The notes: generated from the letters alone by a model not told the origin. 64,000 nt of DNA from Candidatus Sulfotelmatobacter sp. (GCA_035504415.1 DATJRY010000012.1:186001-250000), one strand, 5' to 3'. Counted from the stretch's first letter, positions 1 to 64,000 are shown. Translations and numbers: made by a program.

Positions 1-41
1 GAATGATCCGGCTGCAAACGAGATACGGGCGGTCAAGCTCC

Positions 42-345
42 TCAGACGCGTAGGTGTATCCGCCGGAGCGCGCTGTAACAGGCAAACGCCAGAAGCGTCA
101 CGGCCACGATGACGAAGGTCGATTCGCCCTGTTCATCTTCCGCGTAGACGATCGGAACGGAAATCTTTTCTAAACGCTGCCGAAAAGAAGCGTGGCGTCG
201 CCGAAGAGATCGAAGATGCTTAGCGGTGACACCTTCGACGTCGAGCAGCTCGTCCGCCGAGGCGAATAGTCCGTTCGTCTCGGAACGCGACGATCGGCTC
301 GGCGAACTTCGGACGATCCCGGCGCACGAGGCAATGAGGGACCTC
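42..345 (-). pseudogene. Frameshifted ComEA-like helix-hairpin-helix relic
   Basis: On the minus strand positions 345 to about 200 encode, split over two frames, the pieces AEPIVAFR and LFASADELLDVEGVT. These match the end of the intact ComEA in this window (IVAFRAANGPFGSTDELLDVEGVTDK, near 30,600) except for a shift around 270. The second helix-hairpin-helix and its DNA-binding hairpin are therefore recognisable, but no single frame spans the domain. Downstream, 42 to 170 encodes an acidic stretch and a hydrophobic segment (FVIVAVTLLAFACYSAL) that could be a membrane anchor of unrelated origin. No start codon or ribosome binding site can be assigned. I read it as a decayed second copy; a sequencing error at the shift cannot be excluded. 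Confidence 0.6.
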
Positions 346-469
346 GTCTCGTCAGTTTTCCGACGAGGGTGTCGTCCGCAGGGCGGAGCGCCGCAGACAT
401 CTCGACGGCAAGTTCGCAGCGTCGGCATCGGCAGACCTCGGCAACGGACGACGAATCGCCGCGAAAACC

Positions 470-763
470 TCAGCCTTTCGTCTCCTTGTCCTTGCGTGGC
501 GCGCGCTTTCGCGCCGGGCGGTCTCGCGGCTGCGGCGATAGCAGCTCGACCACATCGAGATCCAGCGCGCGGGCGATGAGGTACAGCGCCCGGAGGCTGG
601 GATTCAACGTATCGGCGTCGCCGTCGGCCTCGATCTGCTGCACTCGGCGCAGGGAAACACCCGACCGACGCGCGAGGTCCGGCTGGCTCATCTCCAACGC
701 GAGGCGGCGATCGCGGACCGCCCGCGACACGCGCCGCACGATCGTCGTCCAGCCATCCGCCAC
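470..763 (-). CDS. XRE-family helix-turn-helix transcriptional regulator
   Basis: A 97-residue protein with a single HTH_3/XRE domain over residues about 10-70. The helix-turn-helix is readable as SQPDLARRSGVSLRRVQQIE, followed by the usual fourth and fifth helices (LNPSLRALYLIARALDLDVVELL). The C-terminus is a basic tail rich in Arg and Lys. Translation starts at GTG 763 behind a GGAAGG stretch. It is divergent from the lipoprotein pair at 872, and the intergenic region holds a perfect 14-bp palindrome that is a natural operator candidate for this protein. The regulated function is not evident from the domain. Confidence 0.85.
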   Translation of the reverse strand: MADGWTTIVRRVSRAVRDRRLALEMSQPDLARRSGVSLRRVQQIEADGDADTLNPSLRALYLIARALDLDVVELLSPQPRDRPARKRAPRKDKETKG

Positions 764-798
764 CCTTCCGCATTCCGGCGGCCTCGCCGACCGACCAG

Positions 799-812
799 CG
801 CAATATATTGCG
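799..812. promoter_or_regulatory. 14-bp perfect palindrome, candidate operator
   Basis: CGCAATATATTGCG reads identically on both strands and lies between the divergent XRE regulator (start 763) and the lipoprotein pair (start 872). Its AT core stands out from the GC-rich surroundings and could double as a -10 element. Binding by the adjacent XRE protein is inferred from position only. Confidence 0.55.
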
Positions 813-871
813 GGTTACGAATGCTCCCGCGGAGAAGACCGCCGCCCACTCCCTTCGGGCCGGAGGTCCTC

Positions 872-1432
872 GTGCGTCCCATCCTCGCCACCCTCGTCAT
901 GATCGTTTCGCTCTCCGCGTGCGGAGGCGGCGGGACGGATGGAGGAACGGGCGACGCGAGCAGGGCGGTACGCGAAGCGCTCGCAGCCCGGCCGCCGACC
1001 GTCGAGGTCCCCCTCTCGTTCTGCAACCCGCGCACCGACGCGTTGGGCCGCGCATTCATGCGCGACCAGGTCGCGAAGTGGGCGGGACTCCCTGGCGTCG
1101 CGGTCTCCCCCGTCACCTCGGGCCGGAGCGGCCTCTGCGCGAAGCTCACCTGGTCCGCCCAGGACCGCATGACGACCACGCCGGCATCCTCCGCCGACGA
1201 TGCCGGCTACGTCCCGATCGGGGCGATGGTCGCGACCCGGATCGGATCCCCCGAGGGCTCCTCCGTCCGCTTCGACGCGAAGTTCGTCCCGAACGCGCTC
1301 GGCGCCGCGATGATCGCGCGCAAGCTGGTGCGCGTCCTCCCCGCGGACGTCACCGACGCGGACGCGACGATCCATCGCGACGCCGGCGGCGCCACCGTGG
1401 CCGACCTTCCCGCCTCGGTGATCTACCAGTGA
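872..1432 (+). CDS. Small putative lipoprotein, unknown function
   Basis: About 186 residues. I chose GTG 872 because GGAGGT lies just upstream (862-867) and it places a classic lipoprotein signal directly at the N-terminus: MRPILATLVMIVSLSAC followed by a glycine run. The mature part has a conserved-looking NPRTDALGRAFMRDQV segment and two more cysteines, but I recognise no family. Its stop overlaps the GTG start of the next lipoprotein (GTGA), so the two are translationally coupled. Likely exported and lipid-anchored; function unknown. Confidence 0.75.
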   Translation: MRPILATLVMIVSLSACGGGGTDGGTGDASRAVREALAARPPTVEVPLSFCNPRTDALGRAFMRDQVAKWAGLPGVAVSPVTSGRSGLCAKLTWSAQDRMTTTPASSADDAGYVPIGAMVATRIGSPEGSSVRFDAKFVPNALGAAMIARKLVRVLPADVTDADATIHRDAGGATVADLPASVIYQ

Positions 1433-2379
1433 CCCGGCGCGTCCTCGCGATCGCGGCGCTCGCGCTGCTCGCCGCGTGCGCGGGCGGAGGCGGAAGCTCG
1501 GGCGGCGGCCCGGTCCCCGCCGGCGGAGGAGCGACGCCTTCGCCCACGCCGACCGCCTCGGGCGCTACGCCGTCCTCCACGCCGCGCGCCACAGCGTCGC
1601 CGACGGCTTCCCCCACGGCGTCGCCGGCGGCCGCGACCGTTGCCGGGCTGGTGAAGGACTCCAACGACAATCCGGTCTCGGGAGCCGCGGTGTACGTCGG
1701 CGCGGCCTTCCCGGCCGGGACCACGGCGCCCGCCGGCACGCCGACCACGAACGCCAGCGGCTCGTTCCTCGTGAACGCGACTCCGGGCCAGGCGTGGATC
1801 GTCGTCTTCCCGCCGGCGTCCTCGACCCTGCCGGTCTACCACGCGCAGACGACGATCGCGGCCGGCGCGACCGCGCTGCCGCAGATCACCCTGGACGTCG
1901 TCGACGCGACCGACCTCCAAGGCCTCGCGTCGATCAACGCCTACCGCTCCTCGCTGGGCGAACCGCCGTACGCGATCGACGAGATCGAGACGGAGGCCGC
2001 GCGCGAGTGGGCCGCGTTCGTGAACGCGAACCCGGGCGCGGGCCCGGACCAGTGCCCGGCCGGCCAGGGTCCGCCGCAGTGCGTCACCGCGGCCGCGTAC
2101 GAGACCGCGCACGGCGTGCCCGCCGCGGCCGAGTCCGTCGGCGGTGCCTACTCGGTGGCGGAAGACGGCGGGTCGCTGGCGGCCAACTGGGGCGGCGTGG
2201 TGCAGGGGTGGCAGTCGATCGCGGCCGGCTGCCCGCAGCCGCCGAATTACGCGACGTGTCCGGACTGGCCGGTGGGGAACGCGTCGGCGACGTGGATCGG
2301 GCTGGGGCTGGTGGCCGACACGCAGGCCGGCGCACCGGCGAACTCCGAGTGGTTCGATGCGGAGTTCGGCGCACTGTGA
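1429..2379 (+). CDS. Lipoprotein with carboxypeptidase-like repeat and CAP/SCP-like domain
   Basis: About 316 residues starting at GTG 1429, overlapping the upstream stop by four bases. Order: lipobox signal (LALLAAC plus glycines), a Pro/Thr/Ala/Ser linker to about residue 65, a carboxypeptidase regulatory-like beta domain (VAGLVKDSNDNPVSGAAVYV), then an SCP/CAP-like domain. The last is suggested by INAYRSSLGEPPYAIDEIE (helix 1 of the CAP fold), by an A-x-x-W segment and by paired cysteines. The usual CAP His/Glu cavity residues are not all obvious, so this assignment is moderate. An anchored surface protein; substrate unknown. A GTGA overlap at its end could couple it to the protease that follows. 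Confidence 0.75.
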   Translation: MTRRVLAIAALALLAACAGGGGSSGGGPVPAGGGATPSPTPTASGATPSSTPRATASPTASPTASPAAATVAGLVKDSNDNPVSGAAVYVGAAFPAGTTAPAGTPTTNASGSFLVNATPGQAWIVVFPPASSTLPVYHAQTTIAAGATALPQITLDVVDATDLQGLASINAYRSSLGEPPYAIDEIETEAAREWAAFVNANPGAGPDQCPAGQGPPQCVTAAAYETAHGVPAAAESVGGAYSVAEDGGSLAANWGGVVQGWQSIAAGCPQPPNYATCPDWPVGNASATWIGLGLVADTQAGAPANSEWFDAEFGAL

Positions 2380-2399
2380 TCGAGGTACAATCATGGATC

Positions 2400-3203
2400 A
2401 TGCCTGCCGATTTTTCTGCCGCCGAAAAGAAGGCGGAAATGCAACGATTAGCGCTCGCGCTGCCGCTGCATTTCTGCGATCCGGTTATCATCGGTAGACC
2501 ACCCGGTGCAGCCGGCACGTTCGGCCCGAGCGTGTTCTCCGCCACCGTCACTTATCTTGAACTGGGCGGCCGAAAGATAATCCTGACCAACGCGCACGTG
2601 GTGCGCCATGCCCAGGAAGAACGGAATAGAGACGGCGGACTCACCGTCTTCCAGATTCCAGGCAAAACGATCCGAGATCTGGACGAACGGATAATCGACA
2701 TCGATGACGGCAGCGATCTCGCTAATCTCGACGTCTCGGACGTGACGCTGACGCCGCGCGACGTTCCGCAAGAGGAGCGCAAACCGCGTCAATTTTATCA
2801 GCCGGACCATTGGCCGCCCGACTCAGTGGGCGAGCAAGACGTGGTCGCGTACGCTGGCTGGCCGGGTGCTCTACGGAAGGATAGTGCAGACGGCTGGGAC
2901 ATCGAAAGCAACCCGTATTCGATGATCGGCATGACCGTTACACGAGCGATGCCGGATCGATTCAATGTCAAGACCGACCGCTCGGACATCACGCTCGTCA
3001 ACGCCTTTGGTCGGACCGAGGAGGATGAGAAGGACTACGACTTCGGCGGAATGAGCGGAGGCCCGGTGCTTCGCCGCACGCCGCTCCACTACGAACTCGT
3101 CGGCATCATCCAACAATACAACAAGACGGTAGACCAATTTACCTTTACGGCGGCAGAAAATATCAAGCGCGATGGAACGTTGTGGCACAACACGCGCAGA
3201 TGA
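2400..3203 (+). CDS. Cytoplasmic trypsin-like serine protease
   Basis: About 267 residues in the S1/trypsin-like peptidase fold. The triad is readable: His66 in TNAHVV, an Asp near residue 102 in the DLANLDVSDVTL segment, and Ser near 218 in GGMSGGPVL with the oxyanion glycines. There is no signal peptide or membrane segment, so it probably acts inside the cell, unlike HtrA proteases, and no PDZ domain follows. ATG 2400 is preceded by GAGG at 2382. An alternative GTG at 2376 would overlap the upstream stop. GC content is lower than in the flanking lipoproteins. Stand-alone proteases of this type often occur in conflict or stress loci; here the next gene is a damaged antitoxin. Confidence 0.8.
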   Translation: MPADFSAAEKKAEMQRLALALPLHFCDPVIIGRPPGAAGTFGPSVFSATVTYLELGGRKIILTNAHVVRHAQEERNRDGGLTVFQIPGKTIRDLDERIIDIDDGSDLANLDVSDVTLTPRDVPQEERKPRQFYQPDHWPPDSVGEQDVVAYAGWPGALRKDSADGWDIESNPYSMIGMTVTRAMPDRFNVKTDRSDITLVNAFGRTEEDEKDYDFGGMSGGPVLRRTPLHYELVGIIQQYNKTVDQFTFTAAENIKRDGTLWHNTRR

Positions 3204-3236
3204 CAGTCAAGTAAGTCAGCGAAAGGAGCGCCGCCG

Positions 3237-3594
3237 TGGGAAAGATCGACGTCACGATGCTAGTCCCGAGCGAGATGGCGAAGCTGTCGCCGGCCGAACG
3301 AGCCCGTCGCCGCGCGGTCGCCGATACCATACGGCGCACGCTCAAGCCGCAGAACTACCTCTTCGGAGGCGGCTGGCTGACGATCTGCCGGTACTTCCGC
3401 CGTCGACGTACCGATCGAAGATACGGGCCTTGGCCGTCCAGATGATCGGCGATTCCGAGAAGGCCGAACGGTGGCTCCGAGCGCCGCACCGCTTTCTCCG
3501 GAACAAAACCCCGCTCGCGATGATCGAGACGGATGCCGGCGTGCGGGCCGTCGAGCAATCCCTGTACGCGATCGCCTACGGCGGGGTCGGGTAA
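3237..3594 (+). pseudogene. Xre/MbcA/ParS-type antitoxin, split by a frameshift
   Basis: The 3' part (about 3430-3594) encodes ALAVQMIGDSEKAERWL, then the TPLAMIETDAG stretch and a C-terminal YAIAYGG. This is the toxin-binding domain of MbcA/ParS/Xre antitoxins (DUF2384). The N-terminal part (LSPAERARRRAVADTIRRTL) lies in another frame and starts at GTG 3237 behind AAAGGAG. The two frames would have to join near 3350-3420. A RES-domain toxin, the usual partner, is not found on either side. The gene is either a decayed orphan antitoxin or carries a sequencing indel; programmed frameshifting is a weaker option since I see no slippery heptamer. Confidence 0.65.
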
Positions 3595-3869
3595 TAAGCA
3601 TCATGACGGTTCGGGAGAAAAAGAATTCACGGACGGCCGCGTCGACCGGGGCGGCCCACGCCGACGGAAGGGACGTGCCTGCCTAGTCGTTCGTTGACGA
3701 AGATCTGCACGAGGAGCGATGCGCGATCCTCATCGGCGCTCAGGGACGAATTCGACCGGCGGCGATTTTTCCGCGTCGATTGTACTACGATGTAAGTAAG
3801 AGCACTCAGTAGCGAACCGGCTTTTCCTCTTCGCGCTGCGTTCTCGCGTCGCGCGAAAAGGAGAAAAAG

Positions 3870-4151
3870 ATGCGCAACATGCTACCGATTTGCCTTTTGA
3901 CCATGGTAGTCACACAAGTCGTCGCCGAAGACATCCCGAATTCACCGGCGGGAAGTCCCTGCCTCACACCCAATCTGCTCCGTTGCCTACACGGGCTCAG
4001 CTTGCCTGAGGCAGATAAGGCGATTGACGAGCCGACTCGATTGTCGCAAAAAGTCCAATCGATCTATACAACTACAACGGCCGCCAGCGCAGCCGCCGAT
4101 CACGGACGGACCATCGTCCTGAACGTTCGTCGCGATCCGATGCGATTATAG
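3870..4151 (+). CDS. Small putative secreted protein
   Basis: 93 residues with a convincing start: ATG 3870 preceded by AAAAGGAGAAAAAG. The N-terminus is a Sec-type signal (MLPICLLTMVVTQVVA, cleavage likely before EDIPN). The mature chain is about 70 residues with two cysteines in CLTPNLLRC and no recognisable family. Base composition is clearly lower in GC than the core genome, and the gene sits between the antitoxin relic and a decayed stretch. Probably part of the accessory region; function unknown. Confidence 0.55.
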   Translation: MRNMLPICLLTMVVTQVVAEDIPNSPAGSPCLTPNLLRCLHGLSLPEADKAIDEPTRLSQKVQSIYTTTTAASAAADHGRTIVLNVRRDPMRL

Positions 4152-5235
4152 AACGATCGACCGTTCCGAGAGCCCGCCATGCCGGGACGCTGGCATCGTG
4201 GGATGTTCCAATTATATAGGATGGCGTCGTCGAAGCGGAAGGTTCGAGGGACGTGGTCGGCCAGCGCGCGACGACGAGCGGCAGCGCGCGCAGCATGACG
4301 CGGCGCGCCATCGCGTAGCGGCGGCTGTCCTGCCGGTACGCCGGACGCTCGTCTCATCGACTTTGTCGTTCGCCTTCGCCGGATCGCCCTTCGCGAGCCA
4401 CTTTTTGAGCGAGTCCATGATGGCGGTACGTGCGCAGATAGTACGTCAGCAGCGTCTCGTCGCCGCGGGCGTGCCGGTCGCGCCGCGGGCCCGGAACCGG
4501 TTCGCGCCCGGCGGCAGCAGCGAGAAATAGAAGACCGCCTCGTTGAGGAAGGTCGTGCCGTCTTGCGGTCGTGAGCAGTCGCGCGTTAGCAGCGCGAGGT
4601 AGCGTCTGGCTGAACGCCGCATCGGCCTCGATACGATGGAACGCTTCCTGGAGCACCGCCGCCTTCAGCGCGTAGCGCTGGCGCATGGCTGTCTCGAGCT
4701 CGCGGAACACGTGCGACGTTCGGCGGGGCGGACGTCGTTCGAGGGAAGGCGATGAAATCGCAGCGGCTGGGGCAACGCCGTTCGGGTGGAGTCGCACGAT
4801 CGCCGCACACATTCTGCGGCCGCGAGGCGACTAATGGGCTCCGCATAGCCGCTTGCGACGAGCTGTCGGCGAAGAGTATGGTCGTTCACGACGCGCAGCT
4901 GGTCACGTTCGGTCGCTGGTCGCGGCACAACGAAGTCCAGGTTGCTCGCCACCGGAAGACGGAGCGCGCGGTGAAGGAGGCCCGTGCTGTTGCTCCTACC
5001 GCTCACCGTCAGGTGATTTGCACATGGAAGTAACGCGTTGCCTGCTGTCGATCCGCCCGTGGCCTCAGGAACCACCTACAGCACGTGCGCGACCTGGCCC
5101 GCCGCCTTCTCATCGGAGGTGCAAGGCAGGGCTGGAACGTGGGGCTTCTGCGACGGTTTGCACCGGCCACGACAGCAGTCAACGGCTCGGAAGGCCAACG
5201 CCTATCTTAGCTCTGAACGGCCCGTCGCGCGAAAA
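4152..5235 (-). pseudogene. Decayed coding region, unidentified
   Basis: No intact gene is supported in this roughly 1.1-kb stretch. On the minus strand protein-like pieces occur in alternating frames, for example GLLHRALRLPVASNLDFVVP (about 4,900-4,980), ELETAMRQRYALKAAVLQEA (about 4,640-4,700), TTFLNEAVFYFSLLPPGANR (about 4,500-4,560) and RYAMARRVMLRALPLVVARW (about 4,260-4,330). Their order is colinear, as expected for one gene that has acquired several indels. I could not assign the ancestor to a family. No insertion-sequence ends or terminal repeats are visible around it. Confidence 0.45.
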
Positions 5236-5847
5236 TCACGGAAGCGTGGTGCGTTCAAGCGCTGGAACGCAGTCCAGCGTCTTCGGGGTCGTCAGGTCCC
5301 CCACGAACGTCTGACAAATGTTGATCGTGTCGACGTGCGGGCCGGATCGTGCCTGTAGTATGCCGACGAACGTAACCGTCGATGAGCCATGCTGAAGATG
5401 CTTCACAGCGTCACCAGTCAAGAGCGGGCCGCGAATGCTTAGGCGAATCGAGCCGTCCTTTGGTATTGTTGTTGCCGGGGCCCCCTCAACACGATCGAGC
5501 GCGGATCCTTTCGGCCCGGCAAGCCTGTGGGGCTCATATTCCATCGAAGGTATAGCTTGGTACCGGTATGCACCGCCGAGCTTCACCGATGCGTCGGGAC
5601 CCGTATTGGAGACGCTAAAGACGAGCGTGAAGCTTACGCCCCCCGGCACGTCAGTCTCTTCGACCGCATACGAACCCGCCGATATCGCAACTTGCGGCGA
5701 TGAAACATCGGCGCTCGCTGCGATATCCGGCATCGCCGCAGTGACGATGGCCATCGCAATGCCCACTGGCAGCCGTCGGGGCCAACTGGCGCGCTCTCGA
5801 ACGGTACGCGCTGCGCGCACGGCCAGGGAACCATCATAAATGTGCAT
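5236..5847 (-). CDS. Putative exported protein, unknown function
   Basis: 203 residues. The start at 5847 has GGAGAAG just upstream. An N-terminal basic stretch precedes a hydrophobic segment (VGIAMAIVTAAMPDIAASA, residues about 28-47) that looks like a Sec signal with cleavage after ASA. The mature domain is beta-rich (VSFTLVFSVSNTGPDASVKL), suggesting an immunoglobulin-like or DUF11-like sandwich. It follows the secretin operon on the same strand with a 61-base gap and may be its last gene. No family assigned. Confidence 0.6.
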   Translation of the reverse strand: MHIYDGSLAVRAARTVRERASWPRRLPVGIAMAIVTAAMPDIAASADVSSPQVAISAGSYAVEETDVPGGVSFTLVFSVSNTGPDASVKLGGAYRYQAIPSMEYEPHRLAGPKGSALDRVEGAPATTIPKDGSIRLSIRGPLLTGDAVKHLQHGSSTVTFVGILQARSGPHVDTINICQTFVGDLTTPKTLDCVPALERTTLP

Positions 5848-5908
5848 CGCTTCTCCGCTTCTTCGTCGAGTTAACCTGCGCGAGCGTTCTTGGCATCTGC
5901 GTCTCGGC

Positions 5909-6937
5909 TTAGATCCCTAGATCATCCAGTATCGTGTTCGCCGCCAGGTAAGCGTTAATCTTGCCCCGCGCCGTTATCGCGATAAATGTCTTGCGCGAGG
6001 GAATTGCTATATTTACTGCACTATAGCCCGGGAAGGCTCCGTCGTGCCAGTATTCGGGGTCGGACGCTCCCCGACGAGCTACGAACCAACCAGGCACCTC
6101 AGTCGAGCTGCCGGGAAGGACCATAGTTAGGCTGTTTAGACGCTGCAGCAGGTCGCGCTGACTGAAGAAAAATTCGTCGAATTTTACGATGTCGCTCGCG
6201 GGCGCCAAAACGCCTCCCGTACCGATGAAATCCGGTACGTCAATGGTCACCTGACCGGACTCTGCTGGGAACAGTGCCGCAGCGGGTACGGTCACGGGTA
6301 GCTGGAGCAACGCAGAATTTCTCATTCCCGCGCGCTCGAAGAACGAAAGGAACACCGTCGAGATTTCCGCGCCAGTCTTTTTCTCGATCAGCTTCGCAAG
6401 AACGATGTAGTCAGTGCTTGAGTAGCGCATTTCGGAACCTGGCGCGAACGCCAGTGGCAACGCCAACAATACGGAAAACGCGCATTCACTCAGGTCTTGC
6501 GGTGCGGCCGAAAGAACGTCTTGATAGCCAGACGAGTGCAGTAGGAGGTCGCGTGTGCGCACGGTTGCCCCTCCTGGGATTCCCGGCGCTATATCGGCAA
6601 TTGGGCCTTCGATCTCCGAAGTCGAAAATAAACCAAGTGCAATTGCCGCGGTTATGCTCTTACCAACGGAGCCTACTGCAAATCGGTCGTCTTTGCGCGT
6701 GTTGAACGCGAAGTCGAGGCTACCGTCCTCGGGCGTTGCCAGAGCGACCTGAACGGGTAGACCGTGTGCGAAGCGCTCGACATCGTCTCGGACGATATCG
6801 CCGACAAGGGGCCGACCTGGCGACGCTAACGCTGTGTTAGCGGAGTTGACAGAGTCTCCGATTAAGGCAACGCAGAGGAGGCCTCGAAGGGCTGCTGATA
6901 CCGCGACGAGCCCAACCGCAGAACCGCGATCCTTCAT
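5909..6937 (-). CDS. Serine beta-lactamase/transpeptidase-family hydrolase (class C-like)
   Basis: 342 residues with an N-terminal hydrophobic signal or anchor (residues about 8-38). The beta-lactamase (AmpC/EstB/PBP4*) fold is shown by the nucleophile motif SVGK (Ser90, Lys93), a tyrosine motif RYSS near residue 175 where YxN would be typical, and HDG near 306 in place of KTG. This is the pattern of periplasmic D-amino-acid esterases, peptidases or penicillin-binding relatives rather than resistance enzymes. The ATG at 6937 overlaps the secretin stop (ATGA), so it is co-translated with the secretin. A role in trimming peptidoglycan around the secretin channel is possible but unproven. Confidence 0.85.
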   Translation of the reverse strand: MKDRGSAVGLVAVSAALRGLLCVALIGDSVNSANTALASPGRPLVGDIVRDDVERFAHGLPVQVALATPEDGSLDFAFNTRKDDRFAVGSVGKSITAAIALGLFSTSEIEGPIADIAPGIPGGATVRTRDLLLHSSGYQDVLSAAPQDLSECAFSVLLALPLAFAPGSEMRYSSTDYIVLAKLIEKKTGAEISTVFLSFFERAGMRNSALLQLPVTVPAAALFPAESGQVTIDVPDFIGTGGVLAPASDIVKFDEFFFSQRDLLQRLNSLTMVLPGSSTEVPGWFVARRGASDPEYWHDGAFPGYSAVNIAIPSRKTFIAITARGKINAYLAANTILDDLGI

Positions 6938-8355
6938 GAGCCGTCGCCAAGCGCCGATGGGTCGATGACATGGGGGGTGATCGTAATGTAGAGGTTTGTT
7001 CTCTGATGCGTGGAGTGCTCGACGGAAAAGAGCTTGCCCAAGATCGGCAAATAGCCGAGAACAGGCAGGTGAGCGACTTGCGAGATGTCGCTTTCTTGGA
7101 CCAACCCGCCGAGTACGAAGCTGTGCGCGTCCCTGACATTCGCAATCGCCGTAATTGTGCGCTCGCTGACTTCTGGAGCACTTTGCACGTATCCCGTGAC
7201 GCTCGATACTGTTGCCTCAATGTTCACGACAACTACGCCGTTCGGTCCTACGCGAGGCCGAATCGCGAGCGTGACTCCGACATTGACATACTGCACTTGC
7301 TGCTGGGTTACAGCAGTCGCGCCAGGATACGTGACAGCGGTAAAGACCGGAATAGCATCGCCCGTCTGAATGAAGGCCGGAACCGAGCTTTGTGTCGCTA
7401 TGCGAGGGCGGGCCAAGATCTTTCCCCGTCCGTTCTGTATTTCGGCATATAGTGCGGCCTGGAAAGACGCGCTGGAGCTTGGAGCTGCTAAGTTATGCAC
7501 CGCCATCGTCGCCGTTCCGGCATTCCCGCCAGCCGAAAAGTCGATGCCGAGATCTCGCGCACCCTGCTCGTCCAATTCGACGATCTCAGCGTCGATCATG
7601 ACACTTGGAGCCGGAACGTCAAGTTGCGAAATCGTATCCTCAAAGTCGCGAATCTCGTCATCGGTCCCCGTCAGAATCAAAGCATTCAGCCGTTGATCCA
7701 CTGATATTTGCGATGACACGTGCTCTGCCGGCAAACTTTCGCGATCGCTTGTTGGCGTGATGGCGGTCTGCACAGGCGTACCCAGCCCGGCAACGGTTCC
7801 CCCGGATACGCCACCGGGGATCGTCGGGAGCGAGTCGTTGGAAGATAGCTGAGCGTTTGGGACGAGAGCGTCCGCGATCTCTCCGACTCCAGCGTACTTA
7901 AGACGTATGACCACACGCCTCTGCCCATGATCGAGCCGCGTGCTCGAGTTGCCGACGGACGGCGGACCGCTCAGTACTGGACCAGCGGCCGATAGGACGA
8001 GATACCGTCCCGAGCGTCGCACGCTAATTTGCGAGCCTGAGGCGGCCGCAACATCGATGGCCAGGTTGTCATTGATCTGCTCGAACGCAAGGCTCGTGAT
8101 CGCCTTGGTCACATCTTTGATCGCTTGGCCAACGCCAGGTGCGAGGCGGCAGTGCGCAATCACAACCCGCGTCGCTACTCCCATCGGCGGCTGATCAAGT
8201 GCGTAGGAGAAGTGCTCGTCGGTCACTTGGATGCGAAGTTCCGCACCGGAAGTTGAGATCGCGGATACTTCCTCAAATCCGGGAGTAGCGCCCAGGGGAG
8301 ACGGTGTGCTTGCCGCAAGCACGGCCGCAAGCACACACGGGGCCCAGGTTATCAC
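6934..8355 (-). CDS. Secretin-family outer-membrane channel protein
   Basis: 473 residues. Order: signal peptide (residues 1-23), an AMIN-like beta domain (about 30-130), an N1/NolW-type ring domain (VVIRLKYAGVGEIADALVP, and ISVDQRLNALILTGTDDEI), then the secretin beta-barrel domain. The last contains VNVGVTLAIRPRVG and ends with the diagnostic LPVLGYLPILGKLF signature near the C-terminus. This is the PilQ/GspD superfamily, outer membrane, forming a multimeric gate. No pilus, ATPase or other secretion gene is adjacent. Start is GTG 8355, overlapping the upstream stop. AMIN domains usually bind peptidoglycan. Confidence 0.92.
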   Translation of the reverse strand: MITWAPCVLAAVLAASTPSPLGATPGFEEVSAISTSGAELRIQVTDEHFSYALDQPPMGVATRVVIAHCRLAPGVGQAIKDVTKAITSLAFEQINDNLAIDVAAASGSQISVRRSGRYLVLSAAGPVLSGPPSVGNSSTRLDHGQRRVVIRLKYAGVGEIADALVPNAQLSSNDSLPTIPGGVSGGTVAGLGTPVQTAITPTSDRESLPAEHVSSQISVDQRLNALILTGTDDEIRDFEDTISQLDVPAPSVMIDAEIVELDEQGARDLGIDFSAGGNAGTATMAVHNLAAPSSSASFQAALYAEIQNGRGKILARPRIATQSSVPAFIQTGDAIPVFTAVTYPGATAVTQQQVQYVNVGVTLAIRPRVGPNGVVVVNIEATVSSVTGYVQSAPEVSERTITAIANVRDAHSFVLGGLVQESDISQVAHLPVLGYLPILGKLFSVEHSTHQRTNLYITITPHVIDPSALGDGS

Positions 8356-10115
8356 AAGCTTCGGGTGCCGAGTATTGCTCCGCTGAACGCGTCGACGGCT
8401 ATTATCAAGGTCCCGTTAACGGTGAACAGCCACGCTGACTGACCCGTCGTCGTCGGGTCAGTCACTCCGCCAAACCAATAACCTGCGGTGTAGCTGGTGA
8501 CGACGTCTCCGGCCGGAAGGCTCAGCGAGGCGGTGTAAGCATCAATCGACTGCTGTCCGGTCGAGCGGCCGGCGCTCTGTTCAGTTCGCGTTGTCGATTG
8601 TGCGACGGGTGCATGCCACTGGTAGAAGGCATAGGAGATATTCGGCGTGTGCGTGATTGTGGTTGTCTCGGCTTTGCAGACCTCCACCGGGTGAGGGTTC
8701 GGGGGGATCAATACCGACTCCCAGCCGCCTGTGCACGTTACAGTTGATACGGTATCGTCGTCGACGAAGACAACAATCTGGTCGCCAAGCGTTGGCACGG
8801 TGTGGCGCCAGGTCAGAGAGTACCCGGTAATCGTCGTGCTGCCGGACGAAGGATTATAAACGTAATCCGCATTCTCCGACGCTAAGACCGCGTCCGCGGG
8901 AAGTCCCAGCGATTGTTGCACGAAGGTCGTTGCGGCCGTCTGCGCCGTTGCGGCGGAAAAGCCGACGGTGTTGTAGTAGGCATACCCGTGGAACGAGAGC
9001 GCTCCCGAGGTTGCGTAGTTGTGGAGCACGCCGACCCCTGTGGGCGTGTATAAGTTAATTAGTTGGCCGTTGTTCGTTTCTGTAATGCTGCTGACATAAG
9101 GCGTCGCCTCGTTAATCAAGGTCTGGTCGTTGACGACTGCGGGTGCCGTTACGACCGGGTTCAAGGTAAACGTCGTGGCCGACACTGACTCGGGCGGAAC
9201 GCTTATCGCGCCGAGACTTCCAGACCAGTACCAAATCGGATTGCCGCTCGCCGTTGCGAATTGAAACGCGCTTCCCGGTGCGCCAAATGTGTCGTTGAGC
9301 GCTTGACTGTCTTCCATCTCGGAATAGCCCACGACGAGACCCGCGTCGCGTGCTGAAAACGCCCATGCATTGTGCACGGTCGTCGGCGGATGGGTATTGC
9401 TGTAGAGGTAACCGGGAAGAGCGTGCGCCACCTCCGGCGCAGTATCAATGTTCAAGTCGCAGTAGAGTCGGTCGCCGTTGAAACACCCACTTGGCGTCGC
9501 CGGCGGCCCTTGCCAAAAACCGTAGATGCCATGCAAGCCCTTGTACACGAAGGCGTCATGCCACTCCGCGGTAACCTGCGGTTGGTTGGCAAGATACGAG
9601 GATGGAGGCGCGACCGTATCCGAGCTGTCCGCGAAGATCCACTTTAGGCGCGATCCAGCTGGAATCGGAATCCCCTTTGGATTCGCATAGTCTCCGACAT
9701 CATCTCCCACGCCCCACGCCTTCTGGTCGATTGGGGCACCAGAGACACAGTAGTTGGAAAAGAGCAAAACGCCGTCAATACCATGCCCGGTGTAAAAAAT
9801 CGCATCGTCGGTGTTCTCGTTGTTATAGATATCCGCTGCCGTGACGCTCGCGTTTGTGTTCTGATCCGTTACGGTCCAGCCGTCCGTTCTCATCTGGCCG
9901 GCAAAGTCAGCGGCGGCGCCTTCCAGGACGTTACCGAAATCCTCTCCGCACGGGTCGTAGTAGTCGTCCCCAAGAGCGGCAACATTCCCCACGGCTGCAC
10001 CGTTTTCGGCGGATTGCGTTGCGGTGATCAGCAAGCCAACCAGCGAGCAGCCAGTCAGCGCGGGCGTGGTCAGAATCGCAATCGCGGCAGTCAATTTTAT
10101 GAGTCGCATCGTCAC
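8352..10115 (-). CDS. Large lipoprotein with caspase-like (DUF6345-like) and PepSY-like regions
   Basis: 587 residues. It has a lipobox at Cys23 (TPALTGC). The N-terminal half resembles DUF6345/caspase-fold proteins: DDAIFYTGHGIDG places a GHG at about residues 110-112 and LKWIFADSSDT near 165 occupies the position where the catalytic Cys would sit, here Ser. A GLHGIYGFW segment follows. The C-terminal half carries two PepSY-like stretches (TAATTFVQQSLGLPADAV, and a final WLFTVNGTLIIAVDAFSGAI). Start GTG 10115 overlaps the stop of the AMIN gene. I infer a periplasmic-facing, lipid-anchored partner of the secretin; protease activity is doubtful without the Cys. Confidence 0.7.
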   Translation of the reverse strand: MTMRLIKLTAAIAILTTPALTGCSLVGLLITATQSAENGAAVGNVAALGDDYYDPCGEDFGNVLEGAAADFAGQMRTDGWTVTDQNTNASVTAADIYNNENTDDAIFYTGHGIDGVLLFSNYCVSGAPIDQKAWGVGDDVGDYANPKGIPIPAGSRLKWIFADSSDTVAPPSSYLANQPQVTAEWHDAFVYKGLHGIYGFWQGPPATPSGCFNGDRLYCDLNIDTAPEVAHALPGYLYSNTHPPTTVHNAWAFSARDAGLVVGYSEMEDSQALNDTFGAPGSAFQFATASGNPIWYWSGSLGAISVPPESVSATTFTLNPVVTAPAVVNDQTLINEATPYVSSITETNNGQLINLYTPTGVGVLHNYATSGALSFHGYAYYNTVGFSAATAQTAATTFVQQSLGLPADAVLASENADYVYNPSSGSTTITGYSLTWRHTVPTLGDQIVVFVDDDTVSTVTCTGGWESVLIPPNPHPVEVCKAETTTITHTPNISYAFYQWHAPVAQSTTRTEQSAGRSTGQQSIDAYTASLSLPAGDVVTSYTAGYWFGGVTDPTTTGQSAWLFTVNGTLIIAVDAFSGAILGTRSL

Positions 10116-10900
10116 GGACCCCCAAAAGGATTGACTGGATAGCTCGCCGCCTTTGCTTGTGCGGCGGTGGCAAGTGCATCTACCTCACCGAGGAGCACGC
10201 CGGTCGCGCGATCGAAAGTCAGCGTACGCATCCTGGTCGCGACGACAGGGTCATGTGGAACTGCTCCATGCGTAATCATTGTGACCGATACCGTGGGACC
10301 TGTACTAAACCGATTCGTCACTATTCGCGGTCCGGCAGCTTGACTGAGCACGCGGAACGGTTCACTCGGATACGTCCTGTGGTCCAGATGGGAATGGCGC
10401 TCAGCAGCGACTAAGCGTGTCGCTTCGCCGACGAAGTAGCCGGTCGTAATTGACGTCTTTGACATTCGATTCTGCCGCGCAATTGTTGCACGGCTGCGCG
10501 CGATTGCAGCCTTCAGGACGGCCCTTGAGGTCGTGATAATTGTAAGTGTGTTCCGACCTCTCACGAAGGTCAGGGCGACGCTCGACAAACCGCTAATGTC
10601 GAGGTCTGCTCCGTGCTGCGCGAGGCGAAGCGTCTCTCCACCAACTGCGATGCTAGCGGGCGCGCCGGCATTGACGACATTGAAGATCCGAACCTGAGTC
10701 GCACCGGCCGAGAACGCCTGGTACGCCGGGTCCCGTGAGAATTTGAGAACGACAGCGGTGGCACGTCCGGAGCCGATTCTCACGCCTGTTAAGGCGTTTT
10801 GGCTTGCGGCGCCTGCAGTGCCACCTGAGAGCAGCGTCGCTGCGAGGACGACGGAAAATACGCGTAGCGTCCTACGCGTGAATGTCGGAGATGCCAGCAC
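10112..10900 (-). CDS. Exported AMIN-like domain protein, first gene of secretin operon
   Basis: 262 residues. Sec signal at residues about 10-32 (SVVLAATLLSGGTAGA). The mature N-terminal half is AMIN-like: LTGVRIGSGRATAVVLKFSR followed by a paired segment with QVRIFNVVNA, as in proteins that localise to the periplasm through peptidoglycan binding. The C-terminal half is unassigned and has a beta pattern (VTMITHGAVPHDPVVATRMR). It leads a four-gene overlapping operon and has a near-consensus promoter 107 bases upstream. Start GTG 10900. The AMIN call rests on pattern, not on strong motifs. Confidence 0.65.
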   Translation of the reverse strand: MLASPTFTRRTLRVFSVVLAATLLSGGTAGAASQNALTGVRIGSGRATAVVLKFSRDPAYQAFSAGATQVRIFNVVNAGAPASIAVGGETLRLAQHGADLDISGLSSVALTFVRGRNTLTIITTSRAVLKAAIARSRATIARQNRMSKTSITTGYFVGEATRLVAAERHSHLDHRTYPSEPFRVLSQAAGPRIVTNRFSTGPTVSVTMITHGAVPHDPVVATRMRTLTFDRATGVLLGEVDALATAAQAKAASYPVNPFGGP

Positions 10901-11006
10901 CCGTGCACCGATCCTTTCTGAGCGGCCAAGTCATTAGTCCCCGCTCTAAGCATGCCGCGAGAATGGACTAAAGGCCGCAGGAGTCTATAGAGGCAGCCAG
11001 GACAGA

Positions 11007-11035
11007 ATGGTACGACCGCACGCAGCCCTTGTCAA
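11007..11035 (-). promoter_or_regulatory. Sigma-70-type promoter of the secretin operon
   Basis: On the minus strand TTGACA (11035-11030), a 17-base spacer and TACCAT (11012-11007) form a near-consensus housekeeping promoter about 107 bases upstream of the GTG at 10900. The long leader between them contains no gene. Confidence 0.6.
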
Positions 11036-11057
11036 GCATTCGGCGCTGCCGAAACTG

Positions 11058-12437
11058 CTAGCGAGCCACGCGACGTGCGCGACGTCCAATCCATGACCGG
11101 TGGAAAGTCTCCGAACGCCGGCGCGCGTCCGCTACAGCTTCCGGTGCTCGGGTAAGTTCACCGATCGCGAGAGCCGTCCGCGCTGCGCGCCAATCGTGGC
11201 CAAGGTCGTCCCAAATCTTCAGCGCGCTGCGCCACGCAGTGGCGGCGCGCTCCTGGTTCCCTTCGGCAGCGAGCACGGCGCCCTCGGCGTCGCGCTCCAG
11301 CGCGGTCTGCCTGCGGTCGTTCGAGCCGAGCAGCATGAGGTTCGCTGGCATTGCCCGAGCCCGGTCGTACGTATGCAGCCACGACCGCGCGACGGAAGCG
11401 TCTTCACGCGCATACGCTTCCACGACGCCGAGCAGCACCGTCGCCTCCTCGCCGCAGACGTGCTCCCAGTCGATCGACGCGGCGAGGTGGTATGCGCGCC
11501 CCATTTCCTCGCGGTGGATAACCTTCTGCCCGAGCTCGGCGGCCAGGTAGGCACGGTCGAGCGTCGAGGCAAGACGGTATGGGACGGTCGGCGCGAGGTC
11601 CGCGGCGTCGCGGAAGCGGGCGAATGCGCGCAGTGCGTCGCCGGTGAGCGCGGCATGCCACCCGAGCGCACGCCGCACCACCCACCGCGCTTCGGCCGTC
11701 TCGGGAGTCCATGCGAACAGTTCGGATTGCACGCTGAGAAACTCGGCGTGTTCACTAAGGTGCAGGTCCCACACGAGCGGAGCGAAGTTGCGCAGCAACG
11801 AGGCACGCACCCACTCGTCATGCACCGCTTGCGCCCGCGGCTCATCGCCTCCTTCGGCGCGCCATGCTGCGTCGAGAAGATCGGCTTGCATGAGATAGTC
11901 CTCGCGGCTTGCGGCGACGAGTGAGAGCGTCTCGAGCAACTGCGCGCGGACGAGAGGGAGAGGGCGCTGGTACCCGTCGGCCTCAGCGCGCGGTATCTCG
12001 AGCCCTTGAAGCGCGAGGTCTTGCGCGGCAACTAGATCGCGGCGATTCCAGGCGGCGGCCGCCCGGTAGAGGGCGAGTTCGGCGGCGACCGCGCCGCCGA
12101 CGCTGTTGGCAAGGAGCTGGGCTGCAGCGTCGTGCTTCTGCGATTTTTCGGCCTCGCCGACACGCAGATAGGCCGCCGACGCAAGAACGTGATGCTCGGC
12201 CTTGGCCGCGTCCTCGAGGTTCGCGATCGCGCGTCCCTCAAGTGTTTCGAGGCTGCGGTGCGGATCGCGCAGGCGCAAGAAACACCTTGCTCGCAGGGCA
12301 GTCGCTGCCGGATCAGAGTTGCGGCCAATGGCGCCGAGCGCTTCCGCGTTGCGGGCGGCCAGGAACAGGCGCTGGGCATCGGCGAGCGTCCGTTCTCGTC
12401 CGAGGTATCGAAGGTTTGAGTTCCTAGCCATCTTCAC
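11058..12437 (-). CDS. TPR-repeat protein, putative peptide-responsive regulator
   Basis: 459 residues, all-helical, with tetratricopeptide-like repeats throughout (for example ALRARCFLRLRDPHRSLETL, EKSQKHDAAAQLL, GDALRAFARFRDAADLAP, ERAATAWRSALKIWDDLG). It has no signal peptide, membrane segment or helix-turn-helix, so it is a cytoplasmic scaffold or sensor, comparable in size to Rap-type TPR receptors. GTG 12437 and ATG 12431 are both possible starts and neither has a strong Shine-Dalgarno site. It lies directly downstream, on the same strand, of two tiny hydrophobic peptides and a strong RNA hairpin, and divergent to an XRE regulator. Function by peptide sensing is an inference from that context. 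Confidence 0.75.
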   Translation of the reverse strand: MKMARNSNLRYLGRERTLADAQRLFLAARNAEALGAIGRNSDPAATALRARCFLRLRDPHRSLETLEGRAIANLEDAAKAEHHVLASAAYLRVGEAEKSQKHDAAAQLLANSVGGAVAAELALYRAAAAWNRRDLVAAQDLALQGLEIPRAEADGYQRPLPLVRAQLLETLSLVAASREDYLMQADLLDAAWRAEGGDEPRAQAVHDEWVRASLLRNFAPLVWDLHLSEHAEFLSVQSELFAWTPETAEARWVVRRALGWHAALTGDALRAFARFRDAADLAPTVPYRLASTLDRAYLAAELGQKVIHREEMGRAYHLAASIDWEHVCGEEATVLLGVVEAYAREDASVARSWLHTYDRARAMPANLMLLGSNDRRQTALERDAEGAVLAAEGNQERAATAWRSALKIWDDLGHDWRAARTALAIGELTRAPEAVADARRRSETFHRSWIGRRARRVAR

Positions 12438-12447
12438 ACCCGTGTGG

Positions 12448-12482
12448 AGAGGGCGGGCAGGGTTGCCCGTTGCCCGCCCTCT
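12448..12482 (-). terminator. Strong 12-bp hairpin between peptide genes and TPR gene
   Basis: AGAGGGCGGGCA (12448-12459) and TGCCCGCCCTCT (12471-12482) are perfect complements with an 11-base loop. No U-run follows on the minus strand, so it is more likely an attenuator or an mRNA-stabilising or processing structure than a full terminator. It would let the peptides and the TPR gene be expressed at different levels from one transcript. Confidence 0.6.
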
Positions 12483-12494
12483 ACCGGGTTTCGG

Positions 12495-12512
12495 CCGGCT
12501 TTTCCTAGCCGG
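12495..12512 (-). repeat. 6-bp hairpin after second peptide gene
   Basis: CCGGCT and AGCCGG flank a 6-base loop a few bases after the stop of the second small peptide on the minus strand. With the larger hairpin downstream it makes a doubly structured spacer before the TPR gene. Confidence 0.4.
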
Positions 12513-12518
12513 GTCGCG

Positions 12519-12581
12519 TCAGCCGGACGAACCGCCGAGCGTCGAAGCGAGTAAGACCAAGAACGCAATAACGGTGGCCAC
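12519..12581 (-). CDS. 20-residue hydrophobic peptide, second of tandem pair
   Basis: Reads from GTG 12581 to TGA 12519 and ends in LLASTLGGSSG. The preceding in-frame codons back to the TAG of the first peptide (ACG AAC ATC) also align with it, so the homologous unit is longer than the GTG frame and an unusual start (ATC or ACG) or readthrough of the TAG is conceivable. There is no clear Shine-Dalgarno site, which suggests translational coupling to peptide 1. Hydrophobic core plus an LGGSS tail suggests a membrane-associated or exported signalling peptide; this is inference from form and context. Confidence 0.5.
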   Translation of the reverse strand: MATVIAFLVLLASTLGGSSG

Positions 12582-12590
12582 GATGTTCGT

Positions 12591-12665
12591 CTAGGTTGAA
12601 GAGCCGCCGAGGTTCGACGCGGCGACGACAACGACAATCAGGGCTGCGATCGCAGCTGCAGTCAT
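12591..12665 (-). CDS. 24-residue hydrophobic peptide, first of tandem pair
   Basis: Starts at ATG 12665 behind GGGAGAAGGG and ends with TAG 12591. Composition: MTAAAIAALIVVVV, then AASNLGGSST. It aligns without gaps over 22 residues with the second peptide, sharing the A-S-x-LGGSS end, so the two are a tandem duplication under apparent sequence constraint. Too short for ordinary gene callers. Position directly upstream of the TPR gene suggests a precursor of a peptide signal read by that protein; a small membrane protein or toxin is the alternative. Confidence 0.55.
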   Translation of the reverse strand: MTAAAIAALIVVVVAASNLGGSST

Positions 12666-12699
12666 GGGTGATGTCCCTTCTCCCGTCCAGGGAGCGTCA

Positions 12700-12751
12700 C
12701 GGCCCGCGCACACTGACGGGCCTATTGAAACCGTTAGACCCGCGCGGGCCG
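12700..12751. promoter_or_regulatory. 10-bp inverted repeat in divergent intergenic region
   Basis: CGGCCCGCGC (12700-12709) and GCGCGGGCCG (12742-12751) are perfect complements 32 bases apart, between the first peptide gene (start 12665) and the XRE regulator (start 12837). It could be a two-half-site operator with the divergent promoters inside the loop, or an RNA hairpin. Given the GC content, chance cannot be excluded. Confidence 0.4.
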
Positions 12752-12836
12752 AGTGCCCAGGCAGGATGCTAACGCGGGACCGATCCCAGGACGCTGCGGT
12801 ACCGCTGCCTAAGGCGGCGCCGCGGGGTGATCTCGG

Positions 12837-13169
12837 GTGGAATCGTTTGGTGAACGGCTACGACGACTGCGGCGGGCGGCGGGTATGACGCCGTCGGCGT
12901 TGGCGCATGCCATCGGAATCACCGAGGGCGCCATTCGGCAGATGGAGACTGGCCAGACGAAGAGCGCCAGTTTCATCGTCGGCTTGAAGATCGGAACCGT
13001 GCTCGGTGTGAGCGCGTGGTATCTCGCGACGGGAGAAGAGCGCGCCGATCGGAACGACGACCTCGAGACGGCGGGCCTTCGGGTTCTCGTCGACGATCTA
13101 CGACGTCGCGTCGCGGATATCGAAGCCCTGCTGAATGGTTTAAGTCAATCTGGGCAGCGATGCCCCTAA
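12837..13169 (+). CDS. XRE-family regulator divergent from peptide/TPR locus
   Basis: 110 residues from GTG 12837. Residues 5-65 form an XRE HTH: FGERLRRLRRAAGMTPSALA for the first helices and GITEGAIRQMETGQTKSASF for the recognition region. GVSAWYLATGEE closes the domain as in phage-type repressors. The C-terminal 35 residues look like a short coiled coil (LVDDLRRRVADIEALLNGL) that may dimerise. It faces the peptide/TPR genes across an intergenic region with an inverted repeat and is the obvious candidate regulator. Its ligand is not apparent. Confidence 0.82.
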   Translation: MESFGERLRRLRRAAGMTPSALAHAIGITEGAIRQMETGQTKSASFIVGLKIGTVLGVSAWYLATGEERADRNDDLETAGLRVLVDDLRRRVADIEALLNGLSQSGQRCP

Positions 13170-13296
13170 CCCTCGGTGTGCAGTCTGGCCGTATCGATCG
13201 CCTGGTATTAGGACAAAAAGCTGACCGAGCGCCGGACGTTTCACACTACTCTAAGCCAAAGGCAGGCGCTGTATAGCTGGAAGCAAGCCCTCGGCT

Positions 13297-14187
13297 CTAT
13301 ACTCGACTGATTGTAAGCGCGTCCTGGCCGTCGGTTATATAAACACGGTCGAACTGCCCGGGATCCACGCGCTCCAACCTTACTCGCTGCAAAGGCTCAA
13401 AGGATGGAGTCACTGCCGTGATTGCGAGCCAAAGTGGACGAACGTTGTAGGTCTTCGTATTCTTCCGCTCGATGGCATCGACAATCATGGGAGCCTGATC
13501 TGGAATTGCGCGAGTTGAAACGAGCCACGCGATCCGTATGTCCGCTTCGGGGTTCGGGCCGCTGAACGTCTCTACGTGTCCGACGTAGCTTCCGAGCGGG
13601 TCGGATCGAGGATCGAGAAGGTCGCGTGAAGTCCAATCGTGCGCCTTTATCCGTGAAACGATTTCGTCGGCCAGCGCCGCAAGATCACGCCTGCGTGGCA
13701 TTGCCACCATCCCGAAACTTATACGCTTCTTGATCGCGATCGCTTTCAATGCAGGATCTCTGTCCACGCGCTCCTTGAGAAAAACTGCAAGCTCACGTTG
13801 TGCCGCGGTGAAGTCCGCTTCGGGCCGAACCTGAGTCACTTCGAGCGCCGCGTCCAGTCCATCCACCCTCACCGCGAGGTCTGGATGCGGAGGGGTAAAT
13901 CCCGTATGAATCGCGACGGTGGACACGCCCGCAATCGCGAAGGCGCGGACTGCCCCGAAGACCTCAGCGCCCTCTTTGGTCGCGGTGTCCTTTCTGGATT
14001 CGAGCGGCACTTCATAAGCTGACCAAAGGACTCCATCTATCGTATAGGTCGCTGCAAGGTCGTTAAGAGCGTCACGCGTCGCGCCTCGGACTAGGCGTGC
14101 GACGACTAAGCCGGCCGGCGTCGCATATTCGAGCGGCTCTAATTCTTCGGCTGTGAATTCGCGGCCGATTCTGATATCCCAAGACAT
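13297..14187 (-). CDS. Hypothetical protein, possible nuclease-like fold
   Basis: About 296 residues from ATG 14187; a TTG at 14205 would add six residues. No signal or membrane segment. The segment HPDLAVRVDGLDAALEVTQV, with an acidic residue, a short strand and E-V-T, is reminiscent of PD-(D/E)XK nuclease cores, and AIAIKKRISFGMVAMPRR adds basic residues, but no complete motif can be proved. Codon use and GC (lower, AT-rich third positions) differ from the core genome. It is divergent from the winged-helix gene at 14285. Function unknown; accessory gene. Confidence 0.6.
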   Translation of the reverse strand: MSWDIRIGREFTAEELEPLEYATPAGLVVARLVRGATRDALNDLAATYTIDGVLWSAYEVPLESRKDTATKEGAEVFGAVRAFAIAGVSTVAIHTGFTPPHPDLAVRVDGLDAALEVTQVRPEADFTAAQRELAVFLKERVDRDPALKAIAIKKRISFGMVAMPRRRDLAALADEIVSRIKAHDWTSRDLLDPRSDPLGSYVGHVETFSGPNPEADIRIAWLVSTRAIPDQAPMIVDAIERKNTKTYNVRPLWLAITAVTPSFEPLQRVRLERVDPGQFDRVYITDGQDALTISRV

Positions 14188-14284
14188 CCCACGTTGGTAC
14201 GCCAAAGCTATCCCGCGGTCCGGTCACGACCCGTCGCGGTTTCGTGCCAAGACGCTGGCATCGTACCACTCCTTACTTAGTACG

Positions 14285-15607
14285 ATGGATCAGCGCCGAT
14301 CGACGATCCGCGGTGTCTTTGGACGCGGCGTTCGCGAGCGCGTCATAGCGGTGCTCGCCAAATACGAACGAGCGCATCTTGCGTCTATGGCGGCCGCTAT
14401 CGGCGCGTCGAACCTGCGCACCGCGTCGGCCGTACAGTTCTTTGAATCTCGCGGGCTCATTCGGACCGACCGCCGCTCGCCGGCACGGACGTGGGTCGCA
14501 CTGGCCGAGGGCCCACTTCGCGAGCAGCTTGTAGCGTTCGGGCGGCGGATCGCCGCGCTCGACGACATCCGGCCCATCTTGCCTCGCCCCCGCGCCGCAC
14601 CGCCAAGTCGCGAGGTGCGCACGCAAGCGGACGACCTGTTCGTCACCAGGTCCGCGACGAAAATCCTCGTCCACGTCGCGCTCGCCGGCGAAACAGACGC
14701 GGCGGAGCTGCACCGTCGTCTCGGGATCGACGAGTCCGTCGTGCGAGCCACGGTTGGTCGGCTCGTCCGCGACGGCATCCTACGCCGCCGCAGGCGCGAT
14801 TGGAAACGCATCCCGATCGTGCTCGACGAGCGCCATCCGGCGGCCCCCGAGATCCGCGACCTGATCCTTGCCGTCGCGAAGATTCGGCCGCAGGCCCGAG
14901 CGATCGTCGGCGCCTCGCGGCGCGGCCATGCTCCGCCCGTACCGGTACGGAAGCCGAAAGCGACTTTCGCGCGAACCGGCCTGGGCCGGGCCGTCGACCT
15001 GCTGCCGATTTTCGGTCCCGGTCAGGCGCGTGTGCTCGCCGCCCTCGCGTCCCGCGGACCGCTCAACGGCCTCGCACTCGCCAAGCGCGTCGGTGTCAAC
15101 CCGACCGCCGCCCGGATCGTCGCGAGGACCCTGGCCGCCGCCGGCATGGTGCGCGCAACGCCAACTCGGTCCGGCACCGTCGTCGAGTACGCTCTGGACC
15201 CGTGCTATGCTCTCGCGCCCGAGCTGTGGGCGCTGGTGACGGCCGCCTGTCGGGCCTCGCGTCTACGCGTCGAGGTCGGGGCGTCGGCAGGACCCCGGCG
15301 GTCTGGGAAACCCGGCTGGCCGGCAGACCATCGAGGCCGCGCGGCGCTCGCGCTCGCCCTGGCGGGCGCGCGCGCCGCGGACCTCGCTGAGATCGCGAAG
15401 GCGACGCGGGCGAAGCGACGTCAGGTAGCCGCGCGACTGGCGCTGCTCCGGGACGCCGGATGGATCGAGCTGGAAATGGTCGGCGCGAGGACGGTTGCCC
15501 ATTCCGGGCACCCGCCGGTCGGACCGGAAGCCAAGACTCTCCTGGACGCGATGCGAGCAGCCGGTCTGAAGCCGCTGGACATCCGCGTCATGGGCGACGT
15601 GTCCTAA
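14285..15607 (+). CDS. Protein with about four tandem winged-helix domains
   Basis: 440 residues from ATG 14285; the open frame extends further upstream but would run into the divergent gene. At least four MarR/ArsR-type winged helices can be read. They lie at residues about 15-90 (LASMAAAIGASNLRTASAVQ), 125-200 (TDAAELHRRLGIDESVVRAT), 250-330 (NGLALAKRVGVNPTAARIVA) and 355-415 (ADLAEIAKATRAKRRQVAAR). Each pairs a recognition helix with a wing such as GLIRTDRRSPARTWVAL. No effector domain is present, so it may be a multi-site DNA-binding protein. The next gene is a smaller relative, and a phased operator-like array separates them. Confidence 0.7.
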   Translation: MDQRRSTIRGVFGRGVRERVIAVLAKYERAHLASMAAAIGASNLRTASAVQFFESRGLIRTDRRSPARTWVALAEGPLREQLVAFGRRIAALDDIRPILPRPRAAPPSREVRTQADDLFVTRSATKILVHVALAGETDAAELHRRLGIDESVVRATVGRLVRDGILRRRRRDWKRIPIVLDERHPAAPEIRDLILAVAKIRPQARAIVGASRRGHAPPVPVRKPKATFARTGLGRAVDLLPIFGPGQARVLAALASRGPLNGLALAKRVGVNPTAARIVARTLAAAGMVRATPTRSGTVVEYALDPCYALAPELWALVTAACRASRLRVEVGASAGPRRSGKPGWPADHRGRAALALALAGARAADLAEIAKATRAKRRQVAARLALLRDAGWIELEMVGARTVAHSGHPPVGPEAKTLLDAMRAAGLKPLDIRVMGDVS

Positions 15608-15645
15608 GACAGGCCGCATCGCGTGCCCGTCCCCCTCACGGGGGA

Positions 15646-15701
15646 GGAGGCATCTCCACACAGCGGAGGAGAGGTCTCCACACAAGGGAGGAGACGTCTC
15701 G
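15646..15701. promoter_or_regulatory. Three palindromic boxes at exact 22-bp spacing
   Basis: GGAGGCATCTCC (15646-15657), GGAGAGGTCTCC (15668-15679) and GGAGACGTCTCG (15690-15701) share the dyad GGAGA-N2-TCTCC and repeat every 22 bases. The bases between them are also similar (ACACAGC, ACACAAG). The array lies between the two winged-helix genes and 20 bases before the GTG of the second. Two helical turns per unit would present all boxes on one DNA face, as expected for cooperative operator binding. Confidence 0.65.
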
Positions 15702-15720
15702 ACGCGATAGCGCCTTCGGG

Positions 15721-16431
15721 GTGAGCGCCATCCCGGAACGGCCTCCTCGGATATTCATCAGCCGGCAGGCGACGTTGGTGTTGATCGCCCTCGCCGCCGC
15801 CGGACCGCTTAGGGCGGATCGGTACTACGCGACAGTTGGACCTGTAACCGTCGGCAAGAACTTCTGGGGCGTCAGCGCACTGGTCGCACATCAAATTGTG
15901 CGGCGTCAGGGGCGTACGATCGGCCTGAGCGCCGCGCACCCCTTCGCGACCGAAATCCGCCAGCTCGGGGTCGCACTAGCTCGTCACTATCCGGTCGTGC
16001 TCGTTCCTCGGACCGAGGTCCCGGCATGCCCCGTCCAGTCAAAGCACGCCCCGCAAGACCCCTTGCATGTTTTCGATCGCTCCCGAATGAGTGACATCCC
16101 GGCCTATATAGCCGCTGCCGGAATCACGTACCGACAGGCGATCGCGGAAGCGTTGGGTGTGCCGAAGGGCAATGTGGGCTATTGGCTTGCCCAGCACAGC
16201 GCCGCCCACGGGATCACCTCGGTTCGCTACCGCAAGCACGAGGTGACCTTCTTCGATCCTAAGTTCTTTGTCGCGACGGAGCACCGAGCGCTCGCGAATG
16301 CGATAGTAGAGCGAGCACGCCCGCAATATCGCGCTATCGCAGCCGCTCAACGGCGCCGATGGACCATTCTAACGCGGCCTGAGGTGCTTCAAATCGCCGG
16401 CCTTGTTTCGAAACAGACCGACACCTTCTGA
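15721..16431 (+). CDS. Putative winged-helix DNA-binding protein
   Basis: 236 residues from GTG 15721, the first plausible start after the phased palindromes. The N-terminal half (TLVLIALAAAGPLRADRYYA, and VGKNFWGVSALVAHQIVRRQ) resembles one winged-helix unit of the upstream 440-residue protein. The second half has another HTH-like piece (AGITYRQAIAEALGVPKGNV) followed by basic helices. No catalytic motif is seen. The gene is framed by two repeat arrays: palindromic boxes before its start and GAAAC repeats over its stop codon. Probably the regulator that binds one of them. Confidence 0.55.
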   Translation: MSAIPERPPRIFISRQATLVLIALAAAGPLRADRYYATVGPVTVGKNFWGVSALVAHQIVRRQGRTIGLSAAHPFATEIRQLGVALARHYPVVLVPRTEVPACPVQSKHAPQDPLHVFDRSRMSDIPAYIAAAGITYRQAIAEALGVPKGNVGYWLAQHSAAHGITSVRYRKHEVTFFDPKFFVATEHRALANAIVERARPQYRAIAAAQRRRWTILTRPEVLQIAGLVSKQTDTF

Positions 16432-16494
16432 AACGGATCGGCTCATTTCGAAACAGAGTCTTCGAAATGAAACGACGCGCATTAGTTTTGAAAC
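16406..16494. repeat. Five GAAAC-core direct repeats, about 20-bp period
   Basis: The core GAAAC occurs at 16410, 16430, 16450, 16469 and 16490, spaced 20, 20, 19 and 21 bases, mostly within a wider TTTCGAAAC or TTCTGAAAC unit. The first unit lies in the perfect palindrome GTTTCGAAAC (16405-16414). The array covers the stop codon of the winged-helix gene and ends right beside the stop of the truncated comEC gene. It looks like an iteron-like protein-binding array or a recombination boundary. It is not CRISPR-like, because the units are too short. Confidence 0.6.
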
Positions 16495-16495
16495 G

Positions 16496-18160
16496 TCACG
16501 GCGGAACGTAAGTGTAGAATTCGGATATTACGGCGAAATTCTGGAACAAAACGCGCCGCAATAGCCGGCCGAATCGTTTCAGAAACGGGACCTGATCGCC
16601 ATGTGGGTGGGTGAGCACGAGCAGGTCGATCCGCCGGATCCCAGCGCGGCGCAGGTAACCGAGGACGATCCGTTCGCCGACGAGCTCCGCCGGTGATTCG
16701 CCGCCCTCTCCCGGGCCGCGTTCGAGGCGCCCGCCGGTATCGATCAGGATCGTGTGCCCGCGCGGCGTGCGGATGACGATCCCATCGCCCTGACCAACGT
16801 CGAGCATGGTGATCGTCAGCCGGCCGTCGGGGAGGCGCAGCGTCGTCGCAAGCACGCCGGCGCTCGCGAGGCCGAGCACCAGCATCGCGGCGCGAACGTG
16901 CCGCCGGAGCAACCCCGCGGCCACCAGCGCCGCGCCGTCGTAGGCGACGATCGCGAACGCCGGCGGCGGCGCGACCGTGATGCGCGCGCCGGGCAGCGCG
17001 GCGACGTGGTGCACGACGGCGACGATGGCATCGAGGTCCCAGCGCGCCGCGAGCGCCGCGATGCCGCCGAGCGCCGGGGCCGGTGCGAGAGCGAGCGCCG
17101 CGATACCACAGACCATCGCGAGTCCGGTCGCCGGCACGACCACCGCGTTGGCGAGGACCGCGTACGGCGCCAGCACCGCGAACGTCGCCGCGCTCAGCGG
17201 CCACACCCCGAGCTGCGTCGCGATCGTCAGCGCCAGCGCCTCGCGGACCCGCTCGGGGAGCCGGGTGCGCTCCAGCGCGCGCGCGACCGGCGCGGCGAAC
17301 AGCACGATCGCGGCCACGCACGAAAACGAGAGCGCGAACGACACGCTGCGCACCGCCGCCGGCCACAGCGCGGCGACGACGATCGCCGCCAGCGCCAGCG
17401 CGTTCCACGACACGACGCGTGCCCCCCACGCGCGCGCGACGAGCGCCAGCGAGACCATCACCGCCGCACGCTGCGAGGGCAGGTGCGCGCCGCTCAGCCA
17501 GGCGTAGGCGACGACGCACGGGATCGCGCCGAGCGCGGCCGGAACGCGCGGCACGCCGCCGAGCCGCAACAGCAGCAGCACGAGTCCGGCGACGACGCCC
17601 AGGTGCAGCCCGGCGGTGACCAGCACGTGGACGGTGCCGGTCGCCTGAAAGTCGTCGCGCAGTGCGTGCGGCAGCGTTCCGCGCTCACCCCACAGCGCGC
17701 CGGCCAGCACGGTCGCCTCCGGCTCGGGCAGCAGCGACCGCAGGCGTTGCGAGAGCGCCGCGCGCAGGCGCGCCGCCCAGTTGCGCGCGTCGCGCGGATC
17801 CGGTGACGCACGCGCGAGAACCCGGCCCGCCACCAACTCGCCGGCCAATCCTTCGGCGACCGCGATTGCGCGGCGCGACGGCTCGCCCGGATTGCGCGGC
17901 TCGTCGAACGGGGACAGCCGTCCGCGCAGCGTCAGCCGGTCGCCCGGCGCGACCTCGCCGCTCACGCTCGCGCGCACGACCAGCCCGCCCTCGAGCGCGA
18001 ACGGGAAGCTCGCGCCCTCGCCGCTGCGGCGGACGTCGCCGACGACCGTGCCCGACCAGCGCGCCGTCGGCGTTTGCGTCTCGACGAGCGGCGCCGTGCC
18101 GCGCCAGGCCAACAGCGCGACGAACGCGACGGCCGGCAGAAGGAGGGGCGCGCGTTGCAC
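16496..18160 (-). CDS. comEC: ComEC-type DNA-uptake channel with truncated C-terminal hydrolase domain
   Basis: 554 residues from GTG 18160. An N-terminal OB-like DUF4131 region (about 30-130) is followed by the ComEC/Rec2 competence membrane domain with many transmembrane helices (about 150-430). The metallo-beta-lactamase-like domain starts normally (ITMLDVGQGDGIVI, HTILIDTGG, LLVLTHPHGD). Directly after HPHGD the expected histidine is replaced by Gln and the sequence turns into an unrelated tail of about 30 residues ending in FYTYVPP. The rest of the hydrolase domain, usually 80-100 residues, is missing. The break coincides with the edge of the accessory region. ComEC moves single-stranded DNA across the inner membrane. 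Confidence 0.85.
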   Translation of the reverse strand: MQRAPLLLPAVAFVALLAWRGTAPLVETQTPTARWSGTVVGDVRRSGEGASFPFALEGGLVVRASVSGEVAPGDRLTLRGRLSPFDEPRNPGEPSRRAIAVAEGLAGELVAGRVLARASPDPRDARNWAARLRAALSQRLRSLLPEPEATVLAGALWGERGTLPHALRDDFQATGTVHVLVTAGLHLGVVAGLVLLLLRLGGVPRVPAALGAIPCVVAYAWLSGAHLPSQRAAVMVSLALVARAWGARVVSWNALALAAIVVAALWPAAVRSVSFALSFSCVAAIVLFAAPVARALERTRLPERVREALALTIATQLGVWPLSAATFAVLAPYAVLANAVVVPATGLAMVCGIAALALAPAPALGGIAALAARWDLDAIVAVVHHVAALPGARITVAPPPAFAIVAYDGAALVAAGLLRRHVRAAMLVLGLASAGVLATTLRLPDGRLTITMLDVGQGDGIVIRTPRGHTILIDTGGRLERGPGEGGESPAELVGERIVLGYLRRAGIRRIDLLVLTHPHGDQVPFLKRFGRLLRRVLFQNFAVISEFYTYVPP

Positions 18161-18191
18161 GCCGCTCCTTCACGCGGCCGCGGATGACCGG

Positions 18192-18908
<717 letters not shown>

Positions 18909-18915
18909 ATTTGTA

Positions 18916-18944
18916 TGGTTATGGTACGATTGCTAACTTGTCAA
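18916..18944 (-). promoter_or_regulatory. Promoter for the dehalogenase, possibly leaderless
   Basis: Minus-strand TTGACA (18944-18939), 17-base spacer, TAACCA (18921-18916), then ATG at 18908 only seven bases further. The -35 is consensus, the -10 weak. A transcript starting near 18908 would have no room for a Shine-Dalgarno site. Confidence 0.45.
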
Positions 18945-19585
18945 TAGGCAGCAAGGCGGTTACCCACGAGCCCGCCCTGTTCGTCGCCGACGCGGTCGGC
19001 TTGGATTTCCTCAACTCGATCGCGACGCCGGTCGACGTGCCGGTCGACTGGATCGCCGACGGCGCGGGCTTCCTGAACTGGCTCGAGCAGGCGCGTTTGG
19101 TGCCGCGCGACGTGCTGGCGTCGATGCGCGCGCGGGCGCGGCCGGGCGAGCTGGACCGTGTCGCCGCGCGGGCGCGCGAGCTGCGCGAATGGTTTCGTAC
19201 GTTCGTCCTTCGCCACGCCGGTGCGCCGCTGGTCGCCGACATCGCCGAGCTGGCCCCGCTGAACGAGTTGCTCGCGCGCGATCAGAGTCACGCGGTGCTC
19301 GTCGTCCACGACGACGCGGATGCGGCGGCGCATTTCGCGATCGAGCGCCGGCGGCGCTGGACCTCGCCCGAAACGCTGCTACTGCCGATCGGCGAAGCGT
19401 TGGCGGAGGTGGTCGCGTCGGAAGACTTCGCCGACATCAAGGCGTGCGAAGGTCCGGTCTGCACGCTGCTCTTCGTAGATCACACGCGCGGGCGCGCGCG
19501 GCGCTGGTGCAGCATGGCGATTTGCGGTAACCGTGCCAAGCAAGCCGCGCACCGGAGGCGTCGCAAAGCCGCGAAGCCGCGTTAA
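18938..19585 (+). CDS. CGNR zinc-finger / ABATE-domain regulator
   Basis: About 215 residues using TTG 18938; the frame is open to 18911. Residues about 10-110 form the ABATE (stress-induced, ligand-binding-like) domain with LDFLNSIATP and WIADGAGFLNWLEQA. The C-terminus is a CGNR zinc finger: CEGPVCTLLFVD, then RRWCSMAICGNRAKQAAHRR, with the Cys pairs that bind zinc. The family is considered transcriptional regulators. Being divergent from the haloacid dehalogenase, it probably regulates that gene. No Shine-Dalgarno site is clear, so the start is uncertain. Confidence 0.85.
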   Translation: MSIGSKAVTHEPALFVADAVGLDFLNSIATPVDVPVDWIADGAGFLNWLEQARLVPRDVLASMRARARPGELDRVAARARELREWFRTFVLRHAGAPLVADIAELAPLNELLARDQSHAVLVVHDDADAAAHFAIERRRRWTSPETLLLPIGEALAEVVASEDFADIKACEGPVCTLLFVDHTRGRARRWCSMAICGNRAKQAAHRRRRKAAKPR

Positions 19586-19756
19586 TACACGCCGTCCGCA
19601 TGGACGGCTGCAGGCGACCTGACTTCTGTAGGTGTTCCCCGTGGACTTTCACCGGATGGCGGACCGAAGTCCGTCTCCGTTACCCCGTTGTCGAATGCTC
19701 GTGCGCCCGGCACGGGGTACGGTGGGGGCCTCACTCCGTTTCCGAGGAGGATCGTT

Positions 19757-21154
19757 TTGACGTTTCTCGCCGACGCCAATCCGTACGTTGCGGCGCCGAG
19801 CTTCCTGAACGCAGGCGACAACGCGTGGCAGCTGACTGCCGCGACGTTCGTCGGCATGCAGAGCATTCCGGGCCTCGCGATTCTCTACGCCGGGCTCGTC
19901 AAGAAGAAATGGGCGCTCAACTCGGCGGTCATGTGCTTCTATGCATTCTCGATCGTCTTGGTCTGCTGGGTTCTCTGGGGCTACAACATGGGCTTCGGGG
20001 CGCCCGCGAACCTCGGCCCGGGGATTCTCTCGCAGTCGGTCGGGATTCCGCATCCGGCGATCAGCCCCGATGGCGAGCTGAGTCAAGCGACGATTCCGCT
20101 CGCGGCGAGCGGGATGCCGCCGCTCCACTTCGGCGGTTCGGCGATGATCTATTTCCAGTTCGTGTTCGCCGCGATCACGCCGTTGCTCATCGCGGGCTCG
20201 GTGCTCGGCCGCATGAACTTCAAGGCCTGGATGATCTTCGTCCCGGTCTGGAGCAGCATCGTCTACACGGTCGGCGCGTTCATGCTCTGGGGTGGTGGTT
20301 GGCTGGCGGCGATGGGCGCCGCCGACTACTCCGGCGGGTACGTCATCCACTTGGCGGCCGGCGTCTCCGGATTCGTCGCCGCGGCGATGGTCGGACCGCG
20401 CATGCTGGAAGACCGCAAGAGTTTCGATCCCAACAACTTGATCGTCGCGCTGGCCGGCGCCGGGATCCTGTGGCTCGGCTGGAACGGCTTCAACGGCGGT
20501 GACCCGTACTTCGCCAACGCCGACGCGGCGGCGGCCGTGCTCAACACCAACATCGCGACGGCGGTCTCGTTGCTGGTGTGGCTGATCCTCGACATGTTCG
20601 CGATCGGCAAGCCGTCCGCGGTCTCGATGATCAACGGCATGATCGTCGGCTTGGTCGCGATCACGCCGTGCGCCGGTTACGTCGACGGGTTCGGCGCCAT
20701 CGGCACCGGGCTGGTCGCCGGCCTGGTGGTCTGGTTCTCGCTCAACAAGATCGGCAATTGGTCGCTGCTCAAGCGCGTCGACGACACGTTCGGCGTCCTG
20801 CACACGCACGGCGTGGCGGGCTTGATGGGCGGCCTGTGCGTCGGACTGTTCGCGAACCCGAACATGATCGAGTACTTGACCACCGATAAGAAGGGCTCGC
20901 CGGTCTCGATCCAGGGCGCGCTCTACGGCAACCCCAAGCAGCTCTGGATTCAGTTCCTGGCGGCGCTGGTGATCATCGTCTGGAACATCATCGCGACGGC
21001 GATCATCCTCAAGCTGATCTCGTTCGTCGTGCCGCTGCGTGCCAGCGACGGCGACGTCGAGGGCGGCGACCTGGCGATCCACGGCATCGATCCGATTCCG
21101 CCGACGTACGCGCCGGCACCGAACGGATCGCCGCCGACCCCGGTCGGCGTCTAG
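19757..21154 (+). CDS. amt: Ammonium transporter (Amt/MEP/Rh family)
   Basis: 465 residues from TTG 19757, chosen because AGGAGG (19745-19750) sits six bases upstream. Eleven or so transmembrane helices. Family marks include the periplasmic AWQLTAATFVGMQSIPGLAI opening, HFGGSAMIYFQF, FDPNNLIVALAGAGILWLGW and FGVLHTHGVAGLMGG (second pore histidine) with IHLAAGVSGFVAAAMVG (first). Conducts NH3/NH4+ across the inner membrane. The C-terminal tail is longer than usual and Pro-rich (IPPTYAPAPNGSPPTPVGV). No glnK/glnB neighbour is present. A small hairpin (CGGAC-CGAA-GTCCG) lies in the leader near 19,665. Confidence 0.95.
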   Translation: MTFLADANPYVAAPSFLNAGDNAWQLTAATFVGMQSIPGLAILYAGLVKKKWALNSAVMCFYAFSIVLVCWVLWGYNMGFGAPANLGPGILSQSVGIPHPAISPDGELSQATIPLAASGMPPLHFGGSAMIYFQFVFAAITPLLIAGSVLGRMNFKAWMIFVPVWSSIVYTVGAFMLWGGGWLAAMGAADYSGGYVIHLAAGVSGFVAAAMVGPRMLEDRKSFDPNNLIVALAGAGILWLGWNGFNGGDPYFANADAAAAVLNTNIATAVSLLVWLILDMFAIGKPSAVSMINGMIVGLVAITPCAGYVDGFGAIGTGLVAGLVVWFSLNKIGNWSLLKRVDDTFGVLHTHGVAGLMGGLCVGLFANPNMIEYLTTDKKGSPVSIQGALYGNPKQLWIQFLAALVIIVWNIIATAIILKLISFVVPLRASDGDVEGGDLAIHGIDPIPPTYAPAPNGSPPTPVGV

Positions 21155-21181
21155 CTGACGATCCCCGATCGGACGGGCTGG

Positions 21182-21222
21182 GCGAGCCGCCGGAGCAATC
21201 CGGCGGCTCGCTGCGTTTTCTT
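21182..21222 (+). terminator. Rho-independent terminator after amt
   Basis: A perfect 13-bp stem, GCGAGCCGCCGGA (21182-21194) with its complement at 21199-21211, loop GCAA, followed by TGCGTTTTCTT. Confidence 0.85.
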
Positions 21223-21270
21223 CGCACGCGGCGGGAGCGGCCGGCGCGAGAACGAACCCGGTCCCCTCGC

Positions 21271-22209
21271 ATGCGGATCGTCGTCACCGGCGGAGCCGGC
21301 TTCATCGGGTCGCACATCGTCGACGCCTACCACGCGGCCGGTCACGAAGTCGTCGTCGTCGACAGCTTGTGGTCGCACGGCGGGGGCCGGCGCGAGCACA
21401 TCCCCGAGGGCGTGACCTTCGTCCACATGGACGTGCGCGACGACGGCATCACCAAGCTGTTCAAGGACGTGCGCCCCGACGTCGTCTCGCACCATGCCGC
21501 GCAGCACTCGGTGGCGATCGGCTCGCGCGACCCCAAGTACGACGCCAACGTCAACGTGGTCGGGATGCTCAACGTCATGGAGGCGGCCGTCAAGGCCGGC
21601 ACCCGCAAGGTGATCTTCGCGTCCAGCGCGGCCACCTACGGCGACGTCGACAAGATGCCGGTCGACGAGAAGACGCCGCAGCGCCCCATCTCGCCCTACG
21701 GCATCACCAAGATGGTGACCGAGCACTACCTGCGCTTCTTCAAAGCGCAGCACGGACTCGACTACACGATCTTCCGCTACGGCAACGTCTACGGCCCGCG
21801 CCAGGATCCCAACGGCGAGGCCGGCGTGATCGCGATCTTCATCGGCAAGTTCTTGCAGGGCCAGGGCGTGCGCATCGACTGGGACGGCGAGCAGACGCGC
21901 GACTACGTCTACGTCGGCGACGTCGTCAATGCCAACCTCATCGCGCTCGAGGAAGGCTCCGAGGAGACCTTCGTCATCGGCACCGGCAAGAAGACCTCGG
22001 TCAACCAGATCTACAAGGCGCTGGTCGAGGTGACCGGGATCGAGGCGCCGGTCACCCACGCGCCGCGCCGGGCGGGCGACGCGCGCGAGATCTACTTCAA
22101 CCCCAAGAAGGCCAAGAACGAGTTGGGCTGGCAGGCGAAGGTCGCGCTGCTCGACGGCATGCGCGCGACCTACGCCTACTTCCGCGATCGGGGCGGCGCG
22201 CCGGCCTAG
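21271..22209 (+). CDS. NAD-dependent nucleotide-sugar epimerase (GalE-like SDR)
   Basis: 312 residues, extended short-chain dehydrogenase. The Rossmann motif GGAGFIGSH is at residues 7-15, the catalytic YGITK (Tyr and Lys of YxxxK) near 148, preceded by the Ser of ASSAATYG, and the RYGNVYGPRQDP loop is typical of UDP-glucose 4-epimerase and related enzymes. Predicted to epimerise a UDP-hexose in cytoplasmic glycan precursor synthesis; substrate not determinable. ATG 21271 begins right after CCCCTCGC without a strong ribosome binding site. Its stop overlaps the stop of the convergent cupin gene (CTAG). Confidence 0.9.
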   Translation: MRIVVTGGAGFIGSHIVDAYHAAGHEVVVVDSLWSHGGGRREHIPEGVTFVHMDVRDDGITKLFKDVRPDVVSHHAAQHSVAIGSRDPKYDANVNVVGMLNVMEAAVKAGTRKVIFASSAATYGDVDKMPVDEKTPQRPISPYGITKMVTEHYLRFFKAQHGLDYTIFRYGNVYGPRQDPNGEAGVIAIFIGKFLQGQGVRIDWDGEQTRDYVYVGDVVNANLIALEEGSEETFVIGTGKKTSVNQIYKALVEVTGIEAPVTHAPRRAGDAREIYFNPKKAKNELGWQAKVALLDGMRATYAYFRDRGGAPA

Positions 22210-22658
22210 GGGATCGGGTGGACGTCCGTCGGCTCTTGCGGCGGCGTCTTGACCGCGAGCAGCTTGAGGTTGGGATCCGTCGTGCCGCCGTGCGGCGTCC
22301 CCATCGGGATCACCAGCAGCAGGCCGGGATGCAGCGGCACTTGCCGGTCGCCGAGCCATTCGGTGCCGCCGCCGGAGACGACGTACTGGATCTCGTTGGC
22401 ATTGGCGTGGAAGTGCTTCACGACGGTGCCGATCTGCGCTTGCACCGTCGCGCCGTCGGCGACGACGAACGTCTTGCTGCGCAGCGTCGGCGTGGCCGGG
22501 TTGGGCGGCGGCAGATCGGCCGGTGTGAGCGCGCCGATGTCGATCACCGCGGGCGCGAGCGGCGCTGCCGCCGCGCGCGCGGCGGGCGTGAGATGCGCGG
22601 CGAACAGGCCGGCGCCGAAGGCGACGGCGGCGACCGCGGCGGTACGCAGGTGCTTCAT
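22206..22658 (-). CDS. Exported single-cupin protein
   Basis: 150 residues, ATG 22658 with TGAGGAGAA upstream. Signal peptide or anchor at residues 5-32 (VAAVAFGAGLFAAHLTPAARA). The cupin domain follows, with VVKHFHANANEIQYVVSGGG (two His and a Glu in the first metal motif) and LLVIPMGTPHGG (second motif with His). Such proteins bind a metal and may be dioxygenases or isomerases. It lies 11 bases downstream of leuS on the same strand, probably co-transcribed, although no functional link to LeuRS is apparent. Confidence 0.85.
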   Translation of the reverse strand: MKHLRTAAVAAVAFGAGLFAAHLTPAARAAAAPLAPAVIDIGALTPADLPPPNPATPTLRSKTFVVADGATVQAQIGTVVKHFHANANEIQYVVSGGGTEWLGDRQVPLHPGLLLVIPMGTPHGGTTDPNLKLLAVKTPPQEPTDVHPIP

Positions 22659-22669
22659 GGGCGTTCTCC

Positions 22670-25159
22670 TCAGGCGGCGACGATGTTGAGCAGTTTGTCC
22701 GGAACGAAGACGCGCTTGCGGACTTCCTTGCCGTCGATCTGCGCGGTGACGTTCGGCTCCCGCAGCGCGAGGTCGAACGCGTCCTGCTCGCCGATCCCCG
22801 GCGCGACGTTGAGCCGTGCGCGGACCTTGCCGTTGACCTGCACGACCAGCGTGATCTCGTCGACGGCCAGCGCGTCCGCCGCGGTGTCGAGCCAGCGCTC
22901 GAGGTGGACGCTGGTCGCGTAGCCCATTCGCGACCACAGCTCGTCGGCCAGGTGCGGAGCGAACGGCGCCAGCACTATCGGCAACGCGTGGACGGTGTAG
23001 AGCAGCGCCGGGTCGGCCGCCGCTCCCGGCTCGCGCGCGGCGGCCGTCAGCAGGTTCACCAGCTCGTCGAGCTTGGCGGTGGTGACGTTGTAATGGAAAC
23101 GGCGCGTCTCGGTCTCGCCGCGGCCCGAGTCGAGCGCGACGTGCAGCGCGCGCACCAGCTCGCGCTGCCAGCTCCCGCGCATCTCGGGCAGCGTGTCGAG
23201 CGGCACGTGACGCGCCGCGGCGGCCAGCGGCTCGGCGGCGCGCCAGACGCGCTGCACGAAGCGCACCCGGCCCACGATCCCCTCGTCGGTCCACTCCAGC
23301 GCGTCTTCGGGCGGCGCCGCCTTGAGCAGGAACAGCCGCATCGCGTCGACGCCGTACGTCTCGACGGTCTCGTCGATGCCGACGACGTTGCCGCGCGACT
23401 TCGACATCTTCTCGCCGCCGCGCAGCAGCGTGCCCTGGTTGAACAAGCGCGTGAACGGCTCGTCCGGACCGTCGACGTAGCCCTGGTCGATCAAGAACAT
23501 GTAGAAGAAGCGCGCGTAGAGCAGGTGCAGGACCGCGTGCTCGGCGCCGCCGATGTATTGGTCGACCGGCATCCACTTCGAGGCCAGCGCGCGATCGAAG
23601 GCGCGCTCGGCATTGTGCGGGTCGAGATAGCGCACGTAGTACCACGATGAGTCGACGAAGGTGTCCATCGTGTCGACGTCGCGCTGCGCCGGCCCGCCGC
23701 ACGTCGGGCAGATCGTCTCGACGAAGGCGGGGTCGTTGGCCAGCGGCGAGCCTTGACCGGTGAACTTCACCGCCTTGGGCAGCACGACCGGCAGCTGATC
23801 GTCGAGGACGGCGACAGCGCCGTGCTCGGGGCAATAGACGATCGGGATCGGGGTGCCCCAGTAGCGCTGGCGCGAGACGAGCCAGTCGCGGAAGCGGTAC
23901 GCGATCGTCGCATGACCGCGTCCCATCGCCTCCAAGCGCGCGGTGATGGCGTGGCGCGCGACCGACGACTTCATCCCGTTGAACTCGTCGGACGCCATCA
24001 GCTTGCCGTCCTCGACGTAGGCCTCGGTCAGCGGCGATTGCAGCGAACCGTCCGACGTCGTGATGACCTGCATGATCGGCAGCGCGTGTTTCTTGGCGAA
24101 GTCGAAGTCGCGCTCGTCGTGCGCCGGCACGCCCATGACCGCGCCGGTCCCGTACTCCGCCAACACGTAGTTGGTGACCCAGATCGGCACCTTTTCGCGC
24201 GAGAGCGGGTTGATCGCGTACGCGCCGGTCGGCACGCCGTTCTTCTCCATGAGCTGCGTGCGCTCGAGCTCGCTCTTGCTGCGCAGGGTCGCGGCGAACT
24301 CTTCGACGCGCTTGCGCGACTTGGGGAAGCGTTCGAGGATCTGCTCGACGACCGGATGTTCCGGCGCCAGCGCCAGGAACGTGACGCCGTAGACGGTGTC
24401 CACCCGCGTCGTGTAGACCTCGACCTTCGCCCCGTCGAGGTTCTCGACGTCGAACGAGAAGCTCGTCCCCTCGCTGCGCCCGATCCAGTTGCGCTGCATG
24501 GTGCGGATGCGCTCGGGCCAGCCCTCGAGCGCGTCGAGTCCCGCCAACAGCCGGTCGGCGTAGTCGGTGATCTTGAAGTTCCACTGCGCCAGGTTGCGGC
24601 GCTCGACCGCCGCGCCGCAGCGCCAGCAGCGCCCGTTCTCGACCTGTTCGTTGGCCAGCACGGTCTGGTCGACCGGGCACCAGTTCACCGGCGCCTCGCG
24701 CTTGTACGCGAGACCCTGCTCGAACAGCCGCAAGAAGAACCACTGGTTCCAGCGATAGTACTCGGGGTCGCAGGTCGCGAACTCGCGCGTCCAGTCGTAC
24801 CCGGTTCCCATCAGCCGCAGCTGACGCTCCATGTTCGCGATGTTCGAGCGCGTCCACGTCTCGGGATCGATGCCGCGTTGGATCGCCGCGTTCTCGGCCG
24901 GCAAGCCGAACGCGTCGAAGCCCATCGGATGGATGACGTTGTAGCCGCGCATGCGGTGCATGCGCGCGATCGCATCACCGAGCGTGTAGTTCTTGGCGTG
25001 TCCGACGTGCAGATCGCCCGACGGATACGGCAACATCTCGAGGACGTAGTACGGCGGGCGCGGGTCGTCGTCGCGCGTCTGATAGATGCCCTCGCGCTCC
25101 CAGCGCTGCTGCCAGCGCCGTTCGACGGCGCGAAAATCGTAGGCCTGATCCTCGGACAC
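22670..25159 (-). CDS. leuS: Leucyl-tRNA synthetase
   Basis: 829 residues, normal for bacterial LeuRS. The HIGH motif is HVGH at residues 51-54 (PSGDLHVGHAKNYTLGD), the CP1 editing domain spans about 220-420 (with TTRVDTVYGVTFLALAPEHP and the editing Asp in GVPAHDERDFDFAKKH), and KMSKS is near 582. The anticodon-binding domain occupies the C-terminus (VQVNGKVRARLNVAPG). Charges tRNA-Leu in the cytoplasm. GTG 25159 follows GGAGAGAAG. No T-box features (GGTGGTACCGCG-type) were found in the leader. Confidence 0.98.
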   Translation of the reverse strand: MSEDQAYDFRAVERRWQQRWEREGIYQTRDDDPRPPYYVLEMLPYPSGDLHVGHAKNYTLGDAIARMHRMRGYNVIHPMGFDAFGLPAENAAIQRGIDPETWTRSNIANMERQLRLMGTGYDWTREFATCDPEYYRWNQWFFLRLFEQGLAYKREAPVNWCPVDQTVLANEQVENGRCWRCGAAVERRNLAQWNFKITDYADRLLAGLDALEGWPERIRTMQRNWIGRSEGTSFSFDVENLDGAKVEVYTTRVDTVYGVTFLALAPEHPVVEQILERFPKSRKRVEEFAATLRSKSELERTQLMEKNGVPTGAYAINPLSREKVPIWVTNYVLAEYGTGAVMGVPAHDERDFDFAKKHALPIMQVITTSDGSLQSPLTEAYVEDGKLMASDEFNGMKSSVARHAITARLEAMGRGHATIAYRFRDWLVSRQRYWGTPIPIVYCPEHGAVAVLDDQLPVVLPKAVKFTGQGSPLANDPAFVETICPTCGGPAQRDVDTMDTFVDSSWYYVRYLDPHNAERAFDRALASKWMPVDQYIGGAEHAVLHLLYARFFYMFLIDQGYVDGPDEPFTRLFNQGTLLRGGEKMSKSRGNVVGIDETVETYGVDAMRLFLLKAAPPEDALEWTDEGIVGRVRFVQRVWRAAEPLAAAARHVPLDTLPEMRGSWQRELVRALHVALDSGRGETETRRFHYNVTTAKLDELVNLLTAAAREPGAAADPALLYTVHALPIVLAPFAPHLADELWSRMGYATSVHLERWLDTAADALAVDEITLVVQVNGKVRARLNVAPGIGEQDAFDLALREPNVTAQIDGKEVRKRVFVPDKLLNIVAA

Positions 25160-25350
25160 CCGCTTCTCTCCGGCGAGACGCCCGTGTGCCCCTCCGCCCG
25201 CTTCCGGTCATGCGACCCTCGAAAACCATACCGTCCCTTAACTTGGTCCGCTCGGCGCCGATACAGAGGAGGCGAGAGCTGGCTTTTCCTGTTGAGGGGA
25301 GCCGGTGCTTGCCACGTCATCCCGTAGGTACTTGAGAGAGGAACCGTTCT

Positions 25351-26199
25351 TTGCGACGCTATGGCTTTCTCGTTGCGGTCGGCGTGGTAACGCTGGCTGC
25401 CTGCGGAGGTGGCGGATCGACGCCGCCGCCCGCTAACCAGGCCGCACCCACGCCGACCCCGGTGGCTACCGCCACCGCGGCGCCGACGGCGACGCCGACT
25501 CCGGCGCCCGGCGCGGTGAGTCTGGCGTACACCAGCACGTTCGGGGCGAGCAGTCCCGCCACGACGGCGCCGGCGGCGCTCGCCTTCCAGGCCGAGACCC
25601 AGACCGCCAGCCTGACGGCGACCGAGCCCAACTACACCGGTTCCTTCGCGGCCAGCTCGAGCTGCGCGGCCGTCACGGTCAGCCCGGCGAGCGCCGCCAA
25701 CGGCCAGTTCACCCTGACCGCCGTCTCGGCCGCGTCGAGCGGCTGCACCATCACCGTCACCGGCGCGACCGGTCACAGCGCGACCCTGGCCGCGACGGTG
25801 CCCGCACCGGGCGGCGTCCAGCTGCGCTGGGTCGGCCCCGGCTATCAGAACCTCCCGGCCCCGGTCGGCTTGCTGGCAGGTCCGATCAACATCGTCGGCA
25901 CCGGCTCGCTCTTCGCGGCGACGTTGGTGGCGACCGAGACCGCGTATCTGGGCGGCTATACCACGCCGGTCGCGAGCGCGGGCTGCGGCGGTAACCTCGC
26001 CATCACCGCGGCGACGCCGATCATCCCGCCGCTGCCGACCACGCCGCCAGGTGCGAGCTTCAGCTACTACACGGTGACCGCCAGCGCCGCGATCGCGAGC
26101 TCGGCGAACTGCACGATCAGCACCGGCGACAGTGCGACGCCGCCGTCGACGAACGACATCGGCGTCGTCGTCACGACCTCGGGAGGGAGCATCCAGTGA
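25351..26199 (+). CDS. Putative lipoprotein with Pro/Thr linker
   Basis: 282 residues from TTG 25351 with GAGAGAGGA upstream. Lipobox LAAC followed by a glycine run, then a Pro/Thr/Ala linker (residues about 25-55), then a Thr/Ser/Ala-rich beta-structured domain with three cysteine-containing strands (SSSCAAVTVSPASAANGQFT, SGCTITVTGATG, ANCTISTG) that look like repeated Ig-like units. No family recognised. Its stop overlaps the start of the next lipoprotein (GTGA), so both are made together as an exported pair. Confidence 0.7.
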   Translation: MRRYGFLVAVGVVTLAACGGGGSTPPPANQAAPTPTPVATATAAPTATPTPAPGAVSLAYTSTFGASSPATTAPAALAFQAETQTASLTATEPNYTGSFAASSSCAAVTVSPASAANGQFTLTAVSAASSGCTITVTGATGHSATLAATVPAPGGVQLRWVGPGYQNLPAPVGLLAGPINIVGTGSLFAATLVATETAYLGGYTTPVASAGCGGNLAITAATPIIPPLPTTPPGASFSYYTVTASAAIASSANCTISTGDSATPPSTNDIGVVVTTSGGSIQ

Positions 26200-28637
26200 T
26201 CCGCCTGCGCACGACCCTCGCTCGCGCCGCGCTGACGGCGCTCGTGACCGGCGCGCTCCTCTCGGCTTGCTCCGGTGGCGGCGGTGGAACATCGCCGTCC
26301 GTTCCGGCCGCGACGCCGACACCGGCGACGAAGGGCTCTTCGGCGCTGGCGCAAGGCCACGTCACCGCGATCATCCCCGCCAAGACCACCCCGCAGTCGA
26401 GCTCGTCGAGCCTGCGTAAGGGTCCGAAGTACCTCAACACCAGCGATCCCAACTCCGCGATCGTCGTCTCGGTGCAGCCGGCCGATCCGGCCGAAGCGGC
26501 ACAGTGGGAGACGTCCTACGGCACGGCGGGTTTCACCGTCTGCTACGACCTGTACACCAACGGCGTCGCCAACGCGGCGCTCGATCCGACGCCGGTCGCG
26601 GGCGGCGTGCAGATCTCGTTCGCGATCCCGGCCGTCCCGGGCAACGACACCTTCACTTTCACGCAGTACGACGGCCAGTGCAGTCCGACCGATCCGTACG
26701 CGGCACCCTCGCCCGCGCCGGGTGCGAACGGCAACGGCGTCCTGGCGACGGCGCCGGGTTTGACGGTCAACATCACGACCGGCGTCGCCAACGACTTCAA
26801 CGTCCAACTGACGGCCTGCGGCGCACCCTCGACGACCGGTGGCCCGTGCTCGAACGCGACGCCGCCGCCGGGCACGCCGCCGACGACCGTGCAGCTCGGC
26901 GCGTCCGTCGCCGCGGTGTATCTCGGCGGCGGGAGTCCGTCGCCGACGACGCTGGCCGCACCGGTCCCCGTTCCGATCGCGCAGCCGATACGCGAGCAAG
27001 GCGCGTTCTTGATCGCCGGCAAGCACGTCGGCGTACCGATTCCCGTCGTCGGGCTCGATTCGGCCGGCTACGTGATCGCGGGCTCACCCGCCACCGGTTC
27101 GGGCGCGTTGCCCAAGGCCGGTGACAAGATCACCATCAAGCACACCGAGTCGCTCGCCGGCGCGACCGTCACCGGCCACGGCACGCTGTACCTCGTCGAC
27201 GCGACGACCGGTGCCATCGCGCAAACCGAAGGCGCGAACGGGATCACGCTCACGCAGCTCAACGCGCTCGACGCCGCCGACGCGGTCTCGGGCGGCACGG
27301 TCGGCGATCCGTACGCGGTCGTGCTCTCGACCGACGCCGGCGGCGGCATCGCGAGCGTGACCTCGTACACGATCACGCTCAACGCGACGCTCAACGGCAC
27401 CGCGGTGACGCCGCAGACGCTGACGATCAAGCCGCAGTCGGCACTCTTCAGCGCCTCGGCAACCGCGCCGGCCGACGGCTACGCCGACGCCGGCGGTCCG
27501 TACGTCGCGGCGGCCGACGTCATCTCGACCTTCGGCTTCGGCGCCGGCGATCCGGCGGCCGCGGGCCAAGGCTTCTGGGTCACCGACGGCGGCGTCATCG
27601 CCGAAGCCGGCGGCGCGCGCTACACCGTGACCGGTGCCGGCGCGCTCACCGGCGAGGCGTTCGACGGCAACACGTCGGTCGAGCAGATCTTCGCCGTCGA
27701 CAGCGCCGCCGCGCTCGGCTCGCTGCAGACGACGGAAGCCGTCAACGCGACGGCGTCGGGACTCTACGTGTTCGACCCGGTCGCGCACGTGAGCTTGCCG
27801 GTCGCCGTCCAGTACGTGCAGACCAACGACTACATCGGGTTCCAACACCCGGCCGGCGTCGTGTGGATTCCCGGCGGCTACATCTACGTCGCCGAGAACA
27901 ACCATCTGTGGGCGATCGATCCGCAGTCGAACGGTGCGGGCACCGGGCTGACGACGGTGACCAACGGCGCGACCACGTACGTGCAGGCCGAAGCGATCGG
28001 CGAAGTGCCCGTCAGCGGGCTCAGCTTCACCGGCGTCACCGGCATCGGCATGATCGCGCTCAACGGGCAGATCGTGATGGCCGACCCCGGCAACAACCGG
28101 ATCGTCTCGGTCAACCCGGCGACCGGCGTCGCGACGACGGTCGTCAGCGGCGCGCCGTACGTCGGGCTCGCCGTCTACGGCAGCAACTTGGTCGCGACGG
28201 CGACCAACGACACGATCACCGAGATCGTGAGCGGCGCGTCCGATCCGTTCGGCATCGCGACCGGCGCGGTGACCGACGGTGTCGTCGGCGACGTGTTGCC
28301 GCCGGCGGCCGCCACCGCACCCGCACCGTACGCGGTGCAGGGGCAGACGGCGAGCTTCTTCGGGAGCGCGTCGACGCCGACGCTCCCGTACACCCTCGCG
28401 CCGTTCAGCGCGACCGGCCCGGTGTTCGCGCCGGCGGCGCAGACGGCGATCGCGGGCGGGACGCTCGACTTCGCACCGGACACGTCCTTCGGGACGATCT
28501 CGGCGACGGCGGGCGGCGCGGTCAAGGCGCCGTTCGGGATCGTGTTCATCGGCACCAACAACGGCACCAACGCCGCGTTGACGCCGAACGCGTTCCTGTT
28601 CACCGACAACGGCAACGTCCGCACGCTGGTCCCGTAG
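26196..28637 (+). CDS. Large lipoprotein with C-terminal beta-propeller-like region
   Basis: 813 residues from GTG 26196. Lipobox at ALLSAC then glycines. The N-terminal 450 residues are Thr/Ala-rich beta segments (for example KAGDKITIKHTESLAGATVT). The C-terminal part from about 540 has NHL/YncE-like blades: GVVWIPGGYIYVAENNHLWA, IALNGQIVMADPGNNRIVSV, APYVGLAVYGSNLVATATND and PFGIVFIGTNNG. A surface adhesion or carbohydrate-binding role is typical of such propellers but unproven. Followed by a strong terminator. Confidence 0.75.
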   Translation: MIRLRTTLARAALTALVTGALLSACSGGGGGTSPSVPAATPTPATKGSSALAQGHVTAIIPAKTTPQSSSSSLRKGPKYLNTSDPNSAIVVSVQPADPAEAAQWETSYGTAGFTVCYDLYTNGVANAALDPTPVAGGVQISFAIPAVPGNDTFTFTQYDGQCSPTDPYAAPSPAPGANGNGVLATAPGLTVNITTGVANDFNVQLTACGAPSTTGGPCSNATPPPGTPPTTVQLGASVAAVYLGGGSPSPTTLAAPVPVPIAQPIREQGAFLIAGKHVGVPIPVVGLDSAGYVIAGSPATGSGALPKAGDKITIKHTESLAGATVTGHGTLYLVDATTGAIAQTEGANGITLTQLNALDAADAVSGGTVGDPYAVVLSTDAGGGIASVTSYTITLNATLNGTAVTPQTLTIKPQSALFSASATAPADGYADAGGPYVAAADVISTFGFGAGDPAAAGQGFWVTDGGVIAEAGGARYTVTGAGALTGEAFDGNTSVEQIFAVDSAAALGSLQTTEAVNATASGLYVFDPVAHVSLPVAVQYVQTNDYIGFQHPAGVVWIPGGYIYVAENNHLWAIDPQSNGAGTGLTTVTNGATTYVQAEAIGEVPVSGLSFTGVTGIGMIALNGQIVMADPGNNRIVSVNPATGVATTVVSGAPYVGLAVYGSNLVATATNDTITEIVSGASDPFGIATGAVTDGVVGDVLPPAAATAPAPYAVQGQTASFFGSASTPTLPYTLAPFSATGPVFAPAAQTAIAGGTLDFAPDTSFGTISATAGGAVKAPFGIVFIGTNNGTNAALTPNAFLFTDNGNVRTLVP

Positions 28638-28667
28638 CCACGGCTGCGGTTCCGATCGGACCTCGCG

Positions 28668-28702
28668 GAGGGCGGCTCGACGAGCCGCCCTCTCCTTTTT
28701 TT
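28668..28702 (+). terminator. Rho-independent terminator
   Basis: GAGGGCGGCTCG (28668-28679), one-base spacer, complement 28681-28692, then TCCTTTTTTT. The effective loop is a few bases larger after fraying. It ends the lipoprotein pair and also faces the convergent MFS gene. Confidence 0.9.
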
Positions 28703-28705
28703 GAG

Positions 28706-29902
28706 CTACGTCTTGGCGGGTGCCGCTTGCAGGTTGCGATCCTGCGTCACGACCATCGCGACGATCGCGATGAGTCCGAGCACGACGGCGGCGCCGGTGA
28801 TCGACGCGTACAGGCCGACGACGTTCGCAGCGATCCCGACGAGCAGCGCGGGGATGCTGAAGCCGAGATAACCCGCGACGAAGTAGGCAGAGATCACCTC
28901 GGCGCGATGCGCCGCCGGCGCGATCGCGTTGACGACGTTGAGACCCGCCAAGTAGCCCAGACCGTTGCCGAGCCCGACGACCAGCGTCGCCGACGCGACC
29001 AGCACGTACAGGTGCGTCGGCACGCCCAGCAGCAGCATCCAGATGCCGACGCCCAGGGCCACCAGCGCGAGCAGCAGCGCGGCGCGGTTCGAGACCGCGC
29101 GGCCGACGAATTGCGCGCAGAAGCTGCCCGTCTGCGTTCCCGTGACGACGAACGCCCCGACCAAGAGCGAGTGCAGATCGAGCGACTTGATCAGGAAGGT
29201 CGGCACCAGCGAGGCGAAGATCGCCAGCGCCGACCAGCCGACGAACGCGACCGTCGAGACCAAGAAGAACGGCCGCCGGATCGTCGGGTCGATCGCCGGG
29301 AGGCCGTGATGGGCCGCCGGTTGCAAGTGCGGACACGACGGCACGGTCGCCACGGCCGCCGCGCACGCGGCGAGCAGCACGATGTGCACCAGATACGGCA
29401 GCGTCGTCGGATAGGGCGCGTACTGGCCGAGGAAACCGCCGAGCAGCGCGCCCAGCGACGAACCGACGGTCAGCCCGATCAGCGCGACCGCGCCGGCGCG
29501 CGGACGCATCGGCTCGTCCATCCACTCGCGAATCGCCGCCGTCGCGGTACCGGTCCCGATCCCCATCGCCAGCCCTTGCAGGATGCGCGCGGCGATCAGC
29601 CACCACAGGCCCGTGGCGAACGCGAACACCAGCGAGCCGCACGCGTGGATGCCGAGCGCGACCAGCAGCGTCTTGCGCCGCCCGAACGTGTCGGACACGC
29701 CGCCCAGGAAGAGCAGCGAGGGGATCAGCGAGGCGGCGTAGATCGCGAACACCAAGCTGATGTCGCCCGGCGTCAGTCCCCACTCGCGGCGATACAGCTC
29801 GTAGAGCGGCGAGGGCATGAACGTCCCCGCCAGCATCAGCCCCAGCGCGGCGGCGGCGATGGGATACTTCCCGGCGGCGGGATTCGGAGCGGCGGCGGCC
29901 AT
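28706..29902 (-). CDS. MFS transporter
   Basis: 398 residues, about 12 transmembrane helices in two halves. The A-motif between helices 2 and 3 reads GGVSDTFGRRKTLLVAL (consensus GxxxDRxGRR), and GLGNGLGYLAGLNVVNAIAP lies in the second half. It resembles drug-proton antiporters (DHA1). There is no adjacent regulator, so the substrate cannot be inferred. The start at 29902 is near the edge of the intergenic space before comEA, which is transcribed in the opposite direction. Confidence 0.9.
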   Translation of the reverse strand: MAAAAPNPAAGKYPIAAAALGLMLAGTFMPSPLYELYRREWGLTPGDISLVFAIYAASLIPSLLFLGGVSDTFGRRKTLLVALGIHACGSLVFAFATGLWWLIAARILQGLAMGIGTGTATAAIREWMDEPMRPRAGAVALIGLTVGSSLGALLGGFLGQYAPYPTTLPYLVHIVLLAACAAAVATVPSCPHLQPAAHHGLPAIDPTIRRPFFLVSTVAFVGWSALAIFASLVPTFLIKSLDLHSLLVGAFVVTGTQTGSFCAQFVGRAVSNRAALLLALVALGVGIWMLLLGVPTHLYVLVASATLVVGLGNGLGYLAGLNVVNAIAPAAHRAEVISAYFVAGYLGFSIPALLVGIAANVVGLYASITGAAVVLGLIAIVAMVVTQDRNLQAAPAKT

Positions 29903-29991
29903 GCAGGCCAGAAACCCCGCCGCCGGCGCGAGGGCTGCGCTCGGTCATCGACGGCCCTTGTCGCACGCGGTGCGCGGCGTGAACGAACGGC

Positions 29992-30663
29992 GTGCGTACG
30001 TTCGTGTTCGTCGCGTTGGCGTTGGTGGCCGCGGTGGTGCTGTTTCGCCCGGCCGCGCGGGCGCCGGCACAGCCGGCGTGGTCGTCGGTGACGATCGCGC
30101 CGGAGCCGGTCGAGAGCGGGGCGCCGCGGCGGCATCCGCGCGCGCGACGCGCCGCGCGCTTGCCGGCGGACGCCGGTGCGCTGGCGTACGTCGCCGGCTC
30201 GGTGGTCCGCCCCGGCGTCTATCCGGTCCCGCCGGGCGCGCGCGTGCGCGACCTGCTCGCCGCCGCCGGCGGCACGCGCGCCGACGCCGACTTGGTCGCG
30301 GTGAACTTGGCGGCGCACGTCGAGGACGGCGACGAGGTCGTCGTCCCGAAGCTCGGCGAGGTCGTCCCACGCCGCACGCGCCGGACGCACGGTCCGCGCC
30401 GCGCGCACGCGCACGCCCACCCGCGGCGGGGCCGGCGCGCGGAGCGCAGAGGGCGTGAGGTGCCGGCGAGCCCGGTGGATCTCAATCGCGCCGACGCCGA
30501 GCAGCTGGCCGCGGTTCCCGGTATCGGCCCGGCGTTGGCCGAGCGGATCGTCGCGTTTCGCGCCGCCAACGGCCCGTTCGGCTCGACCGACGAGCTGCTC
30601 GACGTCGAAGGCGTGACCGACAAGCGGCTCGACGCGGCCATGCCGTATCTCGCCCTACGGTGA
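29992..30663 (+). CDS. comEA: ComEA-type DNA-binding competence protein
   Basis: 223 residues from GTG 29992. N-terminal membrane anchor (FVFVALALVAAVVLF), an SLBB domain (residues about 60-120: YVAGSVVRPGVYPVPPGARV), a long Arg/His-rich linker, and a C-terminal double helix-hairpin-helix domain (VDLNRADAEQLAAVPGIGPA, then AERIVAFRAANGPFGSTDEL). It is the periplasmic receptor of double-stranded DNA that hands it to ComEC. In many genomes it lies next to comEC; here 12 kb separates them. A decayed copy of the same HhH domain lies at the left end of the window. Confidence 0.9.
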   Translation: MRTFVFVALALVAAVVLFRPAARAPAQPAWSSVTIAPEPVESGAPRRHPRARRAARLPADAGALAYVAGSVVRPGVYPVPPGARVRDLLAAAGGTRADADLVAVNLAAHVEDGDEVVVPKLGEVVPRRTRRTHGPRRAHAHAHPRRGRRAERRGREVPASPVDLNRADAEQLAAVPGIGPALAERIVAFRAANGPFGSTDELLDVEGVTDKRLDAAMPYLALR

Positions 30664-30718
30664 GCGAGACGTACGCGGGCGCCGTAGAAGAGCGGCGGGC
30701 GTGGGTACGTCTGGGGCG

Positions 30719-31333
30719 ATGAAACGCTCGTTTGCCCCACTCGCCCTGGTGGCCGCCGCCGTGCTGCTCGGCGTCGCCGCTGCGCCGGGCGCCGACGCGC
30801 CGCTCGACCAATATTTCGGTCCGTTCAAGATGAGCGCGCTCGAGGTGCGCGAGCGGATCGACAAGCTGGGCGAGGCGTACGCGAAGCGCTGGGCCGACGA
30901 CGCCTCGCTGCTGCACGACGCCGGAATGGTCGAGTCGTCGCTGCAGGCGTGGGCGGCGCGTTACCCGCACGACCACTGGCTGGCGCCGACGGCGTTCCAT
31001 CTGGCGCAGCTCTATCAGGAGATCCAGACGCCGCAGGCGCGCGCGCGGGCCCGTGCGATGTACGCCTACGTCGTGCGGGCGTTCCCGAGCTCGCGCCAAG
31101 CCCACCTCGCGCGCGAGCGATTGGCGCACGGCTTCCCGCCGCTGCACGCGGAGTCGGCCGTGCGGCCGACGCCGTATCCGTACGCCACGGCGGCGCCGGC
31201 GACCCCGGCCGCAAGTGCGGCGCCCTCGCCGGCGCCGGGGACCGCGACGAGCGCGCCGGCGAGCAGCGAGCCGGCGACGGGCACGCCGGCGCCGGCGGCA
31301 TCCGGGACGCCGCCGCCGAAGCCGGGCTCATGA
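30719..31333 (+). CDS. Exported protein with TPR-like helices and Pro/Ala-rich tail
   Basis: About 204 residues. I prefer ATG 30719 (CTGGGG upstream) to GTG 30701. Signal peptide MKRSFAPLALVAAAVLLGVA. Residues 40-145 are helical with a TPR-like pattern (SALEVRERIDKLGEAYAKRW, APTAFHLAQLYQEIQTPQAR, AYVVRAFPSSRQAHLARERL), as in YbgF/BamD-type proteins. The last 60 residues are Pro/Ala/Thr-rich low complexity. The stop overlaps the ATG of the following hydrolase (ATGA). Periplasmic; function unknown. Confidence 0.7.
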   Translation: MKRSFAPLALVAAAVLLGVAAAPGADAPLDQYFGPFKMSALEVRERIDKLGEAYAKRWADDASLLHDAGMVESSLQAWAARYPHDHWLAPTAFHLAQLYQEIQTPQARARARAMYAYVVRAFPSSRQAHLARERLAHGFPPLHAESAVRPTPYPYATAAPATPAASAAPSPAPGTATSAPASSEPATGTPAPAASGTPPPKPGS

Positions 31334-32370
31334 TCACGCGGGGCGGGGCGCTGGTCGGATTGAGCACCGTGGTCGCGGCGCCCTTGGCGGCGGCCGCGCA
31401 GAGCGCCGCGCCCGACGCGTCGGCCGCGCCGCCCGACGCGCAGCTCAGACCGCTGGGCATCGCGCTCGAACGGCATCCCTATCCGTATCCGCGGCGCATG
31501 CTCCCGCTGACGGTGCAGAACGTCGACGTCCGCATGGCCTACCTCGACCTCGCACCGGCCGGTCCGCCGGCCGGCGTCGCGTTGCTGCTGCACGGCCGCA
31601 ACTTTCCCGCCGGCTACTGGAAGCCGGTGATCGACGCGTTCGTCGGCCGCGGCTGGCGCGTCATCGCTCCCGACCAGCTCGGGTTCAACGCCTCTTCGCA
31701 CGCCGAGCTGCGCTACGACTTCCCGCTGTGGGCCGACACCACCGCGCAACTGCTCGACGCGCTCGGAGTGCCGCACGTCGACCTGCTCGTCGGGCACTCG
31801 ATCGGCGGGATCATGGCGACGACGCTCGCGGCGCGCCATCCGTCGCGCGTGCGCCGGCTGCTGCTCGAGGATCCGCTCGGTCTGGAAGATTATCGCGTGC
31901 TGATCCCCGCGGTGACGGACGCCTTCCTGTACGAGCACGAGCTGCACATGACGGCCGACGGGTACCGCGCGTTCCTCGCGAGCAACTACTTCCCGCACTG
32001 GAGCGAGGAGTACGAGTGGCTGGTGACGATTCGGCGTGAGATCGCGCTTAGCGCCGACTACCCGCAGTGGGTGCGCGTCTACATCCAGAGCTACCAGCAG
32101 CTGCACCGCACGCCGATCGCCGACACGCTGCGCGAGCTGACGATGCCGGTGCACCTGATCGTCGGCGAGTTCGACCACAACGCGCCCGGCAAGGCGTACG
32201 CGCCCGAGGCCGTGCGCGGGCGGCTGGGCCACAACGCCGAGCTGGCCCGTGCGCTCGTCCCGACGCTCCACGCCGGCGGCCTCGACGTGCTGCCCGGCGT
32301 CGGCCACTGCCCGCACCTGGACGCCTTCGACCGCTTCGACGCGATCGCCCGGACGTTCGCGACCGCGTGA
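31330..32370 (+). CDS. Exported alpha/beta-hydrolase
   Basis: 346 residues from ATG 31330. A Tat- or Sec-like leader (MITRGGALVGLSTVVAAPLA) suggests export. Fold marks: the oxyanion loop LLLHGRNFPAGYW, nucleophile GHSIGG (Ser near 158), and the terminal His in GVGHCPHLD. Acid residue probably in IVGEFDHNAPGK. Esterase or lipase-type carboxylic hydrolase; substrate unknown. Overlaps its neighbours at both ends (ATGA before, GTGA after), so it belongs to a three-gene operon with the TPR-like protein and the epoxide-hydrolase-like enzyme. Confidence 0.88.
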   Translation: MITRGGALVGLSTVVAAPLAAAAQSAAPDASAAPPDAQLRPLGIALERHPYPYPRRMLPLTVQNVDVRMAYLDLAPAGPPAGVALLLHGRNFPAGYWKPVIDAFVGRGWRVIAPDQLGFNASSHAELRYDFPLWADTTAQLLDALGVPHVDLLVGHSIGGIMATTLAARHPSRVRRLLLEDPLGLEDYRVLIPAVTDAFLYEHELHMTADGYRAFLASNYFPHWSEEYEWLVTIRREIALSADYPQWVRVYIQSYQQLHRTPIADTLRELTMPVHLIVGEFDHNAPGKAYAPEAVRGRLGHNAELARALVPTLHAGGLDVLPGVGHCPHLDAFDRFDAIARTFATA

Positions 32371-33254
32371 CCGGCGCGACGGCGACGACCTTCGTCGAAG
32401 CGAACGGCGGCCGCTTCGAGGTCGAGACGTGCGGTGAGGGCGACCGTTTGGCGCTCTGCCTGCACGGCTTTCCCGAGCACGCGATCTCGTGGCGCCATCA
32501 AGCGCCGCTGCTCGCGTCGCTCGGCTATCGCGTCTGGATGCCGAACCAGCGCGGCTACGGCAACTCGGCGCGCCCGGCCGCGACCAGCGCCTACGCCATG
32601 GAACACTTGCTGGCCGACGTCGCCGGCTTGATCGACGCGTCGGGCGCGCGCAGCGTGACGCTGCTGGGCCACGATTGGGGCGCGATGGTGGCCTGGGTGT
32701 TCGCGATCCGTCAGGTGCGCCCGCTCGAGCGTCTGGTCATCATGAACGTCCCCCACCCGGCGACGTTCCGCGCCGCGCTGCGCACGAGCTGGCGGCAGAA
32801 GCTGCGCTCGTCGTACGTCAGCTTCTTTCATCTGCCGTGGCTGCCGGAGTCTCTGCTCGGCCTCGATCGCGCCGAGCCGATCGCGCAGACGTTCTTGTTG
32901 TCGTCGTGCGACCGCAGCCGCTTTCCGCGCGACGTGCTCGAGGTCTACAAGCGCAACGCCGCGCGGCCGGGGGCGTTGCACGCGATGCTGGCGTGGTATC
33001 GCGCCAACGTCGGCGGCGGCGGGCTGGCGGCGCAGCTGCGCGCCGGCGTGCCGATCGTCGAGGTGCCGACGCTGGTGCTGTGGGGAACGGCCGACGTCGC
33101 GCTGGGCGTCGAGACGATCGCGGGCCTGGACCGCTACGTGCGCGACCTGACGGTGCGTTATCTCCCCGGCGTCTCGCACTGGGTGCAGCAAGAAGCACCC
33201 GAGGCCGTCAACGAAAAGCTCGCCGCGTTTGCGCGCGGCGAGCCCGTTCCGTAA
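32367..33254 (+). CDS. Epoxide hydrolase-like alpha/beta-hydrolase
   Basis: About 295 residues from GTG 32367. Oxyanion loop LCLHGFPEHAISWRHQ (HGFPE as in soluble epoxide hydrolases), nucleophile GHDWGAMVAW with Asp instead of Ser (near 105), and catalytic His in GVSHWVQQEAPE near the C-terminus. An Asp nucleophile means a water-adding enzyme of the epoxide hydrolase / fluoroacetate dehalogenase group. The cap has RSSYVSFFHLPWLPE. No signal peptide, so cytoplasmic. It could act with the haloacid dehalogenase elsewhere in the window, though they are not linked. Confidence 0.88.
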   Translation: MTGATATTFVEANGGRFEVETCGEGDRLALCLHGFPEHAISWRHQAPLLASLGYRVWMPNQRGYGNSARPAATSAYAMEHLLADVAGLIDASGARSVTLLGHDWGAMVAWVFAIRQVRPLERLVIMNVPHPATFRAALRTSWRQKLRSSYVSFFHLPWLPESLLGLDRAEPIAQTFLLSSCDRSRFPRDVLEVYKRNAARPGALHAMLAWYRANVGGGGLAAQLRAGVPIVEVPTLVLWGTADVALGVETIAGLDRYVRDLTVRYLPGVSHWVQQEAPEAVNEKLAAFARGEPVP

Positions 33255-33269
33255 CCGTCGGCGAGCGGG

Positions 33270-34307
33270 TTACCAGCCGCCGCCGGAGTCGCCTCCGCCG
33301 CCGCCGCCGAAATCGCCGCCACCGCCCCAGCCGCCGCCGCCGAAGTCGCCGCCGCCGCCACCGGCGTCACCGCCCCAGCCGCCGCCGCCGGTGTTCGAGG
33401 TGTCGATCTGGCCCGGATCGCTCTGCCAGCCGCTCGCGTCGCCGCCGTAGGCGGGATCGCCGACGCCCGCGATGTTGCCGGGCTGTTCGATGATCGTGTT
33501 GCCGCGGTTGCCGAACAGCTCGTTGCCCAGGAACGCGCCGCCGAGTCCCCCGAGCAGCCCGCTCCAGAAGCCGCCGCCGCCGTAGCCGCCATAGCCGCCG
33601 TAGCCGGGCCCGCCGTAGCCCGGTCCGCCGTAGCCCGGTCCGCCGCCGTAGCCGGGACCGCCGTACCCCGGACCACCGGGTCCGGGGCCGTACGTGCGCG
33701 GCCCCGCCATCGCGCGGAAGATGCCGCGAATCACGAAGAAGATGACCGCCAGGATGACGATCCACGCGATGAAGCCCAAATGGAACCCTCCTGTGCTGCT
33801 GTGCACCACGGTGCCCGACGGAGCGCGGTACACGACCGGTGCCTGCGCGCGGTGCAGCGACGAGGTGTGGCCGCGATAGGTGTTGAGAATCAGCGCGACG
33901 CCCGTCTCGACGCCTTGATCGTAGTCGCCCTGCGTGAAGTAGGGCCGCATCGCCTGGTAGATCGGTTGAAACGACGGAAAGAACTGGTGCGACGCGGTGT
34001 CGCCCGCGATGCGGATCTGCTTCTCGTCCTTGGCGATGAAGATCTCGACGCCGTTGACCTGCTGCTGCGCGAAGCTGCGTTCGAGCGCGTCGTTCGGGCT
34101 GACGCCGTCGAGCGAGGGCGTCGTGACGACGAGGACTTCCTTGCCGGTCTGCGCGTTGAACGTGCCGACTTGCTGGTTGATGTCGGCGATCGCGCTCTGC
34201 GAGAGCAGGTGCGCGTCGTCGATCACGTAGCTCGTACGCGCGAACGCCGGCAGCGCGGTCGTGGCCAGGGTGACGAGCAGGGCGGCTACTGCCGCGAGCG
34301 GTTTCAT
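33270..34307 (-). CDS. TPM-domain membrane protein with Gly-rich tail
   Basis: 345 residues. Signal peptide (MKPLAAVAALLVTLATTALP), TPM domain residues about 25-150 (YVIDDAHLLSQSAIADINQQ, KEVLVVTTPSLDG, VEIFIAKDEKQIRI), a transmembrane helix near 180-200 (LGFIAWIVILAVIFFVI), then about 140 residues of low-complexity Gly/Tyr/Pro repeats (GPGYGG units) and Gly-Gly-Gly-Asp/Trp. The layout matches YgcG-type TPM proteins, which are envelope proteins of unclear function. Probably in one transcript with rsfS and the 41-residue membrane protein upstream. Confidence 0.88.
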   Translation of the reverse strand: MKPLAAVAALLVTLATTALPAFARTSYVIDDAHLLSQSAIADINQQVGTFNAQTGKEVLVVTTPSLDGVSPNDALERSFAQQQVNGVEIFIAKDEKQIRIAGDTASHQFFPSFQPIYQAMRPYFTQGDYDQGVETGVALILNTYRGHTSSLHRAQAPVVYRAPSGTVVHSSTGGFHLGFIAWIVILAVIFFVIRGIFRAMAGPRTYGPGPGGPGYGGPGYGGGPGYGGPGYGGPGYGGYGGYGGGGFWSGLLGGLGGAFLGNELFGNRGNTIIEQPGNIAGVGDPAYGGDASGWQSDPGQIDTSNTGGGGWGGDAGGGGGDFGGGGWGGGGDFGGGGGGDSGGGW

Positions 34308-34356
34308 CGGTCCAAGTCCTCCGGTCCAGGTACTCCGCGGCGGTCGGGAAGTTCCG

Positions 34357-34482
34357 CTAGTGGACGCTGACGATGAGCACGGCGCCCACCGAGGTCAGGA
34401 TGAAGACGATGAGGACGGCCCACACGAAGACGCGCACCAGTCGATTGCCGAACCGGTTGCGCCGATAGGGCTTGGGCCTCAT
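34357..34482 (-). CDS. 41-residue single-span membrane protein
   Basis: ATG 34482 overlaps the rsfS stop (ATGA) and the frame ends at TAG 34357. The N-terminus is basic (MRPKPYRRNRFGNRLVRV) and is followed by one hydrophobic helix (WAVLIVFILTSVGAVLIVSV), giving an N-in orientation by the positive-inside rule. Translational coupling to rsfS and the clean topology support a real gene despite its size. Function unknown. Confidence 0.65.
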   Translation of the reverse strand: MRPKPYRRNRFGNRLVRVFVWAVLIVFILTSVGAVLIVSVH

Positions 34483-34799
34483 TGGGCCTCCGCCCGGGCT
34501 TCGGCGACGCGGCCCCACAACCGTTCGAGGTTGTAGAACTGGCGCTGGTCGGGCGTGAAGACGTGGGCGACCACGTTCCCCAGGTCGATCAGGATCCAGC
34601 CGCCGTCGGCGTGCCCCTCGAGCCGCGGCCGCAGCCCGGCCTGCTCCGCCTTCTCGACGATCGCGTCCGCGATCGACCGGGTCTGGATCGCCGAGCGCCC
34701 CGTCATGACGACGAACGCGTCGGCGACGATGGTCCGGCCGCCCAGCTCGAGGACGGTGACGTCCTCGGCTTTCTTGTCTTCCGCGGCGTCGCGCACCAA
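34479..34799 (-). CDS. rsfS: Ribosomal silencing factor RsfS
   Basis: About 106 residues of the Iojap/RsfS family: DKKAEDVTVLELGGRTIVAD, FVVMTGRSAIQTRSIADAIV, RLEGHADGGWILIDLGNVVA and the closing VHVF-type strand. It binds uL14 on the 50S subunit and blocks subunit joining during starvation. The TTG at 34799 is the first ordinary start, but family members have several more residues in front of DKKAED. In-frame CTG codons at 34808 and 34823 would supply them (LDLVALVRDAAEDKK), so the true start may be non-canonical. Follows yqeK as in many bacteria. Confidence 0.92.
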   Translation of the reverse strand: MVRDAAEDKKAEDVTVLELGGRTIVADAFVVMTGRSAIQTRSIADAIVEKAEQAGLRPRLEGHADGGWILIDLGNVVAHVFTPDQRQFYNLERLWGRVAEARAEAQ

Positions 34800-34815
34800 C
34801 GCGACCAGATCGAGC

Positions 34816-35379
34816 TCAGGCAGGGGTCTTGTCCTCCAGCGCCGCGTCGAGACCGTAGGTCCGGGCGGCAGCCAGCGTGTGGGGAGAGATGGGAAGGTCG
34901 CGCGAGCGCAGGTAGTCCAGCGAGGAAGCCAGCGTGCCGCGCATCGCCGCGTCCAGGTCCGCCAGCGCCAGTGCGGCCAGCGCGGCCCGTTCGGGGAAGG
35001 TTCGGCCGGGCTCGAGCCCGTCGGCGAGGTAGACGACCGCGTCCAACGGACTCATGACCGCATCGGCCACCGTGTGTTTGCGAATCGCCGAGAGTATCCC
35101 GGGGTCCTCGACCCCGAACCGCTCGCGGGCCAGCTCGGCGCCCAGCCGCGCGTGCAGCACGATCGGCGTCGAGCGCTCGAAGGCGTCGACGTCCAGCCCG
35201 CGCTCCGTGCACTCGCGCAGCAGGCGTTCCGCCGGATAGAGGCGTGCCAGATCGTGCAGCAACCCGGCGACTCGGGCGCGCAGCGGGTCGACGCCGTGTG
35301 CGCGGGCCAGCCGTTCAGCCATCCGCGCCACCCGCACGACGTGCGCGTGGCGATGCCGCTGGCCCAGGTCCGCGCGCAC
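34816..35379 (-). CDS. yqeK: YqeK-type HD-domain hydrolase
   Basis: About 187 residues. HD motifs are present: RHAHVVRVARM (first His), LLHDLARLYP (HD pair), the VLHARLGAELA segment and LADGLEPGR (final Asp). Members hydrolyse diadenosine tetraphosphate symmetrically. The order yqeK then rsfS is conserved in many bacteria and supports both calls. The N-terminus may begin slightly upstream, since the frame remains open in VGFARAARA before GTG 35379. Confidence 0.9.
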   Translation of the reverse strand: MRADLGQRHRHAHVVRVARMAERLARAHGVDPLRARVAGLLHDLARLYPAERLLRECTERGLDVDAFERSTPIVLHARLGAELARERFGVEDPGILSAIRKHTVADAVMSPLDAVVYLADGLEPGRTFPERAALAALALADLDAAMRGTLASSLDYLRSRDLPISPHTLAAARTYGLDAALEDKTPA

Positions 35380-35417
35380 CGCGCGCGCGGCGCGGGCGAA
35401 GCCGACGCCGTCGCGGA

Positions 35418-36122
35418 TCAGTGGTGCAGCTCCCGCAAGACCGTTGCGCCGATCGGCCGGTCGGAGAGCGTCGCCGGTGCGTACGTGTCGTGCAGCGCGC
35501 TGCGCGCGGCGCGTTCGTCGAACGCGGCGTCGCCGCTCGGGATCAGCACGCGCGCGTCGCGCACGACGCCGAGCCGGTCGACGTCGAGCCGCAGCACGGT
35601 GGCGCGCGTACCGCCGAGGTCGACCAGCGTGGTGTGCCGCAGCACCGGCGCGCGGAACGGAAAGACCGGACCTTCCGGCAGCTGCGTGCGCACGTAGCCG
35701 AGCCGCAAGAGCGTGGCGCGATCGCCGACGATCACGTGCGCGAGCGTTTGCGTGCTCGCGTCGAACACCAGCACCGCGTCGGAGTCGGCCCCGCGGCGAA
35801 AGACGCGGAACGCGCCGCCTTCGGTCTCGGCGTCGGCCGAGAGCGCGTCGCCCGCCGCGTCGGCGGTCGTCGTGCCGAAGGTCAGCCGGTGCGCGAGACC
35901 GTCGTCGAGCGTGAGCGTGTACGTCGTGCCGGACGGAAACGCCAGGTCGACCGCGTGCACCTCGCCCGCGTCGTCGACGATCGCGTCGATGCGCGCGGGA
36001 CCGTCGTCGAAGACGACGTGCGTGCCGTCGTCGGCCGAACGCACGCCGCGCGGCGCGCCGTACTGCCGCACCAGCGCGAGGACCGGCACGTGCAGCAGTG
36101 ACTCGACCGGGGGTGCGGTCAC
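35418..36122 (-). CDS. Protein with TonB C-terminal-like domain, unknown function
   Basis: 234 residues from GTG 36122, overlapping the rimI stop. No signal peptide or membrane helix is visible, unlike real TonB. Residues 1-150 form an unassigned beta-rich domain (THVVFDDGPARIDAIVDDAG, FPSGTTYTLTLDDGLAHRLT). The last 75 residues resemble the TonB C-terminal fold: TVLRLDVDRLGVVRDARVLI, PSGDAAFDERAARSALHDTY, PATLSDRPIGATV. Such domains also occur in envelope proteins without energy transduction. Sits in the rimI/tsaB/tsaE operon, possibly as a passenger. Confidence 0.65.
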   Translation of the reverse strand: MTAPPVESLLHVPVLALVRQYGAPRGVRSADDGTHVVFDDGPARIDAIVDDAGEVHAVDLAFPSGTTYTLTLDDGLAHRLTFGTTTADAAGDALSADAETEGGAFRVFRRGADSDAVLVFDASTQTLAHVIVGDRATLLRLGYVRTQLPEGPVFPFRAPVLRHTTLVDLGGTRATVLRLDVDRLGVVRDARVLIPSGDAAFDERAARSALHDTYAPATLSDRPIGATVLRELHH

Positions 36123-36682
36123 GGCCGGCGCCGCATCTCCGCGTCCAGCGCGGCGCGCAGCGCGCGCAGCCGCGCCGCGTACAGCTCGCCCTTGAGGTTG
36201 CCGGCCCACATCACCAGCGCGTCCTCGCCGTTGTCGCTGTAGTAGCCGCGGCGCGTCGAGACGACCGTGAACCCGTACTTGCGATACAGCCGTTGCGCGG
36301 CGTCGTTCGTCGCGCGCACCTCGAGCGTGATCCACGAGGCACCTTGCGCGATCGCCTCGTCGAGCAGGCGCAGGAGCATCTCCTCGCCCAGCTTGAATCC
36401 GCGCCGGTCGGGGTCGACCGCGATGGTGGTGACGTGCGAGTCTTCGAGGATCACCCAGATCCCGCCGTAGGCGACGGTCTTGCCGTCGAGCCGCCCGACG
36501 AAATAGTGCGCGAGCTTGTTGTCGCGAATCTCGTTGGCGAACGCGTTCGCCGGCCACGTCGTCGAGAACGACAGCGCTTCGATTCGCAGCACCGCCGGCA
36601 GATCGTTGACCGTCATCGGCTCGATGACCATGCGCCGCGGCCCCTCGCCTCCCGCATCGGGACGATCGAGCTGTGCCTTCAT
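36119..36682 (-). CDS. rimI: Ribosomal protein S18 N-acetyltransferase-like GNAT enzyme (RimI)
   Basis: About 187 residues from ATG 36682, one base after the tsaB stop; the internal ATG 36631 (MVIEPMTVNDLP) gives the usual family start and is equally possible. GNAT fold: LHS strand VTTIAVDPDRRGFKLGEEML (acetyl-CoA loop R/Q-x-x-G-x-G variant), LEVRATNDAAQRLYRKYGFT with the Asn and Tyr of RimI, and a final YY(S)DNGEDALVMW. Acetylates the alanine N-terminus of ribosomal protein S18 or similar. The tsaE-tsaB-rimI order is the widely conserved one. Confidence 0.9.
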   Translation of the reverse strand: MKAQLDRPDAGGEGPRRMVIEPMTVNDLPAVLRIEALSFSTTWPANAFANEIRDNKLAHYFVGRLDGKTVAYGGIWVILEDSHVTTIAVDPDRRGFKLGEEMLLRLLDEAIAQGASWITLEVRATNDAAQRLYRKYGFTVVSTRRGYYSDNGEDALVMWAGNLKGELYAARLRALRAALDAEMRRRP

Positions 36683-36683
36683 T

Positions 36684-37430
36684 TCAACGGCGCTCCGCCC
36701 CGGGCTCCGCGCCCCCCACGCGTTCGCGTGGGGCCCCCGTGCGCGCGGGCCCGGCGACGTGGGGATCGTGGCGCGATTCCCCGCGGGGGCCCGCATTCAA
36801 CGTGACCGCTGGGCTCTCGCCGTAGTCGGGGGCGAGCGCATGGGGGGTTGGGCTCGGGACGCGGTGGCGGGCGAGGAGCGCGATGGCGAGGGCGGGGACG
36901 TCCGCTCGAGGCGGCAGCACGCGCACGGTCCACCCGCGTTCGGCGATCTGCGCGAGCACGTCCTCCGTCCGGCCGGCCACCTGTAGCGGCCCGGGCGGTG
37001 AAGCGAGCAGGCGGTCGAGGACCTCGGCGATGGGGCCGCACGCGGTCCGGCTCTCCCCGGCGGCGCGCAACCGGGCGCAGATGATGCCGCGCCGGCCGTG
37101 CACGACGGTCAGCACCGGTTCGTCCGCGTCGTCCGGTTCGAGCGCGTCGTACGAGGAGATCCCGACCAGCGGGACCCGCGCGGCATAGGCCAGCGACTTC
37201 GCGTACGCGATCGCGATCCGCAGGCCGGTGAACGAGCCAGGGCCGACCCCGACCGCGATCCGGTCGAGGTCTCGCAAGCCCAGGCCGGCGGCGGTGAGCA
37301 GGGCGGTCAGCTCGGCGATGCCCGTCTCGAGGGCGTCTTGGCGGCCCGTCGCCACGGAGGTCGACGCCTCGCCTTGCAGCAGGGCGGCGGAGAAGCCGCC
37401 CAGCGCGGCGTCCAGGCCGAGAATCGTCAC
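36684..37430 (-). CDS. tsaB: tRNA threonylcarbamoyladenosine biosynthesis protein TsaB
   Basis: 248 residues from GTG 37430, overlapping the tsaE stop. ASKHA fold: ILGLDAALGGFSAAL, the helix AELTALLTAAGLGLRDLDRI, VGVGPGSFTGLRIAIAYAKS (family signature). TsaB scaffolds TsaD in making t6A37 of ANN-decoding tRNAs. The last 45 residues (after YGESPAVTL) are unlike the family and are encoded by a very GC-rich stretch with a 9-bp hairpin at 36714-36733, so the C-terminus seems extended by a palindromic insertion. Confidence 0.92.
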   Translation of the reverse strand: MTILGLDAALGGFSAALLQGEASTSVATGRQDALETGIAELTALLTAAGLGLRDLDRIAVGVGPGSFTGLRIAIAYAKSLAYAARVPLVGISSYDALEPDDADEPVLTVVHGRRGIICARLRAAGESRTACGPIAEVLDRLLASPPGPLQVAGRTEDVLAQIAERGWTVRVLPPRADVPALAIALLARHRVPSPTPHALAPDYGESPAVTLNAGPRGESRHDPHVAGPARTGAPRERVGGAEPGAERR

Positions 37431-37759
37431 CGGCGCACGCTGACGGTGCGCGGACCCGCGCCCGCGCCCGCGATCGAGACCGTGACGTGCCGGGCCGGCA
37501 GCCAGTCCTCGGCGCGCTCCGGCCATTCGACCAGCACCAGGGCGTCGGCCCGGAACGCCTCGTCCAGACCGAGGTCGTTCAGCTCGCCGGGGTCGGCGAG
37601 GCGGTACAGGTCGAGGTGCTCGACGGTCGGCGTTCCGGGGTAGGTCTGGCGAAAGACGAACGTCGGGCTGGTGACCGCTTCGTCGTCGCCGTGCAGCGCA
37701 CGGACCAGCGCGCGCACCAGCGTCGTCTTGCCGGCACCCAGCGGGCCGCGCAACAGCAC
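37427..37759 (-). CDS. tsaE: tRNA threonylcarbamoyladenosine biosynthesis ATPase TsaE
   Basis: At least 110 residues. Walker A is GPLGAGKTT (residues 5-13 of this frame), followed by the TSPTF switch (VTSPTFVFRQTYPGTPTVEH), HLDLYRLADPGELNDLGLDE and LVLVEWPERAE. Hydrolyses ATP with TsaB-TsaD during t6A synthesis. Walker A is too close to GTG 37759: the family has about 30 residues before it. The frame stays open to CTG 37846 (LNERTSSTDTLRWTLFARSL) with no ATG, GTG or TTG. I therefore expect a CTG start there, or an indel in the five-base homopolymer at 37799-37803. Confidence 0.9.
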   Translation of the reverse strand: MLLRGPLGAGKTTLVRALVRALHGDDEAVTSPTFVFRQTYPGTPTVEHLDLYRLADPGELNDLGLDEAFRADALVLVEWPERAEDWLPARHVTVSIAGAGAGPRTVSVRR

Positions 37760-37872
37760 GACGTCGCCGGGGCCGAGCGTGGCCGCCAGCGAGCGAGCAA
37801 AAGCGTCCAGCGCAGCGTGTCCGTCGAGGACGTTCTTTCGTTCAGTCAGAATAGGGGTAGGTGCTTCTGCGG

Positions 37873-38097
37873 ATGAGTGACGTCCTCGTCGGGATCGTCG
37901 CCGGAGCGGTGTGTTCGGTGATCGCGGCGGCCTTCGAAGCCTCCGTGCTCACGCTGCGATTTTTCTCGCTGGGACACATCGGCGGTGGCCTCGGAAGCAA
38001 GCTGCTGATCATCGCCGTGGTGGGCGCCGTGGTCGGTGGGATCGTTGGTTTTCTCGTCGGTGCGCTCTTCAAGCAGCGCGACTCCGTGACCCGGTGA
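37873..38097 (+). CDS. Small two-helix membrane protein
   Basis: 74 residues from ATG 37873. Two hydrophobic helices with glycine zippers (LVGIVAGAVCSVIAAAFEAS and LLIIAVVGAVVGGIVGFLVG) joined by a short loop, then a basic tail. It is divergent from tsaE with only about 25 bases between the likely starts. The stop overlaps the GTG of the next small gene (GTGA). No family recognised; the glycine-rich helices suggest oligomerisation. Confidence 0.7.
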   Translation: MSDVLVGIVAGAVCSVIAAAFEASVLTLRFFSLGHIGGGLGSKLLIIAVVGAVVGGIVGFLVGALFKQRDSVTR

Positions 38098-38324
38098 CGG
38101 GCGGGAACCGCGCCGGCGCCGAGCACCTGGCGGCGCTGGACGCGCACCTCGAGTCGCACCTCGGCGAGGTGCGCCGCCGCGCGCAGGAAGCTCGCGATCA
38201 GCTCGGCGAGGCGATCGACGAGCTGGACCGCGCGGCCCATCCGCCGCGGGCGAGCGCGCCGCCGCCCGCGCGCGGTGCGTTCGACATGGACCTCGATCTC
38301 GATCTCGACATCACTGAACGATAG
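38094..38324 (+). CDS. Small helical protein with acidic tail
   Basis: 76 residues from GTG 38094, overlapping the stop of the membrane protein upstream. The centre is an amphipathic helix (LDAHLESHLGEVRRRAQEAR, then DQLGEAIDELDRAAHPPR) likely to form a coiled coil. The end is an alternating Asp/Leu run (DMDLDLDLDITER). Cytoplasmic. It precedes gyrA by 16 bases and may be in its transcript. Function unknown. Confidence 0.65.
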   Translation: MTGGNRAGAEHLAALDAHLESHLGEVRRRAQEARDQLGEAIDELDRAAHPPRASAPPPARGAFDMDLDLDLDITER

Positions 38325-38340
38325 CCCCTAGAAAGAACCC

Positions 38341-40934
<2,594 letters not shown>

Positions 40935-40938
<4 letters not shown>

Positions 40939-41522
40939 GGGCTGGGCGTCGGCCGGCTGAGCAGATAGGGGCGCGCCGTGCGCTGCGGCGTCGGCGTCAC
41001 CGCCGGCGCCGGTGAGGGCACGCTGCCGTCGTCGGCGTAGGCGCGGGTGAACGGAGCGCCGCTCTGCCAGGCGGATCCGTCGGCGAAGGTGACGCTGCGG
41101 ATGCTGACGGTCTCGGTGCGCATGCGGCGCACCTGATCGGGCTCCGGCATCGTGCGCGCGAAGCACTCGTGCTCGACCAGCGCGCCCGGAGCGAACTTCC
41201 CGCCGAAGCGCTGGGTGAGCGCGGCGGCGTTGCCGTCGAACACCACCGGCCCGCCGGCGCCGTCACGGAACGTCGCATCGACGATCGTGCTGGTGATCGG
41301 CTGCGCGGTGACGTTGCGGAACGAGACACAGACGCGCACGATCGGACGGCCGTTGGTGTCGATCGCGCCGGCCAGGCTCGAGTCGGTGACGACGAGCGGC
41401 GCCGGACCACCGCGCTGCCAGCTCGCCGAGAACACCGCCAGCGGCGTGTCCGCGCTCGCCGCCGGTGCGAGCGCGAGCGCGAGCGACGCGATTACCGCCG
41501 CGCTCCGCAGCGCGGCCGTCAT
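40935..41522 (-). CDS. Exported protein, paralogue of the upstream DUF4189 protein's repeat
   Basis: 195 residues from ATG 41522, overlapping the upstream stop (ATGA). Signal peptide (AAVIASLALALAPAASA). The mature part is one beta-domain of the type repeated in the 495-residue neighbour: VRVCVSFRNVTAQPITSTIV, a cysteine-containing HECFARTM, and SVTFADGSAWQSGAPFTRAY. The shared (T/S)FADG-x-x-W pattern shows common descent. A Pro/Thr tail ends the protein. Periplasmic or secreted; function unknown. Confidence 0.72.
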
Positions 41523-43006
41523 CGTACGTTGCAAACGTTGTCGACGATGATGACGGTGTTCTGGAGGCTGGCGCCCAAATTGCGGATGCGGTTCCCGGCG
41601 TCGAGATACGCCGCGCCCTGATCCGGTCCGTAGCCGACCTGGTAGGCGCCCGACGTCGGATCGAAGATCAGCTCGGCACAGCGGGTCGCGGCCGAGTTGA
41701 GCCCGTTGTTGTTGACCATCAGCGTGCAGTCGGAGGTGCGGTGGCCGTCGTTGGCCTGCTGCACGGCGACGTAGCACGCCGCCAGGGCGGACGCACCGGC
41801 TTCTTGGGCCGACGTCTTGTTGACGGCGGTGCCGTAGATGGTCTTCGAGCCCTGCGCCCAGGCGATCTCGCCGAAGGGCTGGCCGCCGTTGAAGTTGACG
41901 AAGCCGCCGCTCGAGTTGTTGCCGGTCGGCTGCGGGAACGGCGTCGGCCCGAACGGATTGGGGTTGGGGTTGGGACCGTTGGTGACCAACGCGACGTCGC
42001 TCTGCGTGGGCTGGGGACCGCTGTACGGCGAGCCGTCCGCGGCGTAGCGCTTGGTGAAGAGCGTCCCCGGCGTCCAGGTCGTGCCGTCGGCGAACTGCAC
42101 CAGCTTCGGCGCGATCGTGAAGAACTGGATCGCGCCGATCGTGCGATCGTCCGGCAGCGGGAAGGTCATGCAAAAGTTCTCGATCGGGGTCGGCGGGGTG
42201 AACGTGCCGGTGCGCGTCCACTGCAGGAAGTTGCCGTTGCCGATCTGCACCGTGCGCTGGTTCCCGTCCAGGTAGTCGAAGCGGAATTGGATCGTCGCCG
42301 CCGGCCGATCGGCCAGGTTCCGGAACGAGAAGCAGGTCTGCATCTTCGGCTTCTGGTTGTCGGTGAAGTCGAGCTCGCTGCGCAGCGCGGCGCTGTAGAC
42401 GAAGATCGGCGCGCGCAGCTCGGGAACGCGCAGGAAGGTCGCGTTGAACGGCTTGAGCTGCTGCACGAACGGCGTGCCGTCGAACGCGAAGGCGCGCGGG
42501 AACGTGGCGCCGCGCACCCAGGTCGTCCCGTCGGCGTAGCTCATCGCCGTGACGTCGATGGTGAAGTGCGACTGATCGTTCAGGCCGTCGAAGATCGTCG
42601 ACGAGGCGGCGAACGTCCAGCACGACTGCGATCCGTTGTTGGTGTCGGAATACCCCGGCGCCGTCGGGTCGGGCGCGCGCACGAGCTCGCCGGACGAGAA
42701 CGATCCGTTCGCGTTGCGGATCAGGTCGAGGCTCAAGCGCTCGCCGCCGAATTGGTCGCGCAGACCGAAGTGGAACTTCGCCGAGGTGACGTTCTTCGTG
42801 GTCAGGTTGCGGAACGAGAAGCACACGCGCGCGACCCCGCTCTGATTCGTGCTGCTCAACACGATGTTCGACGTTGCGAGCGGATCGCTATGGTCTTGCC
42901 GTGCGAACCGGGTGATGTCGGCCGACGCGGCGCCGGCCGGCAGCGCCTGGACCGCGGGGAATATGGCAAGCAGCGCGGCCGTGAAGGCGCACAACGTTCG
43001 CTTCAT
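41519..43006 (-). CDS. Exported protein with repeated beta-domains and C-terminal DUF4189
   Basis: 495 residues, signal peptide (FTAALLAIFPAVQALPAGAA). Two related beta-domains occupy residues about 30-185 and 200-335, each with a CFSFRNL strand, a second cysteine and a YADGTTW or FADGTTW turn before (A)F/Y-A-x-DG. An Asn/Pro linker follows, then a DUF4189 domain (GEIAWAQGSKTIYGTAVNKT, then AACYVAVQQ and a further Cys pair). DUF4189 proteins are secreted and of unknown role. The cysteines suggest disulfides in an oxidising compartment. Confidence 0.8.
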   Translation of the reverse strand: MKRTLCAFTAALLAIFPAVQALPAGAASADITRFARQDHSDPLATSNIVLSSTNQSGVARVCFSFRNLTTKNVTSAKFHFGLRDQFGGERLSLDLIRNANGSFSSGELVRAPDPTAPGYSDTNNGSQSCWTFAASSTIFDGLNDQSHFTIDVTAMSYADGTTWVRGATFPRAFAFDGTPFVQQLKPFNATFLRVPELRAPIFVYSAALRSELDFTDNQKPKMQTCFSFRNLADRPAATIQFRFDYLDGNQRTVQIGNGNFLQWTRTGTFTPPTPIENFCMTFPLPDDRTIGAIQFFTIAPKLVQFADGTTWTPGTLFTKRYAADGSPYSGPQPTQSDVALVTNGPNPNPNPFGPTPFPQPTGNNSSGGFVNFNGGQPFGEIAWAQGSKTIYGTAVNKTSAQEAGASALAACYVAVQQANDGHRTSDCTLMVNNNGLNSAATRCAELIFDPTSGAYQVGYGPDQGAAYLDAGNRIRNLGASLQNTVIIVDNVCNVR

Positions 43007-43043
43007 GACGAAGCGGTTCGCAGGGTGTGCCTCCCGTCCTGCC

Positions 43044-43979
43044 CTAGCGCGGCAACTGCCGGTGCCTGGGCGGCGCGAGGTAGGAGTGGGCGGCCGCGTC
43101 CCAGCCGGCGGCGCCGATACAGTTGGCGTAGAGCGCGTCGAGGAACGCGCGCAACTCGTCCGCGGGAGCGGCTGCGTCGCGGACGGTCGCGTACGGCAGC
43201 ACCCATTCGCCCAGCGCCGCCGACCAGCTGGCCGCGGCCGGCGCCATCACCAACGTCTCGACCCCGGCCGGCTGCGGATAGATGTAGCCGTAGAAGAACG
43301 GCGGCGTCTGCTCGTCGCCGACGTACAAGCCGCAGTTCATCAGCTCGGCGTCGAGGTCGTATTTCAGCAGGTAGCCGCGGTCGAGCGGCGCGGGGACGTG
43401 CTTGCCGCTGAACAGCAGCAGCGCGAGGTCGAAGGCACCCCACCAGAACGGGATCCCCGAGCGGCCGAAGAAGCGCGAGCGCCACGCTGCGAAGACGTTC
43501 GCGGTCGCGGTCGCGGCCCGGAACCAGCGCTGCACCGCGTCCGGATCGTACGCGGCGGGACGGCGGTCGACGTCGAACGGCGTGGTGTCGGGGACTTCTT
43601 GCGGAACCGGCCGCAGTGAGACGGTGACCTCGAGCGCCGCCAGCGCCCCCAACAGGTCGGCGTAGATCTCGGCGACGGTCCGCGCGGGAACGAGCGCGAT
43701 GCGCCGCTCCGCCCCGGTGCTGCATCGCAGCACGAGCTCGGAGGAGAAGACGTCGAGCACGCCTTCGAGGACCGTCGCGCCGTACGGCATCGCGCCGGTG
43801 GTCAGGCCGCGCGCGTTCAGGTACAAGCGCGTGAACATCCAATTCGGCTGCGTCGGCGAGAGCCCCACGCGCAGCTTGCCGAGCATCTGCGCGTACGCGT
43901 GCACGCTGCGCTTCGTCGCGGACCAGTGCGAGACGTCGAGGTCGGGCCAGGCGGAGCCGGCGGGCGGGTTGGATGGCAT
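43044..43979 (-). CDS. DUF5996 family protein
   Basis: 311 residues. Family marks are the opening WPDLDVSHWSATKRSVHAYA, then LGKLRVGLSPTQPNWMFTRL and YLNARGLTTGAMPYG, and later FWWGAFDLALLLFSGK and PPFFYGYIYPQPAG. No signal peptide, no known catalytic motif. DUF5996 proteins are widespread in high-GC soil bacteria with no assigned function. Divergent from trxA. Confidence 0.88.
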   Translation of the reverse strand: MPSNPPAGSAWPDLDVSHWSATKRSVHAYAQMLGKLRVGLSPTQPNWMFTRLYLNARGLTTGAMPYGATVLEGVLDVFSSELVLRCSTGAERRIALVPARTVAEIYADLLGALAALEVTVSLRPVPQEVPDTTPFDVDRRPAAYDPDAVQRWFRAATATANVFAAWRSRFFGRSGIPFWWGAFDLALLLFSGKHVPAPLDRGYLLKYDLDAELMNCGLYVGDEQTPPFFYGYIYPQPAGVETLVMAPAAASWSAALGEWVLPYATVRDAAAPADELRAFLDALYANCIGAAGWDAAAHSYLAPPRHRQLPR

Positions 43980-44097
43980 CGGCAGTCCCTCGGGCGGCGG
44001 GTCGCCGCTAGTTTGCTTGTTCTACTCGGCGAGTCAGGAGGCGAAACTCGTGACGGCGGGTATGGGTCGTTGGAGACGGAGGTATCGAACCGCTTCA

Positions 44098-44430
44098 ATG
44101 TCAGCTCTTCCCGACGTCAGCCAATCCACGTTCCAGACCCAGGTGCTGGACGCCACGAACCCCGTGATCGTCGACTTCTGGGCCCCGTGGTGCGGGCCGT
44201 GCAAGATGCTCTCGCCCGTGGTTGAGAAAGTCGCCGGCCAATTCACCGGCAAGGTCGACTTCGTCAAGCTGAACACCGACGAGAACCCCTCGATTGCCGG
44301 CCAGTACGGCATCTCGGGCATCCCGTGCCTGGTGCTCTACAAGAACGGGCAGGCCGTGGATCGCATCGTGGGCTTCGTCCCCGAGCGCATGATCACGGAC
44401 ATGCTCAACCGGCATCTCGCCGCCGCCTAG
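44098..44430 (+). CDS. trxA: Thioredoxin
   Basis: 110 residues, ATG 44098 with GGAGGT about 14 bases upstream. Active site WCGPC at residues 31-35 within IVDFWAPWCGPCKMLSPVVE; cis-Pro in GISGIPCLVLYKNG, which carries an extra Cys next to the proline. General cytoplasmic disulfide reductant. Lies directly before selA and selB, and thioredoxin can supply reductant for selenium metabolism, but this adjacency may be fortuitous. Confidence 0.96.
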   Translation: MSALPDVSQSTFQTQVLDATNPVIVDFWAPWCGPCKMLSPVVEKVAGQFTGKVDFVKLNTDENPSIAGQYGISGIPCLVLYKNGQAVDRIVGFVPERMITDMLNRHLAAA

Positions 44431-44512
44431 CCGCTCCGCCCTTCCGGCGGTTCACCGCCTCCTCGACGAACCGCCGATCGCGCGGTTCGTCGCCCTGCTC
44501 GGCGCGCCGGTC

Positions 44513-45784
44513 GTGAAGACTCACCTCGTCGCCGCGCTCGACGCGGCGCGGGCGCTCCCGGCCACGCCGGCGCCCGATGCGATCCTGGCCGAGGCGCTCC
44601 GGCGCCTCGCCGGCGAAGCGCAACGCGGCCTGGTCGGCGTCCTCAACGGGACCGGCATCCTGCTGCACACCAACCTCGGCCGCGCGCCGCTGGCCGCCGC
44701 GGCGCTCGACGCCATCGCGACGACCGCGGGCGGCGCCTCGAACGTCGAATACGACCTCGCCGCCGGCGCGCGCGGGTCGCGCTACGACCGGCTCGGCGCA
44801 CTGCTGCGCGCGGCGACCGGTGCGCAGGACGCGCTGGTCGTGAACAACGGCGCGGCCGCGGTGTTGCTGGCGCTCGACACGCTCGCGCGCGGTCCGGGGG
44901 GCGAACCGCGCGAGGTGATCGTCGCGCGCAACCAGCTGATCGAGATCGGCGGCGGTTTTCGCTTGCCCGACGTGTTGGCGCGCAGCGGCGCGCGACTGGT
45001 AGAAGTCGGTACCACCAACAAGGTGCGCATCGACGACTACGCGCGCGCGCTCTCGCCGCGCACCGCGCTGCTGCTGCGCGCGCATCCCTCGAACTTTCGT
45101 CTCGCCGGATTCACCAGCGAGGTCGGCGGCGCGGAGCTCGCCGCGCTCGGGGCGCGTGCCGGCGTGCCGGTGCTCGAGGACCTCGGCAGCGGCGCCCTGC
45201 ACGACCTGCGCGAGTACGGGCTGCCGCGCGAGCGCACGGTGCAGGACGCCGTCGCCGACGGCATCGACCTGATCGCGTTCTCCGGCGACAAGCTGCTCGG
45301 CGGTCCGCAGGCGGGGATCCTCGTCGGCCGGACCGCCGCCGTCGCGCGCGTGCGGACGAACCCGCTGTTGCGCGCGCTGCGCGTCGGCGCGCCGACGATC
45401 GCCGCGCTCGGTGCGACGCTGCGCCTGCACCTCGAGCCGGGTGGGCGCGAACGGGTACCGCTGTACCGGATGCTGGCGGCCTCGCCGGAGGCCTTGCGGG
45501 CGCGCGCCGAGGCGCTGCGCGCGCGCCTGCCGGGGCTCGATCTGCGCGTGGTCGCGGTCGAAGGCTACGTCGGCGGCGGGACGCTGCCGCTGGCGCCGCT
45601 GCCCTCGATCGCGCTGGCGTGGCGGCCCGCCGGCGGCGGCCTCGACGCCGCGCTGGGACGACTGCGCGCCGGGACGCCGCCGCTGATCGCGCGGGCCGAG
45701 GGCGACGCCGTCGCGATCGACGTGCGCACGATACCACCCGAACGGGACGGGGACCTCGCGGCGCTGCTCGAAGCCGCGCAGTAG
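44513..45784 (+). CDS. selA: L-seryl-tRNA(Sec) selenium transferase
   Basis: 423 residues from GTG 44513. PLP-dependent fold type I enzyme: GVLNGTGILLHTNLGRAPLA (family signature), VNNGAAAVLLAL, SGDKLLGGPQAGILVG with the PLP lysine near 259. Converts Ser-tRNA(Sec) to Sec-tRNA(Sec) using selenophosphate. The usual N-terminal helical segment is encoded just upstream in frame (ALPAVHRLLDEPPIARFVAL, from about 44,430) but without any ATG, GTG or TTG, so a non-canonical start or a lost start is possible. Followed by selB with no gap. No selD or tRNA-Sec gene is in the window. Confidence 0.94.
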   Translation: MKTHLVAALDAARALPATPAPDAILAEALRRLAGEAQRGLVGVLNGTGILLHTNLGRAPLAAAALDAIATTAGGASNVEYDLAAGARGSRYDRLGALLRAATGAQDALVVNNGAAAVLLALDTLARGPGGEPREVIVARNQLIEIGGGFRLPDVLARSGARLVEVGTTNKVRIDDYARALSPRTALLLRAHPSNFRLAGFTSEVGGAELAALGARAGVPVLEDLGSGALHDLREYGLPRERTVQDAVADGIDLIAFSGDKLLGGPQAGILVGRTAAVARVRTNPLLRALRVGAPTIAALGATLRLHLEPGGRERVPLYRMLAASPEALRARAEALRARLPGLDLRVVAVEGYVGGGTLPLAPLPSIALAWRPAGGGLDAALGRLRAGTPPLIARAEGDAVAIDVRTIPPERDGDLAALLEAAQ

Positions 45785-47650
45785 ATGCACGTCGTCGGCA
45801 CCGCTGGTCACGTCGACCACGGAAAATCCGCGCTGGTCCGTGCGTTGACCGGCACCGAGCCCGACCGTTGGCTCGAGGAGCGGCTGCGCGGGATGACGCT
45901 CGACTTGGGCTTCGCGCTGCTGCGCGACCCGGACGGGGTCGAGGCGGGGATCGTCGACGTTCCGGGCCACGAGCGGTTCGTGCACACGATGCTGGCGGGC
46001 GCTGCCGGCATGGAGCTGGTGCTGTTCGTCGTCGCCGCCAACGAGGGTGTGCGGCCGCAGACCGTCGAGCACCTCGCGATCCTTGACCTGCTCGGCGTGC
46101 GGCGCGCGCTGCTGGTGCTGACCAAGGCCGATCTCGTCGACGCGCCGACGCTGGCGGCCAGCGAAGCGGCGCTGCGCGCGGCGGTGCGCGGCACCTTCGC
46201 CGAAGACGCGCCGGCCATCGCCGTCTCGAGCGTGACCGGTGCCGGGCTCGACGCGCTGCGGGCGGCCGTGCGCGACGCGCTGCGGTCGCTGCCCGTGCGG
46301 CCCGCGCATGCGCCGGCGTTCCTGCCGATCGACCGCGTCTTCGCGCTTGCCGGACACGGCACCATCGTCACCGGCACGCTCACGCAAGGGACGCTGCGCA
46401 TCGGTGACGTGGTGCAGGTCGACCCGCCCGGGCGCAGCGTGCGCGTGCGCTCGCTGCAAGTCTTCGGTGAAACGAAGAGCGAGGTCGCCGGCGGCGCGCG
46501 GGTGGCGGTGAACCTACCCGGCGTCGAGGTCGGCGAGCTGCACCGCGGCGCGGTGTTGGCCGACGCGAGCTTGTCGCCGCGCGCGGCCGTGCGCGTGCGC
46601 TTTCGCCCGCTGCCCGACGCGTTGCCGTTGCTGCGGCGGCGCACGCCGGTGCGCGCGCATCTCGGCGCGGCGGAAATTCTCGGCACGCTGGTGTTCGACG
46701 CGCAGCCCGTCGACCTCGCTGCCGTCGAGGCGACGCTGCACCTGCGCCGCCCGGCGATCGTCCATCCCGACGAGCCGTTCGTGGCGCGCGCGGTCTCACC
46801 GAAACGGCTGCTCGGCGGCGGCACCGTCGCCGGTGCGGCCGAGGTGCGCGCGGACGGCGTCGCCCCCGACGTCGCGGCCGTCTTGGCGGCGCTGAGCGCG
46901 ACGGGTTTGGTACCGCGGTCGGCGGCCGAGCTGGGCGCGCGCGCGAACGTGCGCGAGGAACGCGCCGCGGACATCTTGGCGGACGCCGGCGCGCGCGGTG
47001 CGGCGCGGCGCGTGCAGCGGCCGACGGCCTACGTCGACGGCGACGCGGCCGACGCGTTCGGGTCACGCGTGCTCGGAGTCCTGGCGCAGCGCGAGCACGA
47101 CGCGCCGTGGATTCTCGGTACGACCTCGCTCGCGCTGGCGCGCGCGCTCGAGATCGACGAGAGCGTGCTGGTGCGGCTGTTGGCGATCGAGGTCGACGAC
47201 GGCCGCATCGCCAGCCGCGCCGGCTACTACGCGACGCCCGGACACGCGCCGCGGCTGACGGCGGAGCAGCGCGCGTTCTTCGAGCGGGTCGTCCCCGCCG
47301 ACGCGGAGCAGCCGTTGCTGCCGGTCGCGCTCGACGCCGTCGTCGCCGAGCTGCGCCGCGCGCGCATTCCGGGACTCGCGCAGGCCTTCGACGCGCTGCT
47401 CGCGACCGGCGCGCTGGTGAAGGTCGCCGGCGACGTGTACCGCGGCGCGCAGGTGGCCGAGATCCGCAGCCGTCTGGAGACCGCGATCCGGCGCGAAGGA
47501 CCGATCACCATGGCGCGCTTCCGCGACGCGGTCGGGACGACGCGCAAGTATGCCGTGCCGCTGATGGAATGGTTCGATGCGACCGGCGTGACCGTCCGCG
47601 ACGGCGACCGGCGCGCGCTGCGCCGCCCCGACCGGGTTGCCGCGGTCTAG
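45785..47650 (+). CDS. selB: Selenocysteine-specific elongation factor SelB
   Basis: 621 residues from ATG 45785, directly after the selA stop. GTPase domain: G1 GHVDHGKS (residues 8-15), switch GMTLDLGF, G3 DVPGHE, G4 TKAD. EF-Tu-like domains II and III follow (HGTIVTGTLTQGTLRIGDVV), then four winged helices at the C-terminus (for example AELGARANVREERAADILAD and GPITMARFRDAVGTTRKYAV) that bind the SECIS hairpin. Delivers Sec-tRNA to UGA codons. With selA it shows that this organism makes selenoproteins. Confidence 0.95.
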   Translation: MHVVGTAGHVDHGKSALVRALTGTEPDRWLEERLRGMTLDLGFALLRDPDGVEAGIVDVPGHERFVHTMLAGAAGMELVLFVVAANEGVRPQTVEHLAILDLLGVRRALLVLTKADLVDAPTLAASEAALRAAVRGTFAEDAPAIAVSSVTGAGLDALRAAVRDALRSLPVRPAHAPAFLPIDRVFALAGHGTIVTGTLTQGTLRIGDVVQVDPPGRSVRVRSLQVFGETKSEVAGGARVAVNLPGVEVGELHRGAVLADASLSPRAAVRVRFRPLPDALPLLRRRTPVRAHLGAAEILGTLVFDAQPVDLAAVEATLHLRRPAIVHPDEPFVARAVSPKRLLGGGTVAGAAEVRADGVAPDVAAVLAALSATGLVPRSAAELGARANVREERAADILADAGARGAARRVQRPTAYVDGDAADAFGSRVLGVLAQREHDAPWILGTTSLALARALEIDESVLVRLLAIEVDDGRIASRAGYYATPGHAPRLTAEQRAFFERVVPADAEQPLLPVALDAVVAELRRARIPGLAQAFDALLATGALVKVAGDVYRGAQVAEIRSRLETAIRREGPITMARFRDAVGTTRKYAVPLMEWFDATGVTVRDGDRRALRRPDRVAAV

Positions 47651-47654
47651 CCGC

Positions 47655-50615
47655 ATGCGCTCGCGCGAGGACGATTTCACCACCGACGCGCGGGCGCTGG
47701 CCGAGACGCTGCCGGTCATCGTCTGGCACGCCGACGCATCGGGCGCCTACGATTACTTCAGCGCGGACTGGTACGCGTACACGGGGATCAGCGAAGAGGC
47801 GTGCGCGGGCAACGGCTGGCTGGCGTGCGTCCACCCCGACGACGCCGATCGCGCCGCCAACGCGTGGCGCATCGCGATCGACGTGCGCTTGCCGCTCGAC
47901 GCCGAGTTTCGCGTGCGCCGCCGCGACGGCGCCTACCGGTGGTTTCTCTCGCGCGGCCAGCTGCAGAACGACGACGATCCCGCCTCGGCCTGGCTCGGCG
48001 CCTGCGTCGACATCGACGATCAGAAACGGATGGAGCTGCAGTTCCGCACCATCGCCGAGGTCGTCCCGCAGATGGTGTTCACCACCTTGGCCGACGGCGC
48101 GGTCGAATACGTCAACGCCGTGATGTACGAGTACAGCGGCAAGCCGCCGGCCTCGCTGACGGGCTGGAGCTGGCTCGACGTCATCCACCCCGACGACGTC
48201 GAGCACTACGTCGCGACGTGGCGTACCGCGCTCGAGCGCGGTGACCGTTTCGAGGTGCGGGTGCGCATGCTGCGCCGCGACGGTGACTACCGCTGGTTCC
48301 TCACCCGCGCCGTCGCCGTGCGCGACCCCTCGACCGGCGTCATCGCGCGCTGGTTCGGAACCGGCACCGACGTCCACGAGCTCAGCGGCGCGGCGGTGCG
48401 CAACGCGTTCGTCGCCCGCGCCGAGGACCTGTTCGCCAGCGAGCTCGACTCCGACGCGATCCTGCGCGCGGTGGTCGGCGCGGCGGTGGTCGCGTTCGCC
48501 GACTACTGCTTCGTCGACCTCGCCAGCGACGACGGGACGCTCGAACGGGCCGTCGTCGAGCATCGCGATCCGCGCCGGCGCGAGGCGCAGCAGCGTTCGA
48601 TCGGCGAGCGCATTCCGATGGAACACCTCATCCACCCGGTCGCGACGGCCTGGCGCAGCGGCGAGAGCGTGCTGGTTCCGCGCATCGACGAGAGCTGGTG
48701 GAGGCGCGCCGCCGCGAGCGAAGCGCAGCTCAACCGCATGCGCGAGGAGGAAGTCGCCTCGCTGATCTGCGTGGTGCTGGCGGCGCGCGGACGCCGCTTC
48801 GGCGTGCTGACCTTCTGCCGCAACCGCGGCGCGGCCAGCTACAGCGAGTCGGACTTGGCGACGGCCGAAGACCTCGCGCGGCGGATCGGGCCCGCGCTCG
48901 AGAACGCGCGGCTCTACCAGGAGGCGCGCGCGGCGGCCGAGACGCAACGGCGCATCGCCGAACGCGAGGCGTTCTATGCGCGGCTGGGCGATCAGCTCTC
49001 GCGCACGCTGGATCTGCGCACGACGCTCGACACCGCGACCCGGCTGCTCGTCCCCGACTTTGCCGACTGGGCCGTCGTCAACCTGGTCGACGCCGACGAC
49101 GAGCTGTACTTGGCGTCGACCGCGCATCGCGACGCGGCGCTCGAAGAGCGCGCGCGGCCGCTGCTCGGCTCGCGCTACATCGCCCGCCGCGCGACGACCG
49201 GATCGGCGCAGGTGGCGCGCTCGAACCGTCCGCTGCTCTCGGGCAACGTGCCCTCGCGCAACATCGAAGGCATCGCCGAGCCGTACCGCGCCACGGTCCG
49301 TCAGTTCGGCGTCACCTCGTCGATCGTCGTCCCGGTCGCGTTCGGCGGAATCGTGCGCGGCACGATCGCGGTCATGTACGACCGCACCTCGGGCCGCGAG
49401 TACAGCGACGACGACGTGCCGGTGATGGTCGAGGTCGCACGGCGCATCGCGCCGGCGATCGGCAACGCGGAAGCCTACGAGCGCGAGCGGCGCGTCGCGC
49501 GCACGTTCCAAGCCGCCGCGCTGACCACCGAGCTGCCGCGCGTGCCCGGGATGGCGTTCGACGCGCTCTACGAGGCCGGCCGCAGCGAAGCGCTGCTCGG
49601 CGGCGACTGGTACGACGCCTTCCGCCTCCCCGACGGGCGGATCGTCGTCTCGGTCGGCGACGTGGCGGGCAGCGGGCTCGACGCGGCGGCGACGATGGCG
49701 GCGATCCGGCAGAGCTTGCGCGGCGTGGCGGCGATCGACGCCGATCCGTCGGTCATGCTCGACGCCGCCGATCGCGTGCTGCGCTCGCAGACGCGCGACC
49801 GCTTCGTCACGGCGTGGGTCGGCGTGCTCGACCCGCTATGGGAGACGCTGGTCTGCGCGGGCGCCGGACATCCGCCGCCGCTGCGACGGCTGCGCGACGG
49901 CAGCGTCGACGCATTGCCCGGCGGCGGCTTGCCGCTGGGCTTGCGCGAGCGCGGTCAGGACGGCTCGCAGCGCATCGCACTGGCGCCCGGGACGACGTTC
50001 TTGCTCTACACCGACGGTCTGGTCGAAGCGGGCCGCGATTTGTTGGCCGGCGAGCTGGCGGTGATCGCCGCGCTGGCCGAGGCCGACATAACCGCCGCGC
50101 CGGCCAAGTCGATCCACGACGCCGTGCTCGGCAACGCGGGCGCGATCGACGACGTCGCGCTGCTGGTGGTCGCGTACGGCGAGTCGCTGAGCGCGCTCGG
50201 GGGCGGCCGCGGCGCGCGCCACTGGCGCTTCGACGCTGCCGACGGCGAGGTCGCCGCGGCGGTGCGCGCGGAGATCGCCGCCGCGCTGGCGGCCCGCGAC
50301 GTCTCGCCTGCCGACGGCGTGACGGCCGAGCTCATCTTCACCGAACTGGTCGGCAACGCGCAGCGCCATGCGCCCGGGCAGGTCGACGTCGCGCTGGACC
50401 TGAGCGGCGAGCAGCCGGTGCTGCACGTGGTCGACGGCGGCGGCGGCTTCCGCCACAACGCGCGGCTGCCGGCCGACGCGCTGGCCGAGAGCGGTCGCGG
50501 CCTCTACATCGTCGCCTCGTTCGCGGACGAGTTCGCGGTCAGCCGCGCGCCGAGCGGCGGCGCGCACGTGCGTGCCGTGCTGCGCGGCCGGTTGCGCCAA
50601 CCCTCCGACGCTTAG
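47655..50615 (+). CDS. PAS-GAF sensor with SpoIIE phosphatase and RsbW-like kinase domains
   Basis: 986 residues from ATG 47655. Order: PAS with PAC (about 10-125; LPVIVWHADASGAYDYFSAD), a second PAS (130-250), GAF (about 260-420), GAF (440-620), PP2C/SpoIIE phosphatase (about 625-850; GGDWYDAFRLPDGRIVVSVG, DVAGSGLDAAA, LYTDGLVEA) and a histidine-kinase-like ATPase of the RsbW/SpoIIAB type at the end (FTELVGNAQRHAPGQV, GRGLYIV). Both the anti-anti-sigma phosphatase and the anti-sigma kinase activity are thus on one chain, a partner-switching stress sensor. No sigma factor or STAS gene is adjacent. Confidence 0.93.
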   Translation: MRSREDDFTTDARALAETLPVIVWHADASGAYDYFSADWYAYTGISEEACAGNGWLACVHPDDADRAANAWRIAIDVRLPLDAEFRVRRRDGAYRWFLSRGQLQNDDDPASAWLGACVDIDDQKRMELQFRTIAEVVPQMVFTTLADGAVEYVNAVMYEYSGKPPASLTGWSWLDVIHPDDVEHYVATWRTALERGDRFEVRVRMLRRDGDYRWFLTRAVAVRDPSTGVIARWFGTGTDVHELSGAAVRNAFVARAEDLFASELDSDAILRAVVGAAVVAFADYCFVDLASDDGTLERAVVEHRDPRRREAQQRSIGERIPMEHLIHPVATAWRSGESVLVPRIDESWWRRAAASEAQLNRMREEEVASLICVVLAARGRRFGVLTFCRNRGAASYSESDLATAEDLARRIGPALENARLYQEARAAAETQRRIAEREAFYARLGDQLSRTLDLRTTLDTATRLLVPDFADWAVVNLVDADDELYLASTAHRDAALEERARPLLGSRYIARRATTGSAQVARSNRPLLSGNVPSRNIEGIAEPYRATVRQFGVTSSIVVPVAFGGIVRGTIAVMYDRTSGREYSDDDVPVMVEVARRIAPAIGNAEAYERERRVARTFQAAALTTELPRVPGMAFDALYEAGRSEALLGGDWYDAFRLPDGRIVVSVGDVAGSGLDAAATMAAIRQSLRGVAAIDADPSVMLDAADRVLRSQTRDRFVTAWVGVLDPLWETLVCAGAGHPPPLRRLRDGSVDALPGGGLPLGLRERGQDGSQRIALAPGTTFLLYTDGLVEAGRDLLAGELAVIAALAEADITAAPAKSIHDAVLGNAGAIDDVALLVVAYGESLSALGGGRGARHWRFDAADGEVAAAVRAEIAAALAARDVSPADGVTAELIFTELVGNAQRHAPGQVDVALDLSGEQPVLHVVDGGGGFRHNARLPADALAESGRGLYIVASFADEFAVSRAPSGGAHVRAVLRGRLRQPSDA

Positions 50616-51451
50616 CGCGCGGCTTCGATGGCGGCGTAGATGCGGCGGCGCCGCGCGCGCGCGGACTCGCGCGCGCCGTCGCCCCAATAGCGCAGGTCGG
50701 CGTCGGCGTCGAGCGCCGCGATCGCCTCGCCGGCGTCGAGGTCGGGGACCACGCTGCGCGCGACCGCGGCGAACGTGCGCAGGCCACCCAGATCGGCGCT
50801 CGCGAGCGGTCCGGTGGCGGCCCAGCGCGGGCCCAGCGCCAGCTCGACGGCCGCGTCGACGTCGCGCGCGTCGGCGACGCCGCTGGTGACGAGCGCCGCC
50901 GCTTCGCGCAACAGCGCGAACTGCAGCCGGTTGATGAGGAAGCCGGTGGCCGCCAGCCGCAGCCGCAGCACGCGCATCGAGATCTCGCCCAGCCAGCGCT
51001 CGACGGTCTGCAGCGCGGTCGCGTCGGCCTGCGTCGGCGCGATCAGCTCGGTCAGCGGCACCAGCGTGACCGGATGGACCATGTGCGCGACGATGACGCG
51101 GCCGGGGTTGGCGAGCCCCTCGCCCAGCACGTCCGGCGGGAACGACGAGGTGCCCGACGCGATCGGCACGTGCTCGCCGATCACCGCTTCCAGCTGGCGA
51201 TAGAGCGCACGCTTTTGCTCGAGGTCTTCTTGGATCGTCTCGGCGACCAGCTCGGTGTCGGCCACCGCGTCCAAACCGACCGCGATGCGCACGCCTTCGC
51301 CCTGCATCCCGCTCTCGCGCGAGGCGTCGTCGAGCGCCGTCCGCCCGCGCGCGGCGTCGCGCGCGATCAACGTCGTCTCGCAGCCGTAGGCGGCGCAGCG
51401 CAAGGCCAGCTGCGCGCCCATCGTGCCGGCGCCGACGATCGCGACCCGCAT
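50612..51451 (-). CDS. 3-hydroxyacyl-CoA dehydrogenase-family protein
   Basis: 279 residues from ATG 51451, whose A is shared with the stop of the upstream gene (TGATG). NAD-binding MRVAIVGAGTMGAQLALRCA; catalytic Ser region GTSSFPPDVL, His in AHMVHPVTLVPLTEL and Asn in ATGFLINRLQFALLREAAAL, the Ser-His-Asn set of the HAD family. Most likely oxidises a 3-hydroxyacyl-CoA, or a hydroxyacid as in the lambda-crystallin group. In this cluster, 3-hydroxybutyryl-CoA from the mutase would be a fitting substrate. The stop overlaps that of the convergent phosphatase gene. Confidence 0.85.
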   Translation of the reverse strand: MRVAIVGAGTMGAQLALRCAAYGCETTLIARDAARGRTALDDASRESGMQGEGVRIAVGLDAVADTELVAETIQEDLEQKRALYRQLEAVIGEHVPIASGTSSFPPDVLGEGLANPGRVIVAHMVHPVTLVPLTELIAPTQADATALQTVERWLGEISMRVLRLRLAATGFLINRLQFALLREAAALVTSGVADARDVDAAVELALGPRWAATGPLASADLGGLRTFAAVARSVVPDLDAGEAIAALDADADLRYWGDGARESARARRRRIYAAIEAAR

Positions 51452-52809
51452 CAGACCGCCACCGCCAGGCGCGCGTCTTGCTCGCGGCGCAGCCGCCACA
51501 AGAACGAGTCGTCGTCGAAGGTGACGTCGCCCTCGCCGATCGGGTGATCGGCGGGCACGTCGCGCGTCAGCCGTAAGCCGTGCGCGAGGCCCATCGGCAC
51601 CAGCCGTTCGGCGCGCGCTCGGGTCGCCGGCACGCACGACCCGTAGACCGCGTAACCGCCTTCGCCGTCGATCAGCTCGCCGGCGCGCAGCGCGCGCCGC
51701 GTCGCGCACACGACCTCGCCGCGCTGGCCCGCGTACGGTGCGCCGGTCGGCTCGCCGCGCAGCGCGACGGAGGCGATCGAGACCCCGATCTCCAGGCCGA
51801 TCAGATGATACGGACGCCACATGGCCGCGTAGCGGCCGCCGGGATCGGTCGCGACGCCGTACTCGCCGAAGCACCGGCGCGCGTAGTCGCTCTCGGCGGT
51901 GAAGGTGACGTACACGCCCCAGCGCAGGTGGTCGTCGACGAAGCTCTCGTCGTCGCGCACGCACGAGACGACGTCGACCATCCCCGCGCGCGGCAAGATC
52001 CCGCCGTCCTCGCGCGGGCGCAGCAGCGTGGGCAGCTCGTACGTCGAGGCCGGCACGAACGAGAGACCGTCGTCGGGGACGTCGAGTCCGGTCGCGTTGG
52101 CGACCGCGACCATCTCGATCGCCGACTTCGTCCCGTCGAGGAACGAGTTGAACATCTTGGCGTTGAACCCGCCGTTCGCGATCTGTTCCGCGGTGAAGCC
52201 GTAGTAGCCGAACGCGGTGTCCGGCGTCGAGCGGCGGTAGAGCGGGGCGAACTTGGTGCCCTTGCCGGCGGCGACGACCGCGAAGCCGCAGGTGCGCGCC
52301 CAGTCGACCAGCTCGCAGATGATCGCCGGCTGGTCGCCGTAGGCCATCGAGTAGATCGCACCGTTCTTGCGCGCCAGCTCGTGCAGCGCCGGGCCGACGA
52401 CGACGTCGGCTTCGACCGTCACCATCACGACGTGCACGCCGCGCTCGAGCGCGCGATAGGCGTGCAGCGCGCCGGCTTCTTCGTGACCCGTCGCTTCGAT
52501 CAGCACGTCCAGCTCGCAGGCCGTCGCCGTCTCGCCGCCGGCGACCAGCGCGGTGCGCCCCGAACGCGCCACGTCGTTGGCGGAACCGCTGCTCGTCGCC
52601 TCGGCGAACGCGTCGCGCGGCCAACCCGCGGCGACCGCCGCGTCGCGTGCGCGACCGACGTCGAGGTCCGCCAAGACCGCGAGCCGCACGCCGGTCATCG
52701 CGCGCAGCTGCGCCAGGATCATAGTGCCGAACTTGCCGGCGCCGACCAGACCGACGCGAATCGGCCGGCCGGCCGCCTCACGTGCGGCCAAGCCTCGAGC
52801 GAGGTTCAT
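51451..52809 (-). CDS. NAD(P)-dependent oxidoreductase with C-terminal SAF domain
   Basis: 452 residues. N-terminal Rossmann fold (IRVGLVGAGKFGTMILAQLR, then VRLAVLADLDVGRARDAA), a central homoserine-dehydrogenase-like region (LDVLIEATGHEEAGALHAYR, FGYYGFTAEQIANGGFNAKM, FNSFLDGTKSAIEMVAVANA), and a SAF domain at the end (ALRAGELIDGEGGYAVYG, GLAHGLRLTRDVPADHPI). Members of this family are often misnamed as flagellar FlgA-like because of SAF. The reaction is unknown; it may handle a branched hydroxyacid or aldehyde feeding the acyl-CoA pathway next door. Starts at 52809, 60 bases after gntR. Confidence 0.85.
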   Translation of the reverse strand: MNLARGLAAREAAGRPIRVGLVGAGKFGTMILAQLRAMTGVRLAVLADLDVGRARDAAVAAGWPRDAFAEATSSGSANDVARSGRTALVAGGETATACELDVLIEATGHEEAGALHAYRALERGVHVVMVTVEADVVVGPALHELARKNGAIYSMAYGDQPAIICELVDWARTCGFAVVAAGKGTKFAPLYRRSTPDTAFGYYGFTAEQIANGGFNAKMFNSFLDGTKSAIEMVAVANATGLDVPDDGLSFVPASTYELPTLLRPREDGGILPRAGMVDVVSCVRDDESFVDDHLRWGVYVTFTAESDYARRCFGEYGVATDPGGRYAAMWRPYHLIGLEIGVSIASVALRGEPTGAPYAGQRGEVVCATRRALRAGELIDGEGGYAVYGSCVPATRARAERLVPMGLAHGLRLTRDVPADHPIGEGDVTFDDDSFLWRLRREQDARLAVAV

Positions 52810-52869
52810 CGGCCCGAGTTGCGCTCCCGGGCGCGGCCGAACCTGCGCGGCCGCCGCACGGCCGCGCTC

Positions 52870-53544
52870 CTAGCCGGTCGTGTGGGCGCCGTCGCGCAGA
52901 TGGGCCAGGATGATGTCGCGGCTGCCGACCAGGTGGCGCTCCAGGCGCGCTGCGGCCGCGTCGCCGTTGCCGTGCGCGACGGCGTGCGCGATCGCCTCGT
53001 GGTCGTCCCAGACGGCGGTCGGATAGGTGGCCAACTTCAGGTAGGCGTGCATGACGCGCATGATCTGCGACCACTGGCTGCCCAGGATGCCGATCAGATG
53101 CGGGTTGTGCGACGCGGCGGCGAGGTCGGCGTGGAAGTCGCGGTCGAGGTGGAACAGCGTCGCCAGCGCGCCGTCGGCGTGCGCGGCGGCCGCCGCGTCG
53201 GCTCGCTCGCGGGTCGCCTCGCGCAGGTCGGCCAGGCGCTCCGCGCCGCGCCGCGCGGCGAGCGTCTCGAGCGCCAGCCGCACGTCGTAGAGGTCGACCA
53301 CGTCCTTGGGCGAGAGCGGCCGCACGATCGTCCCGCGATGCGGGCTGATGATGACCAGCCCCTCGCCTTCGAGCGCGCGCAGCGCTTCGCGCAGGGGAAT
53401 ACGGCTGATCCCGAAGCGCTCGGCCAGCTCCTCCTGAACCAGCCGCTCCCCCGGCTGGTAGCGCCCGGTCAGAATCGCCTCGCGCAAGGCGTCGACGACG
53501 CCTTCGAAGCGGGTCTCCGGCCCCCGAGGGGACGATACGGCCAT
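52870..53544 (-). CDS. GntR-family (FadR subfamily) transcriptional regulator
   Basis: 224 residues from ATG 53544. Winged-helix domain residues 15-80: ALREAILTGRYQPGERLVQE, then LAERFGISRIPLREALRALE and GEGLVIISPHRGTIVRPLSP. The C-terminal all-helical FCD domain has the metal-binding pattern with Asp/His (LFHLDRDFHADLAAASHNPH, VWDDHEAIAHAVAHGN). First gene of the leftward operon and divergent from the mutase operon, with two GTATAC-centred dyads in between. It probably represses both operons and is released by a hydroxyacid or acyl-CoA. The binding site is seen, the ligand inferred. Confidence 0.92.
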   Translation of the reverse strand: MAVSSPRGPETRFEGVVDALREAILTGRYQPGERLVQEELAERFGISRIPLREALRALEGEGLVIISPHRGTIVRPLSPKDVVDLYDVRLALETLAARRGAERLADLREATRERADAAAAAHADGALATLFHLDRDFHADLAAASHNPHLIGILGSQWSQIMRVMHAYLKLATYPTAVWDDHEAIAHAVAHGNGDAAAARLERHLVGSRDIILAHLRDGAHTTG

Positions 53545-53550
53545 GGGTTC

Positions 53551-53604
53551 TGTATACGACCTTCGCGCAGGGATTGCCCTTGGCACCCGCCTATTGTATA
53601 CAAT
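53551..53604. promoter_or_regulatory. Paired GTATAC-centred operators of the GntR regulator
   Basis: ATTGTATACAAT (53593-53604) is a perfect 12-bp palindrome, and TGTATAC recurs at 53551-53557, centre to centre about 45 bases away. They flank the divergent promoters of the GntR gene (start 53544) and the mutase gene (start 53629). T-G-T-A-T-A-C-A dyads are typical FadR-subfamily targets, so autoregulation plus control of the mutase operon is likely. Confidence 0.75.
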
Positions 53605-53628
53605 CGGTACGCAACGGAGGACCGCCCC

Positions 53629-55307
<1,679 letters not shown>

Positions 55308-55311
<4 letters not shown>

Positions 55312-56231
55312 TCGGTCATCGCGTCCAGCGCGACCTGGCGCGCGCGATCTCCGCGGTCGAGAACGGCATCCTGCCGTTCGCGGTCGCGCTCGAGCGCGTG
55401 CGCGCGGCGGCCGGCAGCAACGGGACGCCGCATCATGCCGACGTCATCGGCGTGACCGGGCCGCCCGGCGCCGGCAAGTCGACGCTGGTCGACCGGCTGA
55501 TCGAGGGCTTGCGCGCGCAGGGCCAGACCGTGGCCGTGATCGCGGTCGATCCGTCATCGCCGTTCACCCGCGGCGCCGTGCTCGGCGATCGCGTGCGCAT
55601 GCAGCGCCACTCGGGCGACGCCGGCGTCTACATCCGCAGCATGGCCTCGCGCCAGGCTGGCGGCGGCCTCGCGCCCGCGACGCGCGACGCGGTGCGCTTG
55701 GCCGAAGCGGCCGGCTTCGACGTGGTGCTGGTCGAGACGGTCGGCGTCGGCCAAGTCGAGCTGGAGATCGTCGCGGTCGCCGACGTCATCGTCGTCGTCA
55801 CGGTCCCCGCGCTGGGCGACTCGGTGCAGACGATCAAAGCCGGGCTGACCGAGATCGCCGACATCTTCGTGGTCAACATGGCCGACCGGCCCGGCGCGAA
55901 CGCGACCGCGGTCGATTTGCGCCACATGGTCCGCGAGAGCGCGCGCGACATTCCGGTGCTGCAGACGATCGCGCCGGACGCGACCGGCGTCCCCGAGCTG
56001 CTCGCCGCGATCGACGTCAAGCGCCGCGCCGGCGAGTCGAACGCGGTGCGCGCGGTGCGCTTCGAGATCGTGCAGCGCGTGCGCGACCGCGCCGTCGCCG
56101 GCGCGCTGGCGGCCCTGGACTCACCCGACGGCGCCGCCGTGCTGGCACGGCTGCGCGAGCACGACATCAACCGGAGCGACGCGATCGACGCGTTGCTCGC
56201 GATCCTGGGAGGACCCGTGCATGCCCATTAA
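55308..56231 (+). CDS. meaH: MeaB/MeaH-type G-protein chaperone of the mutase
   Basis: About 307 residues from TTG 55308, overlapping the mutase stop (TTGA). ArgK/MeaB family P-loop GTPase: Walker [11 protein letters not shown] (residues about 47-56), [32 protein letters not shown] (switch II) and the guanine-specificity region [14 protein letters not shown]. It protects and reloads adenosylcobalamin in the mutase. Its place between large and small subunit genes matches the hcm loci of known 2-hydroxyisobutyrate degraders, hence the MeaH name. Its 3' end overlaps the small-subunit gene by 11 bases. Confidence 0.9.
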
Positions 56232-56649
56232 GGTGCTCGTCGCCAAGCCCGGCCTGGACGGCCACGACCGCGGCGCGAAGATCGTCGCACGCGCGTTGCG
56301 CGACGCTGGCATGGAGGTCGTCTACACAGGCTTGCACCAGACGCCGGAGATGATCGTGAACGCCGCGGTGCAGGAGGACGTCGACGTCATCGGCGTGAGC
56401 ATCCTCTCGGGCGCGCACATGACGATCTTCCCGCGCATCATGGACCTGCTGCGCGAGCGCGAGGTCGACGACATCGTGGTCGTCGGCGGGGGCGTCATCC
56501 AAGAAGAAGACGTGCCTAAGCTGCACGACGCTGGCGTGCGCGCGGTCTTCACCGCCGAAGCCTCGACCCAAGAGCTGATCGACGGGATCGAGCGCGTCGT
56601 GGCGGAGTTCGGCCGCGACCGCGCGCGGCGCGAAGCCGCCGCGCGCTGA
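56221..56649 (+). CDS. hcmB: 2-hydroxyisobutyryl-CoA mutase small, cobalamin-binding subunit (HcmB-like)
   Basis: 142 residues from ATG 56221. Standard B12-binding fold: DGHDRG with the cobalt-coordinating His15 (DxHxxG), [12 protein letters not shown] (SxL), and VVVGGGVI (GG) near the end. Pairs with the large subunit to form the holoenzyme with adenosylcobalamin. Separate subunit organisation, as in HcmAB and IcmAB rather than fused MutB. Start is inside the end of meaH; the lyase gene begins one base after its stop. Confidence 0.92.
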
Positions 56650-56650
56650 G

Positions 56651-58366
56651 ATGGAGGCCGCCGAGCACCTCGCGCACGCGTTGCGCGCGCGCGGCGTGAC
56701 CCGCGTCTTCGGTCTCGAAGGCGGGCACATCCAGCCGCTGTGGGATCACCTCGCGCGGCTAGGCATCGCGATCGTCGACGTGCGCGACGAGCGCGCCGCC
56801 GTGCACATGGCCCACGCGCACGCCGATCTGCTCGGCACGGTCGGCGTCGCCTGCGTCACCGCCGGTCCCGGCGTCACCAACACCGTCACCGCCGTCGCCA
56901 ACGCCAACGTCGCCGGCGTCCCGGTCGTCGTGATCGGCGGCGCCGCCCCCACGGCGCAAGACCACATGGGCCCGCTGCAAGGCATCCCGCAAGTGCCGAT
57001 GATGACGCCGATCACCCGCTTCGCGCGGACCGTGCGCGCCGCCGAGCACGCCGTGCGCGAGCTGGACCTGGCTTTCGGCGCGGCGCTGGGCGACCGCGGC
57101 GAGCGCGGCGCGGCCTACATCGAGTTCCCGACCGACGTGCTGCGCGCCGACGTGCCGGCGCCGTTGGTGCTCGACGAGTTCCGCGTCATGCGCATGCCGC
57201 GCCGCGTCGCGCCGGACGCGGCCGCGGTCGTGGAGGCCGTCGAACGCTTGTGGACGGCGCGCCGTCCGGTCGTCGTGACCGGTCGCGGCGCGCGCGGCGC
57301 GGGCCCCGAGGTGCGCAAGCTGCTCGACGTGCTCGGCGCGCTCTATCTGGACACGCAGGACAGCCGCGGCCTGGTCCCCGACGAGCATCCCGCGGTGGTC
57401 GGCGCACTGCGCGGCGCGGTGATGGGTGAGGCCGACGTGGTGCTCACGGTGGGGCGCAAGCTCGACTATCAGCTCGGCTACGGTTCGCCCGCCGTCTTCC
57501 CGCACGCCACCTTCGTACGCGTCGCCGACGACGTGTCCGAGATCGCCGACAATCGCCGTGGCGAGCCCGAGGTGTTCGCGACGCCGGCTCTCGCGCTCAG
57601 CGCGATCGTCGCCGCCGCCGCGGGCCGTACGCCGGCCGTCGATCGCGAGTGGGCCGCGCAGATGCGGGTCAAGCACGAAGAGCGCGCGCGTGCCTACGAC
57701 GCCAAGCTGGCCTCGGCACCGGCCGGTGCCGACGGGCGCATGCACCCCAACCGTATCTTCGCCGCCATCCGCGCCGTCGTCGACGACGACGCGATCGCGA
57801 TCGCCGACGGCGGCGACATCCTCAGCTTCGCGCGGCTCGGCCTCACCCAGCGCACCTATCTCGACTCGGGGACGTTCGGGTGTCTGGGCGTCGGCGTCCC
57901 GTTCGCGATCGCCGCCGCGCTGGCGTCGCCGGATCGAACGGTCGTCTCGGTCAACGGTGACGGCGCCTTCGGGTTCAACGCGATCGAGCTCGACACCGCG
58001 GTGCGGCACAACGCGCGCGCGGTGTTCATCGTCGCCAACAACGCGGCCTGGAACATCGAGCGCTACGACCAGGAGCTCAACTACGGCGGCCGCATCGTCG
58101 GCACCGAGCTGCGCGACTCCGACTACGCCGGCCTCGCGCGCGCGCTGGGCGCGCACGGCGAGACGGTGACCGACCCTGCCGAGCTGGAAGGTGCGCTGCG
58201 GCGCGCGATCGCCAACGCGCCGGCCCTGCTCGACGTCAAGGTGACCCGCGACGCCGTCTCGTCCGACGGCGGCAAGGGCCTGGGCTACGTGCCGACCTAT
58301 CAGCCGCTCTCGGCCTGGGACGAGGCCGAGCGCCGCCGCCGCGAACCGGAGCACTCGCTGTCATGA
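56651..58366 (+). CDS. 2-hydroxyacyl-CoA lyase-like ThDP enzyme
   Basis: 571 residues from ATG 56651. ThDP enzyme of the acetolactate synthase/oxalyl-CoA decarboxylase type: activating Glu47 in [16 protein letters not shown], central domain with [18 protein letters not shown], and the GDG-to-NN thiamine motif near 436-465 ([12 protein letters not shown] ending with NNAAWN). Operonic position directly before a PaaK-like ligase is the arrangement of the actinobacterial 2-hydroxyisobutyryl-CoA lyase (Actinomycetospora) and its ligase. Predicted to cleave 2-hydroxyisobutyryl-CoA to acetone and formyl-CoA. Automatic annotation would say acetolactate synthase. Confidence 0.8.
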
Positions 58367-59817
58367 ACCTCACTCGTGATCCGGTCGCGGCGATGGAGTC
58401 GTGGTCGTGGCCGCCACGCTACGACGAGGCGTACCTCCCGCCCGGCGACCAGCGGTACTGGCATCCGCATCGCGAGACGATGCCGCCCGCGGAACGCGAC
58501 GCCGCGATCGCGGTGCGGCTGCGCGAGGTGATGCGGCATGCGCAAGCGACCTCGCCGTTCTACCGCAAGAAATGGGCGGACGCCGGCATCGACGTCGAGG
58601 CGATTCGCACGCTGGAGGACTTCGAGCGCGTTCCGGTCGTCACCAAAGCCGAGCTGCGCGCCGCGCAGATCGCGCACCCGCCCTACGGCGATTACCTGTG
58701 CGTGCCGGAGTCGGAGATCCACCACATCCACGGCACGTCCGGGACGACCGGCAAGCCGACGGCGTTCGCGATCGGCCGCGACGATTGGGCGACGATCGGC
58801 AACAACCACGCGCGCATCCTGTGGGGGATGGGCTTCCGGCCCGGCGACACGATCTTCTTCGGCGCCATCTTCTCGCTGTATCTCGGCTCGTGGGGCGGGA
58901 TGCTCGGCGCGGAGCGAATGCGCGCGCGCAGCTTTCCGTTCGGCGCCGGCGCGCAAGGGATGACCGCGCGCGCGGCCCAGTGGCTGGCGATGGTGAAGCC
59001 GGCCGGCTTCTACGGCACCCCTTCGTACGCGCTACGCTTGGCGGAAGTCGCGCGCGAGGAGGGCTACGATCCGCGCGAGTTCGGCTTGCGCACGATGTTC
59101 TTCTCCGGCGAGCCGGGCGCGTCGATCCCGTCGGTGCGCGATCGCATCGAGGACGAGTTCGGCGCGCGCGTGATCGACTCGGGGACGATGGCCGAGATGA
59201 CGCCGTGGGCGACGGCTGCCGGCACCGCGCAGACGCACGAGGGGATGCTGCTGTGGCAGGACATCGTCTATCACGAGGTGTGCGACCCGGCGACGTACCG
59301 CCGCGTGCCGTACGGCCAACAGGGCACGCCGGTCTACACCCACCTCGAGCGCACCTCGCAGCCGATGATCCGGCTGCTCTCGGGCGATCTCACCCACTGG
59401 GTGATGGAAGACAACCCCTGCGGCCGCACCTATCCGCGGCTGCCCAAGGGCGTCTACGGCCGCATCGACGACATGTTCGTCATCCGCGGCGAGAACGTCT
59501 ATCCCTCGGAGATCGACAACGTCTGCAACGCGACGCCGGGCTACGGCGGCGAGCACCGCATCCACATCACCCGCGAGCGCACGATGGACGAGCTGCTCGT
59601 TCGCGCCGAGTACACCGCCGACGTCGCCGCGCGCGGCGAGCAGCGTGCTTTTGGCGAACGGCTCGCCGAGCAGCTGCGCAAGGTGCTGGGCGTGAGCGCG
59701 AAGGTCGAGCCCGTGCCGCCGGCGACCTACGAGCGAACCGACTTCAAGGCGCGCCGCGTCGTCGACGACCGCGACCTCTACGGCAAGGTCTACGAAAAGA
59801 CGAAGGCCGGCGCCTGA
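58363..59817 (+). CDS. hcl: 2-hydroxyisobutyrate-CoA ligase-like enzyme (PaaK family)
   Basis: 484 residues from ATG 58363, overlapping the lyase stop (ATGA). Adenylate-forming ligase of the phenylacetate-CoA ligase family: P-loop [12 protein letters not shown] near 125, the [12 protein letters not shown] region, [15 protein letters not shown], and the hinge [20 protein letters not shown] with the C-terminal Lys in [14 protein letters not shown]. Length and family match 2-hydroxyisobutyryl-CoA ligase (HCL). It would activate the free acid to feed both the mutase and the lyase. Substrate inferred from the operon; phenylacetate genes are absent. Confidence 0.82.
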
Positions 59818-59829
59818 GCGCCGGCCTTC
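59802..59829. terminator. Bidirectional terminator hairpin over the hcl stop
   Basis: GAAGGCCGGCGC (59802-59813), loop CTGA which is part of the hcl stop, complement 59818-59829: a perfect 12-bp stem. On the minus strand it is followed by GTCTTTTC, giving a good rho-independent terminator for the lipoprotein gene at 59854. On the plus strand it ends the hcm operon without a T-run. Confidence 0.75.
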
Positions 59830-59853
59830 GCCGGTTCTACCGGTCTGCCACGC

Positions 59854-62049
59854 TCAGCAGCAGTCTTCGCTGAGCGAGTAGTACCCGCCGACGTAGAACT
59901 GGTAGATGTTGAACGTGCCGGTGGTCGCGGGGTTTCCGGCGTTCCCCACGTCATCCGCCGGGAGCGTGTAGTTCAACACCCACGAGGCGACGTCGAAGGG
60001 AGCCGCGATCGAGGTCGACGCGCTCCATCCGTCGGGCACGAGGTTCTCCGTGTACGTCTGACCGTTGGTTCCGGTGAACGTGACGGTGACGATCGCGTCT
60101 TGCGGCAGTTGGGAGGTGAAGTAGAACGTCGCGCGAGCCGGGACGTAAGCCGTGATCGGGAACGGGGCGGCCGCCGTCGCGGTCGACGAGACAGTCCCGG
60201 TCAGCGAGCCCGACACGGCCGACGTGTTGTTCGCCGGGATGTTGTAGGTCACGGTGTAGTCGCCGCCGCAGCACGGGCTCGGATCCTGGACGATCGACTG
60301 CGTCGCGCCGGTTGCGCCGGGTTGCCAGTCATAGACGCCGATCGCATTGCCGGGATCGTCGAAGGCGCCGCCGACGTTGATCGACGTCGTGGTCGGTGTC
60401 GACGCCGGCGCGCAATTCGAGGGGGAGCAAACGTCGATCTGCGAGACCGGGATCGCGAAGGCGTTCCAACTGTCGAACGTCATCGTGATGACGTCGCTGG
60501 TCGGATCGCTGGGCGGCGAGAGATAGACCTGCTGCTCGCTGAACGTACCGTCGTTGATCACGCCCGATGTGACGCAGTCTTCGACGCAATCGATCTCGTA
60601 CTCGGGAACGGCGCCGGCGGCGTTCGCGCCGGGCAGCGGGGAGAAGCCGAAGTACCCGTAGTTTTCGTACCGGCCCGGTGCCTGGCCGAAGTCCGCCGCT
60701 TGCGCGTCGACGATCGAGACGTTGGCGGCGGTGCTGGCCAGGGTCAGCGCTTGCGTGCTCGCGCCCGGAGCTTCACCGCTGATCGAGATCGTCGCGCCCT
60801 CGTAGTCAGGCGTGGTCGGGGGCGATTGCGGGCGGCGGACGCCCTGCCCATGGCGCGTGGTGGCTGCGGCGCTTGCGCGGCGGCTGAACGCGGCTTTGCG
60901 CATGATGCTGGTATTGTAGTTGCCGCCGGCAACGCCGTTGTGCGCGCCGATGATGATGTGACCGCCGTAGACGTTGCGCAACGTCACGGTTCCGCTGGCC
61001 GCATCGAAGATCCCGGCGGTCACAATCGTCGGTTGCGCGTCGCCGTAGCCGGCGCTGGGGCCGCTGAACGGCAACTGGCCGGTCTGCAAGCCGCAACTGA
61101 ACTCGGTACAGCCGGTGGTCTCCGGCGCGCCGATGATCGACGTGGTGCTGTAGGCGCCAAGGCCGCCGCTGTTGAGTCCGGGGCTGCCGGTGAAGGTGAC
61201 GTCGAGGCCGTACAGGACGGCGAACGACAACGCGTTGTACGCCAGGTCGTTCTCGTCTTTTTGGGTCGAGTCGTAGGTGATCGAGAACTCTTGCGCTCCG
61301 GACGCGCTGACGGTGACGTCGCGCTCGTAGGCCGTCGCCAGGTTCTCGGTCAGCGTCAGGAGGGCCGTCGGGTCGTAGAGCTGCGTCTGGCTGTCGACGG
61401 CGACGTTCTGCGCGGCGATCTTGGTGGCCAAGTCGCTCGCGAGCGTCGTGTCGTTCTCGATATCGTAGGTCGAGAGCGCGCCGATCGAGAGCAGCGACGC
61501 CGCCACCTCGACGACCTGGGTGCTGGCCGTGCTCAGGTTGGTCGTCGCGCTCCCGCTGCCGACGTTGACGAAGGTCGCCAGCGATCCGATCGCCGACTTC
61601 GAGCCGTCGTTGGCGATCGCGTAGAACTCGAACACGACCCAGTCGTTGTTGGCCGGAACGACGTTCGAGAACGTCTCCGAGACCGCGACCGTACCGTTGG
61701 ACTGCAGCGGAACGGTCTGGGTGTTGGTGACCGGGATGGCGCTGGCCGAACCCTGGTAGAGCGTCCCGTTGATCTGGACGCTGACGATCTGCGTGCCCGA
61801 GGCCTTCAAGCGCCGCACGCTGGTGCGCTGCTTGGCCGTGGCGTTCTTGTTGTAGAGCGCCGGCAAATTCGCGGTGTTGATCGTCGCGTTGGCCGTGACG
61901 GTCGAGCGACCGTTGCTGGTGGGGATCGGAATGCCGCTGCCGGGACTTCCGGGCGAACCGCCGCCGGACGAGGGGATGGCGTGGCCTCCACCACCGCCGC
62001 AACCGGCGAGCATGGCGGCCAAGGCTGCCGCGCTGAGGATGCGTTTCAC
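59854..62049 (-). CDS. Large putative lipoprotein ending in DCC
   Basis: 731 residues from ATG 62049. Lipobox AAMLAGC with five glycines, a Gly/Ser/Pro linker, and then beta-rich Thr/Ser/Asn-rich segments. Middle region: GTVTLRNVYGGHIIIGAHNG and SGPSAGYGDAQPT; later CVEDC and CSPSNC cysteine pairs, DGWSASTSIAAPFDVASWVL, and the C-terminus SLSEDCC. The right-hand neighbour at the window edge is clearly a paralogue. The strict DCC end might be a processing or disulfide element. No known family; surface-exposed by inference. Confidence 0.72.
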   Translation of the reverse strand: MKRILSAAALAAMLAGCGGGGGHAIPSSGGGSPGSPGSGIPIPTSNGRSTVTANATINTANLPALYNKNATAKQRTSVRRLKASGTQIVSVQINGTLYQGSASAIPVTNTQTVPLQSNGTVAVSETFSNVVPANNDWVVFEFYAIANDGSKSAIGSLATFVNVGSGSATTNLSTASTQVVEVAASLLSIGALSTYDIENDTTLASDLATKIAAQNVAVDSQTQLYDPTALLTLTENLATAYERDVTVSASGAQEFSITYDSTQKDENDLAYNALSFAVLYGLDVTFTGSPGLNSGGLGAYSTTSIIGAPETTGCTEFSCGLQTGQLPFSGPSAGYGDAQPTIVTAGIFDAASGTVTLRNVYGGHIIIGAHNGVAGGNYNTSIMRKAAFSRRASAAATTRHGQGVRRPQSPPTTPDYEGATISISGEAPGASTQALTLASTAANVSIVDAQAADFGQAPGRYENYGYFGFSPLPGANAAGAVPEYEIDCVEDCVTSGVINDGTFSEQQVYLSPPSDPTSDVITMTFDSWNAFAIPVSQIDVCSPSNCAPASTPTTTSINVGGAFDDPGNAIGVYDWQPGATGATQSIVQDPSPCCGGDYTVTYNIPANNTSAVSGSLTGTVSSTATAAAPFPITAYVPARATFYFTSQLPQDAIVTVTFTGTNGQTYTENLVPDGWSASTSIAAPFDVASWVLNYTLPADDVGNAGNPATTGTFNIYQFYVGGYYSLSEDCC

Positions 62050-62059
62050 TGCGATACTC

Positions 62060-62452
62060 CTAGAGTGAGGGGTGGGAAGGGACAGCCGCCGAGGTCGCGC
62101 TCGGCGTGGGGATCGGGATCGGCGAGCTGCCGATCGGGACCCCGGTGCCGGTCGGCGTCGGGACGGGGACGGGCGAGCTGCTGATGACGACCTGCGGCGC
62201 CGGGGTCGGCGTCGGGGTGGGTGTCGGGGTCGGGGTCGGCGTGGGGGACGGCGTGGGGGTCGGCGTCGCGGACGCGCTGGCGGTCGCCGTCGGCGTCGCG
62301 CTCGGCGAGACGCGGGGGGTTGCCGTCGGCGTGGGGGTCGGCGCCGGACGGTTCTGCGGCGGGGGCGTCCCGTTGCCGCACGCCGCTATGCAGGCGGCGA
62401 CGAGCACGCCTAGTCCGAGACGTACAGTGGTGCCGTGAAGGACGGAACGCAC
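62060..62452 (-). CDS. Small lipoprotein with Pro/Thr dipeptide repeats
   Basis: 130 residues from GTG 62452. Lipobox LVAACIAAC-GNG, then a long low-complexity stretch dominated by PT dipeptides (about residues 35-90) and a PIPIPT-like tail. It ends 10 bases before the start of the 731-residue lipoprotein, so it precedes it in a transcript. The extended Pro-rich chain probably works as a stalk or spacer. On the plus strand the same bases give a Gly/Val-rich open frame, which I take as a shadow. Confidence 0.6.
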   Translation of the reverse strand: MRSVLHGTTVRLGLGVLVAACIAACGNGTPPPQNRPAPTPTPTATPRVSPSATPTATASASATPTPTPSPTPTPTPTPTPTPTPAPQVVISSSPVPVPTPTGTGVPIGSSPIPIPTPSATSAAVPSHPSL

Positions 62453-62611
62453 GTGCGGAAGGGCCTTTCTCACAAAAGGGATGACGCGCGAGCCGGAGAC
62501 CGGCGCGCACGCGTCCCCTACCATCCGCCCGGATGAGCCCGCCTTCCTTGTATTGCGCACTGCCGAGCGGACAATTCTATCCGTCTCGTGAGGAAGGAGG
62601 GAAACGGGAAA

Positions 62612-62633
62612 GGCCGGCGCTCGCGCGCCGGCC
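62612..62633 (-). terminator. Hairpin terminator between paralogous lipoprotein genes
   Basis: GGCCGGCGC (62612-62620), loop TCGC, complement 62625-62633; on the minus strand it is followed by TTTCCCGTTTCCC. It lies just downstream of the gene ending at 62665. The stretch 62453-62611 holds no gene I can support. Confidence 0.65.
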
Positions 62634-62664
62634 TCCCTCCTGCTCTTTGCTGCTTGCTCGAGCG

Positions 62665-64000
62665 TCAGCAGCAATCTCCTGAAAAGTACTGGGTGAAGTA
62701 GTCTCCGGCGCTCATGCCTTCGATGTAGAACGTCCCGGTGGTCGCCGGGTTTCCGCCGTTCTGGACGTCCGCCGCCGGAATGGTGTACGTGAGCGAAAAG
62801 CTCTTGACGACGATCGGCTGCGCGATGCTGCTGAACGCGAACGTGGTTTGCTCGTCGTTGGTGTTCGTCGCCGAGTACGTGTTGCCGTTCGAGTCGGTGA
62901 GCTGCAGCGTCATCGTCATGTTGCTGGGAATGCTGGCCATGTCCAGATAGACGTACGCGCGCGCAGGCACCCACGGCTGCAGGTTCTCGGTGTCGCTGCC
63001 GGTGACCGCGCCGGTGGTCGAGCCCGTGTTCCCGGCCGGGATCGCATACGTGACGCCGTACGCCGCCTGGGTGCCGCACCACGGGCAAGGACTGGTGGTT
63101 GCGGCCGCCACCGACTGCGTTCCGGTACCGGCTGCCCAACCGTATACGGCGATGTTCGTGCCCGGGTCGTCGAACGCGGCTTGCACCGAGATGGGCGACG
63201 TGCCGGTCAGCGGCGAGCAGTTGGTCTCCGAGCAGATGCTGATGTTCGCAGGCGTCAGCCCGAACGCGTTCCAACCGTCCACCAGCATCGTTTCGGCGTT
63301 GTTGGCGCCCGGCGGCGAGAGTGACGTGTCGGTGCCGCCGTCGTAGTCGACCAACCCTTGCGTATCGCAGGTGTTGCCGATGCAATCGATGACGTAGATC
63401 GGAACGTTGCCCGCGGCGTTCGCGAGCGCCGTCGGCTGGAAGTAGTAGTAGCCGGTGTTGCCCCCGCCGAACGCGGCGGCCTGTGCGTCGATGACCTGCG
63501 GGTAGGTGGTGCTCGCGCCGACCAGCGTGTTCTGCAGCGTGAGCGTCTGCGCGATCGGGCCCGGCGCCTCGCCGGCGATCGCCTGCGTCGCGCCGTAGGC
63601 CTGCGTGGTCACGTCGGTCGTGTGACGCGCCGCGGCGGCGGTGCGCCCGACGGACGCGGAGCCGCGGCGCACCTTGGCGCTCGCGCTGCTGTCGTTGCCG
63701 TCGAGTCCGTTGTGCGCGCCGATGACGAGGTGCCCGCCGTAGACGTTCTTGATCGTCACCGTGCCGCTCGCCTCGATCATCGTAGCCTGCACGTAGGACG
63801 GCTGCGCGTCGGAGTACCCCGAGCTGGGGCTGTGCAGCGGCACCGAACCGGCGCTGGTGGTGCAGGGGTTGTCGTCGTAGTTCTGGCTGCAGTTCACGTT
63901 GAGCGGCGCGCCGATGACGCTCAGCGAGCTGCCCTGTACGCCCGACAGCGCCGGATTGCTGCCGCTGCCCGTGAGCAGGTTCGGCAGCCCCAGCGCCGAC
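62665..64000 (-). CDS. Partial lipoprotein-like protein, paralogue of the 731-residue protein
   Basis: Runs off the window edge; about 445 residues are visible. The frame is open to 64000 (LPNLLTGSGSNP, then SSLSVIGAPLNVNC). Shared features with the gene at 59854, in the same order: HSPSSGYSDAQPSYVQ, GTVTIKNVYGGHLVIGAHNG, IAGEAPGPIAQTLTLQ, a CIGNTC cysteine pair, GWNAFGLTPANISIC, FDDPGTNIAVYGW, PCPWCG and the C-terminus FSGDCC. The two are a tandem duplication separated by the small Pro/Thr lipoprotein. The N-terminal signal is outside the window. Function unknown. Confidence 0.75.
   Translation of the reverse strand, partial: SALGLPNLLTGSGSNPALSGVQGSSLSVIGAPLNVNCSQNYDDNPCTTSAGSVPLHSPSSGYSDAQPSYVQATMIEASGTVTIKNVYGGHLVIGAHNGLDGNDSSASAKVRRGSASVGRTAAAARHTTDVTTQAYGATQAIAGEAPGPIAQTLTLQNTLVGASTTYPQVIDAQAAAFGGGNTGYYYFQPTALANAAGNVPIYVIDCIGNTCDTQGLVDYDGGTDTSLSPPGANNAETMLVDGWNAFGLTPANISICSETNCSPLTGTSPISVQAAFDDPGTNIAVYGWAAGTGTQSVAAATTSPCPWCGTQAAYGVTYAIPAGNTGSTTGAVTGSDTENLQPWVPARAYVYLDMASIPSNMTMTLQLTDSNGNTYSATNTNDEQTTFAFSSIAQPIVVKSFSLTYTIPAADVQNGGNPATTGTFYIEGMSAGDYFTQYFSGDCC

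What the first reader, a model, noticed from the sequence alone, without database searches (positions are those of the whole stretch)
5909..10900. Orphan secretin operon with caspase-like lipoprotein and beta-lactamase-fold enzyme
Four genes overlap by four bases each: AMIN protein, GHG lipoprotein, AMIN-secretin, SxxK serine hydrolase. Secretins normally come with pilus or secretion machinery, and here none is adjacent. The set has a peptidoglycan-binding module, a gate and a putative wall-trimming enzyme, so it could be a self-contained export port for an unknown substrate.
Basis: partly seen in the sequence, partly recalled or inferred. Interest (0 to 1): 0.62.

Follow-up and report, generated by a model that had tools for sequence, protein, structure and literature searches.

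The report
Mobile outer-membrane port with hydrolases
A poorly known bacterium carries a transferable gene cassette that pairs an outer-membrane pore, of the kind normally used by pili and secretion machines, with its own set of exported enzymes, and related pores persist even in a relative that has lost its pilus machine, so this may be a simpler way of moving or placing enzymes at the cell surface.

Summary
The operon is real: four intact minus-strand genes, 10900 to 5909, overlapping by 4 bp each: AMIN-like secreted protein, lipoprotein (LIP), short secretin, S12 (SxxK) serine hydrolase. The genome is a Ca. Eremiobacterota member. LIP's N-domain has a caspase/gingipain (clan CD) fold, but an invariant Ser replaces the catalytic Cys. 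The secretin subfamily occurs at about 40 loci in the family, with AMIN-like, N1 and secretin domains and no recognisable N0, the domain that docks to inner-membrane platforms. Only one neighbourhood read holds a pilus/T2SS gene (an ATPase at a contig end). One relative has lost its whole type IV pilus locus with both flanks intact, yet keeps two such secretins. Two classes exist: lone, resident secretins, and low-GC, apparently mobile cassettes joining the secretin to variable exported hydrolases (LIP, SGNH esterase, S12, metzincin, subtilase) and serpin-like proteins. LIP sits beside such a secretin at 10 of 11 complete loci, the metzincin at 2 of 2. Best reading: a platform-independent, wall-anchored outer-membrane port serving its co-encoded hydrolases. 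Architecture, mobility and independence from pili are supported; the export function and its energy source are inferred.

The parts
10112..10900 (-). gene 1: secreted AMIN-like protein (262 aa) with a C-terminal TFDRATGVLLG...PVNPF motif shared by first or partner genes of related cassettes
   Evidence: ORF; no Pfam family; C-terminal motif shared with partner genes in L020, L023, L026, L024, L027, L028, L031, L032; AMIN-likeness weak
8352..10115 (-). gene 2: lipoprotein LIP (587 aa), clan CD (caspase/gingipain) fold N-domain with invariant His111 and Ser165 in the Cys position; C-terminal domain weakly PepSY-like in relatives
6934..8355 (-). gene 3: short secretin (473 aa): signal peptide, AMIN-like domain, N1 (Secretin_N), secretin barrel; no recognisable N0
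5909..6937 (-). gene 4: S12 serine hydrolase (342 aa; SVGK, YSS, HDG), nearest solved structure Streptomyces R61 DD-peptidase
   Evidence: unique to this genome in its family
5236..5847 (-). possible fifth gene: secreted 203-aa protein, 61 bp downstream of gene 4 behind a purine-rich ribosome-binding-like site
   Evidence: weak cupredoxin-like hit only, E 0.085
11058..12437 (-). upstream TPR-type protein (459 aa), relative of LuxR-HTH regulators beside the secretins in L029 and L036, but ending just before the HTH
10901..11057 (-). intergenic region with the best sigma-70-like match (TTGACA-17-TACCAT at 11035-11007); candidate operon promoter
   Evidence: consensus scan only, 4 found against 2.4 expected

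Best explanation
This is a horizontally acquired cassette built around a stand-alone secretin. The secretin ring sits in the outer membrane and is probably tied to the cell wall by its AMIN-like domain and by the AMIN-like protein of gene 1, instead of being docked through N0 to an inner-membrane ATPase platform. The co-encoded enzymes (the caspase-fold lipoprotein LIP and the S12 hydrolase here; SGNH esterase, metzincin or subtilase in relatives) reach the periplasm by the Sec/lipoprotein route, and the secretin is their dedicated outer-membrane port or surface scaffold, a two-step route with no ATPase of its own. Shown: gene order, domain architecture, caspase fold with Cys-to-Ser change, recurrence, low-GC mobility signature, absence of pilus genes nearby, and persistence of such secretins after deletion of a pilus locus. 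Inferred: ring formation, wall binding, passage of the enzymes through the pore, and the absence of a remote energy source.
For: LIP lies beside a secretin of this subfamily at 10 of 11 complete loci, including a second copy in the same genome (L020). A metzincin family found in 2 of 99 genomes lies beside such a secretin in both; a subtilase with an intact triad follows the secretin in L029; SGNH hydrolases with intact Ser/Asp/His motifs follow or precede it in 7 loci. The cargo is variable and non-homologous while the port is constant. Cassettes are low in GC against flanks (mean -6.7 points, n = 11), lone secretins are not (+0.1, n = 14; Mann-Whitney P = 0.0003). No N0/STN in 24 of 24; N0 binds the inner-membrane partner GspC/GspB or PilP (PMC9239104, PMC5285504). 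G065 has lost its T4P locus but keeps two intact members. The window's genome has its own T4P secretin with PilM, PilN and pilin, plus PilB/T/C elsewhere.
Against: No experiment shows passage of any of these enzymes. Most members of the subfamily are lone and have no cargo gene. LIP's Cys-to-Ser change may make it inactive. The S12 gene is present in one genome only. LIP or LIP-like proteins without a secretin exist (L025 with a serpin; L090, L087-L089). A pore without an energy source is hard to reconcile with known secretin systems, and deletion of N0 from OutD disturbs targeting and gating. One locus (L044) has a PilB-like ATPase 2.8 kb away at a contig end.
Confidence: 0.45

Rival explanations
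1. The hydrolases are assembly factors, not cargo: SGNH or S12 edits peptidoglycan (de-acetylation or peptide trimming) so that the secretin ring can pass the wall, and LIP guides or gates the ring. The true substrate is encoded elsewhere.
For: Two unrelated serine hydrolases, both of kinds that often act on the wall, occupy the same 3' slot; secretins are known to bind the wall through AMIN domains (PMC5285504).
Against: Metzincins and a subtilase also take part; lone secretins of the same family do without any hydrolase; no wall activity was tested.
Confidence: 0.2
2. LIP is a pseudoprotease: a catalytically dead caspase-fold lipoprotein acting as pilotin, plug or receptor for the secretin, and the cassette has a structural rather than proteolytic role.
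For: Ser in the Cys position in every member read; a lipoprotein next to a secretin recalls pilotins; pseudo-orthocaspases with a Tyr-Ser pair are known (PMC6426788).
Against: The His is kept and the Ser is invariant rather than drifting; LIP sits beside serpin or serpin-like genes in four loci, which suggests protease chemistry nearby; another small lipoprotein (L020, L038, L043, L059) looks more like a pilotin.
Confidence: 0.2
3. It is an alternative secretin for the genome's own type IV pilus, like the orphan XqhA secretin that works with a T2SS in Pseudomonas (from memory).
For: The genome has PilB, PilT, PilC, PilM and a pilin, so a platform is available in trans.
Against: No N0 domain seen; the T4P has its own PilQ; G065 deleted its T4P locus but kept two of these secretins, and G047 has one and no T2SSE/T2SSF at all.
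Confidence: 0.1
4. It is a remnant of a filamentous phage whose pIV-like secretin was kept.
For: The PHROG pIV family matches the secretin, E 8.6e-45; the cassette is low in GC.
Against: Any secretin matches pIV; no other phage gene nearby; best phage record only 29% over 35% of the protein; pIV carries N0 (from memory), this does not.
Confidence: 0.03

Closest known systems
Type IV pilus secretin PilQ
   Same: AMIN-like N-terminus (weak), Secretin_N and secretin domains
   Different: no N0 seen, one N1 only, no PilM-N-O-P, PilB/C or pilins nearby; co-encoded with exported hydrolases
Type II secretion system (GspD and its exported hydrolases)
   Same: outer-membrane secretin with Sec-exported hydrolases as likely clients
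   Different: no GspE/F, no pseudopilins, no GspC-docking N0; cargo genes sit in the same operon and vary from cassette to cassette
Orphan secretins such as XqhA (from memory); secretin-like rings without an inner-membrane part on Flavobacterium johnsoniae outer-membrane tubes (PMC8455137)
   Same: secretin away from its machine, or seen without an inner-membrane energy source
   Different: here a family-wide N0-less subfamily with a recurrent mobile enzyme cassette
Clan CD proteases (gingipain, caspase, separase, CHAT) and DUF6345
   Same: fold and GHG histidine; some LIP relatives pass the DUF6345 cut-off
   Different: Ser instead of catalytic Cys; lipoprotein with an extra C-terminal domain
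Pseudo-orthocaspases (PMC6426788)
   Same: loss of the Cys nucleophile, replaced by Ser
   Different: those replace His too (Tyr-Ser); LIP keeps His

Membership tests
Secretin superfamily | secretin domain PF00263 over cut-off | tested here: met
   131 bits against 27.5; 24 of 24 relatives match
T2SS / T4P / Tad secretin system | T2SSF platform and T2SSE ATPase genes in the locus | tested here: not met
   no T4P gene in the fetched neighbourhoods except one PilB-like gene at a contig end; T2SSF on the same contig once, 51 kb away
T2SS / T4P / Tad secretin system | N0 (STN) domain for docking to the inner-membrane complex | tested here: not met
   no STN in 24 of 24 at E 0.1; no room between the AMIN-like region and N1; the genome's own PilQ shows a sub-threshold STN hit. 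A divergent N0 unseen by Pfam is not strictly excluded
PilQ | N-terminal AMIN domain | tested here: inconclusive
   profile hit to M. xanthus PilQ AMIN1 E 0.0011; Pfam AMIN in 2 of 24, best E 0.083
Clan CD peptidase | caspase/gingipain fold | tested here: met
   VIA-align Z 12.6 RgpB, 12.5 CHAT, 11.7 separase; model pLDDT 62, pTM 0.72
Clan CD peptidase | catalytic His and Cys | tested here: not met
   His111 invariant, but Ser165 in the Cys position in all members read
DUF6345 (PF19872) | score over cut-off | tested here: inconclusive
   window 19.5 bits against 26.9; relatives L029 40.3 and L095 30.4 pass
S12 serine hydrolase | PF00144 and SxxK, Y-x-S/N, H/K-x-G motifs | tested here: met
   83 bits; SVGK 90, YSS 172, HDG 298
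Filamentous phage (inovirus) secretin module | Zot/pI and coat genes next to the secretin | tested here: inconclusive
   no phage family in six genes except the secretin (and S12 as a tail lysin) by PHROGs; Zot not searched genome-wide

The most novel reading that the evidence does not exclude
A secretin-based outer-membrane export route that needs no inner-membrane ATPase platform: an N0-less secretin subfamily resident across one diderm family, which has given rise to mobile cassettes carrying their own exported enzymes, among them a serine version of a caspase-fold protease.
Probability: 0.3. Interest if true: 0.85.

Novelty: new variant of a known kind. Interest (0 to 1): 0.62.

Why it matters
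Every well-studied secretin is the outer part of an envelope-spanning machine powered from the inner membrane. A subfamily without the docking domain, kept after a pilus locus has been deleted and packaged in mobile cassettes with its own enzymes, asks directly whether a secretin can work alone. It also offers a defined gene set and a phylum with a cultured member (Vulcanimicrobium alpinum, PMC9758169) for testing it.

Tried and rejected
AlphaFold2 on full-length LIP with 4 sequences gave pLDDT 37 and was not used; the N-domain alone worked. PDB sequence search with LIP or its profile found nothing useful. Defence-system models do not match the four genes. No LIP relative in plasmids. Literature searches for 'orphan secretin', DUF6345 and Eremiobacterota + secretin found no prior description, but the library lacks subscription journals. 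My gene calls come from a simple codon model, which misses low-GC genes unless length is weighted; some starts (L022, L023) are uncertain. The comparison group of canonical secretin contigs was picked by eye; one search is the sound test. The tree joins the window's secretin with L041 on long branches, so its place is unsure.

Full report
WHAT IS THERE. The window is part of contig C12 of a 4.17-Mb genome whose relatives are labelled Candidatus Eremiobacterota. Four minus-strand genes run from 10900 to 5909 with 4-bp overlaps GTGA, GTGA and ATGA. Gene 1 (262 aa) is a secreted protein without a Pfam family. Gene 2 (587 aa) is a lipoprotein (lipobox LTGC) with a GHG motif. Gene 3 is a 473-aa secretin (PF00263, E 3.7e-38; Secretin_N, E 9e-9). 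Gene 4 is an S12 hydrolase (PF00144, E 2.9e-23) with SVGK, YSS and HDG motifs, nearest in solved structures to the R61 DD-peptidase. The block has GC 0.586 against 0.707 for the window beyond 16 kb and GC3 0.60-0.69 against about 0.9, the mark of recent acquisition. A 203-aa secreted protein 61 bp downstream may be a fifth gene.

THE LIPOPROTEIN. It belongs to a family found in 13 genomes of this bacterial family, with faint C-terminal matches in a sister family. Eleven aligned members share invariant G110-H111-G112 and S165. AlphaFold2 on residues 42-312 with four sequences gave pLDDT 62 and pTM 0.72. The structure search is dominated by clan CD proteases: gingipain RgpB Z 12.6 over 183 residues, SAVED-CHAT 12.5, separase 11.7, legumain, MALT1, caspases. 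His follows strand 3 and Ser165 follows strand 4, the places of the catalytic His and Cys. Three DUF6345 relatives in the same phylum have Cys there (SCE, SCE, NCG), and a DUF6345 score over cut-off is reached by LIP relatives L029 and L095. So the caspase-like reading is right, but the nucleophile is Ser throughout. Whether this is a serine version or a dead enzyme is open. Pseudo-orthocaspases with Tyr-Ser are a known precedent (PMC6426788).

THE SECRETIN SUBFAMILY. A search of 99 family genomes found about 40 close relatives and a separate, lower-scoring set of ordinary secretins. Twenty-four aligned members all have Secretin and Secretin_N; none has STN/N0 at E 0.1, and the space before N1 is taken by a beta-rich domain whose profile matches PilQ AMIN1 weakly (E 0.0011). 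N0 is the docking site for GspC/GspB or PilP (PMC9239104, PMC5285504). About 590 kb of neighbourhoods plus the window, 654 kb in all, hold no PilC, PilT, PilM, PilN, PilO or pilin, and one PilB-like gene at a contig end in L044. The window's genome has a separate, ordinary type IV pilus: PilQ, PilM, PilN and a pilin at C10:35-42 kb, PilB, PilT and PilC at C10:232-236 kb.

A NATURAL PILUS DELETION. G065 (96% complete) has no T2SSF and only a marginal T2SSE hit. In its sister G066 the T4P locus lies between ftsA-ftsZ-thyX and an HU gene followed by a serine dehydratase. In G065 both flanks are present on one contig and the pilus locus is gone, except for about 96 codons of the pilQ 3' end. G065 still has two intact members of the subfamily (C22 lone, C13 beside a metzincin). 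G047 (91% complete) has one such secretin and no T2SSE or T2SSF; there, incompleteness of the assembly cannot be excluded.

TWO CLASSES. Lone secretins sit in conserved surroundings (for example beside the suf genes), match their flanks in GC (+0.1 points, n = 14) and mostly fall in clades of their own. Cassette secretins are scattered over the tree, some on long branches, and the cassette is lower in GC than its flanks (mean -6.7 points, n = 11; P = 0.0003). LIP is beside a subfamily secretin at 10 of 11 complete loci, in both orders (LIP-secretin; secretin-LIP in L020, the second copy in this genome). Partners: a small secreted protein ending in a Y/F-D-x-x-T-G-x-L motif; SGNH hydrolases with GxSxTxG and DxxHP (seven loci); serpin-like proteins between LIP and secretin (L024, L027, L029); a true serpin next to LIP in L025; a subtilase in L029; metzincin lipoproteins in L041 and L052, a family present in just these two of 99 genomes and beside the secretin in both; LuxR-type regulators near four cassettes, of which the window's upstream gene 11058-12437 is a relative lacking the HTH. 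The S12 gene is unique to this genome.

HOW IT MOST LIKELY WORKS. The constant element is a wall-anchored outer-membrane ring without an inner-membrane dock; the variable elements are Sec-exported or lipid-anchored hydrolases, several with intact active sites, and protease-inhibitor-like genes. The simplest reading is a port or surface scaffold dedicated to those enzymes, without an ATPase of its own. Shown are architecture, association, mobility and independence from pili; ring formation, wall binding, passage of enzymes and energy source are inferred. Chief rivals are wall-editing enzymes that help the ring to assemble, a pseudoprotease LIP acting as pilotin or plug, and use by the T4P in trans. 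Secretin-like rings without an inner-membrane part have been seen on Flavobacterium johnsoniae outer-membrane tubes (PMC8455137), with no function assigned.

VERDICT. I rate it a new variant of a known kind, with a possible step further if the independence from inner-membrane machinery is shown by experiment.

Noticed in passing
L100:16900-17240 (G065:C11) against L101 (G066:C21): Deletion of the whole type IV pilus locus with both flanks kept and a pilQ 3' remnant left.
   Followed up: yes
window 16496-18160 (-): ComEC-like DNA-uptake channel gene by eye (high GC, resident), about 5.6 kb from the cassette; a link to DNA uptake was not tested.
   Followed up: no
window about 2394-3203 (+): Reads like a trypsin-type serine peptidase (LTNAHVV ... 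GGMSGGPV); a frame-extended ORF hides its true start.
   Followed up: no
window 13297-15607: Two genes overlapping at their 5' ends on opposite strands (302 aa without family; 484 aa with MarR/TrmB-like winged helices); the first is low in GC and may belong to the same island.
   Followed up: partly
L020:7232-7699, L038:8623-9090, L043:8535-8999, L059:6413-6874: Small lipoproteins (about 155 aa) with a similar C-terminal end next to these secretins: pilotin candidates; none is in the window operon.
   Followed up: partly
L029:15548-16378: A caspase-family protein with intact-looking YSGHG ... SDSC lies about 3.7 kb from the LIP gene of G072.
   Followed up: no
L096 and L097: DUF6345 proteins with a Cys nucleophile and PHGNWW motif in other Eremiobacterota, not beside a secretin in the short stretches read: likely active relatives of LIP.
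   Followed up: partly
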